From SAR202 cluster bacterium (GTDB lineage Bacteria; Chloroflexota; Dehalococcoidia; Lucifugimonadales; Lucifugimonadaceae): a stretch of 59,102 nt of DNA. Location of the stretch: assembly GCA_016872495.1 (NCBI GenBank), contig VGZT01000010.1:1-59102 (forward strand), given 5' to 3'. A model generated the notes under the pieces. That model was given only the letters and a program-made list of their open reading frames with translations, ran no database searches and was not told the DNA's origin. A program made the translations under genes and the position numbers. Below are positions 1 through 59,102 of this stretch, in pieces. Positions within the stretch are counted from its first letter, which is position 1; the number at the start of each line of letters is the position of its first letter.

Positions 1-344
1 CAGAGATCCTGGCGCCCAGCGAAATCACGCGTGGTCCGGTGTGCAGTACGGCCCCGGCAACGAATCGGCCTCCAAGTTGGTCGCGCAGCCAGACAAGATG
101 CACGGCGACTTCGCGCCCCGGGGCTGACCGCCGACGCTACGACCTCAGGTTGGCCCTCGAGCAATTCCCCGAACGGATGGGCGATGCGTCGCCTGGAAGG
201 AACGACAGATCGCTCCTGCGATCCAGACCGGTCATCGGAGGGCGATTTGAAGACTACCGGCGTTGGCTGAATTCGGTGTGGAGGCCGGCGTGATCGTGGT
301 CGAGAGGGCGACACATAACAATCTTTTCTAGGCGATGCGCGCGG
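1..344. other. No convincing gene at left edge
   Basis: Short open frames exist on both strands but none has a recognisable motif, a good ribosome site or a coherent neighbour. A short plus-strand frame from the window edge to a stop near position 126 could be the tail of a gene cut by the edge, but its composition is not persuasive. Confidence 0.4.
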
Positions 345-373
345 TTGACGGACGTGGCCGACGCGGCTATGTT
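345..373 (+). promoter_or_regulatory. Sigma-70-like promoter of first ABC operon
   Basis: TTGACG at 345-350 and TATGTT at 368-373 are separated by exactly 17 bases. Transcription would start near 380, just upstream of the substrate-binding-protein start. Each hexamer is close to the bacterial housekeeping consensus. This is a sequence match only. Confidence 0.55.
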
Positions 374-413
374 ACGCGCCTCTTTCTGAAGGATGAATCG
401 CGGGAGGCAAGCG

Positions 414-2351
414 TTGAGGTCATCTCGTGCAATTCGGCCCTGGATCGCGGTCGCAGGGGCCAGCTTGACGGCGCTCACCATCCTGGCGTGCGGAGGCGGC
501 GCTGAGGCCACCCCGCAGATAATCGTTCAGACGGTCGTGGTCGAAAAACCGGTTGCTCAGACGGTCGTGGTCGAAAAACCGGTTGCTCAAACGGTCGTGG
601 TCGAAAAACAGGTCGAGAAGGTCATGGTGGTCACCGCAACTCCGGTTCAGCCACCGACCTCAACAGCGGTTCCAGCCGCCAAGCCCGCCCCTCCTTCCAA
701 GCAGAAGGCGGGGGAGATCATCTGGGCGGTGAACACGTTTGGCTCCGCTGGCGGAGGTTTCAACGCGAAGGCGCTTTGCTGCTCCTCCAACGCGATGAGC
801 ATCAGCGAAACGCTCTTCAAGACGACCAAGCAGGCCGACGTGTCGCCGTATCTGGCTGAGTCTTGGTCGCTGGACGGGGACGCCAAGTCTGTGACGGTGA
901 AGCTGCGGCAAGGCGTCCAGTTCCACAAGGGCTTCGGCGCAATGACCGCCGACGACGTCGTCTGGAGCTACAACGACTCCAATCCCAGCACCTCGGTGAA
1001 GTTTGGGAGCGGCATCCCCAGCATCACGGACAGCGGAGGGTCGTGGACCGCGCTCCTTGGTACGAACCCTCTGGAGAAGATCGACCCTTACACGGTCAAG
1101 ATCACGTTTACCAACTTCGACCCCCTCTGGCCGATATGGCATTTCGGCTCGGACGGCCTCCAGGCGGGAGTGCTCAGCAAGAAGGCCTTCGACCAGAAGG
1201 GGGCCGATTGGAACACAGATAACGTGGTGGCCACCGGACCGTTCGAGGTGACTACCTTCGTGAGGCAGGACCGCGTGGTAGCTGAAGCAGTCACCCAGCA
1301 TTGGCGCAAGGTGCCGCAACCCAAGAAAATCACGCAGATCCTTGTCCCCGACGAAACCGTCCGGCAAGCGATGATGCTTGCGGGCGAGGCCGATATCGCG
1401 ACGATGGATCTGGGCAAGATACCGGCGATGCAGCGGAACGGGATGACCGCTGTGAGCAACGGTAATGCCAACATCTATTCCATCTGGTTCACGGGCAACC
1501 TGTGGGAGACGACGCACCCGACTACCGGCGTAAAGCTCGACCTCACGACTTACGCTGCTGATCAGCCATGGATCGGTAATCCGCATACCCCGAATGACGC
1601 AAACAACCCGCAGGGCATGGACGACATGGAGCAGGCGCGGCTCGTGCGATGGGCGCTAGCCATGGCAGTCGACCGCGACCTGATTAACCAGCGAGTCGTC
1701 AGCGGACTGGGTTGGGTTGCATACAATCCGTACTTCGACTGGAACCTCAAGGAGTGGAACGGCAAGTGGAAGGTACCCTACGACCCTAAGAAGGCTGGTG
1801 AGTTCCTCGACAAGGCTGGCTACCCGAAGAAGGCCGACGGCATCCGGTTCACCATACCCCTGTTCGGCTTTGAATATCCGCGCGGCGTTCCTCCGGCGAT
1901 CGTTGATGCAGTTGCAGGGATGTGGACGGAAGTCGGAGTTAAGGTCGACGTGTTCCATTACGACTATTCGATTTACCGTCCCAGCCTCGTGGGCAAGACA
2001 TCCGTCATTCCTTATATCGACTGGGATGCTACCGGGACATACTCAAACCATCCGTGGGACTGGCCTCGTGGCAACCAGTTGAGCGCCCTCTCGCGCGGCG
2101 GGAAAAGCCATTCCTTGGAACTTCCCCAGGCCACGCAGGCGCTCATCGAAGCCGGAAAGGAACCGGACCGGGAAAAGCGGATCGCCATTAACAACAAGTT
2201 CGCCGATTTTCTCTACGATTCCCAGGTTGGCGTTGCGACCATCGCGGCAGGCAGGTTCCTGGTCTATAACCCCAACAAGATCGCAAGCTGGCAGATGGAA
2301 CCAGGTATCCGCCAGCCGTTCAACACCCCCGAGAACATCGTCCTCAAGTAG
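414..2351 (+). CDS. Oligopeptide-type ABC substrate-binding lipoprotein (SBP family 5)
   Basis: Extracytoplasmic solute receptor of a peptide/nickel/opine-type ABC importer. A basic n-region, hydrophobic stretch and lipobox ending LTILAC give a lipid-anchored protein. After the Cys comes a Val/Glu/Pro linker with repeats of TVVVEKPVAQ, then a full-length SBP_bac_5 domain of about 530 residues. The TTG at 414 is preceded by GGGAGG with a 6-base gap, so it is preferred over the in-frame ATG at 393, whose ribosome site is too close. It heads an operon with two permeases; no ATPase follows. The ligand is unknown; genes downstream suggest an organic or sugar acid. Confidence 0.9.
   Translation: MRSSRAIRPWIAVAGASLTALTILACGGGAEATPQIIVQTVVVEKPVAQTVVVEKPVAQTVVVEKQVEKVMVVTATPVQPPTSTAVPAAKPAPPSKQKAGEIIWAVNTFGSAGGGFNAKALCCSSNAMSISETLFKTTKQADVSPYLAESWSLDGDAKSVTVKLRQGVQFHKGFGAMTADDVVWSYNDSNPSTSVKFGSGIPSITDSGGSWTALLGTNPLEKIDPYTVKITFTNFDPLWPIWHFGSDGLQAGVLSKKAFDQKGADWNTDNVVATGPFEVTTFVRQDRVVAEAVTQHWRKVPQPKKITQILVPDETVRQAMMLAGEADIATMDLGKIPAMQRNGMTAVSNGNANIYSIWFTGNLWETTHPTTGVKLDLTTYAADQPWIGNPHTPNDANNPQGMDDMEQARLVRWALAMAVDRDLINQRVVSGLGWVAYNPYFDWNLKEWNGKWKVPYDPKKAGEFLDKAGYPKKADGIRFTIPLFGFEYPRGVPPAIVDAVAGMWTEVGVKVDVFHYDYSIYRPSLVGKTSVIPYIDWDATGTYSNHPWDWPRGNQLSALSRGGKSHSLELPQATQALIEAGKEPDREKRIAINNKFADFLYDSQVGVATIAAGRFLVYNPNKIASWQMEPGIRQPFNTPENIVLK
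531..612 (+). repeat. 30-bp tandem repeat in the lipoprotein linker
   Basis: Units at 531-560 and 561-590 plus a partial unit from 591 encode the repeated Val-Glu-Lys-Pro linker behind the lipobox. The two full units differ only at the last base, so copy number could change by slippage in steps of ten residues without shifting the frame. Confidence 0.85.
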
Positions 2352-2377
2352 CCGCAACGAATCGATGGCCACCACGA

Positions 2378-2414
2378 CGGCCGGGCTTCCACATTCCTCC
2401 GGGAGGCCCGGCCG
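2378..2414 (+). promoter_or_regulatory. Hairpin between binding protein and first permease
   Basis: The arms CGGCCGGGC (2378-2386) and GCCCGGCCG (2406-2414) form a 9-bp perfect stem with a 19-base loop. There is no T-run, so it looks like an mRNA stabiliser or partial attenuator, a common way to make more binding protein than permease, rather than a full terminator. Confidence 0.5.
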
Positions 2415-2455
2415 GTCCTCGGTCGCGGGCAATGCATTCGCGGGTATTACCTTCG

Positions 2456-3403
2456 ATGCGTAGATTCCTTGTCCGGCGCGGGGTATTCGCGGTCTTCACG
2501 CTCTGGGGAGTGACGATCATCGTCTTCGGCCTGTCTCGCCTGGGTCCTGACCCTCTTCTGATGTTCGTCCGCGAGAGCTCTTACGGCCTGAGCGAAGAGA
2601 CCGCGACAGCTTTGAGAGAAAAATGGGGACTGGACCGCCCGCTTGCCGTTCAGTACTTGATCTGGCTTGGGCGTGTAGCACAGGGCGACCTGGGAGAGAG
2701 CATCTCATCCGGCCGCAAGGTCACGACCACGATTCGAGAGACCGTCGGCAACACGCTTCAGCTTGGTGTAGGCGCGTGGCTTCTCGCCACCGTGACCGGA
2801 ATCCCGCTTGGCGTACTGTCCGCGGTAAGAAGGGGCAGCACCGCCGACTACGCCGGGAGAACGGTAGCACTCCTCGGCCAGGCAACTCCCCCGTTTTGGC
2901 TCGCCCTGCTGGCGATCCTGATATTCGCGATCGCATTCGGCTGGCTACCGGTGGCGACGAAACTTCGAGAGGGGCCCGTCTGGGAGCAGGCCAGGTACTT
3001 CATCCTGCCTACCGTCGTTCTCGCATTCCACCCGATGGCAACGTACCTTCGCTTGACCCGGTCGGCGATGCTCGAGGTCCTTGACTCCGAGTACATCAAG
3101 CTGGCACGAGCAAAAGGGGTTAAGGCACCCAAGGTCCTCTGGAAGCACGCCTTTCGTAACGCGCTGATCCAGCCTGTCACGACGTCGGCGCTTATCTTCG
3201 CGTCATTCATTACCGGCGCCATCTTTGTGGAGACAGTCTTCGCATGGCCGGGCCTGGGTCGGCTTGCCGCACGCGCGACCTTCGATAACGACTTCCCGGT
3301 ACTCGCGGGAGTGGTGCTCTTGTTCGGGGTGATCTACCTCGTCCTGAATTTCCTCGCCGACGTGTCTTATGTCGTGATTGATCCCAGGATCCGGTTAGAC
3401 TGA
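2456..3403 (+). CDS. ABC transporter permease, DppB/OppB type
   Basis: Inner-membrane permease subunit of the peptide-type importer. The start at ATG 2456 (MRRFLVRRG) matches the usual N-terminus, a basic tail then TM1; an ATG at 2432 is also in frame. It has the family features: an N-terminal TM, a periplasmic stretch with GLDRPLAVQY, further TM segments, and the cytoplasmic coupling (EAA) loop around EYIKLARAKGVK-KVLWKHAFRNAL. It ends with the typical YVVIDPRIR tail. The second permease begins 3 bp after the stop, so the two are co-translated partners. Confidence 0.92.
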   Translation: MRRFLVRRGVFAVFTLWGVTIIVFGLSRLGPDPLLMFVRESSYGLSEETATALREKWGLDRPLAVQYLIWLGRVAQGDLGESISSGRKVTTTIRETVGNTLQLGVGAWLLATVTGIPLGVLSAVRRGSTADYAGRTVALLGQATPPFWLALLAILIFAIAFGWLPVATKLREGPVWEQARYFILPTVVLAFHPMATYLRLTRSAMLEVLDSEYIKLARAKGVKAPKVLWKHAFRNALIQPVTTSALIFASFITGAIFVETVFAWPGLGRLAARATFDNDFPVLAGVVLLFGVIYLVLNFLADVSYVVIDPRIRLD

Positions 3404-3406
3404 GCG

Positions 3407-4306
3407 ATGGCGACCGCAAAGGCTGCCAGAATGTTGCGCATGGAACAGCCGGGCCTCGCGCTGAGGTCCTGGCAGCTCGTCCGCCGGTATCCTGTCGTAC
3501 CTGGCGCAATACTCGCAGCCTTGGTCGTGTGTGCGATCTTCGCTCCGCTTGTCAGTCCGCATGATCCGGGAAAGCGCGATCTGAGGCTGCAAGACATTCC
3601 GCCGGCCTGGATGAAGGAGGGAGACCGAGCCTATCTGCTGGGAACAGACAACCAGGGCCGGGATGTCCTCAGCAGGATCCTCTATGGAGCCAGGATCTCC
3701 CTCCTCGTATCAGCCATCGCGGTGACCGTCGGCCTTGGCGCGGGTACCGCGTCCGGGTTGTTGGCTGGTTATTTCGGCGGCTTCACCGACGAGGCGATCA
3801 TGAGACTTGTGGACCTGTGGTCCGCAATTCCGTTCCTCTTGCTCGCACTCGTGGTCGCGGTGACCGCAGGGCCCAGCCTTATTACGGTCATCTTGCTTCT
3901 GGCTTTTGCGGGTTGGTCCGCCGGGGCTAGGAATATCCGCGGCGAGGTGCTCGCTGTCAAGACACGCGACTACGTAGCATTCGCTCGCCTTTCAGGGGCG
4001 TCTCACCTGCGGGTAATGATCCGGCACATTCTCCCCCAGGTTCTCCACGTAATCCTCGTCATAACGACGCTGCGCACGGGTGGACTGATCATCGCCGAGG
4101 CGGGTCTCAGCTTCCTGGGTGTCGGCGTGCCGGCATCTACCCCGACGTGGGGCGTGATGATCGGTGAGGGTCAGCGCTTCCTGCTAACCAACTGGTGGCA
4201 GTCGATATTCCCGGGCGTAGCGATCTCGCTGACAGTGGTTTCGATGAACTTCATCGGAGACTGGCTCAGGGACTATTTCGACCCGCATCTGAGACAGACC
4301 AGGTAG
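3407..4306 (+). CDS. ABC transporter permease, DppC/OppC type
   Basis: Second membrane subunit, 299 residues, pairing with the preceding DppB-type protein. Seen are the N-terminal TM, the LGTDNQGRDVLSRILYGAR motif typical of OppC-type permeases, the EAA loop near DYVAFARLSGASHLRVMIRHILP, and a C-terminal DYFDPHLR tail. No ATP-binding subunit follows; the operon passes instead to sugar-acid enzymes, so an ATPase must come from elsewhere, possibly the pair at 49.8-51.8 kb. Confidence 0.92.
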   Translation: MATAKAARMLRMEQPGLALRSWQLVRRYPVVPGAILAALVVCAIFAPLVSPHDPGKRDLRLQDIPPAWMKEGDRAYLLGTDNQGRDVLSRILYGARISLLVSAIAVTVGLGAGTASGLLAGYFGGFTDEAIMRLVDLWSAIPFLLLALVVAVTAGPSLITVILLLAFAGWSAGARNIRGEVLAVKTRDYVAFARLSGASHLRVMIRHILPQVLHVILVITTLRTGGLIIAEAGLSFLGVGVPASTPTWGVMIGEGQRFLLTNWWQSIFPGVAISLTVVSMNFIGDWLRDYFDPHLRQTR

Positions 4307-4333
4307 GGCCTTCGACAGGAGCACCGACGGTCG

Positions 4334-4843
4334 GTGAAACGGATAGACGGCATAGTGCAGATCATTCCCACGCCGTTCCACTCAAATCGACAACATTCGA
4401 ATTTCTGCCGGGCGAAGCTGGAGGAACCGCTGATGGCCGACAAGGTCATTGCGATCCGCGAACGGATCGGGAGCCGGGCAGGCATTCTCGAAGGCTGGGG
4501 CGGGATGTACTTGCTGGAATTGATGCCGCACAGGATCTGCGGGGTGATGCCAGGCGTGCCGCTGATCGAACTCCCTGCCATGGCATACGGGCTGCGCAAG
4601 TCAGGCAGGAATGCCGAAACCGTACAGCTGAACGGCACCGTCTCGCCGTTCATCAGCTTCACCTTGCAGAACCTCGAAGTCTTCTGGCACGCGGAAAAAC
4701 GCCTGCCGGCCATGCGCGGTCTCCTGGAGAGTCCGCCGGTCCGGAACTCCACCTGCACACTTTCAGACCGGAACGCCGAATACGCGAATCTCCTTTGCGA
4801 GCAAGTTCTTGATGTCATCGAGAAAGCGGGGAACAGCTATTGA
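4334..4843 (+). pseudogene. Internally deleted DapA-family (dihydrodipicolinate synthase-like) gene
   Basis: The first 17 residues (MKRIDGIVQIIPTPF) match the extreme N-terminus of the DapA/NAL lyase family, usually about 300 residues. The reading then jumps to FCRAKLEEPLMADK, which corresponds to the region around the Schiff-base lysine near residue 160, followed by a normal C-terminal half (GGMYLLE, CGVMPG). About 140 internal residues, including the catalytic tyrosine strand of the barrel, are missing with the frame kept. The barrel cannot fold normally, so I call it broken, although the frame is open. Its stop overlaps the TTG start of the next gene. Confidence 0.7.
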
Positions 4844-6006
4844 AGATCACCGATGTCAAGGTCCACATGTTCGGCGCAACCGCAGCCGATGGGGTCACGC
4901 GTCGCCGGAACTGGATCTTTGTCGAGGTCGTAACCGACGAAGGTATCAACGGCATTGGAGAAGCAACTACCGAGTACCACGAAATGGCGGTAAAGGCGCA
5001 GATCGAGACGGAGTTGAGACCGCGCCTGCTCGGTCAGGATCCGACCGATGTCGCGCGTATCTGGACCATGGGATTCCGCGATTTTTGGTGGCGCATGGGA
5101 GTCGTTCACACGAGCGCCATGAGCGGGATCGACATGGCGCTCTGGGATATAAAAGGCAAGGCAGCCGGGCTGCCGGTGTTCAAGCTACTCGGCGGGCGCG
5201 CGCGGGACTATATACGGCTGTACGCCAGGGGTGACCTGGGTCTGGGCAGTATCGCCGAGGAGGCCAGAGAAGCCGTCAAGCATGGTTTCGACGCCTTCAA
5301 GTACGGACCGTTCAGCTTTGTTACACCCTTTGATGAACTCCGACACGCGAGATCGACGATCGAAGAAGCTCATCAGATCAGAATGGCGGTCGGGCCGAAT
5401 GTGGATGTCATGTTGGATGCGGCAGGAGTTTTTTCTCCCGTCGCGGCCCATTTCCTGATCGAAGGATTGCGCGACGTGCCCATGTTCTTCGTGGAGGAAC
5501 CTACGAATCAGGATACCGTCGACCCTACATTTCGCCTCAAGCAGGCATTTCCGGACGTTCGGATCGCGCTCGGCGAACGCTTCAACACCCGGTGGGCGTT
5601 TCGCGACTGGTTCGAGAGACAGGCAATCGACGTGTGCCAGGTCGACATAAGCCATACCGGCGGCATCTCCGAACTCATGAAAGTCGCCCATTACGCTGAG
5701 GTCTACGGCATTCGCATCGCGCCACATAACCCGTACGGACCAGTAGCGCTTGCGGCTGCGGCCCACTGCGCCGCCGCGATGCAGAACTTCCTGATCCTCG
5801 AGCATTGCCGGTACCCTCAATGGGAGAAGATCCAGAAGGTTCGCGTGCCGATCAAGGAAGGCCGAGTTCTCGTGGATGCCCTTGCTGGGCGACCGGGGCT
5901 TGGAATCGAGCTTGAGTTCGACTACATCGACAAGACGCCGTACGTCCACGTCCCATTGATGAAGCGCCAGTACGTGCAGAAAGACGGATCCTGGCCGATG
6001 ATCTAG
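4840..6006 (+). CDS. Mandelate racemase/muconate lactonizing enzyme family protein
   Basis: Enolase-superfamily enzyme of 388 residues, likely a sugar-acid dehydratase. It starts at TTG 4840, overlapping the previous TGA. The N-terminal capping domain begins MKITDVKV; the barrel shows metal ligands D193 (MLDAAG), E219 (FVEEP) and E246 (LGERF), and a catalytic-type H296 in APHNPYGP, as in galactonate-dehydratase-like members. K154 is in KYG rather than the usual KxK. The DxH found after the first ligand in galactonate dehydratase is here DAA, so the acid/base set is altered. The substrate is not predictable with confidence. Confidence 0.88.
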   Translation: MKITDVKVHMFGATAADGVTRRRNWIFVEVVTDEGINGIGEATTEYHEMAVKAQIETELRPRLLGQDPTDVARIWTMGFRDFWWRMGVVHTSAMSGIDMALWDIKGKAAGLPVFKLLGGRARDYIRLYARGDLGLGSIAEEAREAVKHGFDAFKYGPFSFVTPFDELRHARSTIEEAHQIRMAVGPNVDVMLDAAGVFSPVAAHFLIEGLRDVPMFFVEEPTNQDTVDPTFRLKQAFPDVRIALGERFNTRWAFRDWFERQAIDVCQVDISHTGGISELMKVAHYAEVYGIRIAPHNPYGPVALAAAAHCAAAMQNFLILEHCRYPQWEKIQKVRVPIKEGRVLVDALAGRPGLGIELEFDYIDKTPYVHVPLMKRQYVQKDGSWPMI

Positions 6007-6017
6007 GGAGCCTCCCT

Positions 6018-6598
6018 GTGAAGCCAGCCTGCTTGTACGACATCAGGTTCGGGCACGGCCTGCTGAAAGAGGCATGTCCGGAATGGCCTAACTTCATAGC
6101 AGTCACGACGCCGACTGCGATCAAGGTCACAGCTCGATTCCCGGCAAAATCCCCGGACGCGGCCATGAAGGTGGAGTGGCTCGACCGGACATACCTGAAC
6201 GAACTCGCCGCAGGCGCCCCAAATAGTGCAAGTCTGGTCGTCGGTATCGGTGGTGCCGCGCGCACGATGCCTCCAAGGTCGTTGCATTTAGGAGGAAGCT
6301 GCCGCCAATCCTCGTACCAACTGTGCTCTCCACCGGAGCAATCATCCTCGGATACATCGGGGCATACGACGGGTGGATCTCCGAGGGAGAGCTGAAAGAG
6401 CCCGACCTTAGCCATGCGTGCGTGGACCCAGAACATGTTCTGGTCGATTACGACCTCCTCCTGGACGGTCCCGGACGCATGAATACGGCCGGCATCGTGA
6501 TCGTGGCCCAGTCCATTCACCATGGCAGCGATCACCGAGCTCATGCCGGAACCATCCTGGGGGCGCACGGGGTCAATCCGCCGAACCTGGACGTGTAG
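6018..6598 (+). pseudogene. Frameshifted glycerol-1-phosphate dehydrogenase-like remnant
   Basis: Two frames together read as an iron-ADH/G1P-dehydrogenase fold. The first, from ATG 6018, runs to SLVVGIGGA (nucleotide-binding glycines). The sequence continues in another frame near 6260 with HDASKVVAFRRKLPPILVPT and then VLSTGAIILGYIGAYDGW to a stop at 6598. A VDYDLLLDGP stretch matches the family region before the metal-binding C-terminal domain, but that domain is missing. At least one frameshift and a C-terminal truncation leave about half of the usual 350 residues. It follows the enolase-type gene closely, so it probably once shared its operon. Confidence 0.65.
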
Positions 6599-6697
6599 GC
6601 CTACGGTCCTTAGATCGGCGAAGTCACCGGCTCCCGAGCGACCCCCGTTGCGGGCCGGTGCCTCGAGTCACCCGAGGGGCACCCATCAGGCCGGTCC

Positions 6698-7471
6698 CTA
6701 CCGGTTCCTCTCGTTTCGGACGAATAACCATGTGCCCGCGATCATGAACGCGATGAACATCCCCGCCATTACCGCCAGATTCAGTACCGGCGCGTCGACG
6801 ACCACCTGCGCATACTCCTCCTGCCCCGCGTAGAAAAGGCCGCGCAGCAGGTCGACCGGGTACCGGAGCGGCGAGGCACGCGACAGGACTTCCAGCCAGA
6901 TCGGGAGTCCCTTGATCGGCGTGAACACGCCGGCCAGAAAGAACTGGGGCAAGAAGACAAATGGAAACAGCTGATTTGCCACGCGCTGACTGGTGAGGTT
7001 GGCGAGCAACACGATCCCAAACGCCCCACCGACGAGGCAGGCCGCCAGGCCAATCACGAGCAGGCTGATCAGTTGCGAGAGCCCCAGGTTGATCCCGACC
7101 ACGAACCCGAAGGCGATGATCCCGGCACCTTGCACCATGGCGACCGCAGACTCGCCAAGGACCTTCCCGAACACGATGCTGTAGCGCGACACCGGTGAGA
7201 CGAATAGCTCCTGCGTGAAGTCGTTCTCGCGGTCTTCGAGCAACGAGATCACGCCGAGTGCGGACGACTGGAACAGGGTCTGTATGAACACGCCGGTGAA
7301 GGTGAAGGCGACCAGGTTGAATCCGATCTGCGAGCCCAGCCCGGCCTGGAGCATCCCGCCAAGCAGGGCGATCAGGACGAAGGGGAAGATCAGGCTCGTG
7401 ATGAGCCGCGTTCGGTCTTTGAGAAGCTTGATCAAGTCGCGGTAAGCGATCGTCAAAACTGCGCTAACCAT
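6698..7471 (-). CDS. ABC-2 type transporter permease
   Basis: Membrane subunit (257 residues) of a DrrAB-type exporter. It starts MVSAVLTIAYRDLIKLLKDRTRLI, a typical ABC-2 N-terminus before TM1, and shows about six hydrophobic segments with the ENDFTQELFVSPVSRY loop between TM2 and TM3 characteristic of the family. Its start overlaps the end of the upstream ATPase by 8 bp, so the two are translationally coupled. Such exporters move drugs, lipids or glycoconjugates; the cargo here is unknown. Confidence 0.9.
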   Translation of the reverse strand: MVSAVLTIAYRDLIKLLKDRTRLITSLIFPFVLIALLGGMLQAGLGSQIGFNLVAFTFTGVFIQTLFQSSALGVISLLEDRENDFTQELFVSPVSRYSIVFGKVLGESAVAMVQGAGIIAFGFVVGINLGLSQLISLLVIGLAACLVGGAFGIVLLANLTSQRVANQLFPFVFLPQFFLAGVFTPIKGLPIWLEVLSRASPLRYPVDLLRGLFYAGQEEYAQVVVDAPVLNLAVMAGMFIAFMIAGTWLFVRNERNR

Positions 7472-8345
7472 CGGGCCGGGCTCCCTCGACTATTGCCAGG
7501 TATGCATCCTCGAGGGTCGGCGCGTGGACCTTGAGCACGGTCAGCGGGGTCTCGATGGACTTGACGATCTGGTGGGGCGTCTTGCCCTTGAACGGAATAC
7601 GGAACGGCGGGCCGCCTTCGACCGTCAGGCCGAGGGTCTTGAGCTCGTCAAGCAGCCGTGACCGATCGCCGGAATCGATCAGCAAGTAGCTGTCGAGCAG
7701 CTGACTCTTCACCTCGGATGGCGTCCCGTCCGAAACCACTTTGCCCCGATTGATGATGCAGATGCGGTCCGCCTGTTCCGCTTCCTCCAGGTAGTGAGTG
7801 GTCAGGAGAACCGTGGTCCCGGTGTCGGCCCGGACTCTGGTCAGGTAGTGCCAGAGGCTCCTGCGACTCGAAGGGTCCAGTCCAATCGTGGGTTCGTCGA
7901 GGAAGAGCACCTTGGGTCGGTGAATGAGGCTACGGACGATCTCAATCTTGCGCTTCATGCCACCGGAGAAGGTGCTGATCGGCTTGAATATCTCGCCGCT
8001 GATGTCGAGGACTTCCGATAGCTCCTGCAGCTTCTCCTTGTAAGCGCGCGGCATCGCCGAGTAGGCCGGCCGAAACGGGTACAGCCCGTAGAGGGTGGCG
8101 TGGAAGCGGATGTTCTGCTCGGCAGTCAGCCTGAGGTCGAGGCTGGGCTTCTGAAAGATGATGCCGACCTTGCCCCTGACATCTGATGCCTGCTTCGCAA
8201 CGTCGCTTCCCGCAACGATCGCCGTGCCCGACGTCGGAGAGAGGGTGGTCGTCAGGATCGATATCGTCGTGGTCTTCCCCGCGCCGTTCGGTCCCAGGAG
8301 GGCGAACAACTCCCCGGGTTGCACCTTGAACGAGATGCCGTCCAC
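7464..8345 (-). CDS. ABC transporter ATP-binding protein, DrrA-like
   Basis: ATPase of the exporter. It has Walker A GPNGAGKTT, Q-loop FQKPSLD, signature FSGGMKRK, Walker B VLFLDEP and H-loop TTHYLEEAE, then a C-terminal extension typical of DrrA. The GTG at 8345 cuts off the first beta strand and the A-loop aromatic: in-frame homology (IIEVSNLVKRYRKATDNAV) continues upstream to an in-frame TGA near 8413, but that stretch has no ATG, GTG or TTG. The true start may be ATT at 8399 or CTG at 8381. Family and fold are certain; the start is not. Confidence 0.88.
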   Translation of the reverse strand: MDGISFKVQPGELFALLGPNGAGKTTTISILTTTLSPTSGTAIVAGSDVAKQASDVRGKVGIIFQKPSLDLRLTAEQNIRFHATLYGLYPFRPAYSAMPRAYKEKLQELSEVLDISGEIFKPISTFSGGMKRKIEIVRSLIHRPKVLFLDEPTIGLDPSSRRSLWHYLTRVRADTGTTVLLTTHYLEEAEQADRICIINRGKVVSDGTPSEVKSQLLDSYLLIDSGDRSRLLDELKTLGLTVEGGPPFRIPFKGKTPHQIVKSIETPLTVLKVHAPTLEDAYLAIVEGARPDG

Positions 8346-8482
8346 CGCGTTGTCGGTTGCCTTGCGGTAACGCTTGACCAGGTTGCTTACTTCAATAATC
8401 GGTTCGAACGGAGACCGCCTTCTAGTGCCACCGGGTCCTGATCAGACCATGCCTCATCCAGCCCCATGGTTTGGGGCGGCGC

Positions 8483-8516
8483 GAGCGTGAACGAGCTTCG
8501 AGTAGCTCGCACGCTC
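8483..8516. other. Nested inverted repeat between divergent genes
   Basis: Outer arms GAGCGTG (8483-8489) and CACGCTC (8510-8516) enclose inner arms GAGCT (8493-8497) and AGCTC (8504-8508) around a 6-base loop. It lies in the gap between the minus-strand exporter and the plus-strand ATPase gene. There is no T-run. It could be an operator or a structured leader; no function is assigned. Confidence 0.35.
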
Positions 8517-8621
8517 TGTCAATCGCCGCTCGTCCCGCTACCATCCAGCGCGGCGATCGACCCGCTGCGACACTTTGCCGCGTCCGCGACCGTGGCCCGC
8601 GTGGACTGACGATAGGAAGCG

Positions 8622-9293
8622 ATGACCGAAATCACTCTCCCAACCCTGGTGCAGAACGGGACGATGAACGAAGACGTCGCCGCGCTGCTGTGGACCGTTG
8701 CCGCGGAAAAGCGCTGGCTGATCACGGCGGCGGTGCCTCGAAAGGCCGGAAAGTCGACCGTCCTCGAAGCCGCGCTGCGCCATGTTCCCGCACGAACTCC
8801 CCTGCATCGACTCGATGGCTCCCTGGAAGAGATAAGACGCCTTGGCCGCAGCCCGGACGGCGGTTACCTGGTCGTCGGCGAGATTAGCACCGAGCCACCG
8901 CCCAGGTACATCTGGGGCGAGAAGGTAGCCGCTCTGTTCGAGACGCTGCGCGCAGGCTTCTCACTGGCCACGACGATGCACGCCAATGGGGTCGAGGACG
9001 TCTTCAAGCAGATCTGCACCGACAACGGGATCGGCGACCAGGATGCGTCTCGGATCCAGTACGTGGTCGTCATAGAACGGACCGGGGACCGCGACGAAAG
9101 CTATCGCAGGCACGTGGTCTCGGTACACGAGATCGAAGTGGTCAAGGGCGGCAAACCCTCCGCTCGCCTGCTGTTCAGGAGGACCGAGGCCGGCCGCATC
9201 GAAACGGTCGACCGTCCGCGCTTGCTGGCGGCCAGCGCAGCGGATCTCCTCCGCCGAGCACGGCTAATTCAGCGACAGGCAGGCCGAATTTAG
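8622..9293 (+). CDS. Solitary VirB11/PilT-like secretion ATPase domain protein
   Basis: A 223-residue P-loop ATPase resembling only the catalytic half of type II/IV secretion or pilus-retraction ATPases. It has Walker A PRKAGKST, an Asp box, Walker B-like GGYLVVGEIS and the His-box SLATTMHANG. The N-terminal domain of GspE/VirB11 is absent and no pilin, platform or other secretion gene lies nearby. AGGA precedes the ATG by 6 bases. Without partners it may act as a stand-alone hexameric ATPase; I do not assign a process. Confidence 0.7.
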   Translation: MTEITLPTLVQNGTMNEDVAALLWTVAAEKRWLITAAVPRKAGKSTVLEAALRHVPARTPLHRLDGSLEEIRRLGRSPDGGYLVVGEISTEPPPRYIWGEKVAALFETLRAGFSLATTMHANGVEDVFKQICTDNGIGDQDASRIQYVVVIERTGDRDESYRRHVVSVHEIEVVKGGKPSARLLFRRTEAGRIETVDRPRLLAASAADLLRRARLIQRQAGRI

Positions 9294-9451
9294 CCTTGGC
9301 AAAGCGCTCCGGCTAGGGGGAGCCGGAGGGCCTGAGCAGCAGGGTGCCAGGGCCGGTTCGCGGGGTGTAACCTCCGTGCCGTCGCAAGACGCGGTTCCAC
9401 GTTATCGCCTGGCAGCCGCGCGTCGATCAAACGTCGAGGAGGCGCCCGCCC

Positions 9452-10390
9452 GTGGTTGCTCATCGTCCGCTTGACCCCGTCAACCCCGACATCCTGTACG
9501 GGTCCACCAGTTCTCTCTGGGACGCGCGCCACCCGATCGAGTGGGGGATCAAGAGAATCGCCGCGCTGGGCCTGCAGGGGATCGAGCCATACGCCAAGCA
9601 GATCGAGAACCATCGCGCCAATCCGCGCGCGCTCAACAGGCTCTTCCACGAGGCCGGCGTCACCCTGATCGACGTTTCAAACGGGGCGAAGGGGCAGTCG
9701 ACCAACTTCGTCGACCCGGACCAGATCCCGAAGACGATCGCCGACCACGTGGCGTTCGCCCGCGACTTCCTCCAGCCATGTGGCTGCGATCTGTGGAAGT
9801 GCAACATGGGCGCTCGGCCGCAGGGCGGCACGACCGACGATCAACTCAAGAGACTGGCCGACACGCTGAACGAAATCGGACGCCAGACGATCGCGATGGG
9901 CATCCGCCTCGCGCCCCACCCGCACATCTGGGGCCCAGTGGAGCGCGAACACGAGGTCCGAGCGATCATGGACCGGACCGATCCTAAGTACGTCTGGATG
10001 ACGCCCGATACCGGGCACCTGACCCTGGGCGGTATGGACGCCGTCAGGGTCATGAGCGACTACTTCCCGCGCATCGCCGAGGTGCATCTCAAGGACACTT
10101 ACGCGAAGTACCGCGGGAACACAGCGACGCCGACTCGTGAGCAGCACGCGGTCGCCAGCGTCTACCACAACATGGGCGGTGGCGGCGTCGACTTCCCGGC
10201 CGTCATGAAGCTACTGCGGGACCGGCGCTACAAGGGCTGGGTCATCCTGGACATGGACGGGCCGCGCGAAGGTGACGACGGTTTCTCGGCGCTCGGCGGC
10301 AACCTGGACCTGGCGGTCGACGATTACCTGTCGCACAACATCAACTACCTGCGGGTGATCCTGGGCGTGAAGCTGCCGCCGCTCGACTGA
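9452..10390 (+). CDS. Sugar phosphate isomerase/epimerase family TIM-barrel protein
   Basis: AP-endonuclease-2/xylose-isomerase-like barrel of 312 residues, in the group holding IolE and 3-dehydroshikimate dehydratases. Likely metal-binding segments are APHPHIWGPVE, MTPDTGHL and AEVHLKD, with LDMDG near the end at the place of the last acidic ligand. It starts at GTG 9452. The last 31 codons and the downstream flank are duplicated exactly 5.1 kb away. The likely role is conversion of an inositol- or keto-sugar-type intermediate; the exact substrate is unknown. Confidence 0.8.
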   Translation: MVAHRPLDPVNPDILYGSTSSLWDARHPIEWGIKRIAALGLQGIEPYAKQIENHRANPRALNRLFHEAGVTLIDVSNGAKGQSTNFVDPDQIPKTIADHVAFARDFLQPCGCDLWKCNMGARPQGGTTDDQLKRLADTLNEIGRQTIAMGIRLAPHPHIWGPVEREHEVRAIMDRTDPKYVWMTPDTGHLTLGGMDAVRVMSDYFPRIAEVHLKDTYAKYRGNTATPTREQHAVASVYHNMGGGGVDFPAVMKLLRDRRYKGWVILDMDGPREGDDGFSALGGNLDLAVDDYLSHNINYLRVILGVKLPPLD

Positions 10391-10590
10391 GAGGTCGGCG
10401 TTCGTCAAGTGTCAGGCGTTGCGCAGCGCTTCCCGGAACGCGCCCACTGCCGCGTACTTCACAAGACGCTCGATATCGCCCCCGCTGGTCGCCGCCAGGA
10501 GCCTGCGTTCATCGTGGCGCACGGAGCCGCGCAATGCCCTGAAAAGGTGGCGCCCGCATGCTCGACATCCGGTGACTTCACGGAGCGCTT
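10296..10590 (+). repeat. 295-bp direct repeat, copy 1
   Basis: Bases 10296-10590 are identical to 15439-15733, in the same orientation, offset 5143. This copy holds the natural 3' end of the isomerase gene and about 200 bp of flank. On the minus strand the flank has an open frame ending VGAFREALRNA that looks coding but is not recognisable. Identity ends abruptly on both sides, so the duplication is recent. Confidence 0.95.
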
Positions 10591-10782
10591 GGTCTCGGGC
10601 GAAACGGCCGGTATATTCGAGGCGTCGGCGTGAGCGGCAACGACCCCGCAGCGTCCGACGCTCTCCTCCCCCACCGATCCAGATCGGCGGCCAGGGTTTC
10701 TGTATCGGCTCCGGCTGACACCGCGCGTCGCTGACCAGTTAGAACCGGCCCGCCAGGTTGACCTTCCGGTCTTGCGGTCGCC

Positions 10783-10893
10783 AGGCTCGTTGCGATCGGC
10801 AAATCGGACAAGGAGATCGCACGCAAGCCTCAGGTAAGCGTCAGGACCGTTCAAGGGCTGATCTATCGAACGCTTGCCAACCTGTACCCGCAA
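10783..10893 (+). pseudogene. LuxR-type helix-turn-helix fragment
   Basis: One frame reads RLVAIGKSDKEIARKPQ and then VSVRTVQGLIYRTLANLYP. This fits the DNA-binding helix-turn-helix of LuxR/NarL response regulators (GxSxKEIAxxLxVSxxTVxxHxxxILxKL). Nothing upstream in frame supplies a start or a receiver domain, and KPQ replaces the normal residues before the turn. It is a relic of a regulator gene in the gap between the isomerase and the ABC operon. Confidence 0.55.
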
Positions 10894-11005
10894 TCCCGCA
10901 CGCAGCTTCCCGCGCTGGTTTGGTCGGGATCCATTGAGTTGTTGAAGTACAGTCCGTCGATCTTCGCCGGGCGGAAGTCGGCGTAGATCCGACCTCCCCC
11001 GACGC

Positions 11006-11923
11006 TCACAGCTGCCGGAGCCTCGGATCGAATCGGTCCCGCAGCCAGTCCCCGAGGAAGTTCATCGCGAATACGACCAGGAAAATCGCCAGCCCCGGAA
11101 ACAGCGACATCCAGTACGAAGTACTGATGTAATCGCGACCTTCGGCGACCATCGAGCCCCAGGCGGGGCTCGGTTTTGGAATTCCTACCCCCAGGAAACT
11201 CAGGGCGGCCTCAGTCAGTATGAGTTGGCCCACCTGCAGGCTGGCGAGCACGAGGACTGTATTGACGATTCCGGGCAGCACGTGACGAGAGAGGATGCGG
11301 AAGGCGCTCGCCCCCGTGATTCTTGCCGATGAGACGTAGTCTGTCACCCGGATTCGGAGCGTCTCCGCTCTGACCGCGCGCGCATATCCGCTCCAGCTGT
11401 AGGCCACCAGCAGCGAGATCACAAGCTCGAATGAGGCGCCGAATACGACGACGGAAGCAAGGGCAACGAGGATGAATGGCACGCCGAGGGTGAGGTCCAC
11501 GGTCCTCATGATCACCTCGTCCAGCGCGCCCCTGAAATAACCGGCCACCATTCCGAGCAAACTCCCGCCGACCGCGCCGAAGAACAGCACGGTTCCGGCG
11601 ATCGCCAGGGAATAGCGCGCGCCCCAGATGATCCGGCTGAGGATGTCGCGTCCCAGTGGATCGGTCCCGAGTATGTATTCAGGCTTGGAGGCCTTCCCGC
11701 TCACCGGGGAGGTGGCCTGCCAGGTGGGAGGTCGGTCGGAATCGAATATGTTGCCGAGCCTGGGATCGTGCTGTGCCAGCCAGGGGGCGAATATGGCGCA
11801 GACCACCAGGACGATCACTATGAGGGCCGGGATCACCGGATATCTTCGCAGCGTCCGCCAGGCCCGCAGGCCGATACCTAGCGCGACCCTCAGGCCAGTC
11901 GATGGCTGGACTACGGTGACCAT
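11006..11923 (-). CDS. ABC transporter permease, DppC/OppC type
   Basis: Second permease of the second peptide-type system, 305 residues. It has an N-terminal cytoplasmic tail and TM1, LGTDPLGRDILSRIIWGAR, an EAA loop around DYVSSARITGASAFRILSRHVLPG, and a DRFDPRLRQL end. It starts 3 bp after the stop of the DppB-type partner. It is the last gene of the operon, and the relic-filled gap downstream contains no ATPase. Confidence 0.92.
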   Translation of the reverse strand: MVTVVQPSTGLRVALGIGLRAWRTLRRYPVIPALIVIVLVVCAIFAPWLAQHDPRLGNIFDSDRPPTWQATSPVSGKASKPEYILGTDPLGRDILSRIIWGARYSLAIAGTVLFFGAVGGSLLGMVAGYFRGALDEVIMRTVDLTLGVPFILVALASVVVFGASFELVISLLVAYSWSGYARAVRAETLRIRVTDYVSSARITGASAFRILSRHVLPGIVNTVLVLASLQVGQLILTEAALSFLGVGIPKPSPAWGSMVAEGRDYISTSYWMSLFPGLAIFLVVFAMNFLGDWLRDRFDPRLRQL

Positions 11924-11926
11924 CGC

Positions 11927-12844
11927 TTAGCCGTGCCGGATCCTGGGGTCGAGAACACCGTAGAGGATGTCCACGAGCAGGTTCACGACCAGGTAGGCCG
12001 CCGTGGCCAGCAGCACGATCGCGCTCACCACCGGGAAATCGAGCCCGAAGACCGACTGTATGGCCAGCCTTCCGATGCCGGGCCATGCAAATACGGTTTC
12101 GGTCACGACCGCGCCCGTGAGAAGTCCAGTAAGCAGCAGGCCCGCATAGGTAATCGGAACGATCATGGCGTTACGCAGCGCGTGCTTCCAGACGACCTTC
12201 CACCCCGGCACTCCCTTCGCGCGCGCAAGCTTGATGAACTCCGAATCCAGGACCTCCAGCAGCGACGATCGAGTCAGTCTCAGGAGTGCGGCCGCGGCAA
12301 ACCACCCCAGCGTGATTGAAGGAAGGATCATGCTGTTCAAGCCTGCCCGTCCGCCCGCGGGGAACAGTTCCCACCGTACCGAAAAGGTAAGGATGAGCAT
12401 GATCCCGAGCCAGAAACCGGGCATCGCCTGACCGATCAGCGCGAAAGTTCGCCCAACGAGGTCCCAGCCGGTCCCGCGCGTGATCGCCGCAAAGACACCC
12501 AGAGGGACGCCAACCCCGACTGCAAAGAGAAATGCGCCCAGGGCAAGCTGGAGCGTCGCCGGAATCTTCCTCGCGACCGTGACGATCGATGGCACATGGT
12601 CGCGCAGCGATTCACCAAAATCGAGTTGGACGACGCCTCGCAGCCAGATTGCGTATTGCACCGGCTTCGGCCGGTCGAGGCCAAATTTCTGGCCCCACGC
12701 GTCCCACTGTTCTTTGGTCGTGTACTCGCTGATGAACAGGTGCCGAGGGTCGCCCGATGCCCGGGACAGCACGAATACCAGGATGCTGGCCAGCCAGAGG
12801 ACGACCAGGGAAGCGAGAACCCTGCGCAGGAGGAGTCGGGTCAC
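11927..12844 (-). CDS. ABC transporter permease, DppB/OppB type
   Basis: First permease (305 residues) of the second system. Family features are the start MTRLLLRRVLASLVVLWLAS, the periplasmic FGLDRPKPVQYAIW, the EAA loop EFIKLARAKGVPGWKVVWKHALRNAM and the YGVLDPRIR tail. It lies 105 bp downstream of its binding-protein gene, with a very strong hairpin in that gap that probably sets the binding protein to permease ratio. Confidence 0.92.
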   Translation of the reverse strand: MTRLLLRRVLASLVVLWLASILVFVLSRASGDPRHLFISEYTTKEQWDAWGQKFGLDRPKPVQYAIWLRGVVQLDFGESLRDHVPSIVTVARKIPATLQLALGAFLFAVGVGVPLGVFAAITRGTGWDLVGRTFALIGQAMPGFWLGIMLILTFSVRWELFPAGGRAGLNSMILPSITLGWFAAAALLRLTRSSLLEVLDSEFIKLARAKGVPGWKVVWKHALRNAMIVPITYAGLLLTGLLTGAVVTETVFAWPGIGRLAIQSVFGLDFPVVSAIVLLATAAYLVVNLLVDILYGVLDPRIRHG

Positions 12845-12893
12845 GTCTCCGGGCTCGACTCCCCTGCCGAAAGGCCAGGCTCTGACAGGATTC

Positions 12894-12932
12894 CAGAAGC
12901 GAGGCGCGGCGAGGATCCGCGCCTCGCTTCTG
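12894..12932 (-). promoter_or_regulatory. 16-bp perfect hairpin between binding protein and permease
   Basis: The arms CAGAAGCGAGGCGCGG (12894-12909) and its exact complement (12917-12932) surround a 7-base loop. The gap it sits in is otherwise featureless. On the transcribed minus strand no U-run follows, so partial termination or protection of the upstream mRNA is more likely than full termination. It is the same position and logic as the hairpin at 2378-2414. Confidence 0.75.
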
Positions 12933-12949
12933 ACACGATGGTCTCCTGT

Positions 12950-14812
12950 CTACTTGCTCATCACAATGGTTTCCGGCGCCACGAACTCCGGGCCATCGTT
13001 CATGTAGGGACTGTAGGCGATCACCTCCGGGCGAAGCACGAGTGTGCCGGGCAGTGTCGAAACCGGGGCCGAGAGGGCCCACTTGTGAACGTACGAATGC
13101 CACTCTTTCGTGTTCGCGATTCTCTGCTCGCGCGTGGTCGAGACAAGGTCCAGGTTCCGCGCGGATATGGCGGTGATTTCGTTGGGTACCTCAACCGCCA
13201 GGTTGAATCCGGGGGATGGTCTCCAGTTAGCACCGTAGTCAACGTCCGGCTGGCCATTCGTGCCGACCTGGATCATCCAGGGGTTGTCCCGCTTCCGCTC
13301 TACGAGCAGCGGGCGAACCGCCGCGTAATCGGAGGAGTCGATTTCCACGCTGCAGCCGAGGGCCCGCCAGAATTGCGCGACCGCCGCCCCGACCTCGACG
13401 TCCCACTCCTTGCCGGGTGCAACGAAGAGTTTGAAGGGGAAGCAGTTCGGATAGCCGGCGTCCGCCAGCAGTTTCTTGGCCGCCACCGCGTCGTACTTGA
13501 TCGCCCACGCATCATCCCAATGCACGTCGCCCGGGAACGCGTTGATGACGTTGGTCAAAGGCTTCCCGATACCGGACTGGATCTCCTGGACAATCGCGGC
13601 ACGATCGATCCCGGAACGAAGGGCCTCCCGGACCTTGCGCGCGGACTCCATCCTGGTGGCGTCCGCGGGATCGCCAATCCAAGGATGATCTTTGTCCGCC
13701 TTGAAACCGTCCCGCTTGATCGCGGCGCCGGTTGCGGGATCCTTGTCCGCCCAGTAGTTGCCGCCGAACATCACGACCTGGTTGATCGGCGGACCGATCT
13801 CCCGGCTGGTAGCGCCCGGCACATCCTCCTTGGCCTTCTTGACGAGCTTCAACGGAATCCGGGCCCCTGTGATCTGCGCCGTCTTGAGGGCAGCCACACG
13901 GGTAGCCGGTTCCGGCATGAGGATGACCTTGTAGGAGGCGATCTTTGGTGGCTGCCGGTAGTGCGCCAGGTTAGGCTTGGCGCTGATGTGATCGCCCGCC
14001 ACCCATTCGGTCGGCTCCATCACGCCGGTCCCGACCGGAGTGGTGGTAAACGGCCCCTCTCCGATCTTGTCGTACAGCTTCTTCGACACGATCACCGGAC
14101 TACCCAGCACGTTATTGCTGAGGATGCGGTACCAGTTCGGGTCGATCTTGTTGTCCTTGATGTTCATGACTACGGTCGACGCGTCGGGACAGTCGAAACC
14201 GGTCACGAACCTCTGGATTCCCGCCGCCCGCTGGTTGGTACTACCCTGCTTGATCGCGTTGTTCAGGCTGAAGCACACGTCGAAGGCGTCCACTTCGCCT
14301 TTGTTCTGGTGAAACTGGACGCCCTTTCGGACCTTGAAAGTGATCTTGCTCGAATCAGGAGCGATGGCCCACGACTCGGCAATGCCGGCGTTGAATTTGG
14401 ACGCGTCCCTTTCGAGCTTCGGCTGGGGAGAATGCTCAGCCCAGATCAATGGCTCGAAGAAGCCCCAGAAGAGAAGGAGTTGAAGGTTGCCCGTGCCCTG
14501 CTTCTCGGGCAGGAACACGGCAGGGTCGATGTTGATCTCTCCGAGAACGAAGTTCCCGACGGGCCCAGCTGGCTTCGGGGTCGCCGTTGGCACAGGGGCG
14601 GTGGTCGCGGTCGCGACCGGCGCTGGCTTCGGGGTCGCCGTTGGCACAGGGGCGGTGGTCGCGGTCGCGACCGGCGCTGCCTTCGTAGGTTCAGCCGCTG
14701 GCGCCCTCGTTGGCGTGGCTTCCGGACTGGCTTCGCCGCACGCTACGAGCACAGCCAATGCTGCGATTGCGACCAATAAAAACGCTGCCCTGATCCCTGT
14801 CCTCATGCACAC
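12950..14812 (-). CDS. Oligopeptide-type ABC substrate-binding lipoprotein (SBP family 5)
   Basis: Solute receptor of the second peptide-type importer, 620 residues. Signal peptide with lipobox LAVLVAC, then a Thr/Pro/Ala linker with ATPKPAPVATATTAPVPT-type repeats, then the SBP_bac_5 fold (QFHQNKGEVDAFDVCFSLNNA for the conserved region after the first lobe). It is first in the operon with both permeases downstream on the minus strand. A very long antisense frame across it is a GC-codon shadow. Ligand unknown. Confidence 0.9.
   Translation of the reverse strand: MCMRTGIRAAFLLVAIAALAVLVACGEASPEATPTRAPAAEPTKAAPVATATTAPVPTATPKPAPVATATTAPVPTATPKPAGPVGNFVLGEINIDPAVFLPEKQGTGNLQLLLFWGFFEPLIWAEHSPQPKLERDASKFNAGIAESWAIAPDSSKITFKVRKGVQFHQNKGEVDAFDVCFSLNNAIKQGSTNQRAAGIQRFVTGFDCPDASTVVMNIKDNKIDPNWYRILSNNVLGSPVIVSKKLYDKIGEGPFTTTPVGTGVMEPTEWVAGDHISAKPNLAHYRQPPKIASYKVILMPEPATRVAALKTAQITGARIPLKLVKKAKEDVPGATSREIGPPINQVVMFGGNYWADKDPATGAAIKRDGFKADKDHPWIGDPADATRMESARKVREALRSGIDRAAIVQEIQSGIGKPLTNVINAFPGDVHWDDAWAIKYDAVAAKKLLADAGYPNCFPFKLFVAPGKEWDVEVGAAVAQFWRALGCSVEIDSSDYAAVRPLLVERKRDNPWMIQVGTNGQPDVDYGANWRPSPGFNLAVEVPNEITAISARNLDLVSTTREQRIANTKEWHSYVHKWALSAPVSTLPGTLVLRPEVIAYSPYMNDGPEFVAPETIVMSK
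14568..14675 (-). repeat. 54-bp tandem duplication in the lipoprotein linker
   Basis: Two consecutive 54-bp units (14568-14621 and 14622-14675) are identical and encode an 18-residue Pro/Thr/Ala spacer repeated behind the lipobox; a third unit begins and diverges. The period keeps the reading frame, so unit number can vary without harm. Confidence 0.9.
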
Positions 14813-15039
14813 CCTCCCACTAGCCTGACTGACGCGGCTCTTTGGACTGCCCTTCAGCTTACGGGCAGCCTACCACAAGGGACGCATCATACTCGTGCAG
14901 GGAAATAGCGCGGTGGAGGATGCCAGGCCGATTGCGCCGGTGTTATCCCAAGGCCCGTGGGGACGGCGCGCGCGGTGCCTTCCCGCGCAGCCATCTATGC
15001 CTTCGCCAAGAGGCTGAAGGTTGCACGGAGGACTGATTG

Positions 15040-15438
15040 CGGGCCCTTGTCGAGAACATCGAGGCAGCGGTGCTCGTCACGCTGGACGCGCGCGGCGCAT
15101 TTCCTGGGTCTCATGCGCGCTGAGCGGACGTCCTAGCAGGCACCTTTGTTCCCAACATCATCGAATCGAAGGCCCCCGAAGACGCCGATCTCGTGATCCT
15201 GGTCGGCTTCGACGCCCTGATGTCGCATGTGAACTGGAAGAGCACGCTGCCGATGCTCGAGCTCCCGGCCGACAGTCAGCACCACAGCATGGCCCACAAT
15301 CCCGCGGTGCACATCGACGACGAGCTGGAGGTCTTTGCGCACACGGTGTAAGCGTGCCACTGGCAATCATCAATGACCGCCTGCTCGGGACGATGAAATC
15401 CCTGCAGAAGTCGCGCGGCTTCCCTGACTGTGCGCTCA
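15040..15438 (+). pseudogene. Decayed thiamine-diphosphate enzyme (acetolactate synthase-like)
   Basis: Three consecutive stretches match a TPP enzyme in different frames. From 15040 RALVENIEAAVLVTLDARGAF and PGSHA fit the start of the central domain. From about 15139 FVPNIIESKAPEDADLVILVG then FDALM continue it, ending in a TAA near 15352. From 15354 VPLAIINDRLLGTMKSLQKS then RGFP fits the C-terminal TPP-binding domain. Frameshifts and a large deletion between them show decay. At 15439 the frame runs directly into the copied tail of the isomerase gene, giving a chimeric end. Confidence 0.65.
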
Positions 15439-15733
15439 GCGGCAACCTGGACCTGGCGGTCGACGATTACCTGTCGCACAACATCAACTACCTGCGGGTG
15501 ATCCTGGGCGTGAAGCTGCCGCCGCTCGACTGAGAGGTCGGCGTTCGTCAAGTGTCAGGCGTTGCGCAGCGCTTCCCGGAACGCGCCCACTGCCGCGTAC
15601 TTCACAAGACGCTCGATATCGCCCCCGCTGGTCGCCGCCAGGAGCCTGCGTTCATCGTGGCGCACGGAGCCGCGCAATGCCCTGAAAAGGTGGCGCCCGC
15701 ATGCTCGACATCCGGTGACTTCACGGAGCGCTT
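15439..15733 (+). repeat. 295-bp direct repeat, copy 2
   Basis: Exact copy of 10296-10590. Here it is displaced: its left edge abuts the thiamine-diphosphate enzyme remnant and its right edge a sequence unrelated to that after copy 1. The isomerase tail is therefore a non-functional fragment at this site. The two copies bracket the complete second ABC operon, so recombination between them would delete it. Confidence 0.95.
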
Positions 15734-15965
15734 TTTCTACGCCGCAAGCGTACCCGCTTGCCTGCCCTGTGGAATGTCCGAACAGCCCTTGGCACAAACG
15801 GGGGCGGTGTTGCGTGAATCGAAGATGGCCGAATCAGCACTACGAGCAGGGTTTCCCGTGTTCGAGAACCTCGGTCTCGAGCACGCCAGCATGAACTGCT
15901 ACCGGCTAAGGCCCTGATCGCGAGCGCGCTGCGTCAGTCGGGCCAGCAAGACCGCCATCGCTGGC
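15734..15965. other. Short relic-like gap after repeat copy 2
   Basis: A plus-strand frame running through the repeat into this gap ends GFPVFENLGLEHASMNCYRL near 15917. The first part resembles the loop before an acyl-CoA ligase helix, but the match is too short to name. No other gene is seen. Confidence 0.3.
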
Positions 15966-17036
15966 TCACTTCTTTCGGGCGATGTAGTAGCTGTTGAGGA
16001 CGTCGCCCTCGATCTGCTGCACGGCCACTTTGCCGAAGCCGGCTTCCTTCAGCAACTCAAGGGCTTTTTCCTTGCCCCACATCGTTCCCAGGCCCTCGCC
16101 ACCGAGCGCCAGCGAAACCGTCATGCAGTGCATCACCGACACCGTGTATTTGAAGATCGCCAGCGGATCGTCCATGTCGTTTTCAACCCGGCTGGTCCCG
16201 GCGGTGTCGACCATGAGGAAGAGGCCGCCGTCGCGCAGTAACCTTGATATGTTTGCGAGCACCCGGCGCGGCTCCGCCTGATCGTGGATAGCGTCGAACG
16301 CGGTGACGAAGTCGAAGCGCCTCCCGTCGGGGAGTTGGGCGGTATCCATCACCTCGAAACGGGTATTCCTTGCCTTCAGGCGGCGGGACTCGGCTCGGGC
16401 AGCCCGGATGCCATCCGCGGCGAAGTCGTATCCGGTAAACCGGCTGTTCGGGAACGCGGCGGCCATCAGATTGATGGCGTGACCGCTCCCGCAACCGATA
16501 TCGGCGACGTCAATCCCGCGCTTGAGACGGTCGACGATCCCGACCGCGGGCAAGGTCTTCGAAAGCAGCAGGTGGTCCTGCCGCTGTGCAGATCGCTCAG
16601 CCATGAGCTTCTGGAAGCCGCGATACGCGGAATATGGAACACCGCCCCCCTGCCGGAAGCTCTTGATCACCCTGGGCTCGACTGTACCGAGCATCGGGAA
16701 GAACAACGACATCGTGGCCATGTTCTTCAGGCCGGCGGCGCGCGTAAGGCAGGCGGCGTGCTCGGCAGGAAGTGAATAGCGTCCGGTTCTCGCTGCGTAC
16801 TCCACGATCCTTCCAACGACCATCCCGTTGAGCCACTCGCGCACATAGCGTTCGTTAAGTCCGGCTGCGCGGGCGATCTGGACGCTGGTAGACGGCTTGA
16901 GCCGCCCCAGGGTATCCAGGAGTCCCGTCTGGTGGCCGATGCTCGTCAGCTGCGCGATGGCAGCCCCATTCATCAGGCCCAGGAAATGGCCCGCGAACTC
17001 CCGGGCCCTGGCGGCGTCCATTTCTTGATTCGACAT
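15966..17036 (-). CDS. Class I SAM-dependent methyltransferase with winged-helix N-terminus
   Basis: A 356-residue protein with an N-terminal helix-turn-helix-like dimerisation module (GLLDTLGRLKPSTSVQIARA, then AAGLNERYVREWLNGMVVGRIV), as in small-molecule O-methyltransferases. A Rossmann methyltransferase core follows, with motif I VADIGCGSGHA and an acidic D after beta2 (FTGYDFA). The closing segment HCMTVSLALGGEGLGTMWG and the GFGKVAVQQIEGD region match a family common in Actinobacteria and Chloroflexota. No neighbour indicates a substrate. Confidence 0.85.
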   Translation of the reverse strand: MSNQEMDAARAREFAGHFLGLMNGAAIAQLTSIGHQTGLLDTLGRLKPSTSVQIARAAGLNERYVREWLNGMVVGRIVEYAARTGRYSLPAEHAACLTRAAGLKNMATMSLFFPMLGTVEPRVIKSFRQGGGVPYSAYRGFQKLMAERSAQRQDHLLLSKTLPAVGIVDRLKRGIDVADIGCGSGHAINLMAAAFPNSRFTGYDFAADGIRAARAESRRLKARNTRFEVMDTAQLPDGRRFDFVTAFDAIHDQAEPRRVLANISRLLRDGGLFLMVDTAGTSRVENDMDDPLAIFKYTVSVMHCMTVSLALGGEGLGTMWGKEKALELLKEAGFGKVAVQQIEGDVLNSYYIARKK

Positions 17037-17606
17037 CTGGCCCTCAACCTGTCCGGCCCAGCGTGGCTTGCCCGCAATGACCGGCTTTCATTCCTCGTGA
17101 AACACGCGCGCCGGCTTCCCCGAGGGTGTCGAGGCGTCTCTACTGCCGTGAAGAGCCTGCCGCGACTGCATGTTAGCTGTTCAGAGACTGAGCGCAGGGC
17201 GAATCCAGTCGCCTGGTGCGTGCGGTTGCGGACTGCCCCGCGTGGGTTACGTTCCGAACCCGTCGTTCGCGGCGTAGCATTCCCCACCTGGCCCGCGTCG
17301 CGGCAAGGCACCAATACGGAACGAGGGGGTGAACACCTTGCCAGGTGAGGTCTTCGTGAAACTCTCGTTCAAGTAACTGATCTTTGCGATCTCGGCGGAC
17401 TCCCGGGCGGCGTTAGACGACAGCGCCGAAAAGGCCCTGGCGGCCGGCGCCCGACGGCCGCCTCTGGGAGTGCGTGTGGATGGGCAAGTTGCCCGCCGGA
17501 AACTGAAAGGCTGCTGACGGTCTGGCAACGCCCCGTCGCTTCTTTACCTGCGGCAGGTTTCGGACAACAATGCTGGCGCATCTATGGGCGCAGACGGAGA
17601 CAACCA
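17037..17606. other. Intergenic region without recognised gene
   Basis: About 570 bases between divergent genes. Only short frames with biased Arg/Pro/Ala composition are present, with no motif, no strong hairpin with a T-run and no clear promoter. It may hold regulatory sequence for either flank; nothing specific can be supported. Confidence 0.4.
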
Positions 17607-18716
17607 ATGAAGATCACCGACATCACAGTCACTCCGCTCAAGACTGGCAAGGGCCTGCTTCGTATCCAGACGGACTCTGGAGTCGAGGGCTGGGCAGAGG
17701 CGCCGGGTCGCAATCGCGTCGTCCCGGGCCGAAACAACTCGGTCTTCGATGCCTACCTGCAGAGCATCATCAAACCGGCGTTGATTGGCGAGGACCCGCG
17801 CCAGGTCGATCGCCACTGGGAGATGCTGGCCCTCGGCAAGGACGACAGGTCGTTCAAGTTGCCGGCCGGAGTCGTTGGCGTGATCGACGTCGCGCTCTGG
17901 GACCTCCTGGGCAAGGAAGCGGGCATGCCGGTCTACACGCTGATGGGAGGCGCCGCCCGCACCACCATTCCCCTGTACTGGTCGACCGGGTCCGGCTGGA
18001 AGATGCAGCCCAAGGAGATGCTCGCTCTCGTGAAAAAGGGCTGGGAGATGGGTTTCCGGGCCTTCAAGATCCGCATGGACTGGAGGGGTTGGCGGCAGGA
18101 CGCGGACCCCGACAAGGACTACGCCATCTTCAAGCTGGTCAGGGAGTTCCTGCCACCTGAGATCTATCTCGGGTTCGACGCCAACAACGGCTACTCGGTT
18201 TCCACTGCGATTCAGCAGGGACGTAAGTTCGAGGCGCTCGGGATCGATCATTTCGAGGAGCCGATCCCGCACTACGACCTTCCGGGATTGAAACAGGTGT
18301 CGGACGCGCTCGACGTGGCTGTCTCGGCTGGCGAGCAGGACGCTTTCAGATGGTGGTTCCAGCACCTGGTGCTGCTCGGCAACCCCGACATCCTGCAGCC
18401 CGACATATTGAACGCGGGCGGTCCTTCGGAGGTCAAGCGCATTTACGGCATGGCGGAAACGCTCAACAAGCCAGTCATGCCGCACAGCCCCCAGGCCGGC
18501 ATCAACAGCATGGCGTCGCTGCACGTGTACGCGACGGTGCAGAACGGGACGCGGCCCCACGAGTTCTCGACCGAATTCTCAGGACCACTCGACGACGTCC
18601 ATGCGTTGTACGGCGATGTCGTCATCCCGCAGCAGGGCAACATGGTCCTGAGTGACCGGCCGGGCCTCGGGATCGAGCTCAATGAAAAGGCGGTCGCAAA
18701 GCTAACGGTGAAGTAG
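17607..18716 (+). CDS. Mandelate racemase/muconate lactonizing enzyme family protein
   Basis: Second enolase-superfamily enzyme, 369 residues, starting MKITDITVTPLKTGKGLLRI. Catalytic pattern: K154-x-R156 (FKIRMDW), metal ligands D191 (FDANNGY), E217 (FEEP) and E243 (AGEQ), then H293 in MPHSPQAG. This is closest to rhamnonate/galactarate-type acid-sugar dehydratases. All ligands are intact, so it should be active. It stands alone between a methyltransferase and a broken DHFR-like gene; the substrate is unknown. Confidence 0.88.
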   Translation: MKITDITVTPLKTGKGLLRIQTDSGVEGWAEAPGRNRVVPGRNNSVFDAYLQSIIKPALIGEDPRQVDRHWEMLALGKDDRSFKLPAGVVGVIDVALWDLLGKEAGMPVYTLMGGAARTTIPLYWSTGSGWKMQPKEMLALVKKGWEMGFRAFKIRMDWRGWRQDADPDKDYAIFKLVREFLPPEIYLGFDANNGYSVSTAIQQGRKFEALGIDHFEEPIPHYDLPGLKQVSDALDVAVSAGEQDAFRWWFQHLVLLGNPDILQPDILNAGGPSEVKRIYGMAETLNKPVMPHSPQAGINSMASLHVYATVQNGTRPHEFSTEFSGPLDDVHALYGDVVIPQQGNMVLSDRPGLGIELNEKAVAKLTVK

Positions 18717-19153
18717 ATTTCCAATCTCCCGGGCGGGACCACGGGAGTACTGATGCCAGAAATGAATCGAACGCAGTAAAACCCGTGGAAGCTCGAGAGG
18801 CCGCCGGGGTCCTCCGAGTGCACGCGGCACCTCGAAATGGCCGGCACGGTTGAAAGCACCGTCCTCCACTACGACATCCACTGTGTCGACGACCTGCACG
18901 CAATGCTCAAGAAGGCGGAAGACCGGGTGGAACCGGGCGGCGCCGGCGAACAGAGCCGGCCAGGGAAAGCACCGTCAAGGCGTGGGGCCGCTCCGCTGAC
19001 AACCCGATCGGCGGCTGATGCGGACTGAAAAAGGCCCTGCGCGGGCGGTTCGGCATGTACCTCCCGCCGCTCATGGAGGCGCTTGGCTGTTGCGAGCTCG
19101 AACACGACGCCAGGAGCAACCGCATGCGCACCCGTTTTGCACGCACGCCGACC
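18717..19153. other. Relic-rich gap with unidentified coding-like fragments
   Basis: Plus-strand fragments such as AGTVESTVLHYDIHCVDDLH (from about 18841) and FGMYLPPLMEALGCCELEHD (from about 19050) have coding-like composition, but each is interrupted by stops in its frame and neither could be named. They look like decayed gene pieces leading into the DHFR-like remnant. Confidence 0.35.
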
Positions 19154-19639
19154 CGGGTGTTCCTGGTACATCGCCGACGTCGACCACTCGCTGGATTAGC
19201 TCAAGGCGCTTGCGATGGAAGGCGAGGACTACGGTTACGCCGCCTTCTTCGAAACGGTCGACACGCTGGTGACCGGATGCGGGACCTACGACAAGGTGCT
19301 CACCTTAGGCGGCTGGCCACACGGCCCCAAACACTGCATCGTAATGAAACAACGCGCCGCGACCGCGATTTCGAACGAAGAGTTCTACTCGGGGAATCCC
19401 TCGAACCTGGTCAAGCAGCTCACGCGAGGGAGCAAAACGCATCAACGTCGACGGCGGTGTGGTGATCCGTGAATTCCTTAGCCAGGGCCTGATCGACGAC
19501 TTGACGCTCTCGATAATCCCGGTCGTGCCCGGCGACGGCATTTGCCTCTTAGATCGAGGACTGCCAGAAAGCAGGCTGGCGCTTGAAGACGTCGCCTCAT
19601 TCAAATCGGGGCTCGTCCAGCTGCCCTACCGGGCAGACA
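19154..19639 (+). pseudogene. Broken dihydrofolate reductase/RibD C-terminal-domain-like gene
   Basis: Homology runs through two frames with at least three lesions. RVFL-YIADVDHSLD lacks the usual SLDGYI segment. An in-frame TAG at about 19197 replaces the expected Trp (SLD-stop-LKALAMEGEDYGY). The frame then gives FFETVDTLVTGCGTYDKV and SNLVKQL. Near 19430 a frameshift is needed to read EGAKRINVDGGVVIREFLSQ and LIDDLTLSIIPVVPGDG. Intact relatives are about 180-residue NADPH-dependent reductases. The 3' end is lost near the convergent cytochrome gene. Confidence 0.75.
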
Positions 19640-19667
19640 TGCTTTTGACGAGCGTCCCGCATCCGCG

Positions 19668-20240
19668 TCACGGCAACGGATCGCTGCGACTCACCTCCGC
19701 CTGGTACCGTCGCTCCTCCGCGCCCCAGAACGACTTCAAGAAAGCGATGACCGCGCGTATTTCCTGGTCTGAAAGCTGCTCTCCAAATCCGGGCATCCTG
19801 GAGGCCAGCCCGGGGCCGGCGTAGCCCTGACCCCCGTGCTTCACGATGTTAAACAGCTGGCCGTCGCCATGGTGCCACGTATGTCCGGAGTTGTCGTGCG
19901 GCGGCGACTTGAACGAACCGTCGGCGTTCCTGGTTCGCCAGTTGGGGTCCCCTTCGCCGCGCGCTCCGTGGCACGACGCGCAGCTGGCCTGGTAGATCTC
20001 CTCTCCTCGCCTCACCTGCTCGGGCCCGGGTGCCTGTCCGCGCGATCCTCCCGAACCCAGGAGCAGCACGGCAACGGCGACCACTACCGCGATCACCGCC
20101 AGTGCGGCGGCACCCACGACGATCCAGCCTGCCGTCCCCAACCCGGCCTTGCGGCCTGGCGGACGGCGGGCGTTATGCGAAGCCCTGTGGAGGTCAGCCA
20201 AGAGGTCGAGTTTCCGATACACCCCGGACCGAAGGGACAC
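19668..20240 (-). CDS. Membrane-anchored mono-heme cytochrome c
   Basis: A 190-residue protein with one N-terminal TM segment (WIVVGAAALAVIAVVVAVAV), then a class I cytochrome c domain with a CASCH heme-binding motif and MPGF supplying the likely distal Met. It starts 44 bp after the haloperoxidase gene on the same strand and probably shares its transcript. It would act outside the membrane as an electron carrier for the redox proteins upstream. Its 3' end overlaps the decayed reductase remnant on the other strand. Confidence 0.88.
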   Translation of the reverse strand: MSLRSGVYRKLDLLADLHRASHNARRPPGRKAGLGTAGWIVVGAAALAVIAVVVAVAVLLLGSGGSRGQAPGPEQVRRGEEIYQASCASCHGARGEGDPNWRTRNADGSFKSPPHDNSGHTWHHGDGQLFNIVKHGGQGYAGPGLASRMPGFGEQLSDQEIRAVIAFLKSFWGAEERRYQAEVSRSDPLP

Positions 20241-20284
20241 ACATGGTCACGATGTCATTGTGCCCTTAACACTTGGCGTCGAAG

Positions 20285-21601
20285 TCACTTCGCCAGCTCA
20301 AGGGCCATTACCGCTTCACCTATGCGTGTGCCCTGCTTGATCCCAACTTCGATGGCCGGGCGGAAGTGGATGCCTCCGTAGAGCCTCGAGATTGCGGCCT
20401 CATCGGCCATAGCCCCGAACGACTGGAAAGAGCGTGGCTGCCGGCCCGCGCCCTCGTGTACCCGATCGACGAATGGGCCGTCACCGAGCATGGACGACAT
20501 CACCACGGCCGCGGCCGCGGTTTGTACCGAGTGGCCCGAGGTGTATTCAGGAAATGGCGGGGTATTCAGGGGCGGTATCCAATCGGGGTCGAAACGGGCT
20601 TGGATCACGGTGACCGGCCTCACCAGGTTATAGAAATATTTCGTGTCCCAGCACGAGATGAATGCATCGGCCACAGCCATGCCAGTGCGAGCGTACGCCT
20701 CGGCTGCGAAATCGAGTCGCTTCTCCCGCTCCGCCAGGAGCTGGGTGAGCAACGCCAGCGAGTGGCCCGGTGGCGTACCGGTCCTGAGCGGATCGTCCGA
20801 CCAGTGCTGGGCTATCTCGCGCTCTGCCGCGCTGACATTCTGGACGGCGAGGTAGACCTCCAGAGACTCGGCGAGGAATTTTGACCCTGGCGCTTCCGAG
20901 TATGCCGTTGGCGGCCCCGGGCGGTACTGCGAGACACCCCGGATCGCGAACGGGCGAAGTCGTCCCCAGCAGGGCTCCATGGGTTCGGCATAGCCAGGGG
21001 GCGTTGGGATCCACGCTGCCAGCCCTGACGGCGGCTTGTACTGGCACCCCTGCAGCGACTCGTAGCCGTCGCTCAGGGCCCATCTGAGCACCGCAAGGCC
21101 CACGTCGCGTCCGTAGGCCTCCGATTGCCGCAGCACCGTCGCACTCACTGCAGTGCGCGCAGCATCCGATTGGGCGTCATTCAGGGCAGCGATCGCCAGG
21201 TAAGAGTTTTCGCGCCGGTAGAAGGCAGGCATGACGGTGGCTAGCGCGGAATTCGCCACCGCCGGCCAGTAGTACGTCTCGCCGGCCCGGGGTTGCGGGA
21301 TGACGAGCTCACCGTTTACCAGGCCGGCAAGGGAGCGGTTCTCAGGCATTCCCGGGGCCACACTTTCGTACAGCGTCACCCCCAGGTAACCATAGATCCT
21401 TGAAGCTACGGGAGCCGAAAGGCCCTCCGACCTGGTAAGGCGATACGCCAGCCGGTACCACTCGAAGGCGACATCCGCCTTGAATTCCGATGCCCTCCGG
21501 GCGCCGGAACCGCAGGAGACAAGCAGCAATCCTGCGATAAGGGCGAGGACCAGGGCGCTTCCAGAAACGAAATGATTGCGCGGCCGTTTCAGGGCATTCA
21601 C
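20285..21601 (-). CDS. Vanadium-dependent haloperoxidase-family (PAP2-type) lipoprotein
   Basis: 438 residues with a lipobox-like signal (LLLVSC). The vanadate/phosphate pocket of the haloperoxidase/PAP2 superfamily is complete: K321 and R328 in KYFYNLVRP, S355-G356-H357 in EYTSGHS, and R406 with H412 in SRLYGGIHF. The spacings 321-328 and 406-412 equal those of chloroperoxidase. It could oxidise halides with peroxide or act as an acid phosphatase; the sequence alone cannot decide. Its ATG overlaps the stop of the beta-propeller gene, so the two are translationally coupled. Confidence 0.88.
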   Translation of the reverse strand: MNALKRPRNHFVSGSALVLALIAGLLLVSCGSGARRASEFKADVAFEWYRLAYRLTRSEGLSAPVASRIYGYLGVTLYESVAPGMPENRSLAGLVNGELVIPQPRAGETYYWPAVANSALATVMPAFYRRENSYLAIAALNDAQSDAARTAVSATVLRQSEAYGRDVGLAVLRWALSDGYESLQGCQYKPPSGLAAWIPTPPGYAEPMEPCWGRLRPFAIRGVSQYRPGPPTAYSEAPGSKFLAESLEVYLAVQNVSAAEREIAQHWSDDPLRTGTPPGHSLALLTQLLAEREKRLDFAAEAYARTGMAVADAFISCWDTKYFYNLVRPVTVIQARFDPDWIPPLNTPPFPEYTSGHSVQTAAAAVVMSSMLGDGPFVDRVHEGAGRQPRSFQSFGAMADEAAISRLYGGIHFRPAIEVGIKQGTRIGEAVMALELAK

Positions 21602-23436
21602 ATCATCGATTCTCCGCCGGTAGCCAGGGAGACGCTGCTCAGCGAACGCGACCCTGAGTTGGCGACGACCAGGGTGTCGCCCTGGATCGCGAGTCCCGAC
21701 GGCCGATCACCGGTCCGGACGACTGCGAGTCGCACGCCGTCCAGCGTCAGCTTCATCACCGTGTCGTCGTCCAGGTTGGCCACCCAGATGTGGCCGGCAC
21801 CGTGGTAGTCCGAGAAGATGATCGCCGACGGCGAGTCCCCGACCCGGTAGGTGCCGATGACTTTGCCTTCGCTCGAGAGGCGCGTGACCGAAGCATCGCC
21901 GGCGTTCGCCACCCAGACGTAGCCGTGCTCGAGCGTCAGAGCGACCGGCCACTTACCTGTCGCATATCGCCCCACCACCCGGCCGTCGCGGTCGATCTTC
22001 GCCACCACGTTCTCAGTGGTCAGTGCCACCCAGAGGCTGGTGCCATCGAACAAGAGAGCGCTTGGACGATCTCCGATCTTCAGGGTAGCTGCGATCACCC
22101 CGTCGCCGGCCACCTTGCTCAGTGTGCCATCGCCGGCGTTGGCCACCCATGCGAACTGACCGTCGAACGCGATGGCACGTGGACTGTTGCCGACAGCGAT
22201 GGTACCTACCGCGGTCGACCCCGGCGTGACTCGGCTAACCGAGGCGTCGCCTTCGCCAACGACCCACACCTCGTTTTTCACCCGTGCCACCGCCACCGGG
22301 TGCCGGCCGACCGGGTAGGCGTTGATCAGTCCAACGGATCCGACATGGTCGAGAGTCCCCTGCTCCCGGTTTGCAATCCAGAGCTCGTTGTCGATCGCAG
22401 CCAGTCCAGGCAGTGGCTCGTCGGGGGCGAACGTAATCGCCGTCGGAGGCCAGTCGGGCAGGGCCGGCATGGCCGCCTGAACGGGACCCACGCGATACAA
22501 CCTGGCGGCGACCGAATCGGCGATCCACACGTGTGTGCCGTCAAACGCCATGGCCCACGGGCCGGAGCCAATGTGTAGCCCGCCAACGAGCGTCCCGTCC
22601 AGCGACAGCTTGGAGACCGCCTTGTCGTCGAAGCTGACGACCCAGATATGAGTGCCGTCGAACAGGAGTTGCCGGGGCCCCCGTGGCACCGGGTACTTGG
22701 CGATGACGTTGCCGCTGCGATCAAGCTTGGCAACCGCGTCGTCATCAACGAGGGCCACCCACAGGTTGGTGCCGTCAAATGCCAGCGAGACCGGGTCGTA
22801 CCCGGCATTCATGGTCAGACCGATCTTGCCGTCGAGCGAAAAGCGCTGGATCGTGTCCTCGAAGTAGTTTGCGACCCATAGATCGACACCGTCGAACTGC
22901 ATCGCGAACGTTCCGGGCATGTGGCCCTGGCCCACCGGGTACTCGGCAACCGTCTCGCCGGTTGTCCGCGACAGCTTGCTCACGTGATCAGACATACCGT
23001 TGGCGACCCACAGGTCGCCCCCGTTCACGAACATTCCGCCGGGTGAGTGGCCGGTCGGGTACTTGCCGACCAGCGTCCCGTTCCGGGTCAACTTCGTCAG
23101 GTTGTGCTGGCTGAACGACGCCACCCACATGTTGTCGCCGTCGAACTTCATCGCGATCGGCTCCGGCTCGACCTCGTAGAAACCGAGCCGGGCGCCGAAC
23201 TGGCTGTACTTCGTTACGACGCCGTCGTCGTAATGCGCCGCCCAGATGTTCTGGCCATCGAACTCAAGCGCGATCGCAGGGAACGGCATCGAGAATTTGT
23301 CGACCTTGAAAGCGACGGGGGGGCGTGTTGGCGTCGGGACCGCCGTGGGATCGACCTTCGTCCGGGAAGTGCACGCGGTAATCGCGGCGACCGCCACCAG
23401 GATCCCAGCAACCGTAAGTACTCGCCGTACCGACAA
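21598..23436 (-). CDS. 14-repeat beta-propeller lipoprotein (Vgb/NHL/YVTN-like)
   Basis: 612 residues with a signal ending ITACTS (lipobox) followed by a short Thr/Pro spacer. I count fourteen repeats of about 39-48 residues, each carrying LWVAN-type, KL/G and P-x-A-FDG elements, which suggests two seven-bladed propellers in tandem. Relatives include virginiamycin lyase-like and YVTN surface proteins, but no lyase residues are evident. It is first in an operon with the haloperoxidase-like lipoprotein and cytochrome c, so it may be a scaffold or a substrate-binding partner for that enzyme. Confidence 0.85.
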   Translation of the reverse strand: MSVRRVLTVAGILVAVAAITACTSRTKVDPTAVPTPTRPPVAFKVDKFSMPFPAIALEFDGQNIWAAHYDDGVVTKYSQFGARLGFYEVEPEPIAMKFDGDNMWVASFSQHNLTKLTRNGTLVGKYPTGHSPGGMFVNGGDLWVANGMSDHVSKLSRTTGETVAEYPVGQGHMPGTFAMQFDGVDLWVANYFEDTIQRFSLDGKIGLTMNAGYDPVSLAFDGTNLWVALVDDDAVAKLDRSGNVIAKYPVPRGPRQLLFDGTHIWVVSFDDKAVSKLSLDGTLVGGLHIGSGPWAMAFDGTHVWIADSVAARLYRVGPVQAAMPALPDWPPTAITFAPDEPLPGLAAIDNELWIANREQGTLDHVGSVGLINAYPVGRHPVAVARVKNEVWVVGEGDASVSRVTPGSTAVGTIAVGNSPRAIAFDGQFAWVANAGDGTLSKVAGDGVIAATLKIGDRPSALLFDGTSLWVALTTENVVAKIDRDGRVVGRYATGKWPVALTLEHGYVWVANAGDASVTRLSSEGKVIGTYRVGDSPSAIIFSDYHGAGHIWVANLDDDTVMKLTLDGVRLAVVRTGDRPSGLAIQGDTLVVANSGSRSLSSVSLATGGESMM

Positions 23437-23542
23437 TAGTTTGACTCCAGGCTAACTGGCCAGAAAGAGCATTTTATATCTACGTGGCACGAGGCGGTTG
23501 CGGTTCAAGCGCGCCGCGACCGGCGCATGTCAGTCATTCCGA

Positions 23543-24052
23543 TCAGGGCCCGGCCGGTGGCGGGCCGGATGTTGTGGGATTCCATTCTTCGAGGTCTGCC
23601 GCTACCCGGATCGCGTTCACCCACTTGACGCTGTGGTGAGACGGCCTCCCCGGCACGATCAGCCGGCACGGGCCGCCGCGTAGTCGCTCCAGGGTTGCGC
23701 CGTTCAGCCTGACCGCCAGGATCGGGCGCAAGGCTGCGCCCTCGCCTGTCGTCGGGCATATCGTGTAGTCGCCTGACGCGAAGACCACGTACCGCGCAGC
23801 AGACCAGGTGCCGGTCATCTCGAGGAGGCTCGCGACGGAAGGGCCTTTCCAGCGCTGATCTCTTGCGACCCAGCTCTCTTCGCATTCGAAGTCGGCAGTG
23901 CGCGACGTGTGCGGCGGCTTGTCCAGAGCGCGCGCGCCCGGTACGAGTGAACGCTCCACCAGTCCCGTAAGGGTGAGCACCTGCCAGTCAGTCGCAGAGC
24001 CCGTTTCGTGTACTGGAAGCGATTCGAGTTGATGCGGTTTGGCCAATGCCAC
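23543..24052 (-). CDS. Oxidoreductase molybdopterin-binding domain protein
   Basis: A single sulfite-oxidase/YedY-type Moco domain (169 residues). Seen are DFECEESW with the Cys expected to bind molybdenum, RWKGPSVASLLEM, the FASGDYT strand, GGPCRLIVPGR, and VKWVNAIRV, the conserved segment at the domain end. No signal peptide and no dimerisation domain are present, so it is shorter than sulfite oxidase or MsrP. It lies 106 bp upstream of the propeller-haloperoxidase-cytochrome cluster on the same strand and may be part of the same electron-transfer module. Confidence 0.8.
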   Translation of the reverse strand: MALAKPHQLESLPVHETGSATDWQVLTLTGLVERSLVPGARALDKPPHTSRTADFECEESWVARDQRWKGPSVASLLEMTGTWSAARYVVFASGDYTICPTTGEGAALRPILAVRLNGATLERLRGGPCRLIVPGRPSHHSVKWVNAIRVAADLEEWNPTTSGPPPAGP

Positions 24053-24302
24053 GGGCCTTTCACGGGTGAATGAGACCGCTCACCGCTCAGATTATTGAGA
24101 GGGGCATGAGGAAGTCATGAAAAAGGGCAAGTTCGCCAGTACCAATGGGATGGGCCAGCTGAGCGGGGCGTAGGGAACGCGCAGCCCGTGAGCAACAAGG
24201 GCCCGGCCGAGGTTTCGCGGACGGCACACCTGCTCTCTACCACCGTCCCGCGCTACACTACTGGCTCGTCGAGATCTCAAACTAGCTACGAGAGCAATCC
24301 CC

Positions 24303-25016
24303 ATGGCACACAAGGTAGCCGACTCGATCCAGCGATTCATGGCCCCCGGCCCAAAGCCAAACGGCCTGCAGGCGGCCGAGGACGGGCTCTGGATAATCGA
24401 CCAGGGTGATCACCACGTTTACAAGGTCGACTGGAACACCGGGGAGACCCTGCACGACATCCCGACCGAGACAGTGCACTCGTCCGGCATAACGCTCGGC
24501 GACGGCTATATCTGGATCGCTTCCACGTATTCCTGCGAGATCTTCCAGGTCGAGATGGAGACCGGAAAGACCGTCCAGAAGTACCCGTCGCCCGGAGCGG
24601 GCATCAATGCGACCAGGGAGCACCTGGACAAGACCGCAGGCCGCCGCTCCCAGCCTACCGGAGATCACGGGCTCGAATGGAAAGATGGCCACCTTTACGT
24701 GGCGTCGCCCCCTTCGCAGTTCGTGCATGTCATGGACGTGCGGCGCTGGAAGGAAGTCCACCGGATGAAGACGCCCGGCTTCCGCGTGCATGGACTTGCC
24801 TGGGCCAAGGAAGAGGGCCAAGTCTGGATCGCCGACACCTCCTTCGGCGTGGTCAGCCGGCACCGCCTGGAGGACGGGCGATGCTACGACGCCTTCCGGG
24901 TCGAGGACCCGGTGCAGGTGCACGGTATGACGATGGGCAAGGACAATCGGCTCTGGTACGCCGACGACCGGGGCCCGATCGGTTTCCTTTCAGTCAACAT
25001 GGAGCCGGACTTCTAG
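24303..25016 (+). CDS. Beta-propeller (NHL/SMP-30-like) protein
   Basis: 237 residues with repeated WIxDxxxHxVYKVDWxTGE and WIASTYSCEIFQVEMETGK units typical of NHL or gluconolactonase-like propellers. No signal peptide is visible, so it is likely cytoplasmic. A conserved-looking H-x-LEWKDGHLYVA strand follows a Thr/Gly loop. It lies about 200 bp upstream of the GMC oxidoreductase on the same strand, so the pair may handle a lactone or similar product of that oxidase. The function is not assigned beyond the fold. Confidence 0.7.
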   Translation: MAHKVADSIQRFMAPGPKPNGLQAAEDGLWIIDQGDHHVYKVDWNTGETLHDIPTETVHSSGITLGDGYIWIASTYSCEIFQVEMETGKTVQKYPSPGAGINATREHLDKTAGRRSQPTGDHGLEWKDGHLYVASPPSQFVHVMDVRRWKEVHRMKTPGFRVHGLAWAKEEGQVWIADTSFGVVSRHRLEDGRCYDAFRVEDPVQVHGMTMGKDNRLWYADDRGPIGFLSVNMEPDF

Positions 25017-25213
25017 CCACCGCGATTTCAGGACCGCGAGCGGGGCAGGAGGTCCCTGGACGGCCTCTCCCGGCGAGCCTCCACAGGTGCTGGAGCTGAC
25101 CATGCCTGGCCATCCAGACTCCATCTGTGGATGTCATCGGACGTCTCCCCGGTGCCCGAGCGACAGCAGGGCACGCCTGTTCATGGGCCGCCGCGAGCCC
25201 TATCCTTCCGGCC

Positions 25214-26755
25214 GTGCCGACCCGTTTTGGATCGAGACATGCCTATGACGTGATTGTGGCGGGCGCTGGCTCGGCCGGTGCTGCGGTCGCCGCGCGCCTG
25301 TCGGAAGACCCAGCGCGGTCTGTGCTTCTGCTCGAAGCCGGACCAGACTTCCCGACCCTCGAATCCCTGCCCTCGGAGATCCGAAACGGGCTTGCGACCG
25401 GCGCCGATATGGCCGTCTCCGGGACGTACGACTGGAAACTGTCGGCGCGGGCTACCTCGCGCAACCCCAACATGCCGGTGCCAAGGGGGCGGATCGTCGG
25501 CGGGACGTCATCGATCAACGGCCAGGTCTGGTTATGGGGGATTCCGGAGGACTTCGAGGACTGGGCGAGGCGCGGTAACGACGAGTGGCGCTGGACGAAG
25601 GTCCTGCCCTACTTCCGAAAGGTCGAGACCGACCTCGATTTCGGCGGCGACTTCCATGGCCGTGAAGGCCCGATCCGCGTTCGACGGCACCGGCTACAAG
25701 ACCTGACGCGCGATCAGATCGCGTTCCACGAGGCATGTATCGCCTCCGGCTGGCCGGCGACGCCCGACCACAACTTGCCCGACTCCTGGGGCGTTGGACC
25801 GTTGCCGCTCAACGACGCCGACGGCCTGCGCTGGAGCACGCATGTTGGCTACCTGTTGCCGGCGCGTCACCGCATCAACCTGACGATCCGGGGTAATGCC
25901 CGTGTCACCAGGGTGCTGGTCGAAGGCAAGCGCGCGGTGGGCGTCGAGGTCTCGTCCGGCGGACAGCTGCAGCGCGTGTTTGCCGGCGAGGTCGTCCTGA
26001 GCGCAAACGCTATCTTCTCGCCCCAGCTGCTCATGCTTTCCGGCATAGGGCCCGCCGATCACCTCAGGAGCCACGGGATCCCGGTAATTGCAGACCTGCC
26101 CGGAGTCGGCGGCAACCTGCGCGACCACCCGACCGTCGCCATGCGCTGGGAGGCGGATACGGGCTACCGGGTTCCCGAGAACCCGATCGGACCGCAGAAG
26201 GTCGCACTCCGCTACACGGCCGAGGGGTCGAAGCTGCGCAACGACATGATCACGGTCATGCGATTCCGCTACGACCTGAAGCAGGCGGTGATGAGCGCCG
26301 GCCTGTACCTGGCGCTGAGTGAAGGGAGCATTCGCCTGCGGTCGGCCATCCCGTTCGAGTCTCCCCTCATCGATTACAACCTGCTCGACGACCCGTACGA
26401 CCGGCAACGGCTGCGCGACGGTGTCAGGATGCAGGCAGAGCTGGCGAGACACGCGAAGTTCGAGGGGGTCGCTGGCGACATCGTCGATCCTGCAGAGGAC
26501 ACGCTCGGGTCCGATGACGCGCTCGACGAGTGGATGCTGCGGCAGGTCAGCACCATGCAGCACATCTCGAGCACGTGCAAGCTGGGTCCTGCCAGCGACC
26601 CGTTGGCCGTAGTCGATCAGTATTGCCGGGTCCACGGAATCGAGGGGCTGCGGGTCGCGGACACCTCGGTGATGCCCGATTGTGTCCGGGCAAACACGAA
26701 TGCGACCACGATCATGATTGGCGAACGCGTGGCGGACTTCATGAAGCAGGGCTGA
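25214..26755 (+). CDS. GMC-family FAD-dependent oxidoreductase
   Basis: Glucose-methanol-choline type alcohol oxidase or dehydrogenase. FAD site DVIVAGAGSAGAAVAARLSE then LLLEAGPD, GMC signature GRIVGGTSSINGQVW, and the C-terminal catalytic His (STMQHISSTCKLG) with the second proton-handling position Asn (RANTNATTIMIGER). The GTG at 25214 gives 513 residues starting a few residues before the Rossmann strand. An upstream GTG at 25127 would add 29 residues that do not match the family. It would oxidise an alcohol or sugar with FAD; the mannonate dehydratase gene follows 17 bp later. Confidence 0.9.
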   Translation: MPTRFGSRHAYDVIVAGAGSAGAAVAARLSEDPARSVLLLEAGPDFPTLESLPSEIRNGLATGADMAVSGTYDWKLSARATSRNPNMPVPRGRIVGGTSSINGQVWLWGIPEDFEDWARRGNDEWRWTKVLPYFRKVETDLDFGGDFHGREGPIRVRRHRLQDLTRDQIAFHEACIASGWPATPDHNLPDSWGVGPLPLNDADGLRWSTHVGYLLPARHRINLTIRGNARVTRVLVEGKRAVGVEVSSGGQLQRVFAGEVVLSANAIFSPQLLMLSGIGPADHLRSHGIPVIADLPGVGGNLRDHPTVAMRWEADTGYRVPENPIGPQKVALRYTAEGSKLRNDMITVMRFRYDLKQAVMSAGLYLALSEGSIRLRSAIPFESPLIDYNLLDDPYDRQRLRDGVRMQAELARHAKFEGVAGDIVDPAEDTLGSDDALDEWMLRQVSTMQHISSTCKLGPASDPLAVVDQYCRVHGIEGLRVADTSVMPDCVRANTNATTIMIGERVADFMKQG

Positions 26756-26772
26756 GGCCCGGGGCAGGAGCG

Positions 26773-27807
26773 ATGCGCTACTACCTCCCTACTGATTTCA
26801 CGGACGAAAAACTCAGGTTCGTCGCCCAGATTGGCGTCGACGGAGTCTATGGCTCGCCGGAGCCCGGGCCGACCGACCGCGGCTACTACGACTACCACCA
26901 CATGGTGAGCCTCAAGTCGAAGGTCGAGTCGTACGGGCTGAAGTACTACTCGATCCGGCTCGGACCATGGCCGTGGGTCTACAAGTGGATGCTCGGCCTG
27001 CCCGGAAAGGACGAGCAGCTCGAAAACCTGATGAAGACGATCCGCAACATGGGCGCGGCCGGCATACCGATCTTTACCTACAACATGCACGTCTTGCGGT
27101 ACTACCGCACGTCCCAGGACGAGGCCGGTCGGGCTGGCACCCGGGCCACCTCCTTCGACTTCGAAAAGGTCCGCAACGCCCCGTTGATGTCGACCGGGCC
27201 CGGCGCCGATTCGAGCCTCATACCGGCGGAGCACCGGAAGCCGGTCAGCGACGAACAGATGTGGTCAAACCTCGAGTACATGCTCAAGGCCATCGTGCCG
27301 GTCGCCGAAAAGGCCGGCGTGCGGCTGGCGCTCCACCCGGACGACCCGCCGATCCCGTCCATTGCCGGCGTTGCCCGGATCATGCGCAGCCCGGAGGCCT
27401 ACCGCCGCCTGATCAAGATCGACAGGAGCGAGGCCAACGGCATGCACTTCTGCCAGGGATGCTTCACGGAGATGGGGGCGGACATCCCCGCCGAGATCAG
27501 GTTCTTCGGAAAGCAGAACCGAATCGTCGCGATCGACTTCCGGAACATCCTCGGCAACGTCAACGACTTCCGCGAAACTTTCCCGGATGAAGGCCAGGCG
27601 GACATGGCGGCGGCGATGGAGGCATATCTCGACGCCGGGGTCGAGGGCCCGATGTGCCCGGATCACGCAATCCACATGGATGGCGACACGGCATGGGGCC
27701 ACCGCTACTGGGCCTATGCCATCGGACACATGAAAGGCCTCGAGCAGGCGTTGCGCCACAAAGGAAGTGGCGGGGCCCCGAAGAAGGCCAGGAAGCAGGC
27801 GGAATGA
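26773..27807 (+). CDS. uxuA: Mannonate dehydratase family protein (UxuA-like)
   Basis: 344 residues starting at ATG 26773 behind GGAG. The xylose-isomerase-like barrel carries family motifs: LALHPDDPP (H188), MHFCQGCFTEMG (C227), and IDFRNILG. UxuA enzymes convert D-mannonate to 2-keto-3-deoxygluconate using a metal held by His, Cys, His and Asp. Here the usual HFRN is DFRN, so D255 replaces the third ligand, and the following FHDEG is FPDEG. The overall family is sure; activity on mannonate is not. The C-terminus has an extra basic tail. It is probably co-transcribed with the GMC gene. Confidence 0.8.
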   Translation: MRYYLPTDFTDEKLRFVAQIGVDGVYGSPEPGPTDRGYYDYHHMVSLKSKVESYGLKYYSIRLGPWPWVYKWMLGLPGKDEQLENLMKTIRNMGAAGIPIFTYNMHVLRYYRTSQDEAGRAGTRATSFDFEKVRNAPLMSTGPGADSSLIPAEHRKPVSDEQMWSNLEYMLKAIVPVAEKAGVRLALHPDDPPIPSIAGVARIMRSPEAYRRLIKIDRSEANGMHFCQGCFTEMGADIPAEIRFFGKQNRIVAIDFRNILGNVNDFRETFPDEGQADMAAAMEAYLDAGVEGPMCPDHAIHMDGDTAWGHRYWAYAIGHMKGLEQALRHKGSGGAPKKARKQAE

Positions 27808-27952
27808 CCGCCCGAATCCCCGGCGATGTCCTGATTTCGGGACACTGCCGACCTCCGGGGTCTCGGGAGCCGGGCGCCGGCCGTGCTAGACTCACCGGCC
27901 GCTACTAACGCCAAAATAAGACAGCAATAAGCAACTTGATTTCGAGGGAACC

Positions 27953-28915
27953 GTGACTGCTCTGCTCCTCCTGCTGCTCATGCCCTTCATCGCCGTTTTC
28001 TCGGACGTGGGGCCACCCTCGTCGCCGCCCGAGACACCGCCGGCGCAGGTCGCAGGGCAACAGCAGGTCAGGGTCGGCGTCTACGTTCTCAGCATCAGCC
28101 AGTTCAGCACCGCCACCGGCTCCTACGTGGTCGACCTCTACCTGACCATGGAGTGCGATAAGGAGTGCGGGCCGCGCAACTTCGAGTTCATGAATGGCCG
28201 GGCCACGGCCATCGAGATCCTCGATGACGACCCCAACTACAAGTCCTGGCGCATCCAGGCTTCGCTGTTCACGGACCCGGACGTGCGGTCATATCCGTTC
28301 GACCAGCACCACCTGAAGATCCTGTTCGAGGACAAGAACAGGTCGCTCGATCATCTCGTCTACGTCTCCGACCCGGGCCTGAACGGCGTTGATCCCCAGG
28401 TGATCATCGCCGGCTGGCAGCTCGTCAGCTGGGACTCCAAAGTGGTGGAGCACGTCTACCCCACGTTCGACGCGGTCTACTCGCGCTACGAATTCGATGT
28501 CGTGATCGAGCGCGGCGCCCTGTCATCGATCTTCAAGTCGATCCTGCCCGCCCTTTTCATCGTGCTGGGCGGGTTCCTGTCGCTGCTGCTGGGCCCCGAC
28601 AAGGCGCTCCAGCGCCTCGGCATCAACACCGGCGCGCTTATCGGCGGGATCATGTTCCACGTGAACCTGACGTCGCAGCTCCCGCCGGTCGGCTACCTCA
28701 CCCTGGCAGACAAGTTCATGATCGTGAACTACATAGGGCTTGTCGGAACGCTCGCGGCTACGGTAGTCCTCCTGATGTGGACCACGGCGGCCAGCGGCGG
28801 CTCGACGGTGGCGGCGGAGAAGCTCCAGCGAGCAAATTGGCTGCACCGGATGACCGCGATTGCCCTGCCGCTAGTCTGGGCAGTGGGCCAGGCGTTCGTG
28901 TTCCTGTTGAGGTAG
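27953..28915 (+). CDS. Prokaryotic pentameric ligand-gated ion channel homolog
   Basis: 320 residues, GTG start behind CGAGGGA. After a signal-like N-terminus comes a beta-sandwich domain containing SYPFDQHHLKI (residues 113-123), the signature of the Cys-loop receptor superfamily without the loop cysteines. Four predicted membrane helices follow: M1 about 193-214, M2 221-243, M3 250-278 with LTLADKFMIVNYIGLV (close to the conserved M3 start of GLIC/ELIC-like proteins), and M4 298-319. A pentameric channel opened by a small molecule or protons is the best inference. No neighbour indicates the ligand. Confidence 0.8.
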   Translation: MTALLLLLLMPFIAVFSDVGPPSSPPETPPAQVAGQQQVRVGVYVLSISQFSTATGSYVVDLYLTMECDKECGPRNFEFMNGRATAIEILDDDPNYKSWRIQASLFTDPDVRSYPFDQHHLKILFEDKNRSLDHLVYVSDPGLNGVDPQVIIAGWQLVSWDSKVVEHVYPTFDAVYSRYEFDVVIERGALSSIFKSILPALFIVLGGFLSLLLGPDKALQRLGINTGALIGGIMFHVNLTSQLPPVGYLTLADKFMIVNYIGLVGTLAATVVLLMWTTAASGGSTVAAEKLQRANWLHRMTAIALPLVWAVGQAFVFLLR

Positions 28916-29129
28916 AGACGCCGCCGGGCGGATGGGAGCTCGCCACAAGAGTTTCCCCATCCGCCCTGGCCAGGCTCAGCCGGGCCCGAACGGGCCGGTC
29001 CAGCCCCCTGCGCGCCTGACTCATGGTGCGGTCGTGCGCGTCCAGGCTGTCCCAGTCGATCGTGGTCCCACACCAGGTGCAGTAGGAGCTACCTGGGCTG
29101 ACGGCGAGGCGGTACTGGTGGCATTGCAT
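28758..29129 (-). CDS. Possible small zinc-ribbon protein (uncertain)
   Basis: The first 60 residues look natural: CHQYRLAVSPGSSYCTWCGT suggests a metal-binding ribbon (here one Cys then CxxC), followed by a charged helix DSLDAHDRTMSQARRGLD. The remainder runs antisense through the hairpin and the channel gene with Pro/Ser/Ala composition and is probably not real, so the true 3' end may be lost to a frameshift. A nine-C run lies just upstream at 29140-29148. Confidence 0.25.
   Translation of the reverse strand: MQCHQYRLAVSPGSSYCTWCGTTIDWDSLDAHDRTMSQARRGLDRPVRARLSLARADGETLVASSHPPGGVSTSTGTRTPGPLPRLAAGQSRSSGAANLLAGASPPPPSSRRWPPWSTSGGLP
28926..28966 (+). terminator. Hairpin downstream of the ion-channel gene
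   Basis: An 11-bp perfect stem, GGGCGGATGGG (28926-28936) with CCCATCCGCCC (28956-28966), lies 10 bases after the channel stop. The loop is 19 bases and no T-run follows, so it is a candidate transcript end or stabiliser rather than a textbook intrinsic terminator. Confidence 0.55.
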
Positions 29130-29274
29130 GCCGCCATGACCCCCCCCCGAAGCAGGGGCGCAGGCAGGTGCAGGTGGACTATTCGGGATGGGACCGGCGG
29201 ACTGCTACCGGGCAGGCTGCCGGCCGCGTCGCAACTCGAGCAACCGCTGAGGTCGAGGGTCGTGACCCCGGCGG

Positions 29275-30159
29275 TTACTGCCCCATCAGGCGTTCGAGTT
29301 CGGCCCGAATCTGGGACAGATAGGTCCGGTACGGCGTGTCTTGATAGCGCAGAGCGGCCTGCGATGTCGAGGTCTCATACCAGTCGAAGTGACCCGGCGA
29401 GGACTGGTACGCTGCCTCGCCGCGCTCGACCCCGACCAGCTCCAGGTAGTCGCCGGCATAGTCCCTGCCAGTCATTCGCCAGTCCTGGCCGCCGGCCACG
29501 TTGTACACCACGCGCGGCTTCGCAGACGCATCCACGGCCGCAACGATCGCAGATACCGCGTCGTCGCGGTGGACGAACTCAACACGCTGGTCCGCCAGGA
29601 ACGGCCACGCTGCCGGCGGCTCCTGGAACGCCGGAACGGCGACGCCAGAGATGCGCAGCACCACCCAGTCGAGCGGCGACTCCCGCACGAGCCTCTCGGA
29701 GTCGGCCTTGCTCCTCGCGTAAACGTCGTCGGGCGCCGCCGGTTGGTCGACGGTGATCCCGCGCTGCCCCGGCCTGGCCGACGTGGTGTCGCCGTAGACA
29801 CTCACCGACGAACTGAACACGAACCTCGCCCTCGGCGCCCCCGCGAATACCGCGCCCACCAACGCCCGCGTGCCCACCACGTTGACCTTCTCAGTCAGGG
29901 CCGGATTCCGGTCTGCGACCGGCGGAAGGACCGCCGCCAGATGCACGACCGCATCGATTCCCTTGACCGCGGACGCCAGGTCCTCGGGCCGGGTCAGATC
30001 GCCCCTGGCGATTTCGACCCCCGGCTTCCCCTCCAGCCCGGTGAAGTTGACGCTCGGGAGGTCGAACGCCCTGACCGACATTCCCAGTCCCACGAGCCGC
30101 GCGACGACGAGCCGGCCCATGCTGCCGGCCCCGCCCGTGACGAGGACGATCGGGGGCAT
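29275..30159 (-). CDS. NAD(P)-dependent epimerase/dehydratase
   Basis: Extended short-chain dehydrogenase, 294 residues. N-terminal VTGGAGSMGRLVV cofactor loop, DLTRPEDL after the fourth strand, VVHLAAVLPP, an FSSSVSVYG strand carrying the catalytic Ser, and the Tyr-Lys pair in DVYARSKADSE. It is probably third in an operon with the DUF362 protein and the 97-residue helical protein, since the gap upstream is 19 bp. The substrate could be a nucleotide sugar or another keto/hydroxy compound; no specificity residues are recognised. Confidence 0.85.
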   Translation of the reverse strand: MPPIVLVTGGAGSMGRLVVARLVGLGMSVRAFDLPSVNFTGLEGKPGVEIARGDLTRPEDLASAVKGIDAVVHLAAVLPPVADRNPALTEKVNVVGTRALVGAVFAGAPRARFVFSSSVSVYGDTTSARPGQRGITVDQPAAPDDVYARSKADSERLVRESPLDWVVLRISGVAVPAFQEPPAAWPFLADQRVEFVHRDDAVSAIVAAVDASAKPRVVYNVAGGQDWRMTGRDYAGDYLELVGVERGEAAYQSSPGHFDWYETSTSQAALRYQDTPYRTYLSQIRAELERLMGQ

Positions 30160-30178
30160 CGGGTTCAGGACGCAGGGC

Positions 30179-30472
30179 TCAGGTGAGGACGGTCCCGGGG
30201 GCGTCCGCCTTGGACTTGATCTCGGCGACGATCGCCTCGAGCGCCTCCAGGTTCGAGGCCGTGCGCCCGTTCATCAGCGAATCGGCGGTCACCTTGGCCT
30301 TGTTGGCGAGCGGGACGCCCACCAGCGACTTGAAGAAGAACTTGTCTCGCTGGGCCCTCAGCTCGCCAACGGCCGCCGCCGCCCGAGCCACAAGTCGCTC
30401 ATCGCGAAGCTCCTGCGACGCCGCCTCAACGGTGGCGATCGCCTGATCCAGAAGTTCCTGAGCCCTGGGCAA
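30179..30472 (-). CDS. Small helical protein of unknown function
   Basis: 97 residues from a TTG start preceded by GGAG with a 9-base gap, immediately after the DUF362 stop. A longer in-frame ORF begins inside the upstream gene and is less likely. The sequence is almost entirely amphipathic helix (AQELLDQAIATVEAASQEL, then KFFFKSLVGVPLANKAKV), without Cys, TM segments or signal. It may be a small partner of the DUF362 protein or the epimerase, both in the same likely operon. I do not recognise the family. Confidence 0.6.
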   Translation of the reverse strand: MPRAQELLDQAIATVEAASQELRDERLVARAAAAVGELRAQRDKFFFKSLVGVPLANKAKVTADSLMNGRTASNLEALEAIVAEIKSKADAPGTVLT

Positions 30473-30473
30473 T

Positions 30474-31958
30474 CTAGTCGTCTCCTGAATGACTGTGTGC
30501 TGCGTGTCCGTGCCGGTGGCCTTCGGCTGCATGACCGTTGGATGGCGCCGGATGCTGTGTGCCGTCGCCGTGGTATGGCGCATGGGGATGGATGCTGACC
30601 TTCGGACCGTCGGGGTGCTTCACCGCGCTCAGGTCGACCTCTGGCAGCCGATCGAAGCCCTGGCCGTCGAACCGCTCGCGCGGGAATGGCTGGAACTTCT
30701 CGAAGAGCTTCCCGAACCGCTTGTAGGTCGGCCTCGGGTCCGGCGGGAACCGGAACCGCTCGGGACCGGCCTTCGCAACGTGGACCAGCTCGTGATCGCG
30801 GCTGCCCAGTCCGTTAACGACGGCCGTGTTGATGGTCGTCTGCTCGCTGAGCCCTTCGATCGCGGCGCCCGCCAGGTCGAACTTCCTCTGCCCTGCTCCG
30901 GCCACTCCCATCTCCTCCGATAACGAGCCCGGCGTGCCCGGAGACCGCATCGCCGCGTCCACACACGCCTGGTCGATGGCGACCGGGTCCTTGCTGGCGA
31001 ACACGCCGAGGTGCGGGACGATCGGAATGTCGGAGAACCCGGCGCAGTCGCACTTCGGCGACACGTCGACTGCCATGTTGATGAAGCCGACCTTGTTCCG
31101 TCCGACCGCCTTGACGGCCCCGAGGGCCGCGTCCGCGATCGCCGCGTCGGTAGCGTCGAACTGCTCCTGCAGGGGTTCGAATATGCCGCGAGGGTTCATC
31201 AGGCCCAGACAGCCGAGGCAGGTCACACACCGCTTGCGGTCCCACTCGATGCGGTCATCGGCCGTGACCTTGAATAGCCCGTACGGGCAGCAGTTCTCCA
31301 GCAGCTCCCAGTTGACGTCGTTTGCCTTGCCCTTGAACGCCTCTGGCGTGAACTTGACGCCGCCGCCCACCCCGTACTTCGGGTGGCCGCCCATGTGCAC
31401 GCTGAACTTGCCGCGCTTCGACTGGGCGCCGATCCCAAGGTTCTTGAGCGCACCGCCAATGACACCCATCCCGTGGCCTTTGAAGTGGGTCAGGGCGATG
31501 AGGACGTCGGCCGCCGCAATGGCCTGCGCGATGTAGGCCTCCTTGAGGATGAAGCCTTCGGGGATGTCGACGCGATAGTCGCTCGTCCCAACGTAGCCGT
31601 CGGCGCAGATGAACGGGCAGCCGAGGGTTGCCGACGTGTAGCCGTTGCGCTCGGCCGTGATCAGAAGGTCAAGCTCGGTGGCGCGGCTGCTGAACGGCGA
31701 GTAGGTGAGCGTGGTGGTGTCGCACACGAAGGGCCGCCCGCCGAGCTCCTTGATGTGGTCCGCCAGCGCGCGGGCGTAAACGGGGCGCAGGTATGCGCTG
31801 CTGTTCCACTCGCCGCAGTGCACCTTGATGGCGACCACATCCCCTGGCGAGATCATCTCCCCGAGTCTCGCCGCGTCGAAAACGGTGAGCATCTTTGCAA
31901 TGAGGCTGGTGTCGGGGGAGTCGCTGCGAGCGTCCATGAAATACACGGCAGGCTTCAT
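30474..31958 (-). CDS. DUF362 iron-sulfur protein with His-rich C-terminal tail
   Basis: 494 residues, ATG at 31958 behind AGGAGG. The DUF362 core has AIKVHCGEWN, THFKGHGMGVIGGALKNLG and the KCDC-AGFSDIPIVPHLGVFAS segment. An inserted ferredoxin-type motif CVTCLGCLGLMNP likely binds an Fe-S cluster. The last 40 residues are rich in His (HRHGHAAHSHSGDD at the very end), a pattern typical of nickel- or zinc-handling proteins. It is divergent from the lar nickel-cofactor genes 183 bp away, so a role in nickel supply or redox support of that pathway is a reasonable inference. Confidence 0.85.
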   Translation of the reverse strand: MKPAVYFMDARSDSPDTSLIAKMLTVFDAARLGEMISPGDVVAIKVHCGEWNSSAYLRPVYARALADHIKELGGRPFVCDTTTLTYSPFSSRATELDLLITAERNGYTSATLGCPFICADGYVGTSDYRVDIPEGFILKEAYIAQAIAAADVLIALTHFKGHGMGVIGGALKNLGIGAQSKRGKFSVHMGGHPKYGVGGGVKFTPEAFKGKANDVNWELLENCCPYGLFKVTADDRIEWDRKRCVTCLGCLGLMNPRGIFEPLQEQFDATDAAIADAALGAVKAVGRNKVGFINMAVDVSPKCDCAGFSDIPIVPHLGVFASKDPVAIDQACVDAAMRSPGTPGSLSEEMGVAGAGQRKFDLAGAAIEGLSEQTTINTAVVNGLGSRDHELVHVAKAGPERFRFPPDPRPTYKRFGKLFEKFQPFPRERFDGQGFDRLPEVDLSAVKHPDGPKVSIHPHAPYHGDGTQHPAPSNGHAAEGHRHGHAAHSHSGDD

Positions 31959-32141
31959 TAGGTGCCTCCTGAGGCTGCCCCTGGTCGCGACGCGCTGTCG
32001 GGGTCTGGCGACATGCGGGCAGATTATAGACCCGGCTGTGGCCGCGCGGGCCAACGATCCGTTCGAGGGACTACAATACCCCCGGCGTCGGCCTCGACTG
32101 CATTCGGGGCGCCGCACACCAACCGGTTGGGGACGTGACCA

Positions 32142-33011
32142 ATGGCCGTTGAGCCCTCGCTGGCAACAACGCTCGCGCCTGACCTCCAGCGCAAGCTGGA
32201 CGCGCTGCGCACGATAATCCGGGACGCCGGGTCGATGATGGTGGCCTATTCGGGCGGGGTCGACAGCGCGTTCCTGATGTGGGCCGCCGACGATGTCCTC
32301 AACGAGCGCTCGATCGCAATCACCGCCCGTTCTCCAAGCCTTGCGTCGTCCGAGCTCGCGGAGGCTACGGAGCTTGCCCGGCGACTTGGCTGGCAGCACC
32401 GGGTCATCGACACTCAGGAAGTCCACAACCCGCAGTACGCCGAGAACAACCCCCGGCGCTGCTACTTCTGCAAGACCGAGCTCTACACGTGGCTGGAACG
32501 GATACGCTCCGCCGAGGGCTGGAACGTCATCGCCAATGGCACGAACAAGGACGACCTCGGCGACATCCGGCCGGGTCTCGAGGCCGCAAGGGAGCGAAGC
32601 ATTCGAAGCCCGCTCCTCGAGGCGGGCCTGACCAAGGACGAGGTCCGGACCCTCGCCAGGCAGGCCGGGCTACCGGTCTGGGACAAGCCCTCGCAGGCAT
32701 GCCTCTCGTCGCGGGTCCCCTACGGGACGCCGGTCACGATCGAGACGTTGCGAAAGATCGAGGCGGCCGAGGCCGGGCTGCGCGCCCACGGGTTTCGCAG
32801 CCTGAGGGTAAGGCACCACGGGACGGTTGCGCGGATCGAGGTTCCGGTCGAAGAGCTGCCGAGGCTGGTGGAAGCCGATGTCCGCGACGCAATCGTCGAG
32901 GCCGTCAGGAAGGCCGGATACCTCTACGTGACGGTCGATCTGGCCGGCCTGCGCTCGGGCAGCATGAACGAGGCCCTGGCGCAATGGCGCGGAAGGCCCC
33001 GGGGCGCCTGA
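32142..33011 (+). CDS. larE: LarE, sulfur transferase of nickel-pincer cofactor synthesis
   Basis: PP-loop ATP pyrophosphatase, 289 residues, with SGGVDS at 37-42. LarE supplies the two sulfur atoms of the nickel-pincer nucleotide of lactate racemase. It carries Cys107 and Cys110 (RRCYFC) and Cys187 (QACLSSR). The known sacrificial type uses the last of these; versions with all three are reported to hold a [4Fe-4S] cluster that can act catalytically, and this protein has the three-Cys pattern. First gene of larE-larC-larB-larA. Confidence 0.9.
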   Translation: MAVEPSLATTLAPDLQRKLDALRTIIRDAGSMMVAYSGGVDSAFLMWAADDVLNERSIAITARSPSLASSELAEATELARRLGWQHRVIDTQEVHNPQYAENNPRRCYFCKTELYTWLERIRSAEGWNVIANGTNKDDLGDIRPGLEAARERSIRSPLLEAGLTKDEVRTLARQAGLPVWDKPSQACLSSRVPYGTPVTIETLRKIEAAEAGLRAHGFRSLRVRHHGTVARIEVPVEELPRLVEADVRDAIVEAVRKAGYLYVTVDLAGLRSGSMNEALAQWRGRPRGA

Positions 33012-33023
33012 GCGTACGTCTCG

Positions 33024-34277
33024 TTGCAGACTGCTTATTTCAACCTGATCGGCGGCGTCAGTGGAGACATGCTCCTAGGCGCGCTGATCGACGTCGGCCT
33101 GCCCATCGCTGACCTCGAGTCCGAACTCGCGAAGCTCGGTGTGGGAGGCTTCCGTCTGAAGGCGAACCGCGCCACGCGGGGCGCAATCGCCGGTACATGC
33201 CTGACGGTCGAGCTGGACGACAAGGGCCGACGACAACGAAGGTGGTCGGACTTCATCGCGACCATCGAAGGCAGCGGGCTCGACGAGGCGGTCAAGTCGA
33301 GGTCGAAAGCGGTTTTCGAGGCGCTCATGCAGGCCGAGCTGCGAGTCCACGGGACAGACCATGCCGGCGAAGGGCCGCACGAGCTCGGGACCGTCGACAC
33401 CCTGGTCGACGTCGTAGGGGTGGTAGCCGGCCTTCGGATGCTTGGCATCGAGCGTGTCTTCAGCTCGTCGGTCCCCGCCGGGGCCGGCATGGTGCGGACC
33501 GAACACGGAGTGCTCCCGGTGCCTGCGCCCGCGACGCTCGAGGTCCTGAAGGCGGCGCGTGCCCCGGTCCGGGTGCCGGGCCCGATCGGTCCCGAAGGCG
33601 AGGCGACCACACCGACCGGCGCGGCCCTGATCACGCAGCTGGCAAGATTCGCCCCGGCCGACCTCCAGGTGGAGAGGACAGGCTACGGGGTCGGGACGCG
33701 CAATCCGCCCGGGTATCCGAACGTCGTTGGAGTGTGGATCGGCGCCGCGACCAGGGCTTCGGCGGGCGAAGGGGCCGCAACGCTCCAGCTCAAGCAGGGG
33801 GTCACGCTGCTGGAGACCAACATCGACGACATGAGCGGAGAGCTGTTCGGCTACATCCAGGAACGGCTCTTCGAGGCCGGCGCGCGCGACGTGTGGCTGA
33901 CGCCGATCCAGATGAAGAAGAACCGGCCAGGAGTGCTCCTGTCAGCACTGGTGCCGGACGGGGCCGTCCAGGCCGCGGCATCGCTCATCCTGCGGGAGAC
34001 CTCGACCCTTGGGGTCCGCGTGCGAGCGGTCCAGCGGTTCGAGGCCGAACGCGAGATCATCGAGGTCCACACCACGATGGGAACCGTGCCGGTCAAGGTA
34101 AAGCGACTCGACGGCAGGGTGACCGAGGCCTCGCCCGAGTACGAGGCCTGTCGTCGGGTCGCGCGAGAATTTGGGCTCCCGCTTGCGGAGGTGATGCGAC
34201 GCGTCGCCGCCGAGGCGGAGGAGAAGCTGCGGAGTCGGGAGCCGCGCGAGCCTTTGCAGGCCCGGAGGCCAACATAA
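33024..34277 (+). CDS. larC: LarC, nickel insertion protein for the pincer cofactor
   Basis: 417 residues in one frame, TTG start at 33024, 12 bp after larE. N-terminal SGDMLLGALIDVGL, EGPHELGTVDTLVDVVG and ATTPTGAALI, then C-terminal TNIDDMSGELFGYI and MKKNRPGVLLSAL identify LarC, the CTP-dependent nickel insertase. In Lactobacillus plantarum larC needs a programmed frameshift; here it is continuous. The stop overlaps the proposed ATA start of larB (ACATAAG), suggesting coupled translation. Confidence 0.93.
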   Translation: MQTAYFNLIGGVSGDMLLGALIDVGLPIADLESELAKLGVGGFRLKANRATRGAIAGTCLTVELDDKGRRQRRWSDFIATIEGSGLDEAVKSRSKAVFEALMQAELRVHGTDHAGEGPHELGTVDTLVDVVGVVAGLRMLGIERVFSSSVPAGAGMVRTEHGVLPVPAPATLEVLKAARAPVRVPGPIGPEGEATTPTGAALITQLARFAPADLQVERTGYGVGTRNPPGYPNVVGVWIGAATRASAGEGAATLQLKQGVTLLETNIDDMSGELFGYIQERLFEAGARDVWLTPIQMKKNRPGVLLSALVPDGAVQAAASLILRETSTLGVRVRAVQRFEAEREIIEVHTTMGTVPVKVKRLDGRVTEASPEYEACRRVAREFGLPLAEVMRRVAAEAEEKLRSREPREPLQARRPT

Positions 34278-35110
34278 GCACCGAGAAGCGCTGGGAGTTA
34301 TTGCAGGCGATGGCCGACGGCACGCTGCGCCCGGAGGATGCCGTCAAGGGCCCCGCCGACGTCGGAGCCGGAACTAACGGGGCTCCCCAGGGGGCGGCGG
34401 CGGCGTCAACTGGGACCGGGGCGGACTCGCCCGGGTTCGAGGACCTCGGCTTCGCCAGGGTCGACCACGACCGCGCGCGGCGCAAGGGGTTCCCCGAGGT
34501 AGTGTTCGGCGCCGGCAAGACGCCGGCGCAGATCGCTACCGCCGCCGAGCGCATCTACCAAGCGTCGGGGGTCGTGCTGGTGACCCGCATCGACAGCGCA
34601 GGCTTCGATGCGATGAAGGCACGCGTTCCCGACGCCCGTTACAACGCGCTGGGGCGGTTGGCATGGGCCGACCGGCGAAAGCCGGCGCCCGCGATCGACG
34701 GGATCGTGCTCGCGACCGCGGGTACGTCCGACCAGTGGGTCGCAGAGGAGGCCGCCGAAACAGCCCGGCTCATGGGCTGCGAGGTCAGGCGGGTCAACGA
34801 CATCGGCGTCGCCGGAATCCATCGCCTGCTAGCGGCCCGGCCGGTCCTGGAGTCCGCCAGGGTGATCATCGCTGTCGCAGGCATGGACGGCGCCATGCCG
34901 AGCGTGATTGCGGGGCTGGTCGCCGCTCCGGTGATAGCAGTCCCGACGAGCGTGGGCTACGGCGCCAACTTCGAGGGGATCGCCCCTCTGCTCACGATGA
35001 TGAACAGCTGCGCGCCCGGCGTCGCGGTGGTGAATATCGACAACGGCTTCGGCGCCGGCTTCATGGCCGCCGTCATCGCCAAACAGGCCCAGGCAAACCG
35101 GCAACCCTGA
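34274..35110 (+). CDS. larB: LarB, pyridinium-dinucleotide carboxylase/hydrolase
   Basis: LarB carboxylates nicotinic acid adenine dinucleotide at the start of pincer-cofactor synthesis; it is related to PurE. Conserved features are DHDRARRKGFPEVVFGAGKT, GTSDQWVAEEAAETA, AVAGMDGAMPSVIAGLV, and SVGYGANFEGIAPLLTMMNSCAPG. The homology starts at STEKRWELLQAM, which points to an ATA codon at 34274, placed 6 bases after GGAGG. In-frame TTG (34301) and ATG (34310) exist but would cut the conserved N-terminal helix. 278 residues from ATA. Confidence 0.9.
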   Translation: MSTEKRWELLQAMADGTLRPEDAVKGPADVGAGTNGAPQGAAAASTGTGADSPGFEDLGFARVDHDRARRKGFPEVVFGAGKTPAQIATAAERIYQASGVVLVTRIDSAGFDAMKARVPDARYNALGRLAWADRRKPAPAIDGIVLATAGTSDQWVAEEAAETARLMGCEVRRVNDIGVAGIHRLLAARPVLESARVIIAVAGMDGAMPSVIAGLVAAPVIAVPTSVGYGANFEGIAPLLTMMNSCAPGVAVVNIDNGFGAGFMAAVIAKQAQANRQP

Positions 35111-35202
35111 CTCGATTCGCCCGGTCGCACGGCCGGGCGCGGAGGAACGGGAAACATGATCAAGGTTGGACTGGTACCCGGCGGCGCTCACTCAGGTGTG
35201 CG

Positions 35203-35391
35203 ATGAAACTTCGCGGCCTGACCCTGCGAGATAGCGAGGTCGTTGCATCGACCTTCGATGAGTGCCTGATGCAGTTCAGGCCGCACCAGGACACTGCCTC
35301 GCAGCTCCGATGGCAGTTCGAGGGCGACTGGTGCACCGTCTTCGACCGCGTCGGCTGGAGCTCGCAGCAGCGGTCCCCTTACCAGGCATGA
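35203..35391 (+). CDS. Small ORF between larB and larA
   Basis: 62 residues (MKLRGLTLRDSEVVASTFDE at the start, ending RSPYQA), ATG at 35203. Its TGA overlaps the larA ATG in an ATGA arrangement, which would couple larA to it. A shorter frame, MIKVGLVPGGAHSGVR, precedes it. I recognise no family. It could be a leader that controls larA translation, a small Lar accessory, or the tail of a decayed gene. Confidence 0.35.
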   Translation: MKLRGLTLRDSEVVASTFDECLMQFRPHQDTASQLRWQFEGDWCTVFDRVGWSSQQRSPYQA

Positions 35392-36674
35392 AAATCGACC
35401 TTGCCTACGGCACGACCGGTCTCACGGTCGACCTCCCGGAGGCGCGGACGACCGTCGTACGGCCCCGCCCCCAGCGGGCCCACCGCGACCCCATGGGCGC
35501 GCTCCTCGGGGCGCTTCGCCGCCCGATCGGCTCGGCTCCATTGAGAGACCTCGCAACTGGTCGCCCGAACGCGCGGGTCGCGATCTCCGTCTGTGACCTC
35601 ACCCGGGCACAGCCGAGGCAGCTCATGCTCAGGGCGATCTTCGAGGTGCTCGAGGGAGCCGTCCGCCCCGAGAATGTCACGATCCTGATCGCCACCGGAA
35701 CGCACCGCAGCAACACGCCAACCGAGCTCGAGAGCATGCTCGGCGGCGACATCCTTTCCCGCTATCGCGTCATCAATCACGTCGCCCGTGACCGGTCGAC
35801 GCTGGTCGATCTCGGCATCATGGGAAACGGCGTACCTGTGGCGTTGAACCGTGAATGGATGGCCGCGGACCTGCGGATCACGACCGGGTTCGTCGAGCCG
35901 CACTTCTTCGCAGGCTTCAGCGGCGGCCCCAAGATGGTCGCGCCCGGGCTCGCCGGCATCGAAACGGTGCTCACGCTCCATGACGCCCGACGCATCGGAC
36001 ATCCCAAGGCGACCTGGGGTGTGACCGAGGGCAACCCGGTGCACGACGATGTCCGCGCCATCGCGGCGGCAACCGGCGTGAGCTTCGCGCTCGATGTGAC
36101 GCTCAACTCCGGACAAGAGATCACCTCGGCGTTCGGAGGGGAGCTTTTCGCGATGCACAGGGCGGCTTGCGCGGCGGCCCGGGAGGTCGCGATGCAACCG
36201 GTGGACAGGCCGTTCGACGTGGTGATTACGAGCAACTCGGGCTATCCGCTGGACCAGAACCTGTACCAGCTGGTCAAAGGCATGTCGGCCGCCGCGAAGG
36301 TCGTCAGAAAGGACGGCTTGATCCTGTGCGCGGGCGAGTGCCGCGATGGCGTCCCCGACCACGGTTCGTACGCCGAGATACTGCGGTCTCGAAGGTCGCT
36401 CGGCGAGCTGCTCGAGATGATCGAGTCGCCTGGTTACCGCGTGCCTGACCAGTGGCAGGTGCAGGTACAGGCGAAGGTCCAGCGGCACGCCCGGGTGATG
36501 GTGCGGGCAGATGGGGTCACCGGCGACCAGCTAAGGGCAGCCCACCTCACCCCGGCGCGGGACATCCAGGCGGAGGCGGTACAAGCGCTCGAAGCCGCGG
36601 GGCCGGGCGCCACGGCCTGCGTGTTGCCCGAAGGCCCGCAGACGATTCCCTATCTCAAACACGAACAATCATGA
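35388..36674 (+). CDS. larA: LarA, nickel-pincer-dependent racemase/epimerase family
   Basis: 428 residues. LarA-type enzymes interconvert 2-hydroxy acid stereoisomers by a hydride step using the nickel-pincer nucleotide tethered to a Lys. The expected residues are present: H106 (GTHR), H172 and K182 (PHFFAGFSGGPKM), H205 (GHPK), and R73 in DLTRAQP. These positions line up with H108, H174, K184 and H200 of the L. plantarum enzyme. The superfamily also includes racemases of other 2-hydroxy acids, so lactate is only one possibility; neighbouring sugar-acid enzymes favour a larger hydroxy acid. Last gene of the lar operon. Confidence 0.9.
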   Translation: MKIDLAYGTTGLTVDLPEARTTVVRPRPQRAHRDPMGALLGALRRPIGSAPLRDLATGRPNARVAISVCDLTRAQPRQLMLRAIFEVLEGAVRPENVTILIATGTHRSNTPTELESMLGGDILSRYRVINHVARDRSTLVDLGIMGNGVPVALNREWMAADLRITTGFVEPHFFAGFSGGPKMVAPGLAGIETVLTLHDARRIGHPKATWGVTEGNPVHDDVRAIAAATGVSFALDVTLNSGQEITSAFGGELFAMHRAACAAAREVAMQPVDRPFDVVITSNSGYPLDQNLYQLVKGMSAAAKVVRKDGLILCAGECRDGVPDHGSYAEILRSRRSLGELLEMIESPGYRVPDQWQVQVQAKVQRHARVMVRADGVTGDQLRAAHLTPARDIQAEAVQALEAAGPGATACVLPEGPQTIPYLKHEQS

Positions 36675-36833
36675 ACAAGGGGGCCCCCGTCGACCCCGCA
36701 TGGATCGGGCCTCGGGCGCAGCGGCTTCGCCGTCCCGACTCCGCCTGGAAGACGACGGAGTCCAACGACGCCGGTAATGACCCGGCCGGACTCGGTTCTG
36801 CGCCAGTCCCAGGGCCCCTTTCGTGCGGGTTCC

Positions 36834-37934
36834 TCAGACTGCGTACTTCTTGACCGTCGCCGGGTTCAACTGCAGCCCATGGCCCGGCCGGTCGAAGGGC
36901 CTCAGCAAGCCCTTCACGGGCCTCGGGTAATCGACGAACCAGAAATCCAGGGTGTGCTCTGGCCGGCCGAACTCGAGCACCTTGAAGTTCGGCGTTGCCG
37001 CGCCCAGCACGACGTGAAGCTGAGGGAAGCCGTGAGGCGCCACGGGCAGGTTGTAGGCAGCCGCAAAGTGCGCGGTCTTGATCCATTCGGTGACGCCGCC
37101 GACGCGTCCCACGTCCATCTGGGCGATGTCGCAGCCGCCGCGTGAGATCAGCTCCTTGAAGCCAAACTTCGTGTGCTCGAGCTCCCCGCTCGCCACCGGG
37201 ATCGTCGTCGCCTCCCGGATCGCCCGGAGGCCGTCGATGTCCTCCGCCGTGGTCGGCTCCTCGAACCAGCCGACGTTGAACTCTTCGAACGCCTTCGACA
37301 TCCGGACCGCCTGCCGGGACGTGTAGGCCCAGTTGGCGTCGACGTAGATCTCGATGTCGTCACCCACCGCCTTGCGGACCGCTCGGACGCGGGCGATGTC
37401 TTCCCGCTCCGACTGCCCGAAGTCCTTTCCGACCTTCATCTTGATGCGAGGAAAGCCTTCCTCGACGTACCGGGCCATCTCGGCCACGAGCTGTCTTTCG
37501 GTGTAGTGAGTCCAGCCGCCCGAACCGTAGCCGGGCACTTCCTCGCGCATCCCGCCGAGCAGCTTGTGCAGCGGCTTCCCTACCGCCCTCGCCTTCAGGT
37601 CCCACAGAGCGATGTCGACCGCCGCGATGGCCTCGATCGCCACGCCCTTCCGTCCGTACCCGCGCACACGCCAGTACATGTCGTTCCATAGCTTTTCGCT
37701 ATCGAAAGGGTCCTGGCCGATCAGCAGGTCCCTGAAAGCGGTGTCGATTACCGTGCGAGTGGCGGGGACCCCCGAGTTCATGCCCAGTCCTGTCACACCG
37801 TCGTCGGTGCCGATTTCGACGAATAGCTGGCTGCGCCCTTTCGCACCCGGCTTCAGAGGTGGAATTGTGCCGTCCTGCACGTGCGGGGCCTCGGGGTTGC
37901 GGAGCATGAGCGTCGTAACACTGGTGATCTTCAT
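36834..37934 (-). CDS. Mandelate racemase/muconate lactonizing enzyme family protein
   Basis: Third enolase-superfamily enzyme, 366 residues, convergent with larA. K165-x-K167 (IKMKVG), metal ligands D199 (YVDANWAY), E225 (FEEP), E251 (ASGELE), and H301 in APHG. The KxK plus His pattern is the classical mandelate racemase/dehydratase set, capable of taking protons from both faces. All catalytic positions are intact. A substrate such as an aldonic acid is likely, but cannot be named. Confidence 0.88.
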   Translation of the reverse strand: MKITSVTTLMLRNPEAPHVQDGTIPPLKPGAKGRSQLFVEIGTDDGVTGLGMNSGVPATRTVIDTAFRDLLIGQDPFDSEKLWNDMYWRVRGYGRKGVAIEAIAAVDIALWDLKARAVGKPLHKLLGGMREEVPGYGSGGWTHYTERQLVAEMARYVEEGFPRIKMKVGKDFGQSEREDIARVRAVRKAVGDDIEIYVDANWAYTSRQAVRMSKAFEEFNVGWFEEPTTAEDIDGLRAIREATTIPVASGELEHTKFGFKELISRGGCDIAQMDVGRVGGVTEWIKTAHFAAAYNLPVAPHGFPQLHVVLGAATPNFKVLEFGRPEHTLDFWFVDYPRPVKGLLRPFDRPGHGLQLNPATVKKYAV

Positions 37935-37958
37935 GAGTCGATGGCTCTCCTGAGGGCG

Positions 37959-38189
37959 TCATGACACCGCTTCGCCGTAAGCCATAGATCTTAGTCGGAG
38001 CGGCGCGGCCGATCCGACTCCGACTGACGCAACGACCGCGCCTGCGCCGAACAGGGCGCCCGCCCCGGCCCAGGGAACTCGGAATGCCGCCATTCCGAGT
38101 ACGACGCCTGAGATGAGGCCCGCCAGGGATTGCAAGGTCAACACCAGCGCCAGGCCGACGATACTGGTGATCCCGCCTGCGGCTCGCAT
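37959..38189 (-). CDS. Small membrane protein
   Basis: 76 residues with two strongly hydrophobic helices (GLALVLTLQSLAGLISGVVL and WAGAGALFGAGAVVASVGVG). It lies 24 bp upstream of the enolase-type gene on the same strand, so it could be in its operon. GGAAGGGG sits almost directly on the ATG, a poor spacing, so the start is uncertain. No family is recognised. Confidence 0.4.
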   Translation of the reverse strand: MRAAGGITSIVGLALVLTLQSLAGLISGVVLGMAAFRVPWAGAGALFGAGAVVASVGVGSAAPLRLRSMAYGEAVS

Positions 38190-38307
38190 ACCCCTTCCGG
38201 AACGAGGTCAATCGCCGGGGCGGCTACTTGATACACCACGGCGCGTGACGACGTCTTGATGAACCGCCCCGGACTGCTGGTCGGTGCTTATGAGCTCGCC
38301 GTCAATC

Positions 38308-39624
38308 TCAGCTCCAGACGCGGTCGTGAGCGTCGAGCTCGTTCCACTCATCGGTCGGCTCAAAGAAGCCTTGCGGATACACCCCGAAACGCGTCGGCTT
38401 GGTATTGAGGTGCGCCCTGACCGCTTCCTCGTTCAGCTCGATTCCGAGCCCGGGCGCGTCGGGCACCTTCACGTACCCGTCCTGAACCAGCGGGCCCGTC
38501 TGCCCGGCGACGGTAACCAGCTCGTCCCACCACGGATCGTCGACCGAGTGCATTTCGAGCGCCAGGAAGTTATCGATCGCGGCGGCGCAGTGTACGTTGG
38601 CCATGGCGACTACCGGGGACCCGGCCTGGTGTAACGCCACCGCAATTCCGGCCTCGTAGCAGTAGTCCGCGATTCGCTTGGTCTCGAGAATGCCGCCGGA
38701 CGTCGCCAGGTCGGGGTGCGCGATCGAAATGGCCCTCGCTTCAACCAGCGGCTCAAAACCCTTCTTGAGGTAGATGTCCTCACCGGTGCACACCGGCGTC
38801 GTGACCGAATTCTTGAGCTGCTTCCACTGGTCGACGAACTGCCACGGGATCATGTCCTCGTACCAGGCCAGGGTAAAGCGGTCGAGCGCGCGCCCGATGC
38901 GGATGCAGTTCTCCACGCCCATGTGCCCGAAGTGGTCTGACGCGAGCGGAACCTCGTAGCCGACGATCGAGCGGACCGTCTCGACGTACTCGACCATCTT
39001 CGAGATTCCGTAGTCGGTAACCTGCAGGCCCGTGAACGGGTGCATGACAGACGCCGACTCGACGAGCTCGGCCTTGTTCACGACTCCGTCCTTTCCGTTC
39101 GCAGCGATCCACGCGCCGATGTCCATCTTGAGGAACTTGAATCCCCTGGCCATCCTCCCCTTGAGCGCCTTGCCCATCTCCTCGGGGTCCTTGCGCAGCG
39201 GTGTGTCCGAGTAGGCCTTCACCCGGTCGCGGTACTTGCCGCCGACCAGCTGGTACGCGGGTACTCCCCAGGCCTTGCCTGCGAGGTCCATCAGCGCCAT
39301 CTCAACGCCGCACACGCCGCCTGCGAACCGCCCGTGACCTCCGAACTGCTGGATCTTCTTGAAGAGGCGATCGACGTCGCACGGGTTCTCGCCGAGGAGC
39401 CTGCTTTTCAGCATCAGGGCATACCGGGCCGAAGCCCCGTCGCGTACTTCTCCCAGGCCTACGAGGCCCTGGTTCGTGTACAGCTTGATGATTGGCCAGC
39501 GCCAGTTCGCCTTTCCGACGACGGCGATCCGCATGTCGGTGATCTTGAGCTGGCTCGGTCCGGAGTTGGTGTTGATCCGCGCGGTTGTGACGGCGGGCTT
39601 CTGTCTGCGGCGGCTGGTCGGCAA
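38308..39624 (-). CDS. Mandelate racemase/muconate lactonizing enzyme family protein
   Basis: Fourth enolase-superfamily enzyme. The chosen TTG at 39624 follows AGGAG with a 6-base gap and gives 438 residues; the frame stays open upstream only because it enters the RraA-like remnant. Ligands are K166 (LKMDIG), D230 (ASDHFGHMG), E256 (WYEDMIPW), E282 (CTGEDI) and H332 (ALHQAG). The DHFGHM and ALHQAG segments place it in a galactonate-dehydratase-like subgroup different from its neighbours. A 25-residue basic N-terminal extension precedes the usual LKITDMRIAV. Confidence 0.85.
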   Translation of the reverse strand: MPTSRRRQKPAVTTARINTNSGPSQLKITDMRIAVVGKANWRWPIIKLYTNQGLVGLGEVRDGASARYALMLKSRLLGENPCDVDRLFKKIQQFGGHGRFAGGVCGVEMALMDLAGKAWGVPAYQLVGGKYRDRVKAYSDTPLRKDPEEMGKALKGRMARGFKFLKMDIGAWIAANGKDGVVNKAELVESASVMHPFTGLQVTDYGISKMVEYVETVRSIVGYEVPLASDHFGHMGVENCIRIGRALDRFTLAWYEDMIPWQFVDQWKQLKNSVTTPVCTGEDIYLKKGFEPLVEARAISIAHPDLATSGGILETKRIADYCYEAGIAVALHQAGSPVVAMANVHCAAAIDNFLALEMHSVDDPWWDELVTVAGQTGPLVQDGYVKVPDAPGLGIELNEEAVRAHLNTKPTRFGVYPQGFFEPTDEWNELDAHDRVWS

Positions 39625-40321
39625 TTCGATCTCCTGTTTCCTATTCGTGCGGCGCCCCGGGCGGCCCGCCTGCTTCAATCGGTTGGCCTTCCACTGCTCG
39701 AAATCCTTGAGCATGGCGGCGCGGAACCCGCGGCCGGCCTCCCCGGGTGCGTAGACGCCCTCGGAGATTGACGGATTCAACGCCTTCGTGCGCGGCTGTG
39801 ACCCCATGGCCATCGCCGACGTCAACATGGTCGAAATCAACGGCGTCACCGGGACCGCCCAGTGGACCTGCTGACCGGGGGAGGCCTCGCCCGGTCTTCA
39901 TCTCGATCGCCGTCGAAAGGTTGTCGCCGGCGAAGGTCCCGTCCTTGATCTTTCCGAAGATGTCAACCACCAGGACGTCCTCGGTCGTCAGTTCATCGAT
40001 AACCCACGAATTCTGAAAGCCAACCCGCATGTCCTCCTCACCCGGGCGGGCGATGGCTTCGTGGACGTCCGGCCGTCTCGGGACCAACTGGCAGATCACC
40101 GCCCGTCCGGACATTGTCTCCTCAGGATGCAGTGCCGTGAACCCGCCGGCAAGCTGCCACGGGTACCCGTTCCCGCGTGGGTAGCCCCACGCCTCTTCGG
40201 TGGTGACCGGTGCCAGCCTCTTGAGAATGTCGGCCGGCACGAGCGGCCAGCTGTTCGCATCACGCCTGTCATTCCAGGCGCCGGTAATGCTCTGGACCGG
40301 TTCGGGGTGCGTCAGATGCAA
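39625..40321 (-). pseudogene. Broken RraA-like (HMG aldolase / regulator fold) gene
   Basis: The first frame (from 40321) has the RraA-type region DVLVVDIFGKIKDGTFAGDN and LSTAIEMKTGRGL, with an N-terminal extension seen in some members (SWPLVPADILKRLAPV). After about 39880 homology is lost; the family C-terminal signature resumes in another frame as SEGVYAPGEAGRGF and LKDFEQWKANR, ending near 39640. A deletion of the conserved central glycine region plus a frameshift inactivate it. Intact members are ring-cleavage aldolases or RNase E inhibitor-like proteins. Confidence 0.7.
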
Positions 40322-40354
40322 CTCAATCGCTTCCGGTCGTGGGGGAGGTTTCGG

Positions 40355-41254
40355 TCACTTCGGCAGGAGACCAGCTTCCACGAACGCGGCCTTCAACTCG
40401 TTTACCTGGTCGCTCGAGAGCGGCAGCTGGGGGCGCCTGGGTAGCCCGGCCTCGTAGCCGAGGAGGTTGAGCCCGCCCTTCAGCGCTGCGTTGCCCCAGG
40501 ACATTCCGAGGAAGTCGGCGTGCGTTATGCGCTCCTGGAGGGCACGTGCCTTTGCGTAATCCCCGGCCATGCAGAGGCTGATGATTTCATACGCGATGCC
40601 AGGGCCCCAGTTGCCGAAGAACAGGCAGGCGCCCGTCGCACCCAGCATCCCGCCAGGTAGCAGGAGGCTACCGTTGCAGGTCCATAGCTTCGTCTTCTTC
40701 GGAAGCACCGCCGCGATGCGGGCCTCCCACCGGAAATTGAGCGAGATGATGTAGGCGAATACGTTGTCCAGCGCGCAGATGTCCCGGATCTCCTCCGGGG
40801 AAGCGTCGACCGACATCGCCACCTTCGGCTGGTGGATCACGACCACCGGGACCGGGCTTTCCTTCGTGACCGTCTCGAAGTACTTCTGCACCGGCTCGGC
40901 GGGGCCATCCCGACGCGCGGGTGGCGGGATTCGCACCCGCACCATGTCGGCGCCGGCCTGCGCGTACAGGTCCGCCAGCCTGACAGCCTCGGTCGGCGAC
41001 AGCGTGTCGATGCCGGCGATCACGAATCGCTGGCCGCGGTGCGCCTTCGCCACGGTCTTGATCGCGGCGACCTTCTCCGGCTCACCGATGTGGAACTCCT
41101 CGCCGCCGTAGCTGTTGACGACGAACCCCGACAACTTCGTCTTCAACCATCGCTCGACATTGCGCGCCAGCCTGTCGTGGTCGATCGACTCGTCGGGGCG
41201 AAACGGGTTGGGGGTCGGCGCCACGATGATCGGATCGCTACCGGGAACGGGCAT
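40355..41254 (-). CDS. DapA/NAL-family protein lacking catalytic Tyr and Lys
   Basis: 299-residue TIM barrel of the dihydrodipicolinate synthase / N-acetylneuraminate lyase family. It aligns along its full length (IVAPTPNPF, VVNSYGGEEFH, GADMVRVRIPPP), but the strand that normally carries Tyr reads VVVIHQPKV (H141 in place of Tyr), and the strand with the Schiff-base Lys reads FAYIISLN (Ile at the Lys position, about 169). Without the Lys a normal aldol-type imine cannot form. It may be a non-Schiff-base lyase, a hydratase or a sensor; the reading frame is intact and well conserved. Confidence 0.82.
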   Translation of the reverse strand: MPVPGSDPIIVAPTPNPFRPDESIDHDRLARNVERWLKTKLSGFVVNSYGGEEFHIGEPEKVAAIKTVAKAHRGQRFVIAGIDTLSPTEAVRLADLYAQAGADMVRVRIPPPARRDGPAEPVQKYFETVTKESPVPVVVIHQPKVAMSVDASPEEIRDICALDNVFAYIISLNFRWEARIAAVLPKKTKLWTCNGSLLLPGGMLGATGACLFFGNWGPGIAYEIISLCMAGDYAKARALQERITHADFLGMSWGNAALKGGLNLLGYEAGLPRRPQLPLSSDQVNELKAAFVEAGLLPK

Positions 41255-41368
41255 TCGGGTCTCCTGGTTGAAAGCAAGCGGCCGCCACGCGGCCGGAGGG
41301 CGATGCTGATCGTCCGAACAGCCTGGTCGGTCGGGATGTGAATCTCTCGAGGAGCGCGCCGGGCTTCC

Positions 41369-41932
41369 TCAGAACAGCTTCCGGCCGCCCATGGCCTCCA
41401 CCAGCGCCGAGCAGTTCTCCAACGATTGCTGGGCATCGAGGCCCTGGCACAGCATGACTACATTGCCGAATATCACGTAGTCCCAGTACTTGGGGCCTGG
41501 CGCCTGACGGGAGCCGGGGCTGGAGACATCCGTGACCCCGCCGGCAAGCCAGCGGTCGCGCTCACCTTCTTTCCAGCTCTGCGTGTCCTTGCGTGCCTTC
41601 ATGCCCTCGCCCACGCCCTCCTCCGCCAGCGGCTGACCGTCTCGGACGGCCACTTCGTGCGACGGGTACAGCCTGATCTCGTAGTCTTTCCGCGCCGAGG
41701 GATTCGGACCGAAGAACATGAGGTAGGCGGAGGTCGCGCCCCGCAGTCCGGTGACGTCGTACTGCTTGCCCTTCTTTGCGCCGGCCGCGCTTATGTCATC
41801 GAACGTGAAAACGCGTTCAGCAGGGATGACCCTTTCAACCGTGACGACCGTGTCAGCCTTTCCCCCGGAACAGGCGATCGCAAGCGCCGCCAGGCCCGCG
41901 AGAGACAGCACAAGCGCCGCGTGTCCGGTCAT
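41369..41932 (-). CDS. Lipoprotein A of a seven-paralog cluster
   Basis: 187 residues from ATG 41932 behind GGAGG. Signal with lipobox LAIACS, then the shared fold: VFTFDDISAAGAKKGKQYDV, GATSAYLMFFG, a YEIRLYPSHEVAV strand-helix, and a C-terminal YVIFGNVVMLCQG followed after 13 residues by Cys (SLENC). Two C-terminal cysteines conserved across the cluster may pair in a disulfide. It follows lipoprotein B by 29 bp in one operon. No known domain is recognised. Confidence 0.8.
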   Translation of the reverse strand: MTGHAALVLSLAGLAALAIACSGGKADTVVTVERVIPAERVFTFDDISAAGAKKGKQYDVTGLRGATSAYLMFFGPNPSARKDYEIRLYPSHEVAVRDGQPLAEEGVGEGMKARKDTQSWKEGERDRWLAGGVTDVSSPGSRQAPGPKYWDYVIFGNVVMLCQGLDAQQSLENCSALVEAMGGRKLF

Positions 41933-41961
41933 CGTGTCACCTCCGCTGCATCCCGGTCGCC

Positions 41962-42600
41962 TCAAGAAGCCTTCAGCCGGTCGGCGAGCAAGCCGCACCC
42001 CGCCTTCGCGTCGGACGGTTTGGCTTCGCAGAGGATCACAAGGTTGCCGACCACCAAGAACTCCGCGTACGTCGGAACCCTGCGCGGGCAAAACGGCTGG
42101 GGGTCGAAGGCCACCCGGTGGGACTCGCCTGCGGCCGCCAGTGAGGCGACCCGCTCCAGACCACAGCGCTCACTGCCCCCCAGGCCGCCGAATGAGTTCT
42201 CGATCAGGCAGAGCTGGGAATCGCGACCCGGGGAGAGGAGGTAGGGTGCGCGGGGGCTGGGAAAACCGGCGCACTTCGTACGTTCGACTCCCGGGGCGAA
42301 CAGCCCTTCTGCGGTCAGGGCAACCTGTGCCGCCCCCGCTCGTGCGCCTTCGTCCCGGGCTTCCGCAGGGGACCGGTAGACGATGACTGCCACTTCCCTA
42401 CCGTCGAGAAATCCCCACTCGGCGCCGGTCGCCGGGGCGAAATCGGTCTGAAACCCTCCCTTGCTCTTCCAGCCGAGGGATCCCAACGATTCGGCGCTGT
42501 AGGTGCGCTGGGGGCCGGCGGCGGCACCCGGGGCGTCGCCAGAGCACCCGATCAAGACCAGGAAGACCAGGCCGATGCCCGCGACCCATGCCCTCATCAT
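41962..42600 (-). CDS. Lipoprotein B, the most divergent paralog
   Basis: 212 residues. Signal ends LVLIGCSG. It keeps the family frame (YSAESLGSLGWKSKGGF, EWGFLDGREVAVIVYRSPAEA, FLVVGNLVILCEA with GCGLL) but has a long Cys-rich insertion between the central strand and the C-terminal motif (TKCAGF, SQLCLI, SERCGLE, PFCPRR). The extra cysteines suggest additional disulfides or a ligand site. First gene of a two-gene minus-strand operon with A, divergent from C-D-E across a palindrome-rich gap. Confidence 0.75.
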   Translation of the reverse strand: MMRAWVAGIGLVFLVLIGCSGDAPGAAAGPQRTYSAESLGSLGWKSKGGFQTDFAPATGAEWGFLDGREVAVIVYRSPAEARDEGARAGAAQVALTAEGLFAPGVERTKCAGFPSPRAPYLLSPGRDSQLCLIENSFGGLGGSERCGLERVASLAAAGESHRVAFDPQPFCPRRVPTYAEFLVVGNLVILCEAKPSDAKAGCGLLADRLKAS

Positions 42601-42720
42601 GCTGTGCCTCGAGAAAGGAGAAAAAGAGAAATCATGAGGCGAACTTGCGACGCTCGCAAGGGGCGTTGTGAGCTGCTGACGACGGCAGATTGTACTCAGA
42701 TTGTGCTGTGGGCGGAAGAT

Positions 42721-42759
42721 GCATAATTATGCGCGGGCGCAACGGCGCCCACAATTGTG
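42721..42759. promoter_or_regulatory. Palindrome-rich divergent promoter region
   Basis: Between divergent lipoprotein operons lie a perfect 12-bp palindrome GCATAATTATGC (42721-42732), a 6-bp inverted repeat GGGCGC-AACG-GCGCCC (42735-42750) and a perfect 10-bp palindrome CACAATTGTG (42750-42759). On the minus strand TTGTGG and CATAAT occur 17 bases apart around the middle element, a plausible promoter for B-A. These look like operators for one shared regulator. Confidence 0.55.
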
Positions 42760-42821
42760 CGCTGGTGCACGCGTACTTGTGAAACACGCGCAGTGACTTG
42801 ATCTTTCGGAGCAGGATTCGC

Positions 42822-43424
42822 ATGAGACTAACGATCGATTCCGCAATCCATCGTTCGCGGCTGTTGCTTCTTTTGACTGCCGTCGTGGCCGCCCTGGCCG
42901 TCGCCTGTGGCGGCGAGGGCACCACGGCAGTCAACCCGGCTGGTCAGCCCGCCGCATCGGGCACGGACTCTTTTGCTCGGATCCGCCCGGCGCGCGCTTA
43001 CGAGGTCGACGAGGTCATCGCCGCAGGCTTCAAGCGGTCCAAGACTTACGACGTTGCGGAACTCACGGGCGCAAGCGCCGCGCTGTACGGCTTCTATGGC
43101 AGCGATCCTTACAACCGCAAGGAGTACGAGATCCGTTTCTACCCCACCCATGACGACGCCGTGAAGGTTGGATTCCCGGCATCCAAGGAAGCATGGGGAC
43201 CGGATGCCAAGCTATCCGAAGACGATGCAACCTGGAAGGTCGGGCTGACCGAGCGACGGGAGTGCCAGGGCAACGTACGCGGGTCGCATCACGTCGGGAA
43301 ATGCCTGAACCCCAAGTACCTCGACATGGTGGTATACGGCAACATGGTGATCCTCTGCCAGGGCCGGGAGGTCGCGGACTCTCGCCAGAACTGTGAGGAC
43401 CTGCTCAAGGTCCTTCCGAAGTAA
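42822..43424 (+). CDS. Lipoprotein C of the paralog cluster
   Basis: 200 residues from ATG 42822 with AGGA 5 bases upstream. Long signal ending ALAVACGG (lipobox). Core: YEVDEVIAAGFKRSKTYDV, GASAALYGFYGS, EYEIRFYPTHDDAV, then a Cys-containing stretch (RECQGN, GKCLNPKYLDM) and VYGNMVILCQGRE with SRQNC. First of the plus-strand operon C-D-E; D starts 10 bp after its stop. Confidence 0.8.
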   Translation: MRLTIDSAIHRSRLLLLLTAVVAALAVACGGEGTTAVNPAGQPAASGTDSFARIRPARAYEVDEVIAAGFKRSKTYDVAELTGASAALYGFYGSDPYNRKEYEIRFYPTHDDAVKVGFPASKEAWGPDAKLSEDDATWKVGLTERRECQGNVRGSHHVGKCLNPKYLDMVVYGNMVILCQGREVADSRQNCEDLLKVLPK

Positions 43425-43434
43425 GGGTAGCGCG

Positions 43435-44001
43435 ATGGCTGTCTCGAGGAATTCAAGGTCCTGGATGCGCATCAGAACATCGATCGTCGTTGCCGCGCTG
43501 CTCGCTGCCACCGCGTGGACCGCCTGCGGCGGCGAGGCGACCGTGGCGACCCCAACCGCACAGGTCGTACAGAGGATCTTCCCTTCCACCAGGATGTATT
43601 CCGTCGACGACCTCAAGGCGGTCGGACTCAAGGTCATGCACGTCTATGACGTCGGCGGCCTGCCCCATGCCCAGTCAGCGATCCACGGGACCTTCGAAAG
43701 GCTCGAGTTTGAAGCGCGCTTCTACGCTTCACAGGCCGACGCAGTCGCGCATGGGGAGGCCCTCGCGGATGAAGTATCCGGACCGGACGCGATCGTCACC
43801 GGGCCAGACGTGAGGTGGGAGGAAGGGGCAGCCCACCGCAGGCTCTGCAGCCGTGCGGCCCAGACCCCGCATTCTGGCTGCAGCTACTCCGCACGCTACG
43901 GCGATTACATGATCCGGGGCAACATGGTCTTGCTCTGCGAGGGGCAGACCTCCGAGCTGGCGATGAAGGCGTGCGGCGATCTGCTCGAGGGCGTGCCCTG
44001 A
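43435..44001 (+). CDS. Lipoprotein D of the paralog cluster
   Basis: 188 residues from ATG 43435 behind AAGGG. Lipobox in AATAWTACGG. Core elements YSVDDLKAVGLKVMHVYDV, EFEARFYASQADAV, RRLCSRAAQTPHSGC, YMIRGNMVLLCEGQ with MKAC. It shares with C and E the extra upstream Cys pair. Its stop TGA overlaps a CTG that may start E. Confidence 0.8.
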   Translation: MAVSRNSRSWMRIRTSIVVAALLAATAWTACGGEATVATPTAQVVQRIFPSTRMYSVDDLKAVGLKVMHVYDVGGLPHAQSAIHGTFERLEFEARFYASQADAVAHGEALADEVSGPDAIVTGPDVRWEEGAAHRRLCSRAAQTPHSGCSYSARYGDYMIRGNMVLLCEGQTSELAMKACGDLLEGVP

Positions 44002-44531
44002 CGCGCAGCGGCGGCGTGCTTGCCTTGTTTGCCATCGTTGGCTGCCTTGCGGCCGCATTGGCCTGCACGAGCGCCCCCGGAGCCATTTCGACCGGGCAGC
44101 CCACGAACGAACGTCCGAGGACCACCGCCTCGGATCGAATCTATCACCCGGATGACCTCAGGAACGCGGGAGTCAAGATAGCCCGCTCGTACGACGTGTC
44201 GGAGCTGTCCGGCGCCACGGCCGCCCTGAACGGGTTCCTGAACCGGAAAGAGTACGAGGCGAGGTTTTATGCCGACTTCCCCCGCGCCTCAGGGACCGGC
44301 GCCGCGGCGGCGGCCCTGGTGACCGGCAAGGATGCCGCGGTGACGGGCAAAGTCCCGTGGGAAGAGGGGGCCACGGACCGCCGGAAATGCGTGGGCGGAA
44401 TCAACGCCAACTGCGTCGCGAAGTACGGGGACTTCATCGTCTACGGCAACCTGGTCTTACTGTGCGAGGGTCGGGACTCGGCAACTTCGCTCGATACCTG
44501 CTTTGAGCTCATATCGTTGTTGCCCAGGTAA
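43998..44531 (+). CDS. Lipoprotein E of the paralog cluster, probable CTG start
   Basis: Core YHPDDLRNAGVKIARSYDV, TAALNGFLNRKEYEARFYAD, RRKCVGGINANC, FIVYGNLVLLCEGRD with LDTC. The signal is LTRSGGVLALFAIVGCLAAA followed by LAC. The CTG at 43998 overlaps the previous stop (CTGA), has GAGGG about 7 bases upstream, and supplies the Arg expected in a signal n-region, so I prefer it (177 residues). The first standard in-frame start, GTG 44016, lacks a ribosome site and removes the Arg. Confidence 0.72.
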   Translation: MTRSGGVLALFAIVGCLAAALACTSAPGAISTGQPTNERPRTTASDRIYHPDDLRNAGVKIARSYDVSELSGATAALNGFLNRKEYEARFYADFPRASGTGAAAAALVTGKDAAVTGKVPWEEGATDRRKCVGGINANCVAKYGDFIVYGNLVLLCEGRDSATSLDTCFELISLLPR

Positions 44532-44549
44532 CGCCCGCTTGGCGCGTGC

Positions 44550-45032
44550 TCATGGCAGGCGCGCGATGAGCTGTTCGCAGACCGCCAGTTCTACCTCACA
44601 CAACAGGACCAGATTGCCCACAATTGCGTAGGCGTGGTAGCGATTGACCGCCGGGATCAGGTAGTCAGTCTGTCCCGGGCGTCGTGCGATGGCCTCGCCG
44701 GCCGGCCCGGCGCCGTAGAGCGCGGCATCCTCGTGCGAGTCGTAGAGCCAGACTTCAACGTCCCGCTGGTTGAAGAATCCGAAAGCGGCCGCGCGCGCAT
44801 TCGGCAGCGAGTCGACTTCAAAGTCCTTGTTCTTCTTCCAGCCAGCGCCTTGCACATCGGCGATGGTGAAGGTGCGGTCGACTGCGAAGACGGCCGAACG
44901 GCCCGGCTCGGCCACGTTGGCTGGTACCTTGCCTGGGGTCGCCGGCGCTTCTTCGCTGCCGCACGCCATTGCCACAGCTATCATCAGCGCGGCGAGCCCG
45001 CCGGCGCGACGGCCGAACCGAAGCGGGGTCAC
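44550..45032 (-). CDS. Lipoprotein F of the paralog cluster
   Basis: 160 residues, GTG start overlapping the stop of G (GTGA), so coupled to it. Signal ends IAVAMACGS. Core FTIADVQGAGWKKNKDFEV, ARAAAFGFFNQRDVEVWLYD, AIVGNLVLLCEVELAVC. This is the compact form: the segment between the two halves is shortest here, without the additional Cys of C, D and E. Convergent with E, 18 bp apart. Confidence 0.8.
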   Translation of the reverse strand: MTPLRFGRRAGGLAALMIAVAMACGSEEAPATPGKVPANVAEPGRSAVFAVDRTFTIADVQGAGWKKNKDFEVDSLPNARAAAFGFFNQRDVEVWLYDSHEDAALYGAGPAGEAIARRPGQTDYLIPAVNRYHAYAIVGNLVLLCEVELAVCEQLIARLP

Positions 45033-45577
45033 TTGAGGGCGGCGAGGAGCGCCTCGCAGGAGGCGACCTCTACTTCGCAGAGCATCACCAGGTTGCCGGC
45101 AACCAGGTAGGCGTTGTACCCGGTGATGCCTTCGTGACCGGCCCCGCGATCGCCACCGCCTCTCCGCTTTGGCGCTTGAGTGGCTTCGTACGCCGGTGCC
45201 ACGCCCAGCTCGAGGGCGGCGGCGTGCGTCTCGTAGAACCTGACCTCAATGTCTCGCCGGTTGAAGAACCCGTACCAGGCGGCACGCGCTCCCGGCAACG
45301 ACTCGTACGCAAGCTGCTTCGACTTCTTGTAGCCGGCGCGCTCGAGTTCATCGATGGTGATCTCCCGGTCGGCCATAACGACCCTTGCACCGCCGTCGGG
45401 GATCAAGGACCCGGCCGCCGTCTCATGCGACGGCCCGGCTTCCCGGGCTTGGTCGACCGTGGAGCATGCGATCAACAGCAGCGCCGCGGAGGCGCTGACC
45501 GCAGAAATGATCCGCCGGTGCGCACAGCGGCCATGTGCGCTCCCCCAGGAAACAGCAGAGGCCCCGTTGTTGCGCAA
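45029..45577 (-). CDS. Lipoprotein G of the paralog cluster
   Basis: 182 residues from TTG 45577, supported by AGGAGG exactly 5 bases upstream. The signal is LLLIACS with an Arg-rich n-region. Core ITIDELERAGYKKSKQLAYE, ARAAWYGFFNRRDIEVRFYE, LVAGNLVMLCEVEVASC. Closest to F; the two form a minus-strand pair. Its ribosome site and start codon are buried in a 12-bp hairpin that also lies just after the substrate-binding-protein gene. Confidence 0.78.
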   Translation of the reverse strand: MRNNGASAVSWGSAHGRCAHRRIISAVSASAALLLIACSTVDQAREAGPSHETAAGSLIPDGGARVVMADREITIDELERAGYKKSKQLAYESLPGARAAWYGFFNRRDIEVRFYETHAAALELGVAPAYEATQAPKRRGGGDRGAGHEGITGYNAYLVAGNLVMLCEVEVASCEALLAALK

Positions 45578-45586
45578 CGGGGCCTC
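45558..45586 (-). promoter_or_regulatory. Hairpin covering the ribosome site and start of lipoprotein G
   Basis: Arms GAGGCCCCGTTG (45558-45569) and its complement (45575-45586) form a 12-bp perfect stem with a 5-base loop. On the transcribed minus strand the 5' arm contains GAGG of the Shine-Dalgarno and the TTG start of G. It also lies about 20 bases after the stop of the upstream substrate-binding-protein gene. It could terminate that transcript, block translation of G, or both. Confidence 0.7.
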
Positions 45587-45604
45587 CTGCCTACCTGCTA
45601 GCCG

Positions 45605-47458
45605 TTACTTGACCGCTTTCAGGTTGTGAAGGACCAGCGACCACGTCAGGTGCCACGAGGCCTCGTTGACGTAGCCGTCGGTCTCTCCGCCCAGCGGCCA
45701 GTTGGTCCACCGGGTCTCGTTCAAGACGATCCGGTGGTAGAACTCGAGGACCGGGACGTCCGGCAGCTGCGGCAACCAGATCTCCATTGCCTTGCGCCAG
45801 ATCGCCTGGACCTGCTTCTCGTCGGCGGTAGCCGCCATCTCGTCTGTCAGCTTGTCCCAGGCCGGGTTTTCCCAGCGGTAGAAGTTCACCTGGTGACCAC
45901 CGGGGATGTTCACGCTGGCCGACTGGTAGAGCTTCATCGTGAAGTACGGGTCGCTCACCGAGCCGCCGTGCCCGAACATCAGGCACTCGAAGTTGCCTTC
46001 TGCCATCCGGCTTGAAGCATCCGGGGGCTGGATGTAGCTGGCGTTGATGCCCTGCTTCCGCAACTGCTCAGCGGTCAAAGGCCCAAGATCCACCCAGGGG
46101 GTGAAGCCGATGATCTGGCAGTTGATCGTGTTGTTCGCCTTGTCCCGCCACATCCCGTCCGCGCCCTTGGTGAAGCCGGCCTTGGTCAGGCGCTCATTGC
46201 CCTTGGCGGGGTTGAACTCGGTCGTGTCGTACTTCGCCAGGAGGTCCTTTACGGATTCGAAGTACTTCTTGAGCGGCGGGTACTGCGGCATCGTCAGCGG
46301 GTTAAGCGCTGCGGCGCCGTCGTACCCCTTCTGGCTGAGCTCCTTGCGGTCAAGGTAGTAGCTCAACGCCCAGCGCACGTCCGGGTTGTCGAATGGGCCG
46401 AACTTGCCGCTGTTGTTGAAAGCCAGCGAGACCGGCCACCAGTCAACGTAGCCGTACGGGGAGTTCTTCCCGGTGTGCGTGGTCAGCTTCGCGTTCTGGG
46501 CCAGCGTTTCCTTGATCGTGCGCGGCGTGGTCATGGCGCCGTAGTCGACGTCGTTCTTGATCAGGGCCTGCGCTGTGATCGTCTGGTCACCGGTGCTCGG
46601 GAGGTAGATGACCCTCTCGACCTGCGGCAACTTTCCGAACTGGCCGAGGTCTGCCTGGCCCACGCCCCACCACGAGTCGCGGCGGTCGATGATCTTCTGC
46701 TCGGGCGATCCCAGCACGACCTTCCATGCACTTGTAGTCACGGGGAGGCCAGCCGCCGGATCGTACGCCTTGAACGTCGTCCAGTCCTTCCCGCTGAAGA
46801 TGTGCTCTGGGACGATGTAAACACCGATGTCGAACTTGTAGGCCATGAAGTAGAAGAACCGCGGATCCGGCCGCTTCAGGTTCAGCTTGACCGTGTGGCT
46901 GTCGACCTTCTCGGCGTTGTCGAGGACGTTCGCCACGTCCTTGCCCCACCGCACCGCTTCCTTGAGGCCCTTCAAGGTGTTGAGTGTGTAGACAACGTCG
47001 TCCGCATTGAACTCCTGCCCGTCGCTCCACTTGACGTCTTTCCGGAGCTTGATGGTCAGGGTCTTGTTGTCGTTCGTGTACTCCCAGCTCGTCGCCAGCC
47101 ACGGAATCATCTTGTCGTCGAACGCGCTGAAGAACGCGAGCGGCTCATAGATGATGTTCGGTCCGGTCTGGTGGTTGGCACCGATGGCATAGGGGTTCCA
47201 GAGTTCGAAGTCCACGTGGCGGCCTTCCGAGCCACCGAGGAACGAGACCAGGGTCCGGTCTCGCGCGACTTCCTTGAGCTTCGTCGAACCCGCAGGCGCA
47301 GCGGTCGCAGCTGGCGCAGTGGTCGCAGCTGGCGCAGTGGTCGCAGCCGGTTTAGCCGGTACGGCGGTTGGTTCCGCCTTCTTGCCGCCACATGCGATCA
47401 CCGCGATCAGAGCGATCGCGAGCAGCGCCCCAAGCGCTAAGGTCAGTCGTACTCGCAT
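45605..47458 (-). CDS. Oligopeptide-type ABC substrate-binding lipoprotein (SBP family 5)
   Basis: 617 residues. Lipobox in IAVIACGG, an Ala/Thr-rich linker with 6-residue repeats (ATTAPA), then the SBP_bac_5 fold (DVKWSDGQEFNADDVVYTLNTL is the conserved lobe-I segment). It is divergent from the permease-ATPase operon starting at 47799 and is its likely receptor. The 3' flank holds the hairpin that overlaps lipoprotein G. Confidence 0.9.
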   Translation of the reverse strand: MRVRLTLALGALLAIALIAVIACGGKKAEPTAVPAKPAATTAPAATTAPAATAAPAGSTKLKEVARDRTLVSFLGGSEGRHVDFELWNPYAIGANHQTGPNIIYEPLAFFSAFDDKMIPWLATSWEYTNDNKTLTIKLRKDVKWSDGQEFNADDVVYTLNTLKGLKEAVRWGKDVANVLDNAEKVDSHTVKLNLKRPDPRFFYFMAYKFDIGVYIVPEHIFSGKDWTTFKAYDPAAGLPVTTSAWKVVLGSPEQKIIDRRDSWWGVGQADLGQFGKLPQVERVIYLPSTGDQTITAQALIKNDVDYGAMTTPRTIKETLAQNAKLTTHTGKNSPYGYVDWWPVSLAFNNSGKFGPFDNPDVRWALSYYLDRKELSQKGYDGAAALNPLTMPQYPPLKKYFESVKDLLAKYDTTEFNPAKGNERLTKAGFTKGADGMWRDKANNTINCQIIGFTPWVDLGPLTAEQLRKQGINASYIQPPDASSRMAEGNFECLMFGHGGSVSDPYFTMKLYQSASVNIPGGHQVNFYRWENPAWDKLTDEMAATADEKQVQAIWRKAMEIWLPQLPDVPVLEFYHRIVLNETRWTNWPLGGETDGYVNEASWHLTWSLVLHNLKAVK

Positions 47459-47798
47459 TTGCCAACCTCCCTGAAACCCGTAAATACCGTCCAGACCGGC
47501 CGTTCAGTCAATGGCGCCAAACAAAGAGCCTGCTCGCCTGATGCGCGCCAGTCGTTAGCCCGGCATTTTGAACCCAAACGGGCATGGAGTCAATATTCGG
47601 ATCATACGAAGACGCTTCTTGCCGATTTCGTATGGCAATGAAATACGGTGGGTTTCGAAGGCACGGTTGATCTTTGTAGTGGAGTCGACCACAATATTTA
47701 CCCTCGCTCGTTTTGGGAGCGAACGGTTTACAGGCGGACCATCCTTGACAGAAATTGTGGTCGAACGGCCTTCCGGCACGTCGGCCGCGGCCCGGCGC
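47459..47798. promoter_or_regulatory. Divergent promoter region of the third ABC system
   Basis: A 340-base gap, clearly more AT-rich than its surroundings, separates the receptor from the permease operon. It contains TTGACA at 47745-47750, a GTGG-N6-CCAC inverted repeat around 47684 and an AATATT element near 47694, and presumably holds promoters for both directions. An in-frame GTG at 47757 could extend the permease N-terminus. No gene is seen. Confidence 0.5.
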
Positions 47799-48833
47799 AT
47801 GCGATTCGCTCAGCGGTTCTTCGTGGCGGTCGTCGGAAACTACGTGTTCCGGCGAGTGCTCTTCTTCCTGTTCGTCGTCTGGCTTGCCAGCACCGTCATC
47901 TTCATCATCCCTCGACTGTCGGGCCAGGATCCGGTCAAGGAAAAGCTCCTGCTCGAGGCACAGCGGGGCGGCCACCTCCAGTCCGGCTTCGAAGACATGG
48001 CGCGCACCTACCAGAAGCGTTTCGGCCTCGACCGACCGATCTGGATCCAGTACCGGAACTTCATTCTTGACCTGGCACAGTTCGATCTTGGCCCGTCGAT
48101 CGCCTTCTTCCCGCGGACCGTCAACGATATCCTGATGGACTCGCTGGTTTGGACCATCGGGTTGCTCGGGACGGTGACGATCCTCTCCTTCGTGATCGGA
48201 ACGCTGTCGGGAGCTCTGCTGGGTTGGCCGCGTGCGCCGGGGTACTTCAAGTACCTGTTCGGGCCCCTGCTGACGCTTTCGGCGATCCCGTTCTACCTGC
48301 TGGCGCTCTTGCTGGTGTTCTTATTCGCCTTCCGTTTCAGCATCTTCCCGCTCTTCGGTGGATATGGCATCGGCAAGGTACCGGACTTCAGCCTCGACTT
48401 CGCGCTACAGGTATTACGCCATGCCATCCTCCCGGCGATGTCGATCATCCTGGCCTCGATCGGCTTCTGGGCGCTCGGGATGCGCGGCATGATGGTGACC
48501 ATGCAGGGCTCCGATTTCATGGTTCAGGCGGAGGCCAAGGGCCTGAAAGCGGGTCGAATCTTCCTGCGCTACGCGCTGCGTAACGCCCTGCTGCCGCAAA
48601 CCACGGCGCTGGCGCTCTCACTCGGCACGGTCCTGACCGGCGCCGTCCTGGTCGAAGTCGTGTTCAGGTACCCGGGCCTCGGGAACACGCTTTACCAGGC
48701 GATCCGCCTGAGCGACTTCTTCATCATCCGGGGCTTCGTGTTCGCGGTGATCGTCTCGCTGGCGCTGGCAACGCTGATCGTAGACATCACCTATCCGCTG
48801 CTCGATCCGCGCGTCAAGTACCGAAAGGGCTAG
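47799..48833 (+). CDS. ABC transporter permease, DppB/OppB type
   Basis: 344 residues from ATG 47799 (MRFAQRFFVAVVGNYVFRRV); a GTG at 47757 is also possible. Features: TM1, FGLDRPIWIQYRNFI, the EAA loop DFMVQAEAKGLKAGRIFLRYALRNALLP, and YPLLDPRVKY at the end. This and the orphan permease at 51.8 kb share the longer periplasmic first loop, unlike the other two DppB-type proteins, so they form a distinct subgroup. Followed after 8 bp by its partner. Confidence 0.92.
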   Translation: MRFAQRFFVAVVGNYVFRRVLFFLFVVWLASTVIFIIPRLSGQDPVKEKLLLEAQRGGHLQSGFEDMARTYQKRFGLDRPIWIQYRNFILDLAQFDLGPSIAFFPRTVNDILMDSLVWTIGLLGTVTILSFVIGTLSGALLGWPRAPGYFKYLFGPLLTLSAIPFYLLALLLVFLFAFRFSIFPLFGGYGIGKVPDFSLDFALQVLRHAILPAMSIILASIGFWALGMRGMMVTMQGSDFMVQAEAKGLKAGRIFLRYALRNALLPQTTALALSLGTVLTGAVLVEVVFRYPGLGNTLYQAIRLSDFFIIRGFVFAVIVSLALATLIVDITYPLLDPRVKYRKG

Positions 48834-48841
48834 GACCTTAG

Positions 48842-49762
48842 ATGGCGACCACCTACATAGAGCCAGTCGTCAAACCCGGCCCCCAGAACTGGGTCGAGCG
48901 CAACCGTTTACGGATTCTCCCCATCTACCGGTACATGCGCCGCAACCCATCGCTGGTCTGGGGTATCGGGATACTGCTTTCCCTGCTGCTGTTCGTCGGG
49001 TACGGGACGCTGTTCTACCCGCACGAACGCTTCCGGCCGCTGTCGGCCGACGTTCGTCTGCCCCCCAGCACGACTTACCCGTTCGGGACCGACACCCAGG
49101 GGCGCGACATCTTCGCGGTCATGGTGCGTGGCATCCCGCTCACTCTGCGGATCGGCTTGATCGCCGGCGGGATAGGCCTCGTGCTGGGGACATCGCTCGG
49201 GTTTATCGCCGCCTACTACGGAGGCTGGGTCGACGCCGCGATCCGAACGGTCGTGGATGTAGGACTGACGATCCCAGGGCTCCTGATCCTGATCCTGATC
49301 GCGGTGAACGTGAAAGGCGGGCTTAGCGTCGACCAGATGGGCCTCGCGGTGGCAACGGTCGCCTGGGTCCATCCGGCGCGCACGATCCGCTCACAGGTCC
49401 TCGTGATGCGCGAGCAGCTGTATGTGGAGATAGCCAGGCTCTCAGGGGTAAGCGGGCTGGGGATCGTCTTCCGGGAGATGATGCCTAACCTGATGCCCTA
49501 CCTGGCGGCCAGCTTCGTGGGATCAGTCGGGGCGGCGATCCTGGCGTCGATCGGCCTCGAGGCTCTCGGCCTGGGCCCCTTCGACAGCCCGACCCTCGGG
49601 ATGACCGTGTACTTCAACATCGTGTTCTCGTCGGTCGTGGTCGGCATGTGGTGGTGGCTGGTGCCGCCAATAGCAGCCATGGCCATGATCTTCGTCGGCC
49701 TGTTCCTGATCGCCTCGGGACTCGATGAATGGGCCAACCCGCGATTGAGGAAGCGCATTTGA
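48842..49762 (+). CDS. ABC transporter permease, DppC/OppC type
   Basis: 306 residues. N-terminal tail and TM1, FGTDTQGRDIFAVMVRGIP, EAA loop near LYVEIARLSGVSGLGIVFREMMPN, and DEWANPRLRKR at the end. Its stop overlaps the TTG start of the first ATPase gene (TTGA), so permease and ATPase translation are coupled. Confidence 0.92.
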   Translation: MATTYIEPVVKPGPQNWVERNRLRILPIYRYMRRNPSLVWGIGILLSLLLFVGYGTLFYPHERFRPLSADVRLPPSTTYPFGTDTQGRDIFAVMVRGIPLTLRIGLIAGGIGLVLGTSLGFIAAYYGGWVDAAIRTVVDVGLTIPGLLILILIAVNVKGGLSVDQMGLAVATVAWVHPARTIRSQVLVMREQLYVEIARLSGVSGLGIVFREMMPNLMPYLAASFVGSVGAAILASIGLEALGLGPFDSPTLGMTVYFNIVFSSVVVGMWWWLVPPIAAMAMIFVGLFLIASGLDEWANPRLRKRI

Positions 49763-50787
49763 CATCGCTCACCGCCGCGACTGCGGCCAGATCCTCCGCC
49801 TCATCCGAACACTCCCTGGTCGTCGAAGACCTGCGGGTGCACTACGACACCCCTGAAGGCGTCATCAAGGCGGTCGACGGCGTCTCCCTTGCGCTGAAGC
49901 CGGGTGAACGCCTGGCGCTGGTAGGCGAGTCCGGAAGCGGGAAGTCCACGCTGGCGATGGCCCTGATGCGCCTGACCAAGGCGCCGGGCCGGATCGTTGC
50001 CGGCCATATCTACCTTGGCGGCAAGGACATCACCCTCCTCGAAGAGCCGGAGATGCGGCAGCTTCGTCTCAACGAGATCGCCCTGGTCCCACAGGGCGCC
50101 ATGAACTCCCTGAACCCGGTGATGCGCGTCAAGCACCAGATCATTGACGGCATCCTCGACCACGTTGCAGACCGGAAACAGACGCCCGACAGCCACGAGC
50201 TGGAAGAGCGGGTCAACCGCCTGCTCGCCCGGGTCGGGCTATCACCGGAAGTGGGAAGGATGTTCCCGCATGAGCTGAGCGGGGGGATGAAGCAGCGGGT
50301 AGCGATGGCGATCGCCATTTCATTGAGCCCCCGGGTGATCGTTGCCGACGAACCCACTAGCGCGCTCGACGTGGTGGTCCAGCGGCAAATCATGCAGACC
50401 CTTGGGCGGCTTCAGCAGGGCCTTGACGCGGCCGTGATCCTGATCGGTCACGACATGGGCCTGGTCGCGCAGTTCGCAAACCGGGTCGGGGTCATGTACG
50501 CCGGCAAGCTGGTGGAGCTCGGACCCGTCCAGCAGATCTTCACCGAGCCGCTGCACCCTTACACGAAGCTGCTGATCGAGAGCCTGCCGAACCTGGAAGA
50601 GAAGAAGAAGTTCATCGGGATCCCCGGCCTGCCGCCGACGCTCCTGAGATTGCCATCTGGCTGCGTGTTCCACCCGCGCTGCCCGAGCTTCATCAAGGGC
50701 ACGTGCGAAACCGTCGCCCCGCACTACCAGGAAGTCCGGCCCGAACGTGAAACCTCGTGCCACCTGTACGCCGGGGTGCGAGCATGA
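49759..50787 (+). CDS. ABC transporter ATP-binding protein, DppD/OppD type
   Basis: 342 residues from TTG 49759, with GAGG 8 bases upstream. Walker A GESGSGKST, Q-loop VPQGAMNSLNP, signature LSGGMKQR, Walker B VIVADEPTSALD, H-loop LIGHDMGL, and the C-terminal oligopeptide domain with CVFHPRCPSF, which in this family can carry a cluster-binding Cys set. It pairs with the next gene in a heterodimeric ATPase. The only OppD-type ATPase in the window. Confidence 0.93.
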   Translation: MTSLTAATAARSSASSEHSLVVEDLRVHYDTPEGVIKAVDGVSLALKPGERLALVGESGSGKSTLAMALMRLTKAPGRIVAGHIYLGGKDITLLEEPEMRQLRLNEIALVPQGAMNSLNPVMRVKHQIIDGILDHVADRKQTPDSHELEERVNRLLARVGLSPEVGRMFPHELSGGMKQRVAMAIAISLSPRVIVADEPTSALDVVVQRQIMQTLGRLQQGLDAAVILIGHDMGLVAQFANRVGVMYAGKLVELGPVQQIFTEPLHPYTKLLIESLPNLEEKKKFIGIPGLPPTLLRLPSGCVFHPRCPSFIKGTCETVAPHYQEVRPERETSCHLYAGVRA

Positions 50788-51833
50788 CCGCGCTGCTCGA
50801 ACTCCGTAACGTTTCGAAGCTGTTCGGGGGCGGTTTCTTCAGCGGGCGTCCCCCGTTGCACGCGCTCGACGGCATCACATTCTCGATCCCGGAGGACCGC
50901 CCGACCATCACTGCGATCGCCGGCGAAAGCGGGAGCGGCAAGACGACCCTTGCCAGAATCCTCCTCGGGATCGCGACGCCCTCTGCGGGGCAGGTCCTTT
51001 ACCGGGGGAAAGACGTCGCCAGGATCTCGGGCGCCGAGCGCAAGCGGTTCCGACTGGAAGTACAACCGATCTTCCAGGACCCGTTCGAGTCCTACAACCC
51101 TTTCTACAAGGTCGACCACGTCCTGACCACTCCGGCGCGCAACTTCAAGATAGGCAAGAGCAAGGCAGAGCGGCGCTCCCGCATCGAAGAGGCGCTCCAC
51201 GCCGTTGGGCTGCAGCCTGAAGAAACGCTGGGGCGCTTCCCACACCAGCTGAGCGGCGGCCAGCGCCAGCGCGTGATGGTGGCGCGGGCGCTGCTCCTGA
51301 GGCCCCGCATCCTCCTGGCTGACGAACCGGTGTCGATGGTCGACGCTTCCCTGCGAGCGACCATCCTGGACTCCGTGTACACCCTGAACCGGACGCACGG
51401 GATCTCGGTCATCTACATCACACACGACCTGACGACGGCGTACCAGGTCAGCGACAACATCATCGTGCTCTACCGGGGATCGGTCGCCGAGGCCGGTTCC
51501 GTGGAGCAGGTCATCAAGCAGCCGAAGCACCCGTACACGCAGCTACTCGTTCAGTCGATCCCGCGCCCCGACCCTCGAAAGCTCTGGGGAGACGTCCCCG
51601 CGCGCGGCGATGCCGAGGCCCTGGGCGAGGCGGTCGGCTGCAAGTTTGCCGACCGTTGCCCGTTCGTCATGGACGCGTGCCGGTCGGCCGTCCCGCCGCT
51701 TCATCACATCGATCCCCACCGCGTGGCCAGCTGCTTCCTGTATCGCGATTCGAAGGTAGTGGCCGAGCAGGACATTGCGGGAGTGTTTGCGCCCCGGGCA
51801 GACGCAGCGCGGACGGGACCGGTCCGCGCCTAG
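50784..51833 (+). CDS. ABC transporter ATP-binding protein, DppF/OppF type
   Basis: 349 residues from ATG 50784, overlapping the previous stop (ATGA). Walker A GESGSGKTT, FQDPFESYNPF, signature LSGGQRQR, Walker B ILLADEPVSMVDASL, YITHDLTTAYQ, and the C-terminal CKFADRCPF motif. Together with the preceding protein it powers the third importer and may also energise the two ATPase-less systems in this window. Its stop is shared with that of the convergent permease through a CTAG tetramer. Confidence 0.93.
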   Translation: MTALLELRNVSKLFGGGFFSGRPPLHALDGITFSIPEDRPTITAIAGESGSGKTTLARILLGIATPSAGQVLYRGKDVARISGAERKRFRLEVQPIFQDPFESYNPFYKVDHVLTTPARNFKIGKSKAERRSRIEEALHAVGLQPEETLGRFPHQLSGGQRQRVMVARALLLRPRILLADEPVSMVDASLRATILDSVYTLNRTHGISVIYITHDLTTAYQVSDNIIVLYRGSVAEAGSVEQVIKQPKHPYTQLLVQSIPRPDPRKLWGDVPARGDAEALGEAVGCKFADRCPFVMDACRSAVPPLHHIDPHRVASCFLYRDSKVVAEQDIAGVFAPRADAARTGPVRA

Positions 51834-52888
51834 CGGCGCCGGCCCCGCGCTACCCGCGGGTCGATTAGCTGGTACGTGACGTCCATGATGAACGTGGCCA
51901 GCGCGATCGCCACGATCGTCACGTAGGTGATCCCGCTCACGATGAAGTAGTCGCCGCGCCGCGCCGCCCGCTGCAGGGCATCACCAACGCCCGGGTAGCG
52001 GAATACGACCTCCACGAGGATCAGCCCGGTGAAGATCGTTCCGAGCGACAGGGCCAGGCCGGTGACCTGCGGCAACAGGGCATTGCGCAGGGCGTAGCGA
52101 GCGAAGATGCGGAGCCGCCGCAGGCCCTTCGCTTCCGCCAGCGTCATGAAGTCGTCGGACAGCACGGACACGATCATCCCGCGCATGCTCAACGCCCAGA
52201 ATCCGGTTGCGCCCAGGACGACCGAGACGGCCGGGAGTACCGCGTGGTGCAGCACGTCGCCCGCGAAGCGCCAGGTGAGCTCCGGGATTACCCCGATCCC
52301 GTAGGCGCCCGACATCGGGAACCAGCCGAGCCGGAATGCGACGACGAAGACGAGCAACAGGGCGAGCAGGTAGTAAGGGATCGCCGACAGCGCCATCAGC
52401 GGGGTCATGGCCGCGGTTGCCCACCGGGTCGATGTGGACCATCCGACCACGCCGCCGATGACAGAGCCAAGAACAAAGGCAACACCCGTTGTCACGGCGA
52501 GCAGTCCGATGGTCCACGGGAGCGATCGTCCAAGCACTTCCTTGACGGTCACGGGGTAGTAGGCCATCGAGTAGCCCAGGTCAAACCGCGCCAGTCTCCA
52601 CATGTAACGCACGTACTGGACCGCGAGAGGCCGGCTGAAGCCGAAGCGTTCCCGGTACAGCTCGGCTGCGGCCTTCTGCGACTCGGTGGCCGACTCGGGG
52701 GGCCGTTCGGCCATGAGGATCCGCCCCTCGAGAGCGTTGAACCCGGTCAGGCGCGGCAGGAAGAACATCAGAGTTGAGGCTGCCCACACGACGACCAGCA
52801 GCAAGAGCAAGCGTCGTAGTAGGTACAGGACGAACGCATACCTGGAAGAAAGGCGCTGGGATCGTGCGCCGCGCGATTGCTGTATCAA
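51830..52888 (-). CDS. Orphan ABC transporter permease, DppB/OppB type
   Basis: 352 residues, minus strand, with no DppC partner, receptor or ATPase beside it. It has all family marks: YLLRRLLLLLVVVW, FGFSRPLAVQYVRYM, EAA loop DDFMTLAEAKGLRRLRIFARYALRNALLP, and YQLIDPRVARGRRR. It resembles the permease at 47.8 kb (same long first loop and GYGIGKVP/AYGIGVIP region), consistent with an ancient duplication followed by loss of the rest of the operon. Confidence 0.88.
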   Translation of the reverse strand: MIQQSRGARSQRLSSRYAFVLYLLRRLLLLLVVVWAASTLMFFLPRLTGFNALEGRILMAERPPESATESQKAAAELYRERFGFSRPLAVQYVRYMWRLARFDLGYSMAYYPVTVKEVLGRSLPWTIGLLAVTTGVAFVLGSVIGGVVGWSTSTRWATAAMTPLMALSAIPYYLLALLLVFVVAFRLGWFPMSGAYGIGVIPELTWRFAGDVLHHAVLPAVSVVLGATGFWALSMRGMIVSVLSDDFMTLAEAKGLRRLRIFARYALRNALLPQVTGLALSLGTIFTGLILVEVVFRYPGVGDALQRAARRGDYFIVSGITYVTIVAIALATFIMDVTYQLIDPRVARGRRR

Positions 52889-52922
52889 GCCGTTTCGGGC
52901 AGGGATTGTACCGAACCAGGCC

Positions 52923-53966
52923 CTAGGGCTTGCCCAGCTTGCCTGCGCGGTAGGCCCGCAGGAAGCTGGCGCAGTACTCGTCGTGCCCGAGCAACATCGC
53001 CATCGCTATCTTGACCGGCTCCGCTTCCCTGTCGAGCTTGAACACGTTGTCGATCCGGGTCGAAATCGGGTCAACGATGCCGCTGTCGGCGCCGTGTTCG
53101 ATCGCCAGGTAGATGAACGTCTCGTTCACGAGCTTGCGTTGCGGCAGGCCGAACGAGACGTTACTCAGGCCGCCCGTGATGTGGATCTCTGGCCCGTACT
53201 GGTCCCTGATCTTCTGGATCGCGTTGAGGTAGTGGAGGCCGTACGGCGCGGCTACCGAGATCGGGAACACGAGCGCGTCAACGTGGATATCGGCCTTCTT
53301 CACGCCACGCTTGAGGACGGGTTCCAGTAGCCTGGCAACATTCTCGACCCTCTGCTCGTCGTCGTCGGGCATGCCGTCGACGCTGGCCGCCGTCACCACG
53401 ACCTGGGTGTTGAACTTCTCGACCAGGTCGAGGGCGTCGAGCCGCTCAAGCGCCAGCGAGTTCAGAAGCGGCCGGCCAGCCTTGCCGTCGTACTCCTCGA
53501 GCCCTGCAGTGATGATGTCCGCGTTCGAAGAATCGATGCTGAGGGGAATTTTCGACTCCGTCTGCACCGCCCTGACCAGCCAGCGCATCGAGCGGATCTG
53601 CTCGTCGAGCATCGGCGAAACCTCGTCGACGTTCAGGTCCAGGTAGTGCGCGCCGGCCGCGATCTGCCGCCGGGCCTCCTGGCGGACGTAGTCAGCGCCC
53701 GTCTCCTGCATGTGCTCGTCGCCGTGGACCCCGTGCCAGACGGCCGCCATCATGTGCTTCACCTGGCCCTGCTCGTAGGGCTGAGTCTCCTTGAGCGGCC
53801 CGGGCACCGGCATGTACCGGGTTGCCCCGTTCTCCCCGCGGTACTCGATCGACTCGACGCCGTCGATCTCCTTGATGCGCCGGCCGGAGCGAAGCAGCAC
53901 GCGCGAGGTATGAATGTTCTCGGCGATCACCCAGAACTGCTCGGGTGACGAAATGAAACGAGGCAT
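52923..53966 (-). CDS. Pterin-binding corrinoid/folate methyltransferase-like protein
   Basis: 347-residue DHPS-like TIM barrel as in methionine synthase, AcsE and MtrH. Pterin-site segments: ENIHTSR, HYLDLNVDEVSP, PLSIDSSNADII, HITGGLSNVSFGLP. A characteristic long loop (VWHGVHGDEHMQETGADYVR) follows the first strand. It would move a methyl group between tetrahydrofolate and a corrinoid or acceptor; no corrinoid protein or reactivator is nearby, so the partner is unknown. Confidence 0.85.
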   Translation of the reverse strand: MPRFISSPEQFWVIAENIHTSRVLLRSGRRIKEIDGVESIEYRGENGATRYMPVPGPLKETQPYEQGQVKHMMAAVWHGVHGDEHMQETGADYVRQEARRQIAAGAHYLDLNVDEVSPMLDEQIRSMRWLVRAVQTESKIPLSIDSSNADIITAGLEEYDGKAGRPLLNSLALERLDALDLVEKFNTQVVVTAASVDGMPDDDEQRVENVARLLEPVLKRGVKKADIHVDALVFPISVAAPYGLHYLNAIQKIRDQYGPEIHITGGLSNVSFGLPQRKLVNETFIYLAIEHGADSGIVDPISTRIDNVFKLDREAEPVKIAMAMLLGHDEYCASFLRAYRAGKLGKP

Positions 53967-54018
53967 TAGCTCTCCCTGCGGGTCGTCGCTGGGCGACCGG
54001 TACCGCCGTGTGCGGACG

Positions 54019-55161
54019 CTAGCGTGCGATCAGATCGCGATTGATTTCCACTCCCAGCCCGGGGAGCTGCGGAACGGCCATATAGCCGTCACGGTCCACC
54101 TTAGGCGGGTTAGCCATGATCGAGAACCGGTGCCGGTAGTCGCCGATGGGCGGGTCGTGCAGGAGCTCCATGTATGGCGCGTGGTCCCACGACGCGACGA
54201 GGTGGAGGTGCGCGACTACGCCCAGGTTGCCCCCGCCGTGGTGCGGCACGATCTTCTTGCCGTACGCCTCCGCCAGTGTCCCTACCTTCTTCAGCGTGGT
54301 GATGCCATCGAGCACCATGCTCTCCGGTTGCAGGAGGTCGTAGGCGCCGGTCTCGACCATCTGCACGAACTCGTGGATGCCGCGGTTGTTCTCCCCGCCC
54401 GCGATCATGATGTCCACGTTTGAGCAGAGCTCGGCGATCTGCTTGTACGCATAGCGCGGCAGCGGCTCCTCGAGCCAGTAGCAGCCGAGGCCCTCAAGCG
54501 CGCGCGCGGTTTCCACGGCGCGGCGGTAGTCCCATCGCACGCCAGGTTGCCACTCGCCGCTCGACTGGGCCTGGTTGCCGTCGACCATGATGGTCATGCG
54601 GTCGCCTACCGCCTTGCGAACCGCTTCGACGGTACGGATATCCTCCTTGAAGCTCTCGTGGTGCAGGCGGAGCTTGATCGCCTTCCATCCCTCGTTCATG
54701 AGGCGGGTCGCCAGCTCCGCCCTCTCTTCAGGCGTAGACAGGGCGATCATGCTCGCGTACGGGATCACGCGGTCCCGGCCGCCGCCAAACAGCTTGTGCA
54801 GCGGCTGGCCGGTGGCCTTCCCGATCAGGTCCCACAGCGCGATATCGACACCCGCGACACCCCGATACGGGATGCCCAGCACGAAGTAGCGGAGGGCTTC
54901 GGCGTGATGCTCGACGTCGAACGGGTCCTTGCCGACGAGGTACGACTTGACCGCGGGCAGGAACTGGGGGTCCATCGCGGGACCGATACCGACCAGGCCC
55001 TGGTCCGTCTGGACTTCCACGAACGAACCCCCGCCGACCTGCACCTGCATCATGCGGCCGGGGCTCCAGGCGGGCTCGATCTCGCCGACGTCGCGGGTCG
55101 CCTTCAAAGGAACGACTCTGACATCGGTGATCTTCAGCCGGGACGGAGTGGGCATCGGCAT
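54019..55161 (-). CDS. Mandelate racemase/muconate lactonizing enzyme family protein
   Basis: Fifth enolase-superfamily enzyme. ATG 55161 is preceded by GGAG with a 6-base gap and gives 380 residues; ATG 55173 upstream lacks a site. Catalytic set K163-x-R165 (IKLRLH), D194 (MVDGNQA), E231 (LEEP), E257 (AGGENN), and a double H307-H308 in VPHHGGG. The KxR and GGENN segments are shared with neither KxK members here, which suggests another substrate. Next to the pterin methyltransferase, 52 bp apart. Confidence 0.87.
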   Translation of the reverse strand: MPMPTPSRLKITDVRVVPLKATRDVGEIEPAWSPGRMMQVQVGGGSFVEVQTDQGLVGIGPAMDPQFLPAVKSYLVGKDPFDVEHHAEALRYFVLGIPYRGVAGVDIALWDLIGKATGQPLHKLFGGGRDRVIPYASMIALSTPEERAELATRLMNEGWKAIKLRLHHESFKEDIRTVEAVRKAVGDRMTIMVDGNQAQSSGEWQPGVRWDYRRAVETARALEGLGCYWLEEPLPRYAYKQIAELCSNVDIMIAGGENNRGIHEFVQMVETGAYDLLQPESMVLDGITTLKKVGTLAEAYGKKIVPHHGGGNLGVVAHLHLVASWDHAPYMELLHDPPIGDYRHRFSIMANPPKVDRDGYMAVPQLPGLGVEINRDLIAR

Positions 55162-55425
55162 CGTGCGCTCCATGGAGGAGGTTCGCGGAGGGTAGTCCGG
55201 GCAGCATACGCGGGAGCGCCAGGCATGTCGAGGCCGCCAGTTGATCGTCGCGAATGCCGCAATGGCGCACTCTTGGCGCAGAACTCGCGGGGACCGGGAA
55301 GGCGGGATTCGGTTATTCCTGGCGCCCCACTGCCCGCTTTAGCGTCATGCGGCGTGTGACGCCTGGACGCTTGACCGAGCGAGGCAATTCCGGGGTGACG
55401 GAAGGCGAAGACCTCGAATCCTGAG

Positions 55426-56640
55426 CTAACGGGCGGACATCAGCGTGTACGCGGTCTTGACCGCAACCTTGCTGAGGAAATCGCGCACCGAGGCGTCGTA
55501 CTTGTCCGGGTTCACGTTCCATGAGGCGACGTGGCCGGCGGCCGGCACCCTGAGATACGTGACCAGGTCCCGGCGCTCACGCGCCAGCTGGTCGCTGGTC
55601 GACACCGGGACCGACTTGTCGGCATCACCATGGATGAGCAGGACCGGCGCTTCGATCTCCTCAATCCTGGACAGGTAGTTGGTGGCCTTCCAGTCGATCC
55701 CGAACCGCAGGGACGCGATGAGCTTCGCGGCATCGGTGAGCGCCTGCGGCAGCCGCCTTTCCTCCGCGGCAAGGTCCACGGTCCGGCTGAAATCGAGGAC
55801 CGGGGAGTCCAGGACCACCCCGGCAACCTCGTCGGAGATCTTCGACTGGTAGAGGAAATTAGTGACGATGGCGCCGCCCATGCTGAAGCCGAAGAGGACG
55901 ACGTGGTCGGCGCCGTTGTTGAGCGCGTACTTGACCGCCGCTTCCAGGTCCTGCCACTCGGTGACCCCGAACTGATAGTAGCCAGACGGGTCCGCAGGCA
56001 CCTCGGGATCGTTTCGGTACGTGATGACCAGCGCGGGCAACTTGAGCTCAGTCACGGTCTTCAAGGCACGGAGGGTTTCGGCGCGGCTGGCGGTCCGGCC
56101 GTGGACCAGGATCGCCCAGGTATCCCCCGTTCCCGGCACATACCAGGCGGGGAGGTCGCCGATCTTCGCGCGCACCTGTACGTCCTCGAACCGGATCTTC
56201 ATCGATCGCGCCGGGTCGCCGGGGAACCACGCCTTGTCGAAGCGCACGAGGTCTCCGGTGGCAATTTCACCGTCAAACGGGACATAACCCCGGACGACCC
56301 GATCGCGGTCGAACTCGCGCACGTCGCGGATCCGGCCGTATCCTTTCGGGCCGACCAGTCCCAGGATGCCGGGTTCGTCGAGGCGGGTATCGCCGGCCTC
56401 GCGCACCAGGGTGATCTCTCCATCGCCGACCGCCGCGACGCGCAGTTCGAACGGGTCCTGCTCGTGGTCGAGGCGCAATGCGCCAGCCTCGATCTGGCCG
56501 GCGTAGTACCAGGCGAGCCCCACGAAAGCGCCGACCGCAAGCACCAAGAGCGTGGCGAGCGCCAGGAGAACTCGCTGCACGCGCCCGCCCCCGCCAGACG
56601 GCGATGCGGCGGGCTTCGAGGAGGATTTCTTCGCGGGCAT
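55426..56640 (-). CDS. Membrane-anchored alpha/beta hydrolase
   Basis: 404 residues from ATG 56640, which has AGG 6 bases upstream (ATG 56664 does not). A basic N-terminus and one TM (VLLALATLLVLAVGAFVGLA) anchor it. A beta-rich domain of about 130 residues precedes the hydrolase core with TWAILVHG, nucleophile GFSMGG, acid in IHGDADKSVP and His in AAGHVASWN. The complete triad implies a serine esterase or peptidase acting outside the membrane. The gap downstream (55174-55425) has no recognised gene. Confidence 0.85.
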   Translation of the reverse strand: MPAKKSSSKPAASPSGGGGRVQRVLLALATLLVLAVGAFVGLAWYYAGQIEAGALRLDHEQDPFELRVAAVGDGEITLVREAGDTRLDEPGILGLVGPKGYGRIRDVREFDRDRVVRGYVPFDGEIATGDLVRFDKAWFPGDPARSMKIRFEDVQVRAKIGDLPAWYVPGTGDTWAILVHGRTASRAETLRALKTVTELKLPALVITYRNDPEVPADPSGYYQFGVTEWQDLEAAVKYALNNGADHVVLFGFSMGGAIVTNFLYQSKISDEVAGVVLDSPVLDFSRTVDLAAEERRLPQALTDAAKLIASLRFGIDWKATNYLSRIEEIEAPVLLIHGDADKSVPVSTSDQLARERRDLVTYLRVPAAGHVASWNVNPDKYDASVRDFLSKVAVKTAYTLMSAR

Positions 56641-56774
56641 GGGGAACCTCGGATCTTGCGGCATGCGCCGACTGACCGGAACGCGGGCGTTACGCGGCGG
56701 ATGCTACGCCGAAGCGGTGCGCCGCTTCCAAGGATCCGCGCATGGCCGCATAGCCAATTTCATCTGGCGCCGAT

Positions 56775-56793
56775 GTGAAATCATATGTTTCAC
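56775..56793. promoter_or_regulatory. 19-bp operator-like palindrome
   Basis: GTGAAA and TTTCAC flank TCATATG, giving a 19-bp near-perfect inverted repeat that ends 2 bases before the methyltransferase ATG. A dimeric repressor site of the TetR/MarR sort is plausible. It also contains -10-like elements only about ten bases from the ATG, which would imply leaderless or nearly leaderless transcription. Confidence 0.5.
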
Positions 56794-56795
56794 CC

Positions 56796-57644
56796 ATGAC
56801 ACAAGGCAAGGAACCCAGGCGCAAGCCAGGCAGCGCCCCGGACCGATCGGACCAGCCACACGACTCGTGGGATAACGTCGCGTCCTGGTACGACGGACTT
56901 GCGTCCGACCAGGGAACGGACTACCACCGTGGCGTTGTCATACCAGGCACGCTCAAGCTCCTCGCCGCACAGCGGGGCGAGTCGGTCCTGGACATCGCAT
57001 GCGGACAGGGGGCGGTGGCGCGCGCCTTGTACGAAACAGGGGCCAGGGTAACCGGTGTCGACCTCTCACCGAGGCTCATCGAGGCCGCACGGCGGCGCTC
57101 GGCGCCCGGGCTTCGCTTCATCGTGGGAGACGCCCGCAGCATCACCGGTCTGGCGCCTGGCTCGTTCGACGCCGCGGTCTGCGTACTCGCCGCTCAGAAC
57201 ATCGACCCGATCGCACCCGTCTTTGCCAGCGCGGCCCGCCTCCTCAGGACGCACGGTCGCTTCGTGACCGTGATCAGCCATCCCGCGTTCCGCATTCCCC
57301 GCCAGAGCCGCTGGAAACTCGATGCGGGAAGGAAGCTGCTGGCCAGGGAGGTCGACAGCTACCTGTCGGAGATGCGCATACCGATCGACATGAAACCGTT
57401 CAAAGGGCCGGGGCGGGAGATCACGCACACCCATCACCGGCCGCTCCAGGCCTACGTGACGGCGCTGGTGAGCGCCGGGATGGTCGTCGACGCGCTGGAG
57501 GAGTGGACGTCCCACCGCTCGAGCCAGCCCGGACCGATGGCACGCGCCGAGAACCGGGCGCGCTCGGAGATCCCAATGTTCCTGGGGATCCGCGCGCTCA
57601 AGCTGGCGGACGCGACGAGGCAGACGGGCTCGAAGCAGGACTGA
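56796..57644 (+). CDS. Class I SAM-dependent methyltransferase
   Basis: 282 residues. N-terminal WYDGLASDQGTDYHRGVVIP, motif I VLDIACGQGAVARAL, acidic loop VTGVDLSPRLIEAARRR, and FIVGDARSI. It resembles UbiE/Methyltransf_11 enzymes. The GTG at 56775 lies inside the palindromic site, so ATG 56796 is preferred. It is divergent from the hydrolase and followed after 9 bp by the radical SAM gene, likely co-transcribed. The substrate is unknown. Confidence 0.85.
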   Translation: MTQGKEPRRKPGSAPDRSDQPHDSWDNVASWYDGLASDQGTDYHRGVVIPGTLKLLAAQRGESVLDIACGQGAVARALYETGARVTGVDLSPRLIEAARRRSAPGLRFIVGDARSITGLAPGSFDAAVCVLAAQNIDPIAPVFASAARLLRTHGRFVTVISHPAFRIPRQSRWKLDAGRKLLAREVDSYLSEMRIPIDMKPFKGPGREITHTHHRPLQAYVTALVSAGMVVDALEEWTSHRSSQPGPMARAENRARSEIPMFLGIRALKLADATRQTGSKQD

Positions 57645-57653
57645 CCTACCGCG

Positions 57654-58568
57654 ATGGCACCGCGTCTGATAACGACCGACACGCGGACGCTGCTGGTCAG
57701 GCAAACGCGGCACTCTTTCGTGCGCGAGATCGACTTCACAATGAGCCCGTACTCCGGCTGTGCGTTCCAGTGCGGCGGCGGAACGAAGGGAGATCAGGGC
57801 TACTGCTATGTCCCCGACCTGCTCTACGGACGGGCTGAACGACTCGGGGGATGGGGCAACTACGTCGAGATCAGGAAACGTGCGGCGGACGTCCTCGCAG
57901 CCAGTGCCGAAAGGCTCAGGGGCGCCACGCTATTCATGTCCGCGACGACCGACCCCTACCAGCCCGTCGAAGCCGAGTTCAGGCTCACGCGCGCCCTGCT
58001 GGAGACGATCCTGCGCAAACCGCTGGCGATCAAGTGGCTGCTGATCTCGACGCGGTCTCCGCTCGTGCTCAGGGACGTCGACCTTCTGCAGGAGTTCGGC
58101 GCGCGGGTTGAGGTCGGGATCTCCATTCCCAGCGATCGCGAGGACGTGCGGCGCACCGTGGATCCTCGCAACCCGCCCGCAAGGCGGCGCATGGAGGCCT
58201 TGCGAGCGTTGCGCAGCGCCGGGATCCCGGTCCGGCTCCAGGTCTCGCCGATGATGCCGTCGACGGAGGACTTCCCACGTGCCGCGAGCGATAGCGCGGA
58301 CTGGACCTGGATCGACTGGCTTGCACATGGCCGCGCCGGCGGGCGGGCGCTTTTCGAAGCAATGGGCTGGCAGGAATGGCTGGTGGCCGACCACGTTTCG
58401 GCGCGGGCTGAGACCTGGCGGGAAACGCTAGGCCCGGCCCGGCTCGGGGTGGGAAGACCGTGGTTCGCGGCCCGCTGGGACGGGAACAGGGCTGTGCGCT
58501 GGCTCGGCGATGCCCCTGAGAGCGACGTGGTGGATAACGACCACTACGCCCAAGGTCCGGCCCGGTAA
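57654..58568 (+). CDS. Radical SAM protein (SPL-like) with expanded CX3CX10C motif
   Basis: 304 residues, start ATG 57654, next to the methyltransferase. It resembles the Rv2578c/spore photoproduct lyase-like radical SAM group: SPYSGCAFQC near the start, then YCYVPDLLYGR, FMSATTDPYQPVE, LLISTRSPLVLRD, and VEVGISIPSD. The cluster cysteines are C36, C40 and C51, so ten residues lie between the second and third Cys where the canonical CX3CX2C motif has two. The extra GGGTKGDQ is in frame and the rest is intact. Confidence 0.82.
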   Translation: MAPRLITTDTRTLLVRQTRHSFVREIDFTMSPYSGCAFQCGGGTKGDQGYCYVPDLLYGRAERLGGWGNYVEIRKRAADVLAASAERLRGATLFMSATTDPYQPVEAEFRLTRALLETILRKPLAIKWLLISTRSPLVLRDVDLLQEFGARVEVGISIPSDREDVRRTVDPRNPPARRRMEALRALRSAGIPVRLQVSPMMPSTEDFPRAASDSADWTWIDWLAHGRAGGRALFEAMGWQEWLVADHVSARAETWRETLGPARLGVGRPWFAARWDGNRAVRWLGDAPESDVVDNDHYAQGPAR

Positions 58569-58572
58569 GGGA

Positions 58573-59102
58573 CGCCGGCGGTCTGGCCACAGATCCTCGC
58601 CTCGGCGGGTTGCTACATGGCCGCGGTCGGCAAGATGCACTTCTATCCGTGGGAGGCCCGCCACGGGTTCCAGTACCGCGTGGCCTGCGAGGGCAAGCGT
58701 TGGCTCCGGGTAAAGGACGGCTACTGCTACTACCTCGATAGGAACGGGCACCTGGAGCTGCACGGCAGCGAGCATGACGGCTACCTCGAGAACCATGGCG
58801 CCGTCATCCACCGGCTCCCCTGCGCTTCCTCCTGGGACCATTTCTTCGGGATGGAAGCCTGCCAATTCGTCGACACGCATGCGTGCTATGAGCCGTTCGC
58901 TCTGATGGCCGGCCTGCCCGGTCCGCACTGCCCCACCACCCATCGCCGGACTTCCCTGGCAACCGATTCGACCCGGCCTCGATGCCCGACTCGATTCCCG
59001 GCGGCGGGGCGAAGCCGAAGCTGGGCAGAGCAAGCGTGGACAACAACCGGCGCCCGTGGAATGGCGCCGGCTACACCGAGTTCAGGGAGGCGCAGAAGAA
59101 GA
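58573..59102 (+). pseudogene. Truncated, frameshifted sulfatase at the right edge
   Basis: Reading from about 58573 gives TPAVWPQILASAGCYMAAVG then KMHFYPWEARHGFQ, the arylsulfatase segment after the active site, and continues to ALMAGLPGPHCP near 58932. There a frameshift is needed to continue FDPASMPDSIPGGGAKP and PWNGAGYTEFREAQKK to the window end. The N-terminal part with the CxPSR sequence that becomes formylglycine is absent: upstream is the end of the radical SAM gene. So both an N-terminal loss and a frameshift inactivate it. Confidence 0.75.

Follow-up and report, generated by a model that had tools for sequence, protein, structure and literature searches.

What role is played by seven adjacent genes for small, related lipoproteins that lie next to a complete ABC importer in the genome of a SAR202 cluster bacterium? 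Bacteria of the SAR202 group abound in the ocean and are believed to feed on resistant dissolved organic matter; the expansions of their enzyme families have been studied in detail, but substrate capture has received much less attention. The seven genes (A to G) occupy positions 41369–45577 of the window, the 59,102-nucleotide stretch of DNA that was analysed. We tentatively regard them as the SAR202 version of an ancient array of DUF6810 proteins, in which membrane-anchored extracellular ligand-binding domains would work together with an SBP_bac_5-type importer. The genes and their predicted products are as follows:

A, 41369..41932, minus strand: DUF6810 lipoprotein, long form without the extra Cys pair (PF20650 162 bits, E 1e-47); in the array tree, basal to L3 and the positions that follow it.
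B, 41962..42600, minus strand: apparently divergent DUF6810 lipoprotein with a Cys-rich insert (Pfam 23.5 bits; independent profile, shuffle control and phmmer relatives, see below).
C, 42822..43424, plus strand: DUF6810 lipoprotein, long form with the extra Cys pair, lineage L2 by the tree (Pfam 159.8 bits; AlphaFold2 model).
D, 43435..44001, plus strand: DUF6810 lipoprotein, long form, lineage L1 by the tree (Pfam 115.5 bits).
E, about 43971..44531, plus strand: DUF6810 lipoprotein, long form, lineage L1 by the tree, with a probable GTG start within the end of D (Pfam 105.6 bits).
F, 44550..45032, minus strand: DUF6810 lipoprotein, short form, its start overlapping the stop of G by GTGA (Pfam 47.7 bits); groups with the short forms adjacent to binding-protein genes.
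G, 45029..45577, minus strand: DUF6810 lipoprotein, short form, directly downstream of the binding-protein gene, a conserved position (Pfam 63.8 bits; AlphaFold2 model).
45605..47458, minus strand: SBP_bac_5 substrate-binding lipoprotein of the linked importer (PF00496, E 1.5e-58); nearest solved structures TM1223 and others, mostly oligosaccharide binders.
47568..48833, plus strand: importer permease 1 (BPD_transp_1; PF00528, E 1e-27), divergent from the binding-protein gene, an adjacency that is conserved.
48842..49762, plus strand: importer permease 2 (PF00528, E 1.8e-22).
49729..50784, plus strand: importer ATPase 1, OppD-like (PF00005 and PF08352, oligo_HPY).
50751..51830, plus strand: importer ATPase 2, OppF-like (PF00005 and PF08352).

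All seven lipoprotein reading frames are present where the initial annotation placed them, with start positions that were chosen in the present analysis and that of E approximate. Each begins, by sequence, with a hydrophobic signal and a lipobox (AIAC, LIGC, AVAC, WTAC, ALAC, AMAC and LIAC for A to G, respectively). The proposed division into three transcription units, B-A and G-F on the minus strand and C-D-E on the plus strand, is upheld: B-A and C-D-E are tightly spaced, and G and F overlap. Moreover, since G sits behind the binding-protein gene on the same strand, the last of these units is probably binding protein-G-F. The extra Cys pair reported for C, D and E is indeed found there and is absent from A, F and G, and B has its Cys-rich insert. 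The common core of the seven proteins is far above chance: a profile built only from the sequences of other genomes recovered exactly A to G among all open reading frames of the window, with E-values of 6.7e-52 (C), 1.3e-50 (A), 1.3e-47 (D), 2.4e-41 (E), 1.2e-29 (G), 5.3e-28 (F) and 9.7e-16 (B). B scores 53 bits, whereas 500 shuffled versions of its sequence reach 2.0 bits at most.

The family had been described as unrecognised; it is, however, already covered by Pfam DUF6810 (PF20650), an entry with no assigned function. Six of the seven proteins pass the curated cut-off of 25 bits, in alignments that cover the 141-position model either largely or in part. The exception is B, which narrowly misses the cut-off and of which the C-terminal part alone is aligned. 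Judged from its sequence, B is nevertheless a divergent DUF6810 member, as it is recovered by the profile that contains no window sequences and has relatives of its own in at least eight other SAR202 loci (phmmer). No NCBIfam model was found for the seven proteins, PADLOC assigned no family, and DUF6810 was not mentioned in the literature searched; the family is thus catalogued yet unstudied, rather than unrecognised. The lipoprotein array, the importer link, the short, long and Cys-rich forms and an FtsX-ankyrin fusion are described from the present data and go beyond the Pfam entry. Among 240 full-length domains, a Cys occupies the lipobox column in all 223 that are aligned over the signal, and 180 of the 240 match a strict lipobox regular expression.

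The source genome of the window encodes 10 DUF6810 copies, 7 of them inside the cluster. DUF6810 occurs in 16 of 40 relatives examined, all 16 from one GTDB family, that of Ca. Lucifugimonas; in an order-wide set, it was found in 51 of 250 genomes, 49 of which belong to the same family. An even sample of 301 Chloroflexota yielded DUF6810 only in the window's own genome, and a pattern-seeded scan of 84,980 species gave 80 loci, every title naming Chloroflexi, Dehalococcoidia or SAR202. DUF6810 is nearly confined to one GTDB family, to which Ca. Lucifugimonas, a cultured bacterium of SAR202 group I, belongs. Copy number can be high, with 31 in a genome of 1.3 Mb, 21 in genomes of 1.5 and 2.1 Mb and 18 in a closed genome of 3.09 Mb, and several genomes within the family are devoid of DUF6810.

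The initial annotation attributed the cluster to local amplification, and offered surface proteins under selection as one interpretation of its divergence. Neither recent amplification nor diversifying selection agrees with the data. In a tree of 94 array members, the array positions form separate clades that span genera, and recent tandem amplification was rejected on this ground. At most positions, the positional orthologs are 76–91% identical between compared genomes, whereas most paralogs within one genome are only 29–46% identical. Within this tree, E and D fall in lineage L1, C in L2 and F and G with the short forms, and A branches basally to the other long positions, the exact placement being uncertain because some window branches are long. 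The dN/dS ratios between positional orthologs are mostly 0.02–0.15 (with dS often near saturation), and diversifying selection was rejected on this ground. Purifying selection acts on this old and conserved array, to which individual lineages have also added members of their own, such as L3/L4 in Lucifugimonas. The many paralogs and the variable middle segment might otherwise have suggested surface antigens or phage-receptor decoys diversified through an arms race, an explanation that we strongly disfavour given these low ratios, the stability of positional orthology across genera and the failure of any PADLOC defence-system model to match.

The paralogous lipoproteins had also been linked to the adjacent ABC importer, and this is borne out well beyond the window. 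The region 45605–51830 encodes a complete SBP_bac_5 importer: the binding protein, two PF00528 permeases and two PF00005 ATPases with oligo_HPY. A binding-protein gene of one family flanks an array of at least three DUF6810 genes in 16 distinct genomes. In all 16, the array-adjacent DUF6810 gene, a short form, is directly downstream of the binding-protein gene on the same strand, 4–184 bp apart, with a divergently oriented permease gene on the other side of the binding-protein gene. The long-form array is convergent to the binding-protein unit and lies outside its operon. Additionally, orthologs of the binding protein (≥60% identity) are present in 6 of 10 DUF6810-positive and 0 of 6 DUF6810-negative genomes of the GTDB family (Fisher one-sided p about 0.03), a comparison that involves small numbers and genomes that are related to each other. 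Two DUF6810-positive genomes (G004 and G008) gave no match to the binding protein at E 1e-60. As the importer link is conserved in 16 genomes, the earlier suggestion that the lipoproteins are accessory binding proteins is a reasonable guess. The gene order sets the locus apart from other SBP_bac_5-type importers (Opp/Dpp/Nik and the oligosaccharide branches): the importer itself is of the same kind, but here a co-oriented short-form DUF6810 gene adjoins the binding-protein gene, and we know of no such importer of which DUF6810 is a component.

The designation of this system as a peptide importer is doubtful. Most of the solved structures closest to the binding protein are those of SBP family 5 members that bind oligosaccharides: TM1223, which we take to be an oligosaccharide binder, and mannoside-binding and chitin-oligosaccharide-binding proteins match at ~1e-25 to 1e-34, compared with ~1e-13 for DppA. 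NikA-like and DppA-like models match the binding protein too, far below the cut-off. Moreover, genes for sugar-acid enzymes (galactonate-dehydratase-like and DHDPS/KDG-aldolase-like) neighbour the array. Taken with the solved relatives, these genes suggest that peptide may not be the likeliest substrate.

A different explanation would treat the importer link as chance frozen by descent, with the DUF6810 proteins being structural: the different lipid-anchored subunits of one assembly, which would tether or pattern the surface layer in peptidoglycan-free cells. The high copy number is in keeping with such a role, as is the retention of array positions as separate lineages, which is expected of the subunits of a complex. 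Cultured relatives are described in PMC10444878 as monoderm, without peptidoglycan genes and with an S-layer-like coat. However, DUF6810 is found in settings that fit poorly with an envelope component. Many single DUF6810 genes are orthologs at fixed places in several unrelated conserved loci, such as the interval separating an MFS gene from a uvrA-like gene or the position behind a 2-hydroxyacid dehydrogenase gene, and many single genes are not near any importer. In four genomes, the domain is located next to ankyrin repeats inside an FtsX-type permease of 1478–1519 residues. These fusions, the absence of DUF6810 from several genomes of the same GTDB family and the conserved polar residues discussed below, which suggest a site, lead us to consider the structural explanation unlikely. 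Three lipoproteins (L095, L096 and L107) have a Cys-containing N-terminal extension of 240 residues; these and the FtsX fusions are the only fusions or extensions that look real, as the apparent fusions to short or partial proteins of 260–490 aa are mostly reading frames read through upstream of the true start.

The sequences fall into two main forms, the long forms having a W-x-E-G...R-R segment, and about half of them the extra Cys pair, and the short forms lacking this segment; a third, Cys-rich form includes B. Across both main forms (240 full-length domains), a Lys (97%), an E-x-R-x-Y motif (95, 93 and 99%), a His (91%), a G-N pair (91 and 98%) and the C-terminal Cys pair (95% each) are conserved. 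AlphaFold2 models of C (long form; pLDDT 93.2, pTM 0.88) and G (short form; pLDDT 87.7, pTM 0.82) have an identical order of elements, so that, rather than unrelated folds, the two are confidently predicted to share that of a single alpha/beta domain. The Glu, Arg and Tyr of the motif alternate along one predicted strand and should, therefore, face the same side. The conserved polar residues may form a site, or they could instead be structural.

Foldseek searches of the PDB with both models gave no significant match and nothing below E 0.18, the matches being mostly kinase N-lobes with a partial sheet in common (the short form matched 4esq at E 0.35); a viral structure library gave nothing significant, and no relative emerged from PDB sequences in profile searches that started from A2, A3 and protein A. 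In the VIA ranking, the PknH sensor domain (4esq) is first for the long form (Z 5.4, rmsd 5.7, 123 residues) and TiME (7cu9) second (Z 5.0, 117 residues), both weak but the only long-form matches with more than 110 residues aligned. For the short form, 4esq ranks third (Z 5.1, rmsd 4.4, 105 residues) and is the only row with more than 100 residues aligned. The remaining rows are mostly kinase N-lobes, with 75–88 residues aligned, and lie within 1 to 2 Z units; values of Z below 8 may reflect merely a common arrangement. TiME is the Rv3705c protein, which has a PknH-like sensor domain that is common to small mycobacterial lipoproteins (PMC4118811), and the two top matches are thus of one kind. 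The predicted topology appears similar over nearly the whole domain and, as in mycobacteria, the proteins are small lipoproteins. However, no kinase is involved in DUF6810 proteins, they belong to another phylum, and none of 87 members matches PknH_C (PF14032) in Pfam at E up to 10. A direct search also turned up no PknH_C member in Chloroflexota or in two mycobacterial plasmids, a negative that carries no weight because no positive control responded. PknH_C is characterized by two disulfides and a V-shaped ligand cleft; in DUF6810, the C-terminal Cys pair is accompanied by another pair in roughly half of the long forms. With Z below 8 and no sequence support, we treat the kinship as a lead only.

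That lead, together with the occurrence of DUF6810 inside FtsX permeases, could point to lipoproteins with an extracytoplasmic sensory or regulatory role, akin to the PknH sensor, in which ligand binding would control transporters or signalling rather than feed the importer. We think this improbable: the nearby kinase N-lobe scores and the PknH_C result argue against it, and no kinase or receiver gene was seen recurring beside the array. A bolder combination, to which we give little credence, is that DUF6810 is a chloroflexotal branch of the PknH-sensor/TiME fold and that the array encodes the different subunits of one hetero-oligomeric surface assembly, which would convey nutrients through the surface layer to the importer coupled to it; if true, monoderm bacteria would have a type of nutrient-capture device that is not known from them.

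Overall, we tentatively favour domains that would assist uptake, because of their family membership, the link to the importer in 16 genomes, the co-oriented short form, the co-occurrence with the binding protein, the orthologous positions with low dN/dS, the FtsX fusions, the highly conserved polar residues (91–99%), the confident models, the oligosaccharide-binding relatives of the binding protein and the sugar-acid enzymes nearby. Against this, we count the singles that are not near an importer, the position of the long-form array outside the binding-protein operon, the two genomes with no binding-protein match and the weak fold match. According to the favoured explanation, the array would yield several non-interchangeable lipid-anchored extracellular domains sitting under or in the surface layer of a single-membrane cell. 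Each might bind a nutrient or a molecule related to it, with an oligomer of carbohydrate or sugar acid as the likeliest candidate, on the open sheet face that presents the conserved Lys, E-x-R-x-Y and His, and would then pass it to the binding protein, or else signal its presence.

What is most interesting about the locus, and goes beyond what was initially claimed, is that the importer-linked array is old and that it is restricted to the Lucifugimonas family: a large, lineage-restricted set of surface lipoproteins keeps a fixed place next to an importer and also occurs in fusions with transporter permeases. As the cultured Ca. Lucifugimonas marina also has the array (CP046147, 1,804,189–1,807,563), the question is directly testable there, and DUF6810 could gain its first function. 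The passages found in two surveys of SAR202 paralogs (PMC6946804 and PMC10444878), both of which rank COG categories, make no mention of DUF6810, and the family was presumably overlooked for want of a COG. It resembles the known SAR202 expansions (the enolase superfamily, COG4948; FMNO, COG2141; and ring-hydroxylating dioxygenases) in that its paralogs are numerous and old and occur in the same bacteria, but differs in consisting of extracellular lipoproteins that are, by annotation, non-enzymes. The idea that DUF6810 tracks the enolase expansion was dropped, as the genomes of the family that are without DUF6810 also have 25–60 enolases.

A second orthologous DUF6810 locus is likewise tied to a transporter: in about ten genomes, one short-form copy is kept between an MFS transporter gene, on the same strand, and a uvrA-like gene (loci L120, L124-L127, L129, L131, L134, L135 and L137). 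DUF6810 is also carried within FtsX-type permeases that are conserved and about 1480-1520 residues long; their two permease halves are separated by ankyrin repeats together with one or two copies of the domain:

L094:1-4557, FtsX-type permease with DUF6810
L098:3436-7905, the same
L101:3400-7905, the same
L139:3060-7493, the same

Directly upstream lies a gene for a second FtsX-like protein; a search of the 5.6 kb ahead of it at locus L151 turned up no ABC ATPase.

Three lipoproteins bear an extra N-terminal domain of ~240 residues ahead of DUF6810, with regularly spaced cysteines; in L096 and L107, this domain has no Pfam match:

L095:5248-6423, N-extended lipoprotein
L096:5272-6465, the same
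L107:387-1655, the same

The start of the window holds an SBP_bac_5 set of the same family as the array-linked importer, without DUF6810:

390-4809 (+), second binding protein and permease set

As a few DUF6810 copies carry in-frame stops, decay may be under way in some of the single or array genes:

G014:C195:17782-18183, copy with in-frame stops
G022:C70:1431-1820, the same
G022:C19:1753-2076, the same
G005:C11:147923-148060, the same

Two genomes from other families of the same order, G056 and G098, contain one and three DUF6810 matches, respectively, one of which is very strong (E 6.4e-64); these may reflect either transfer or contamination of the assemblies.
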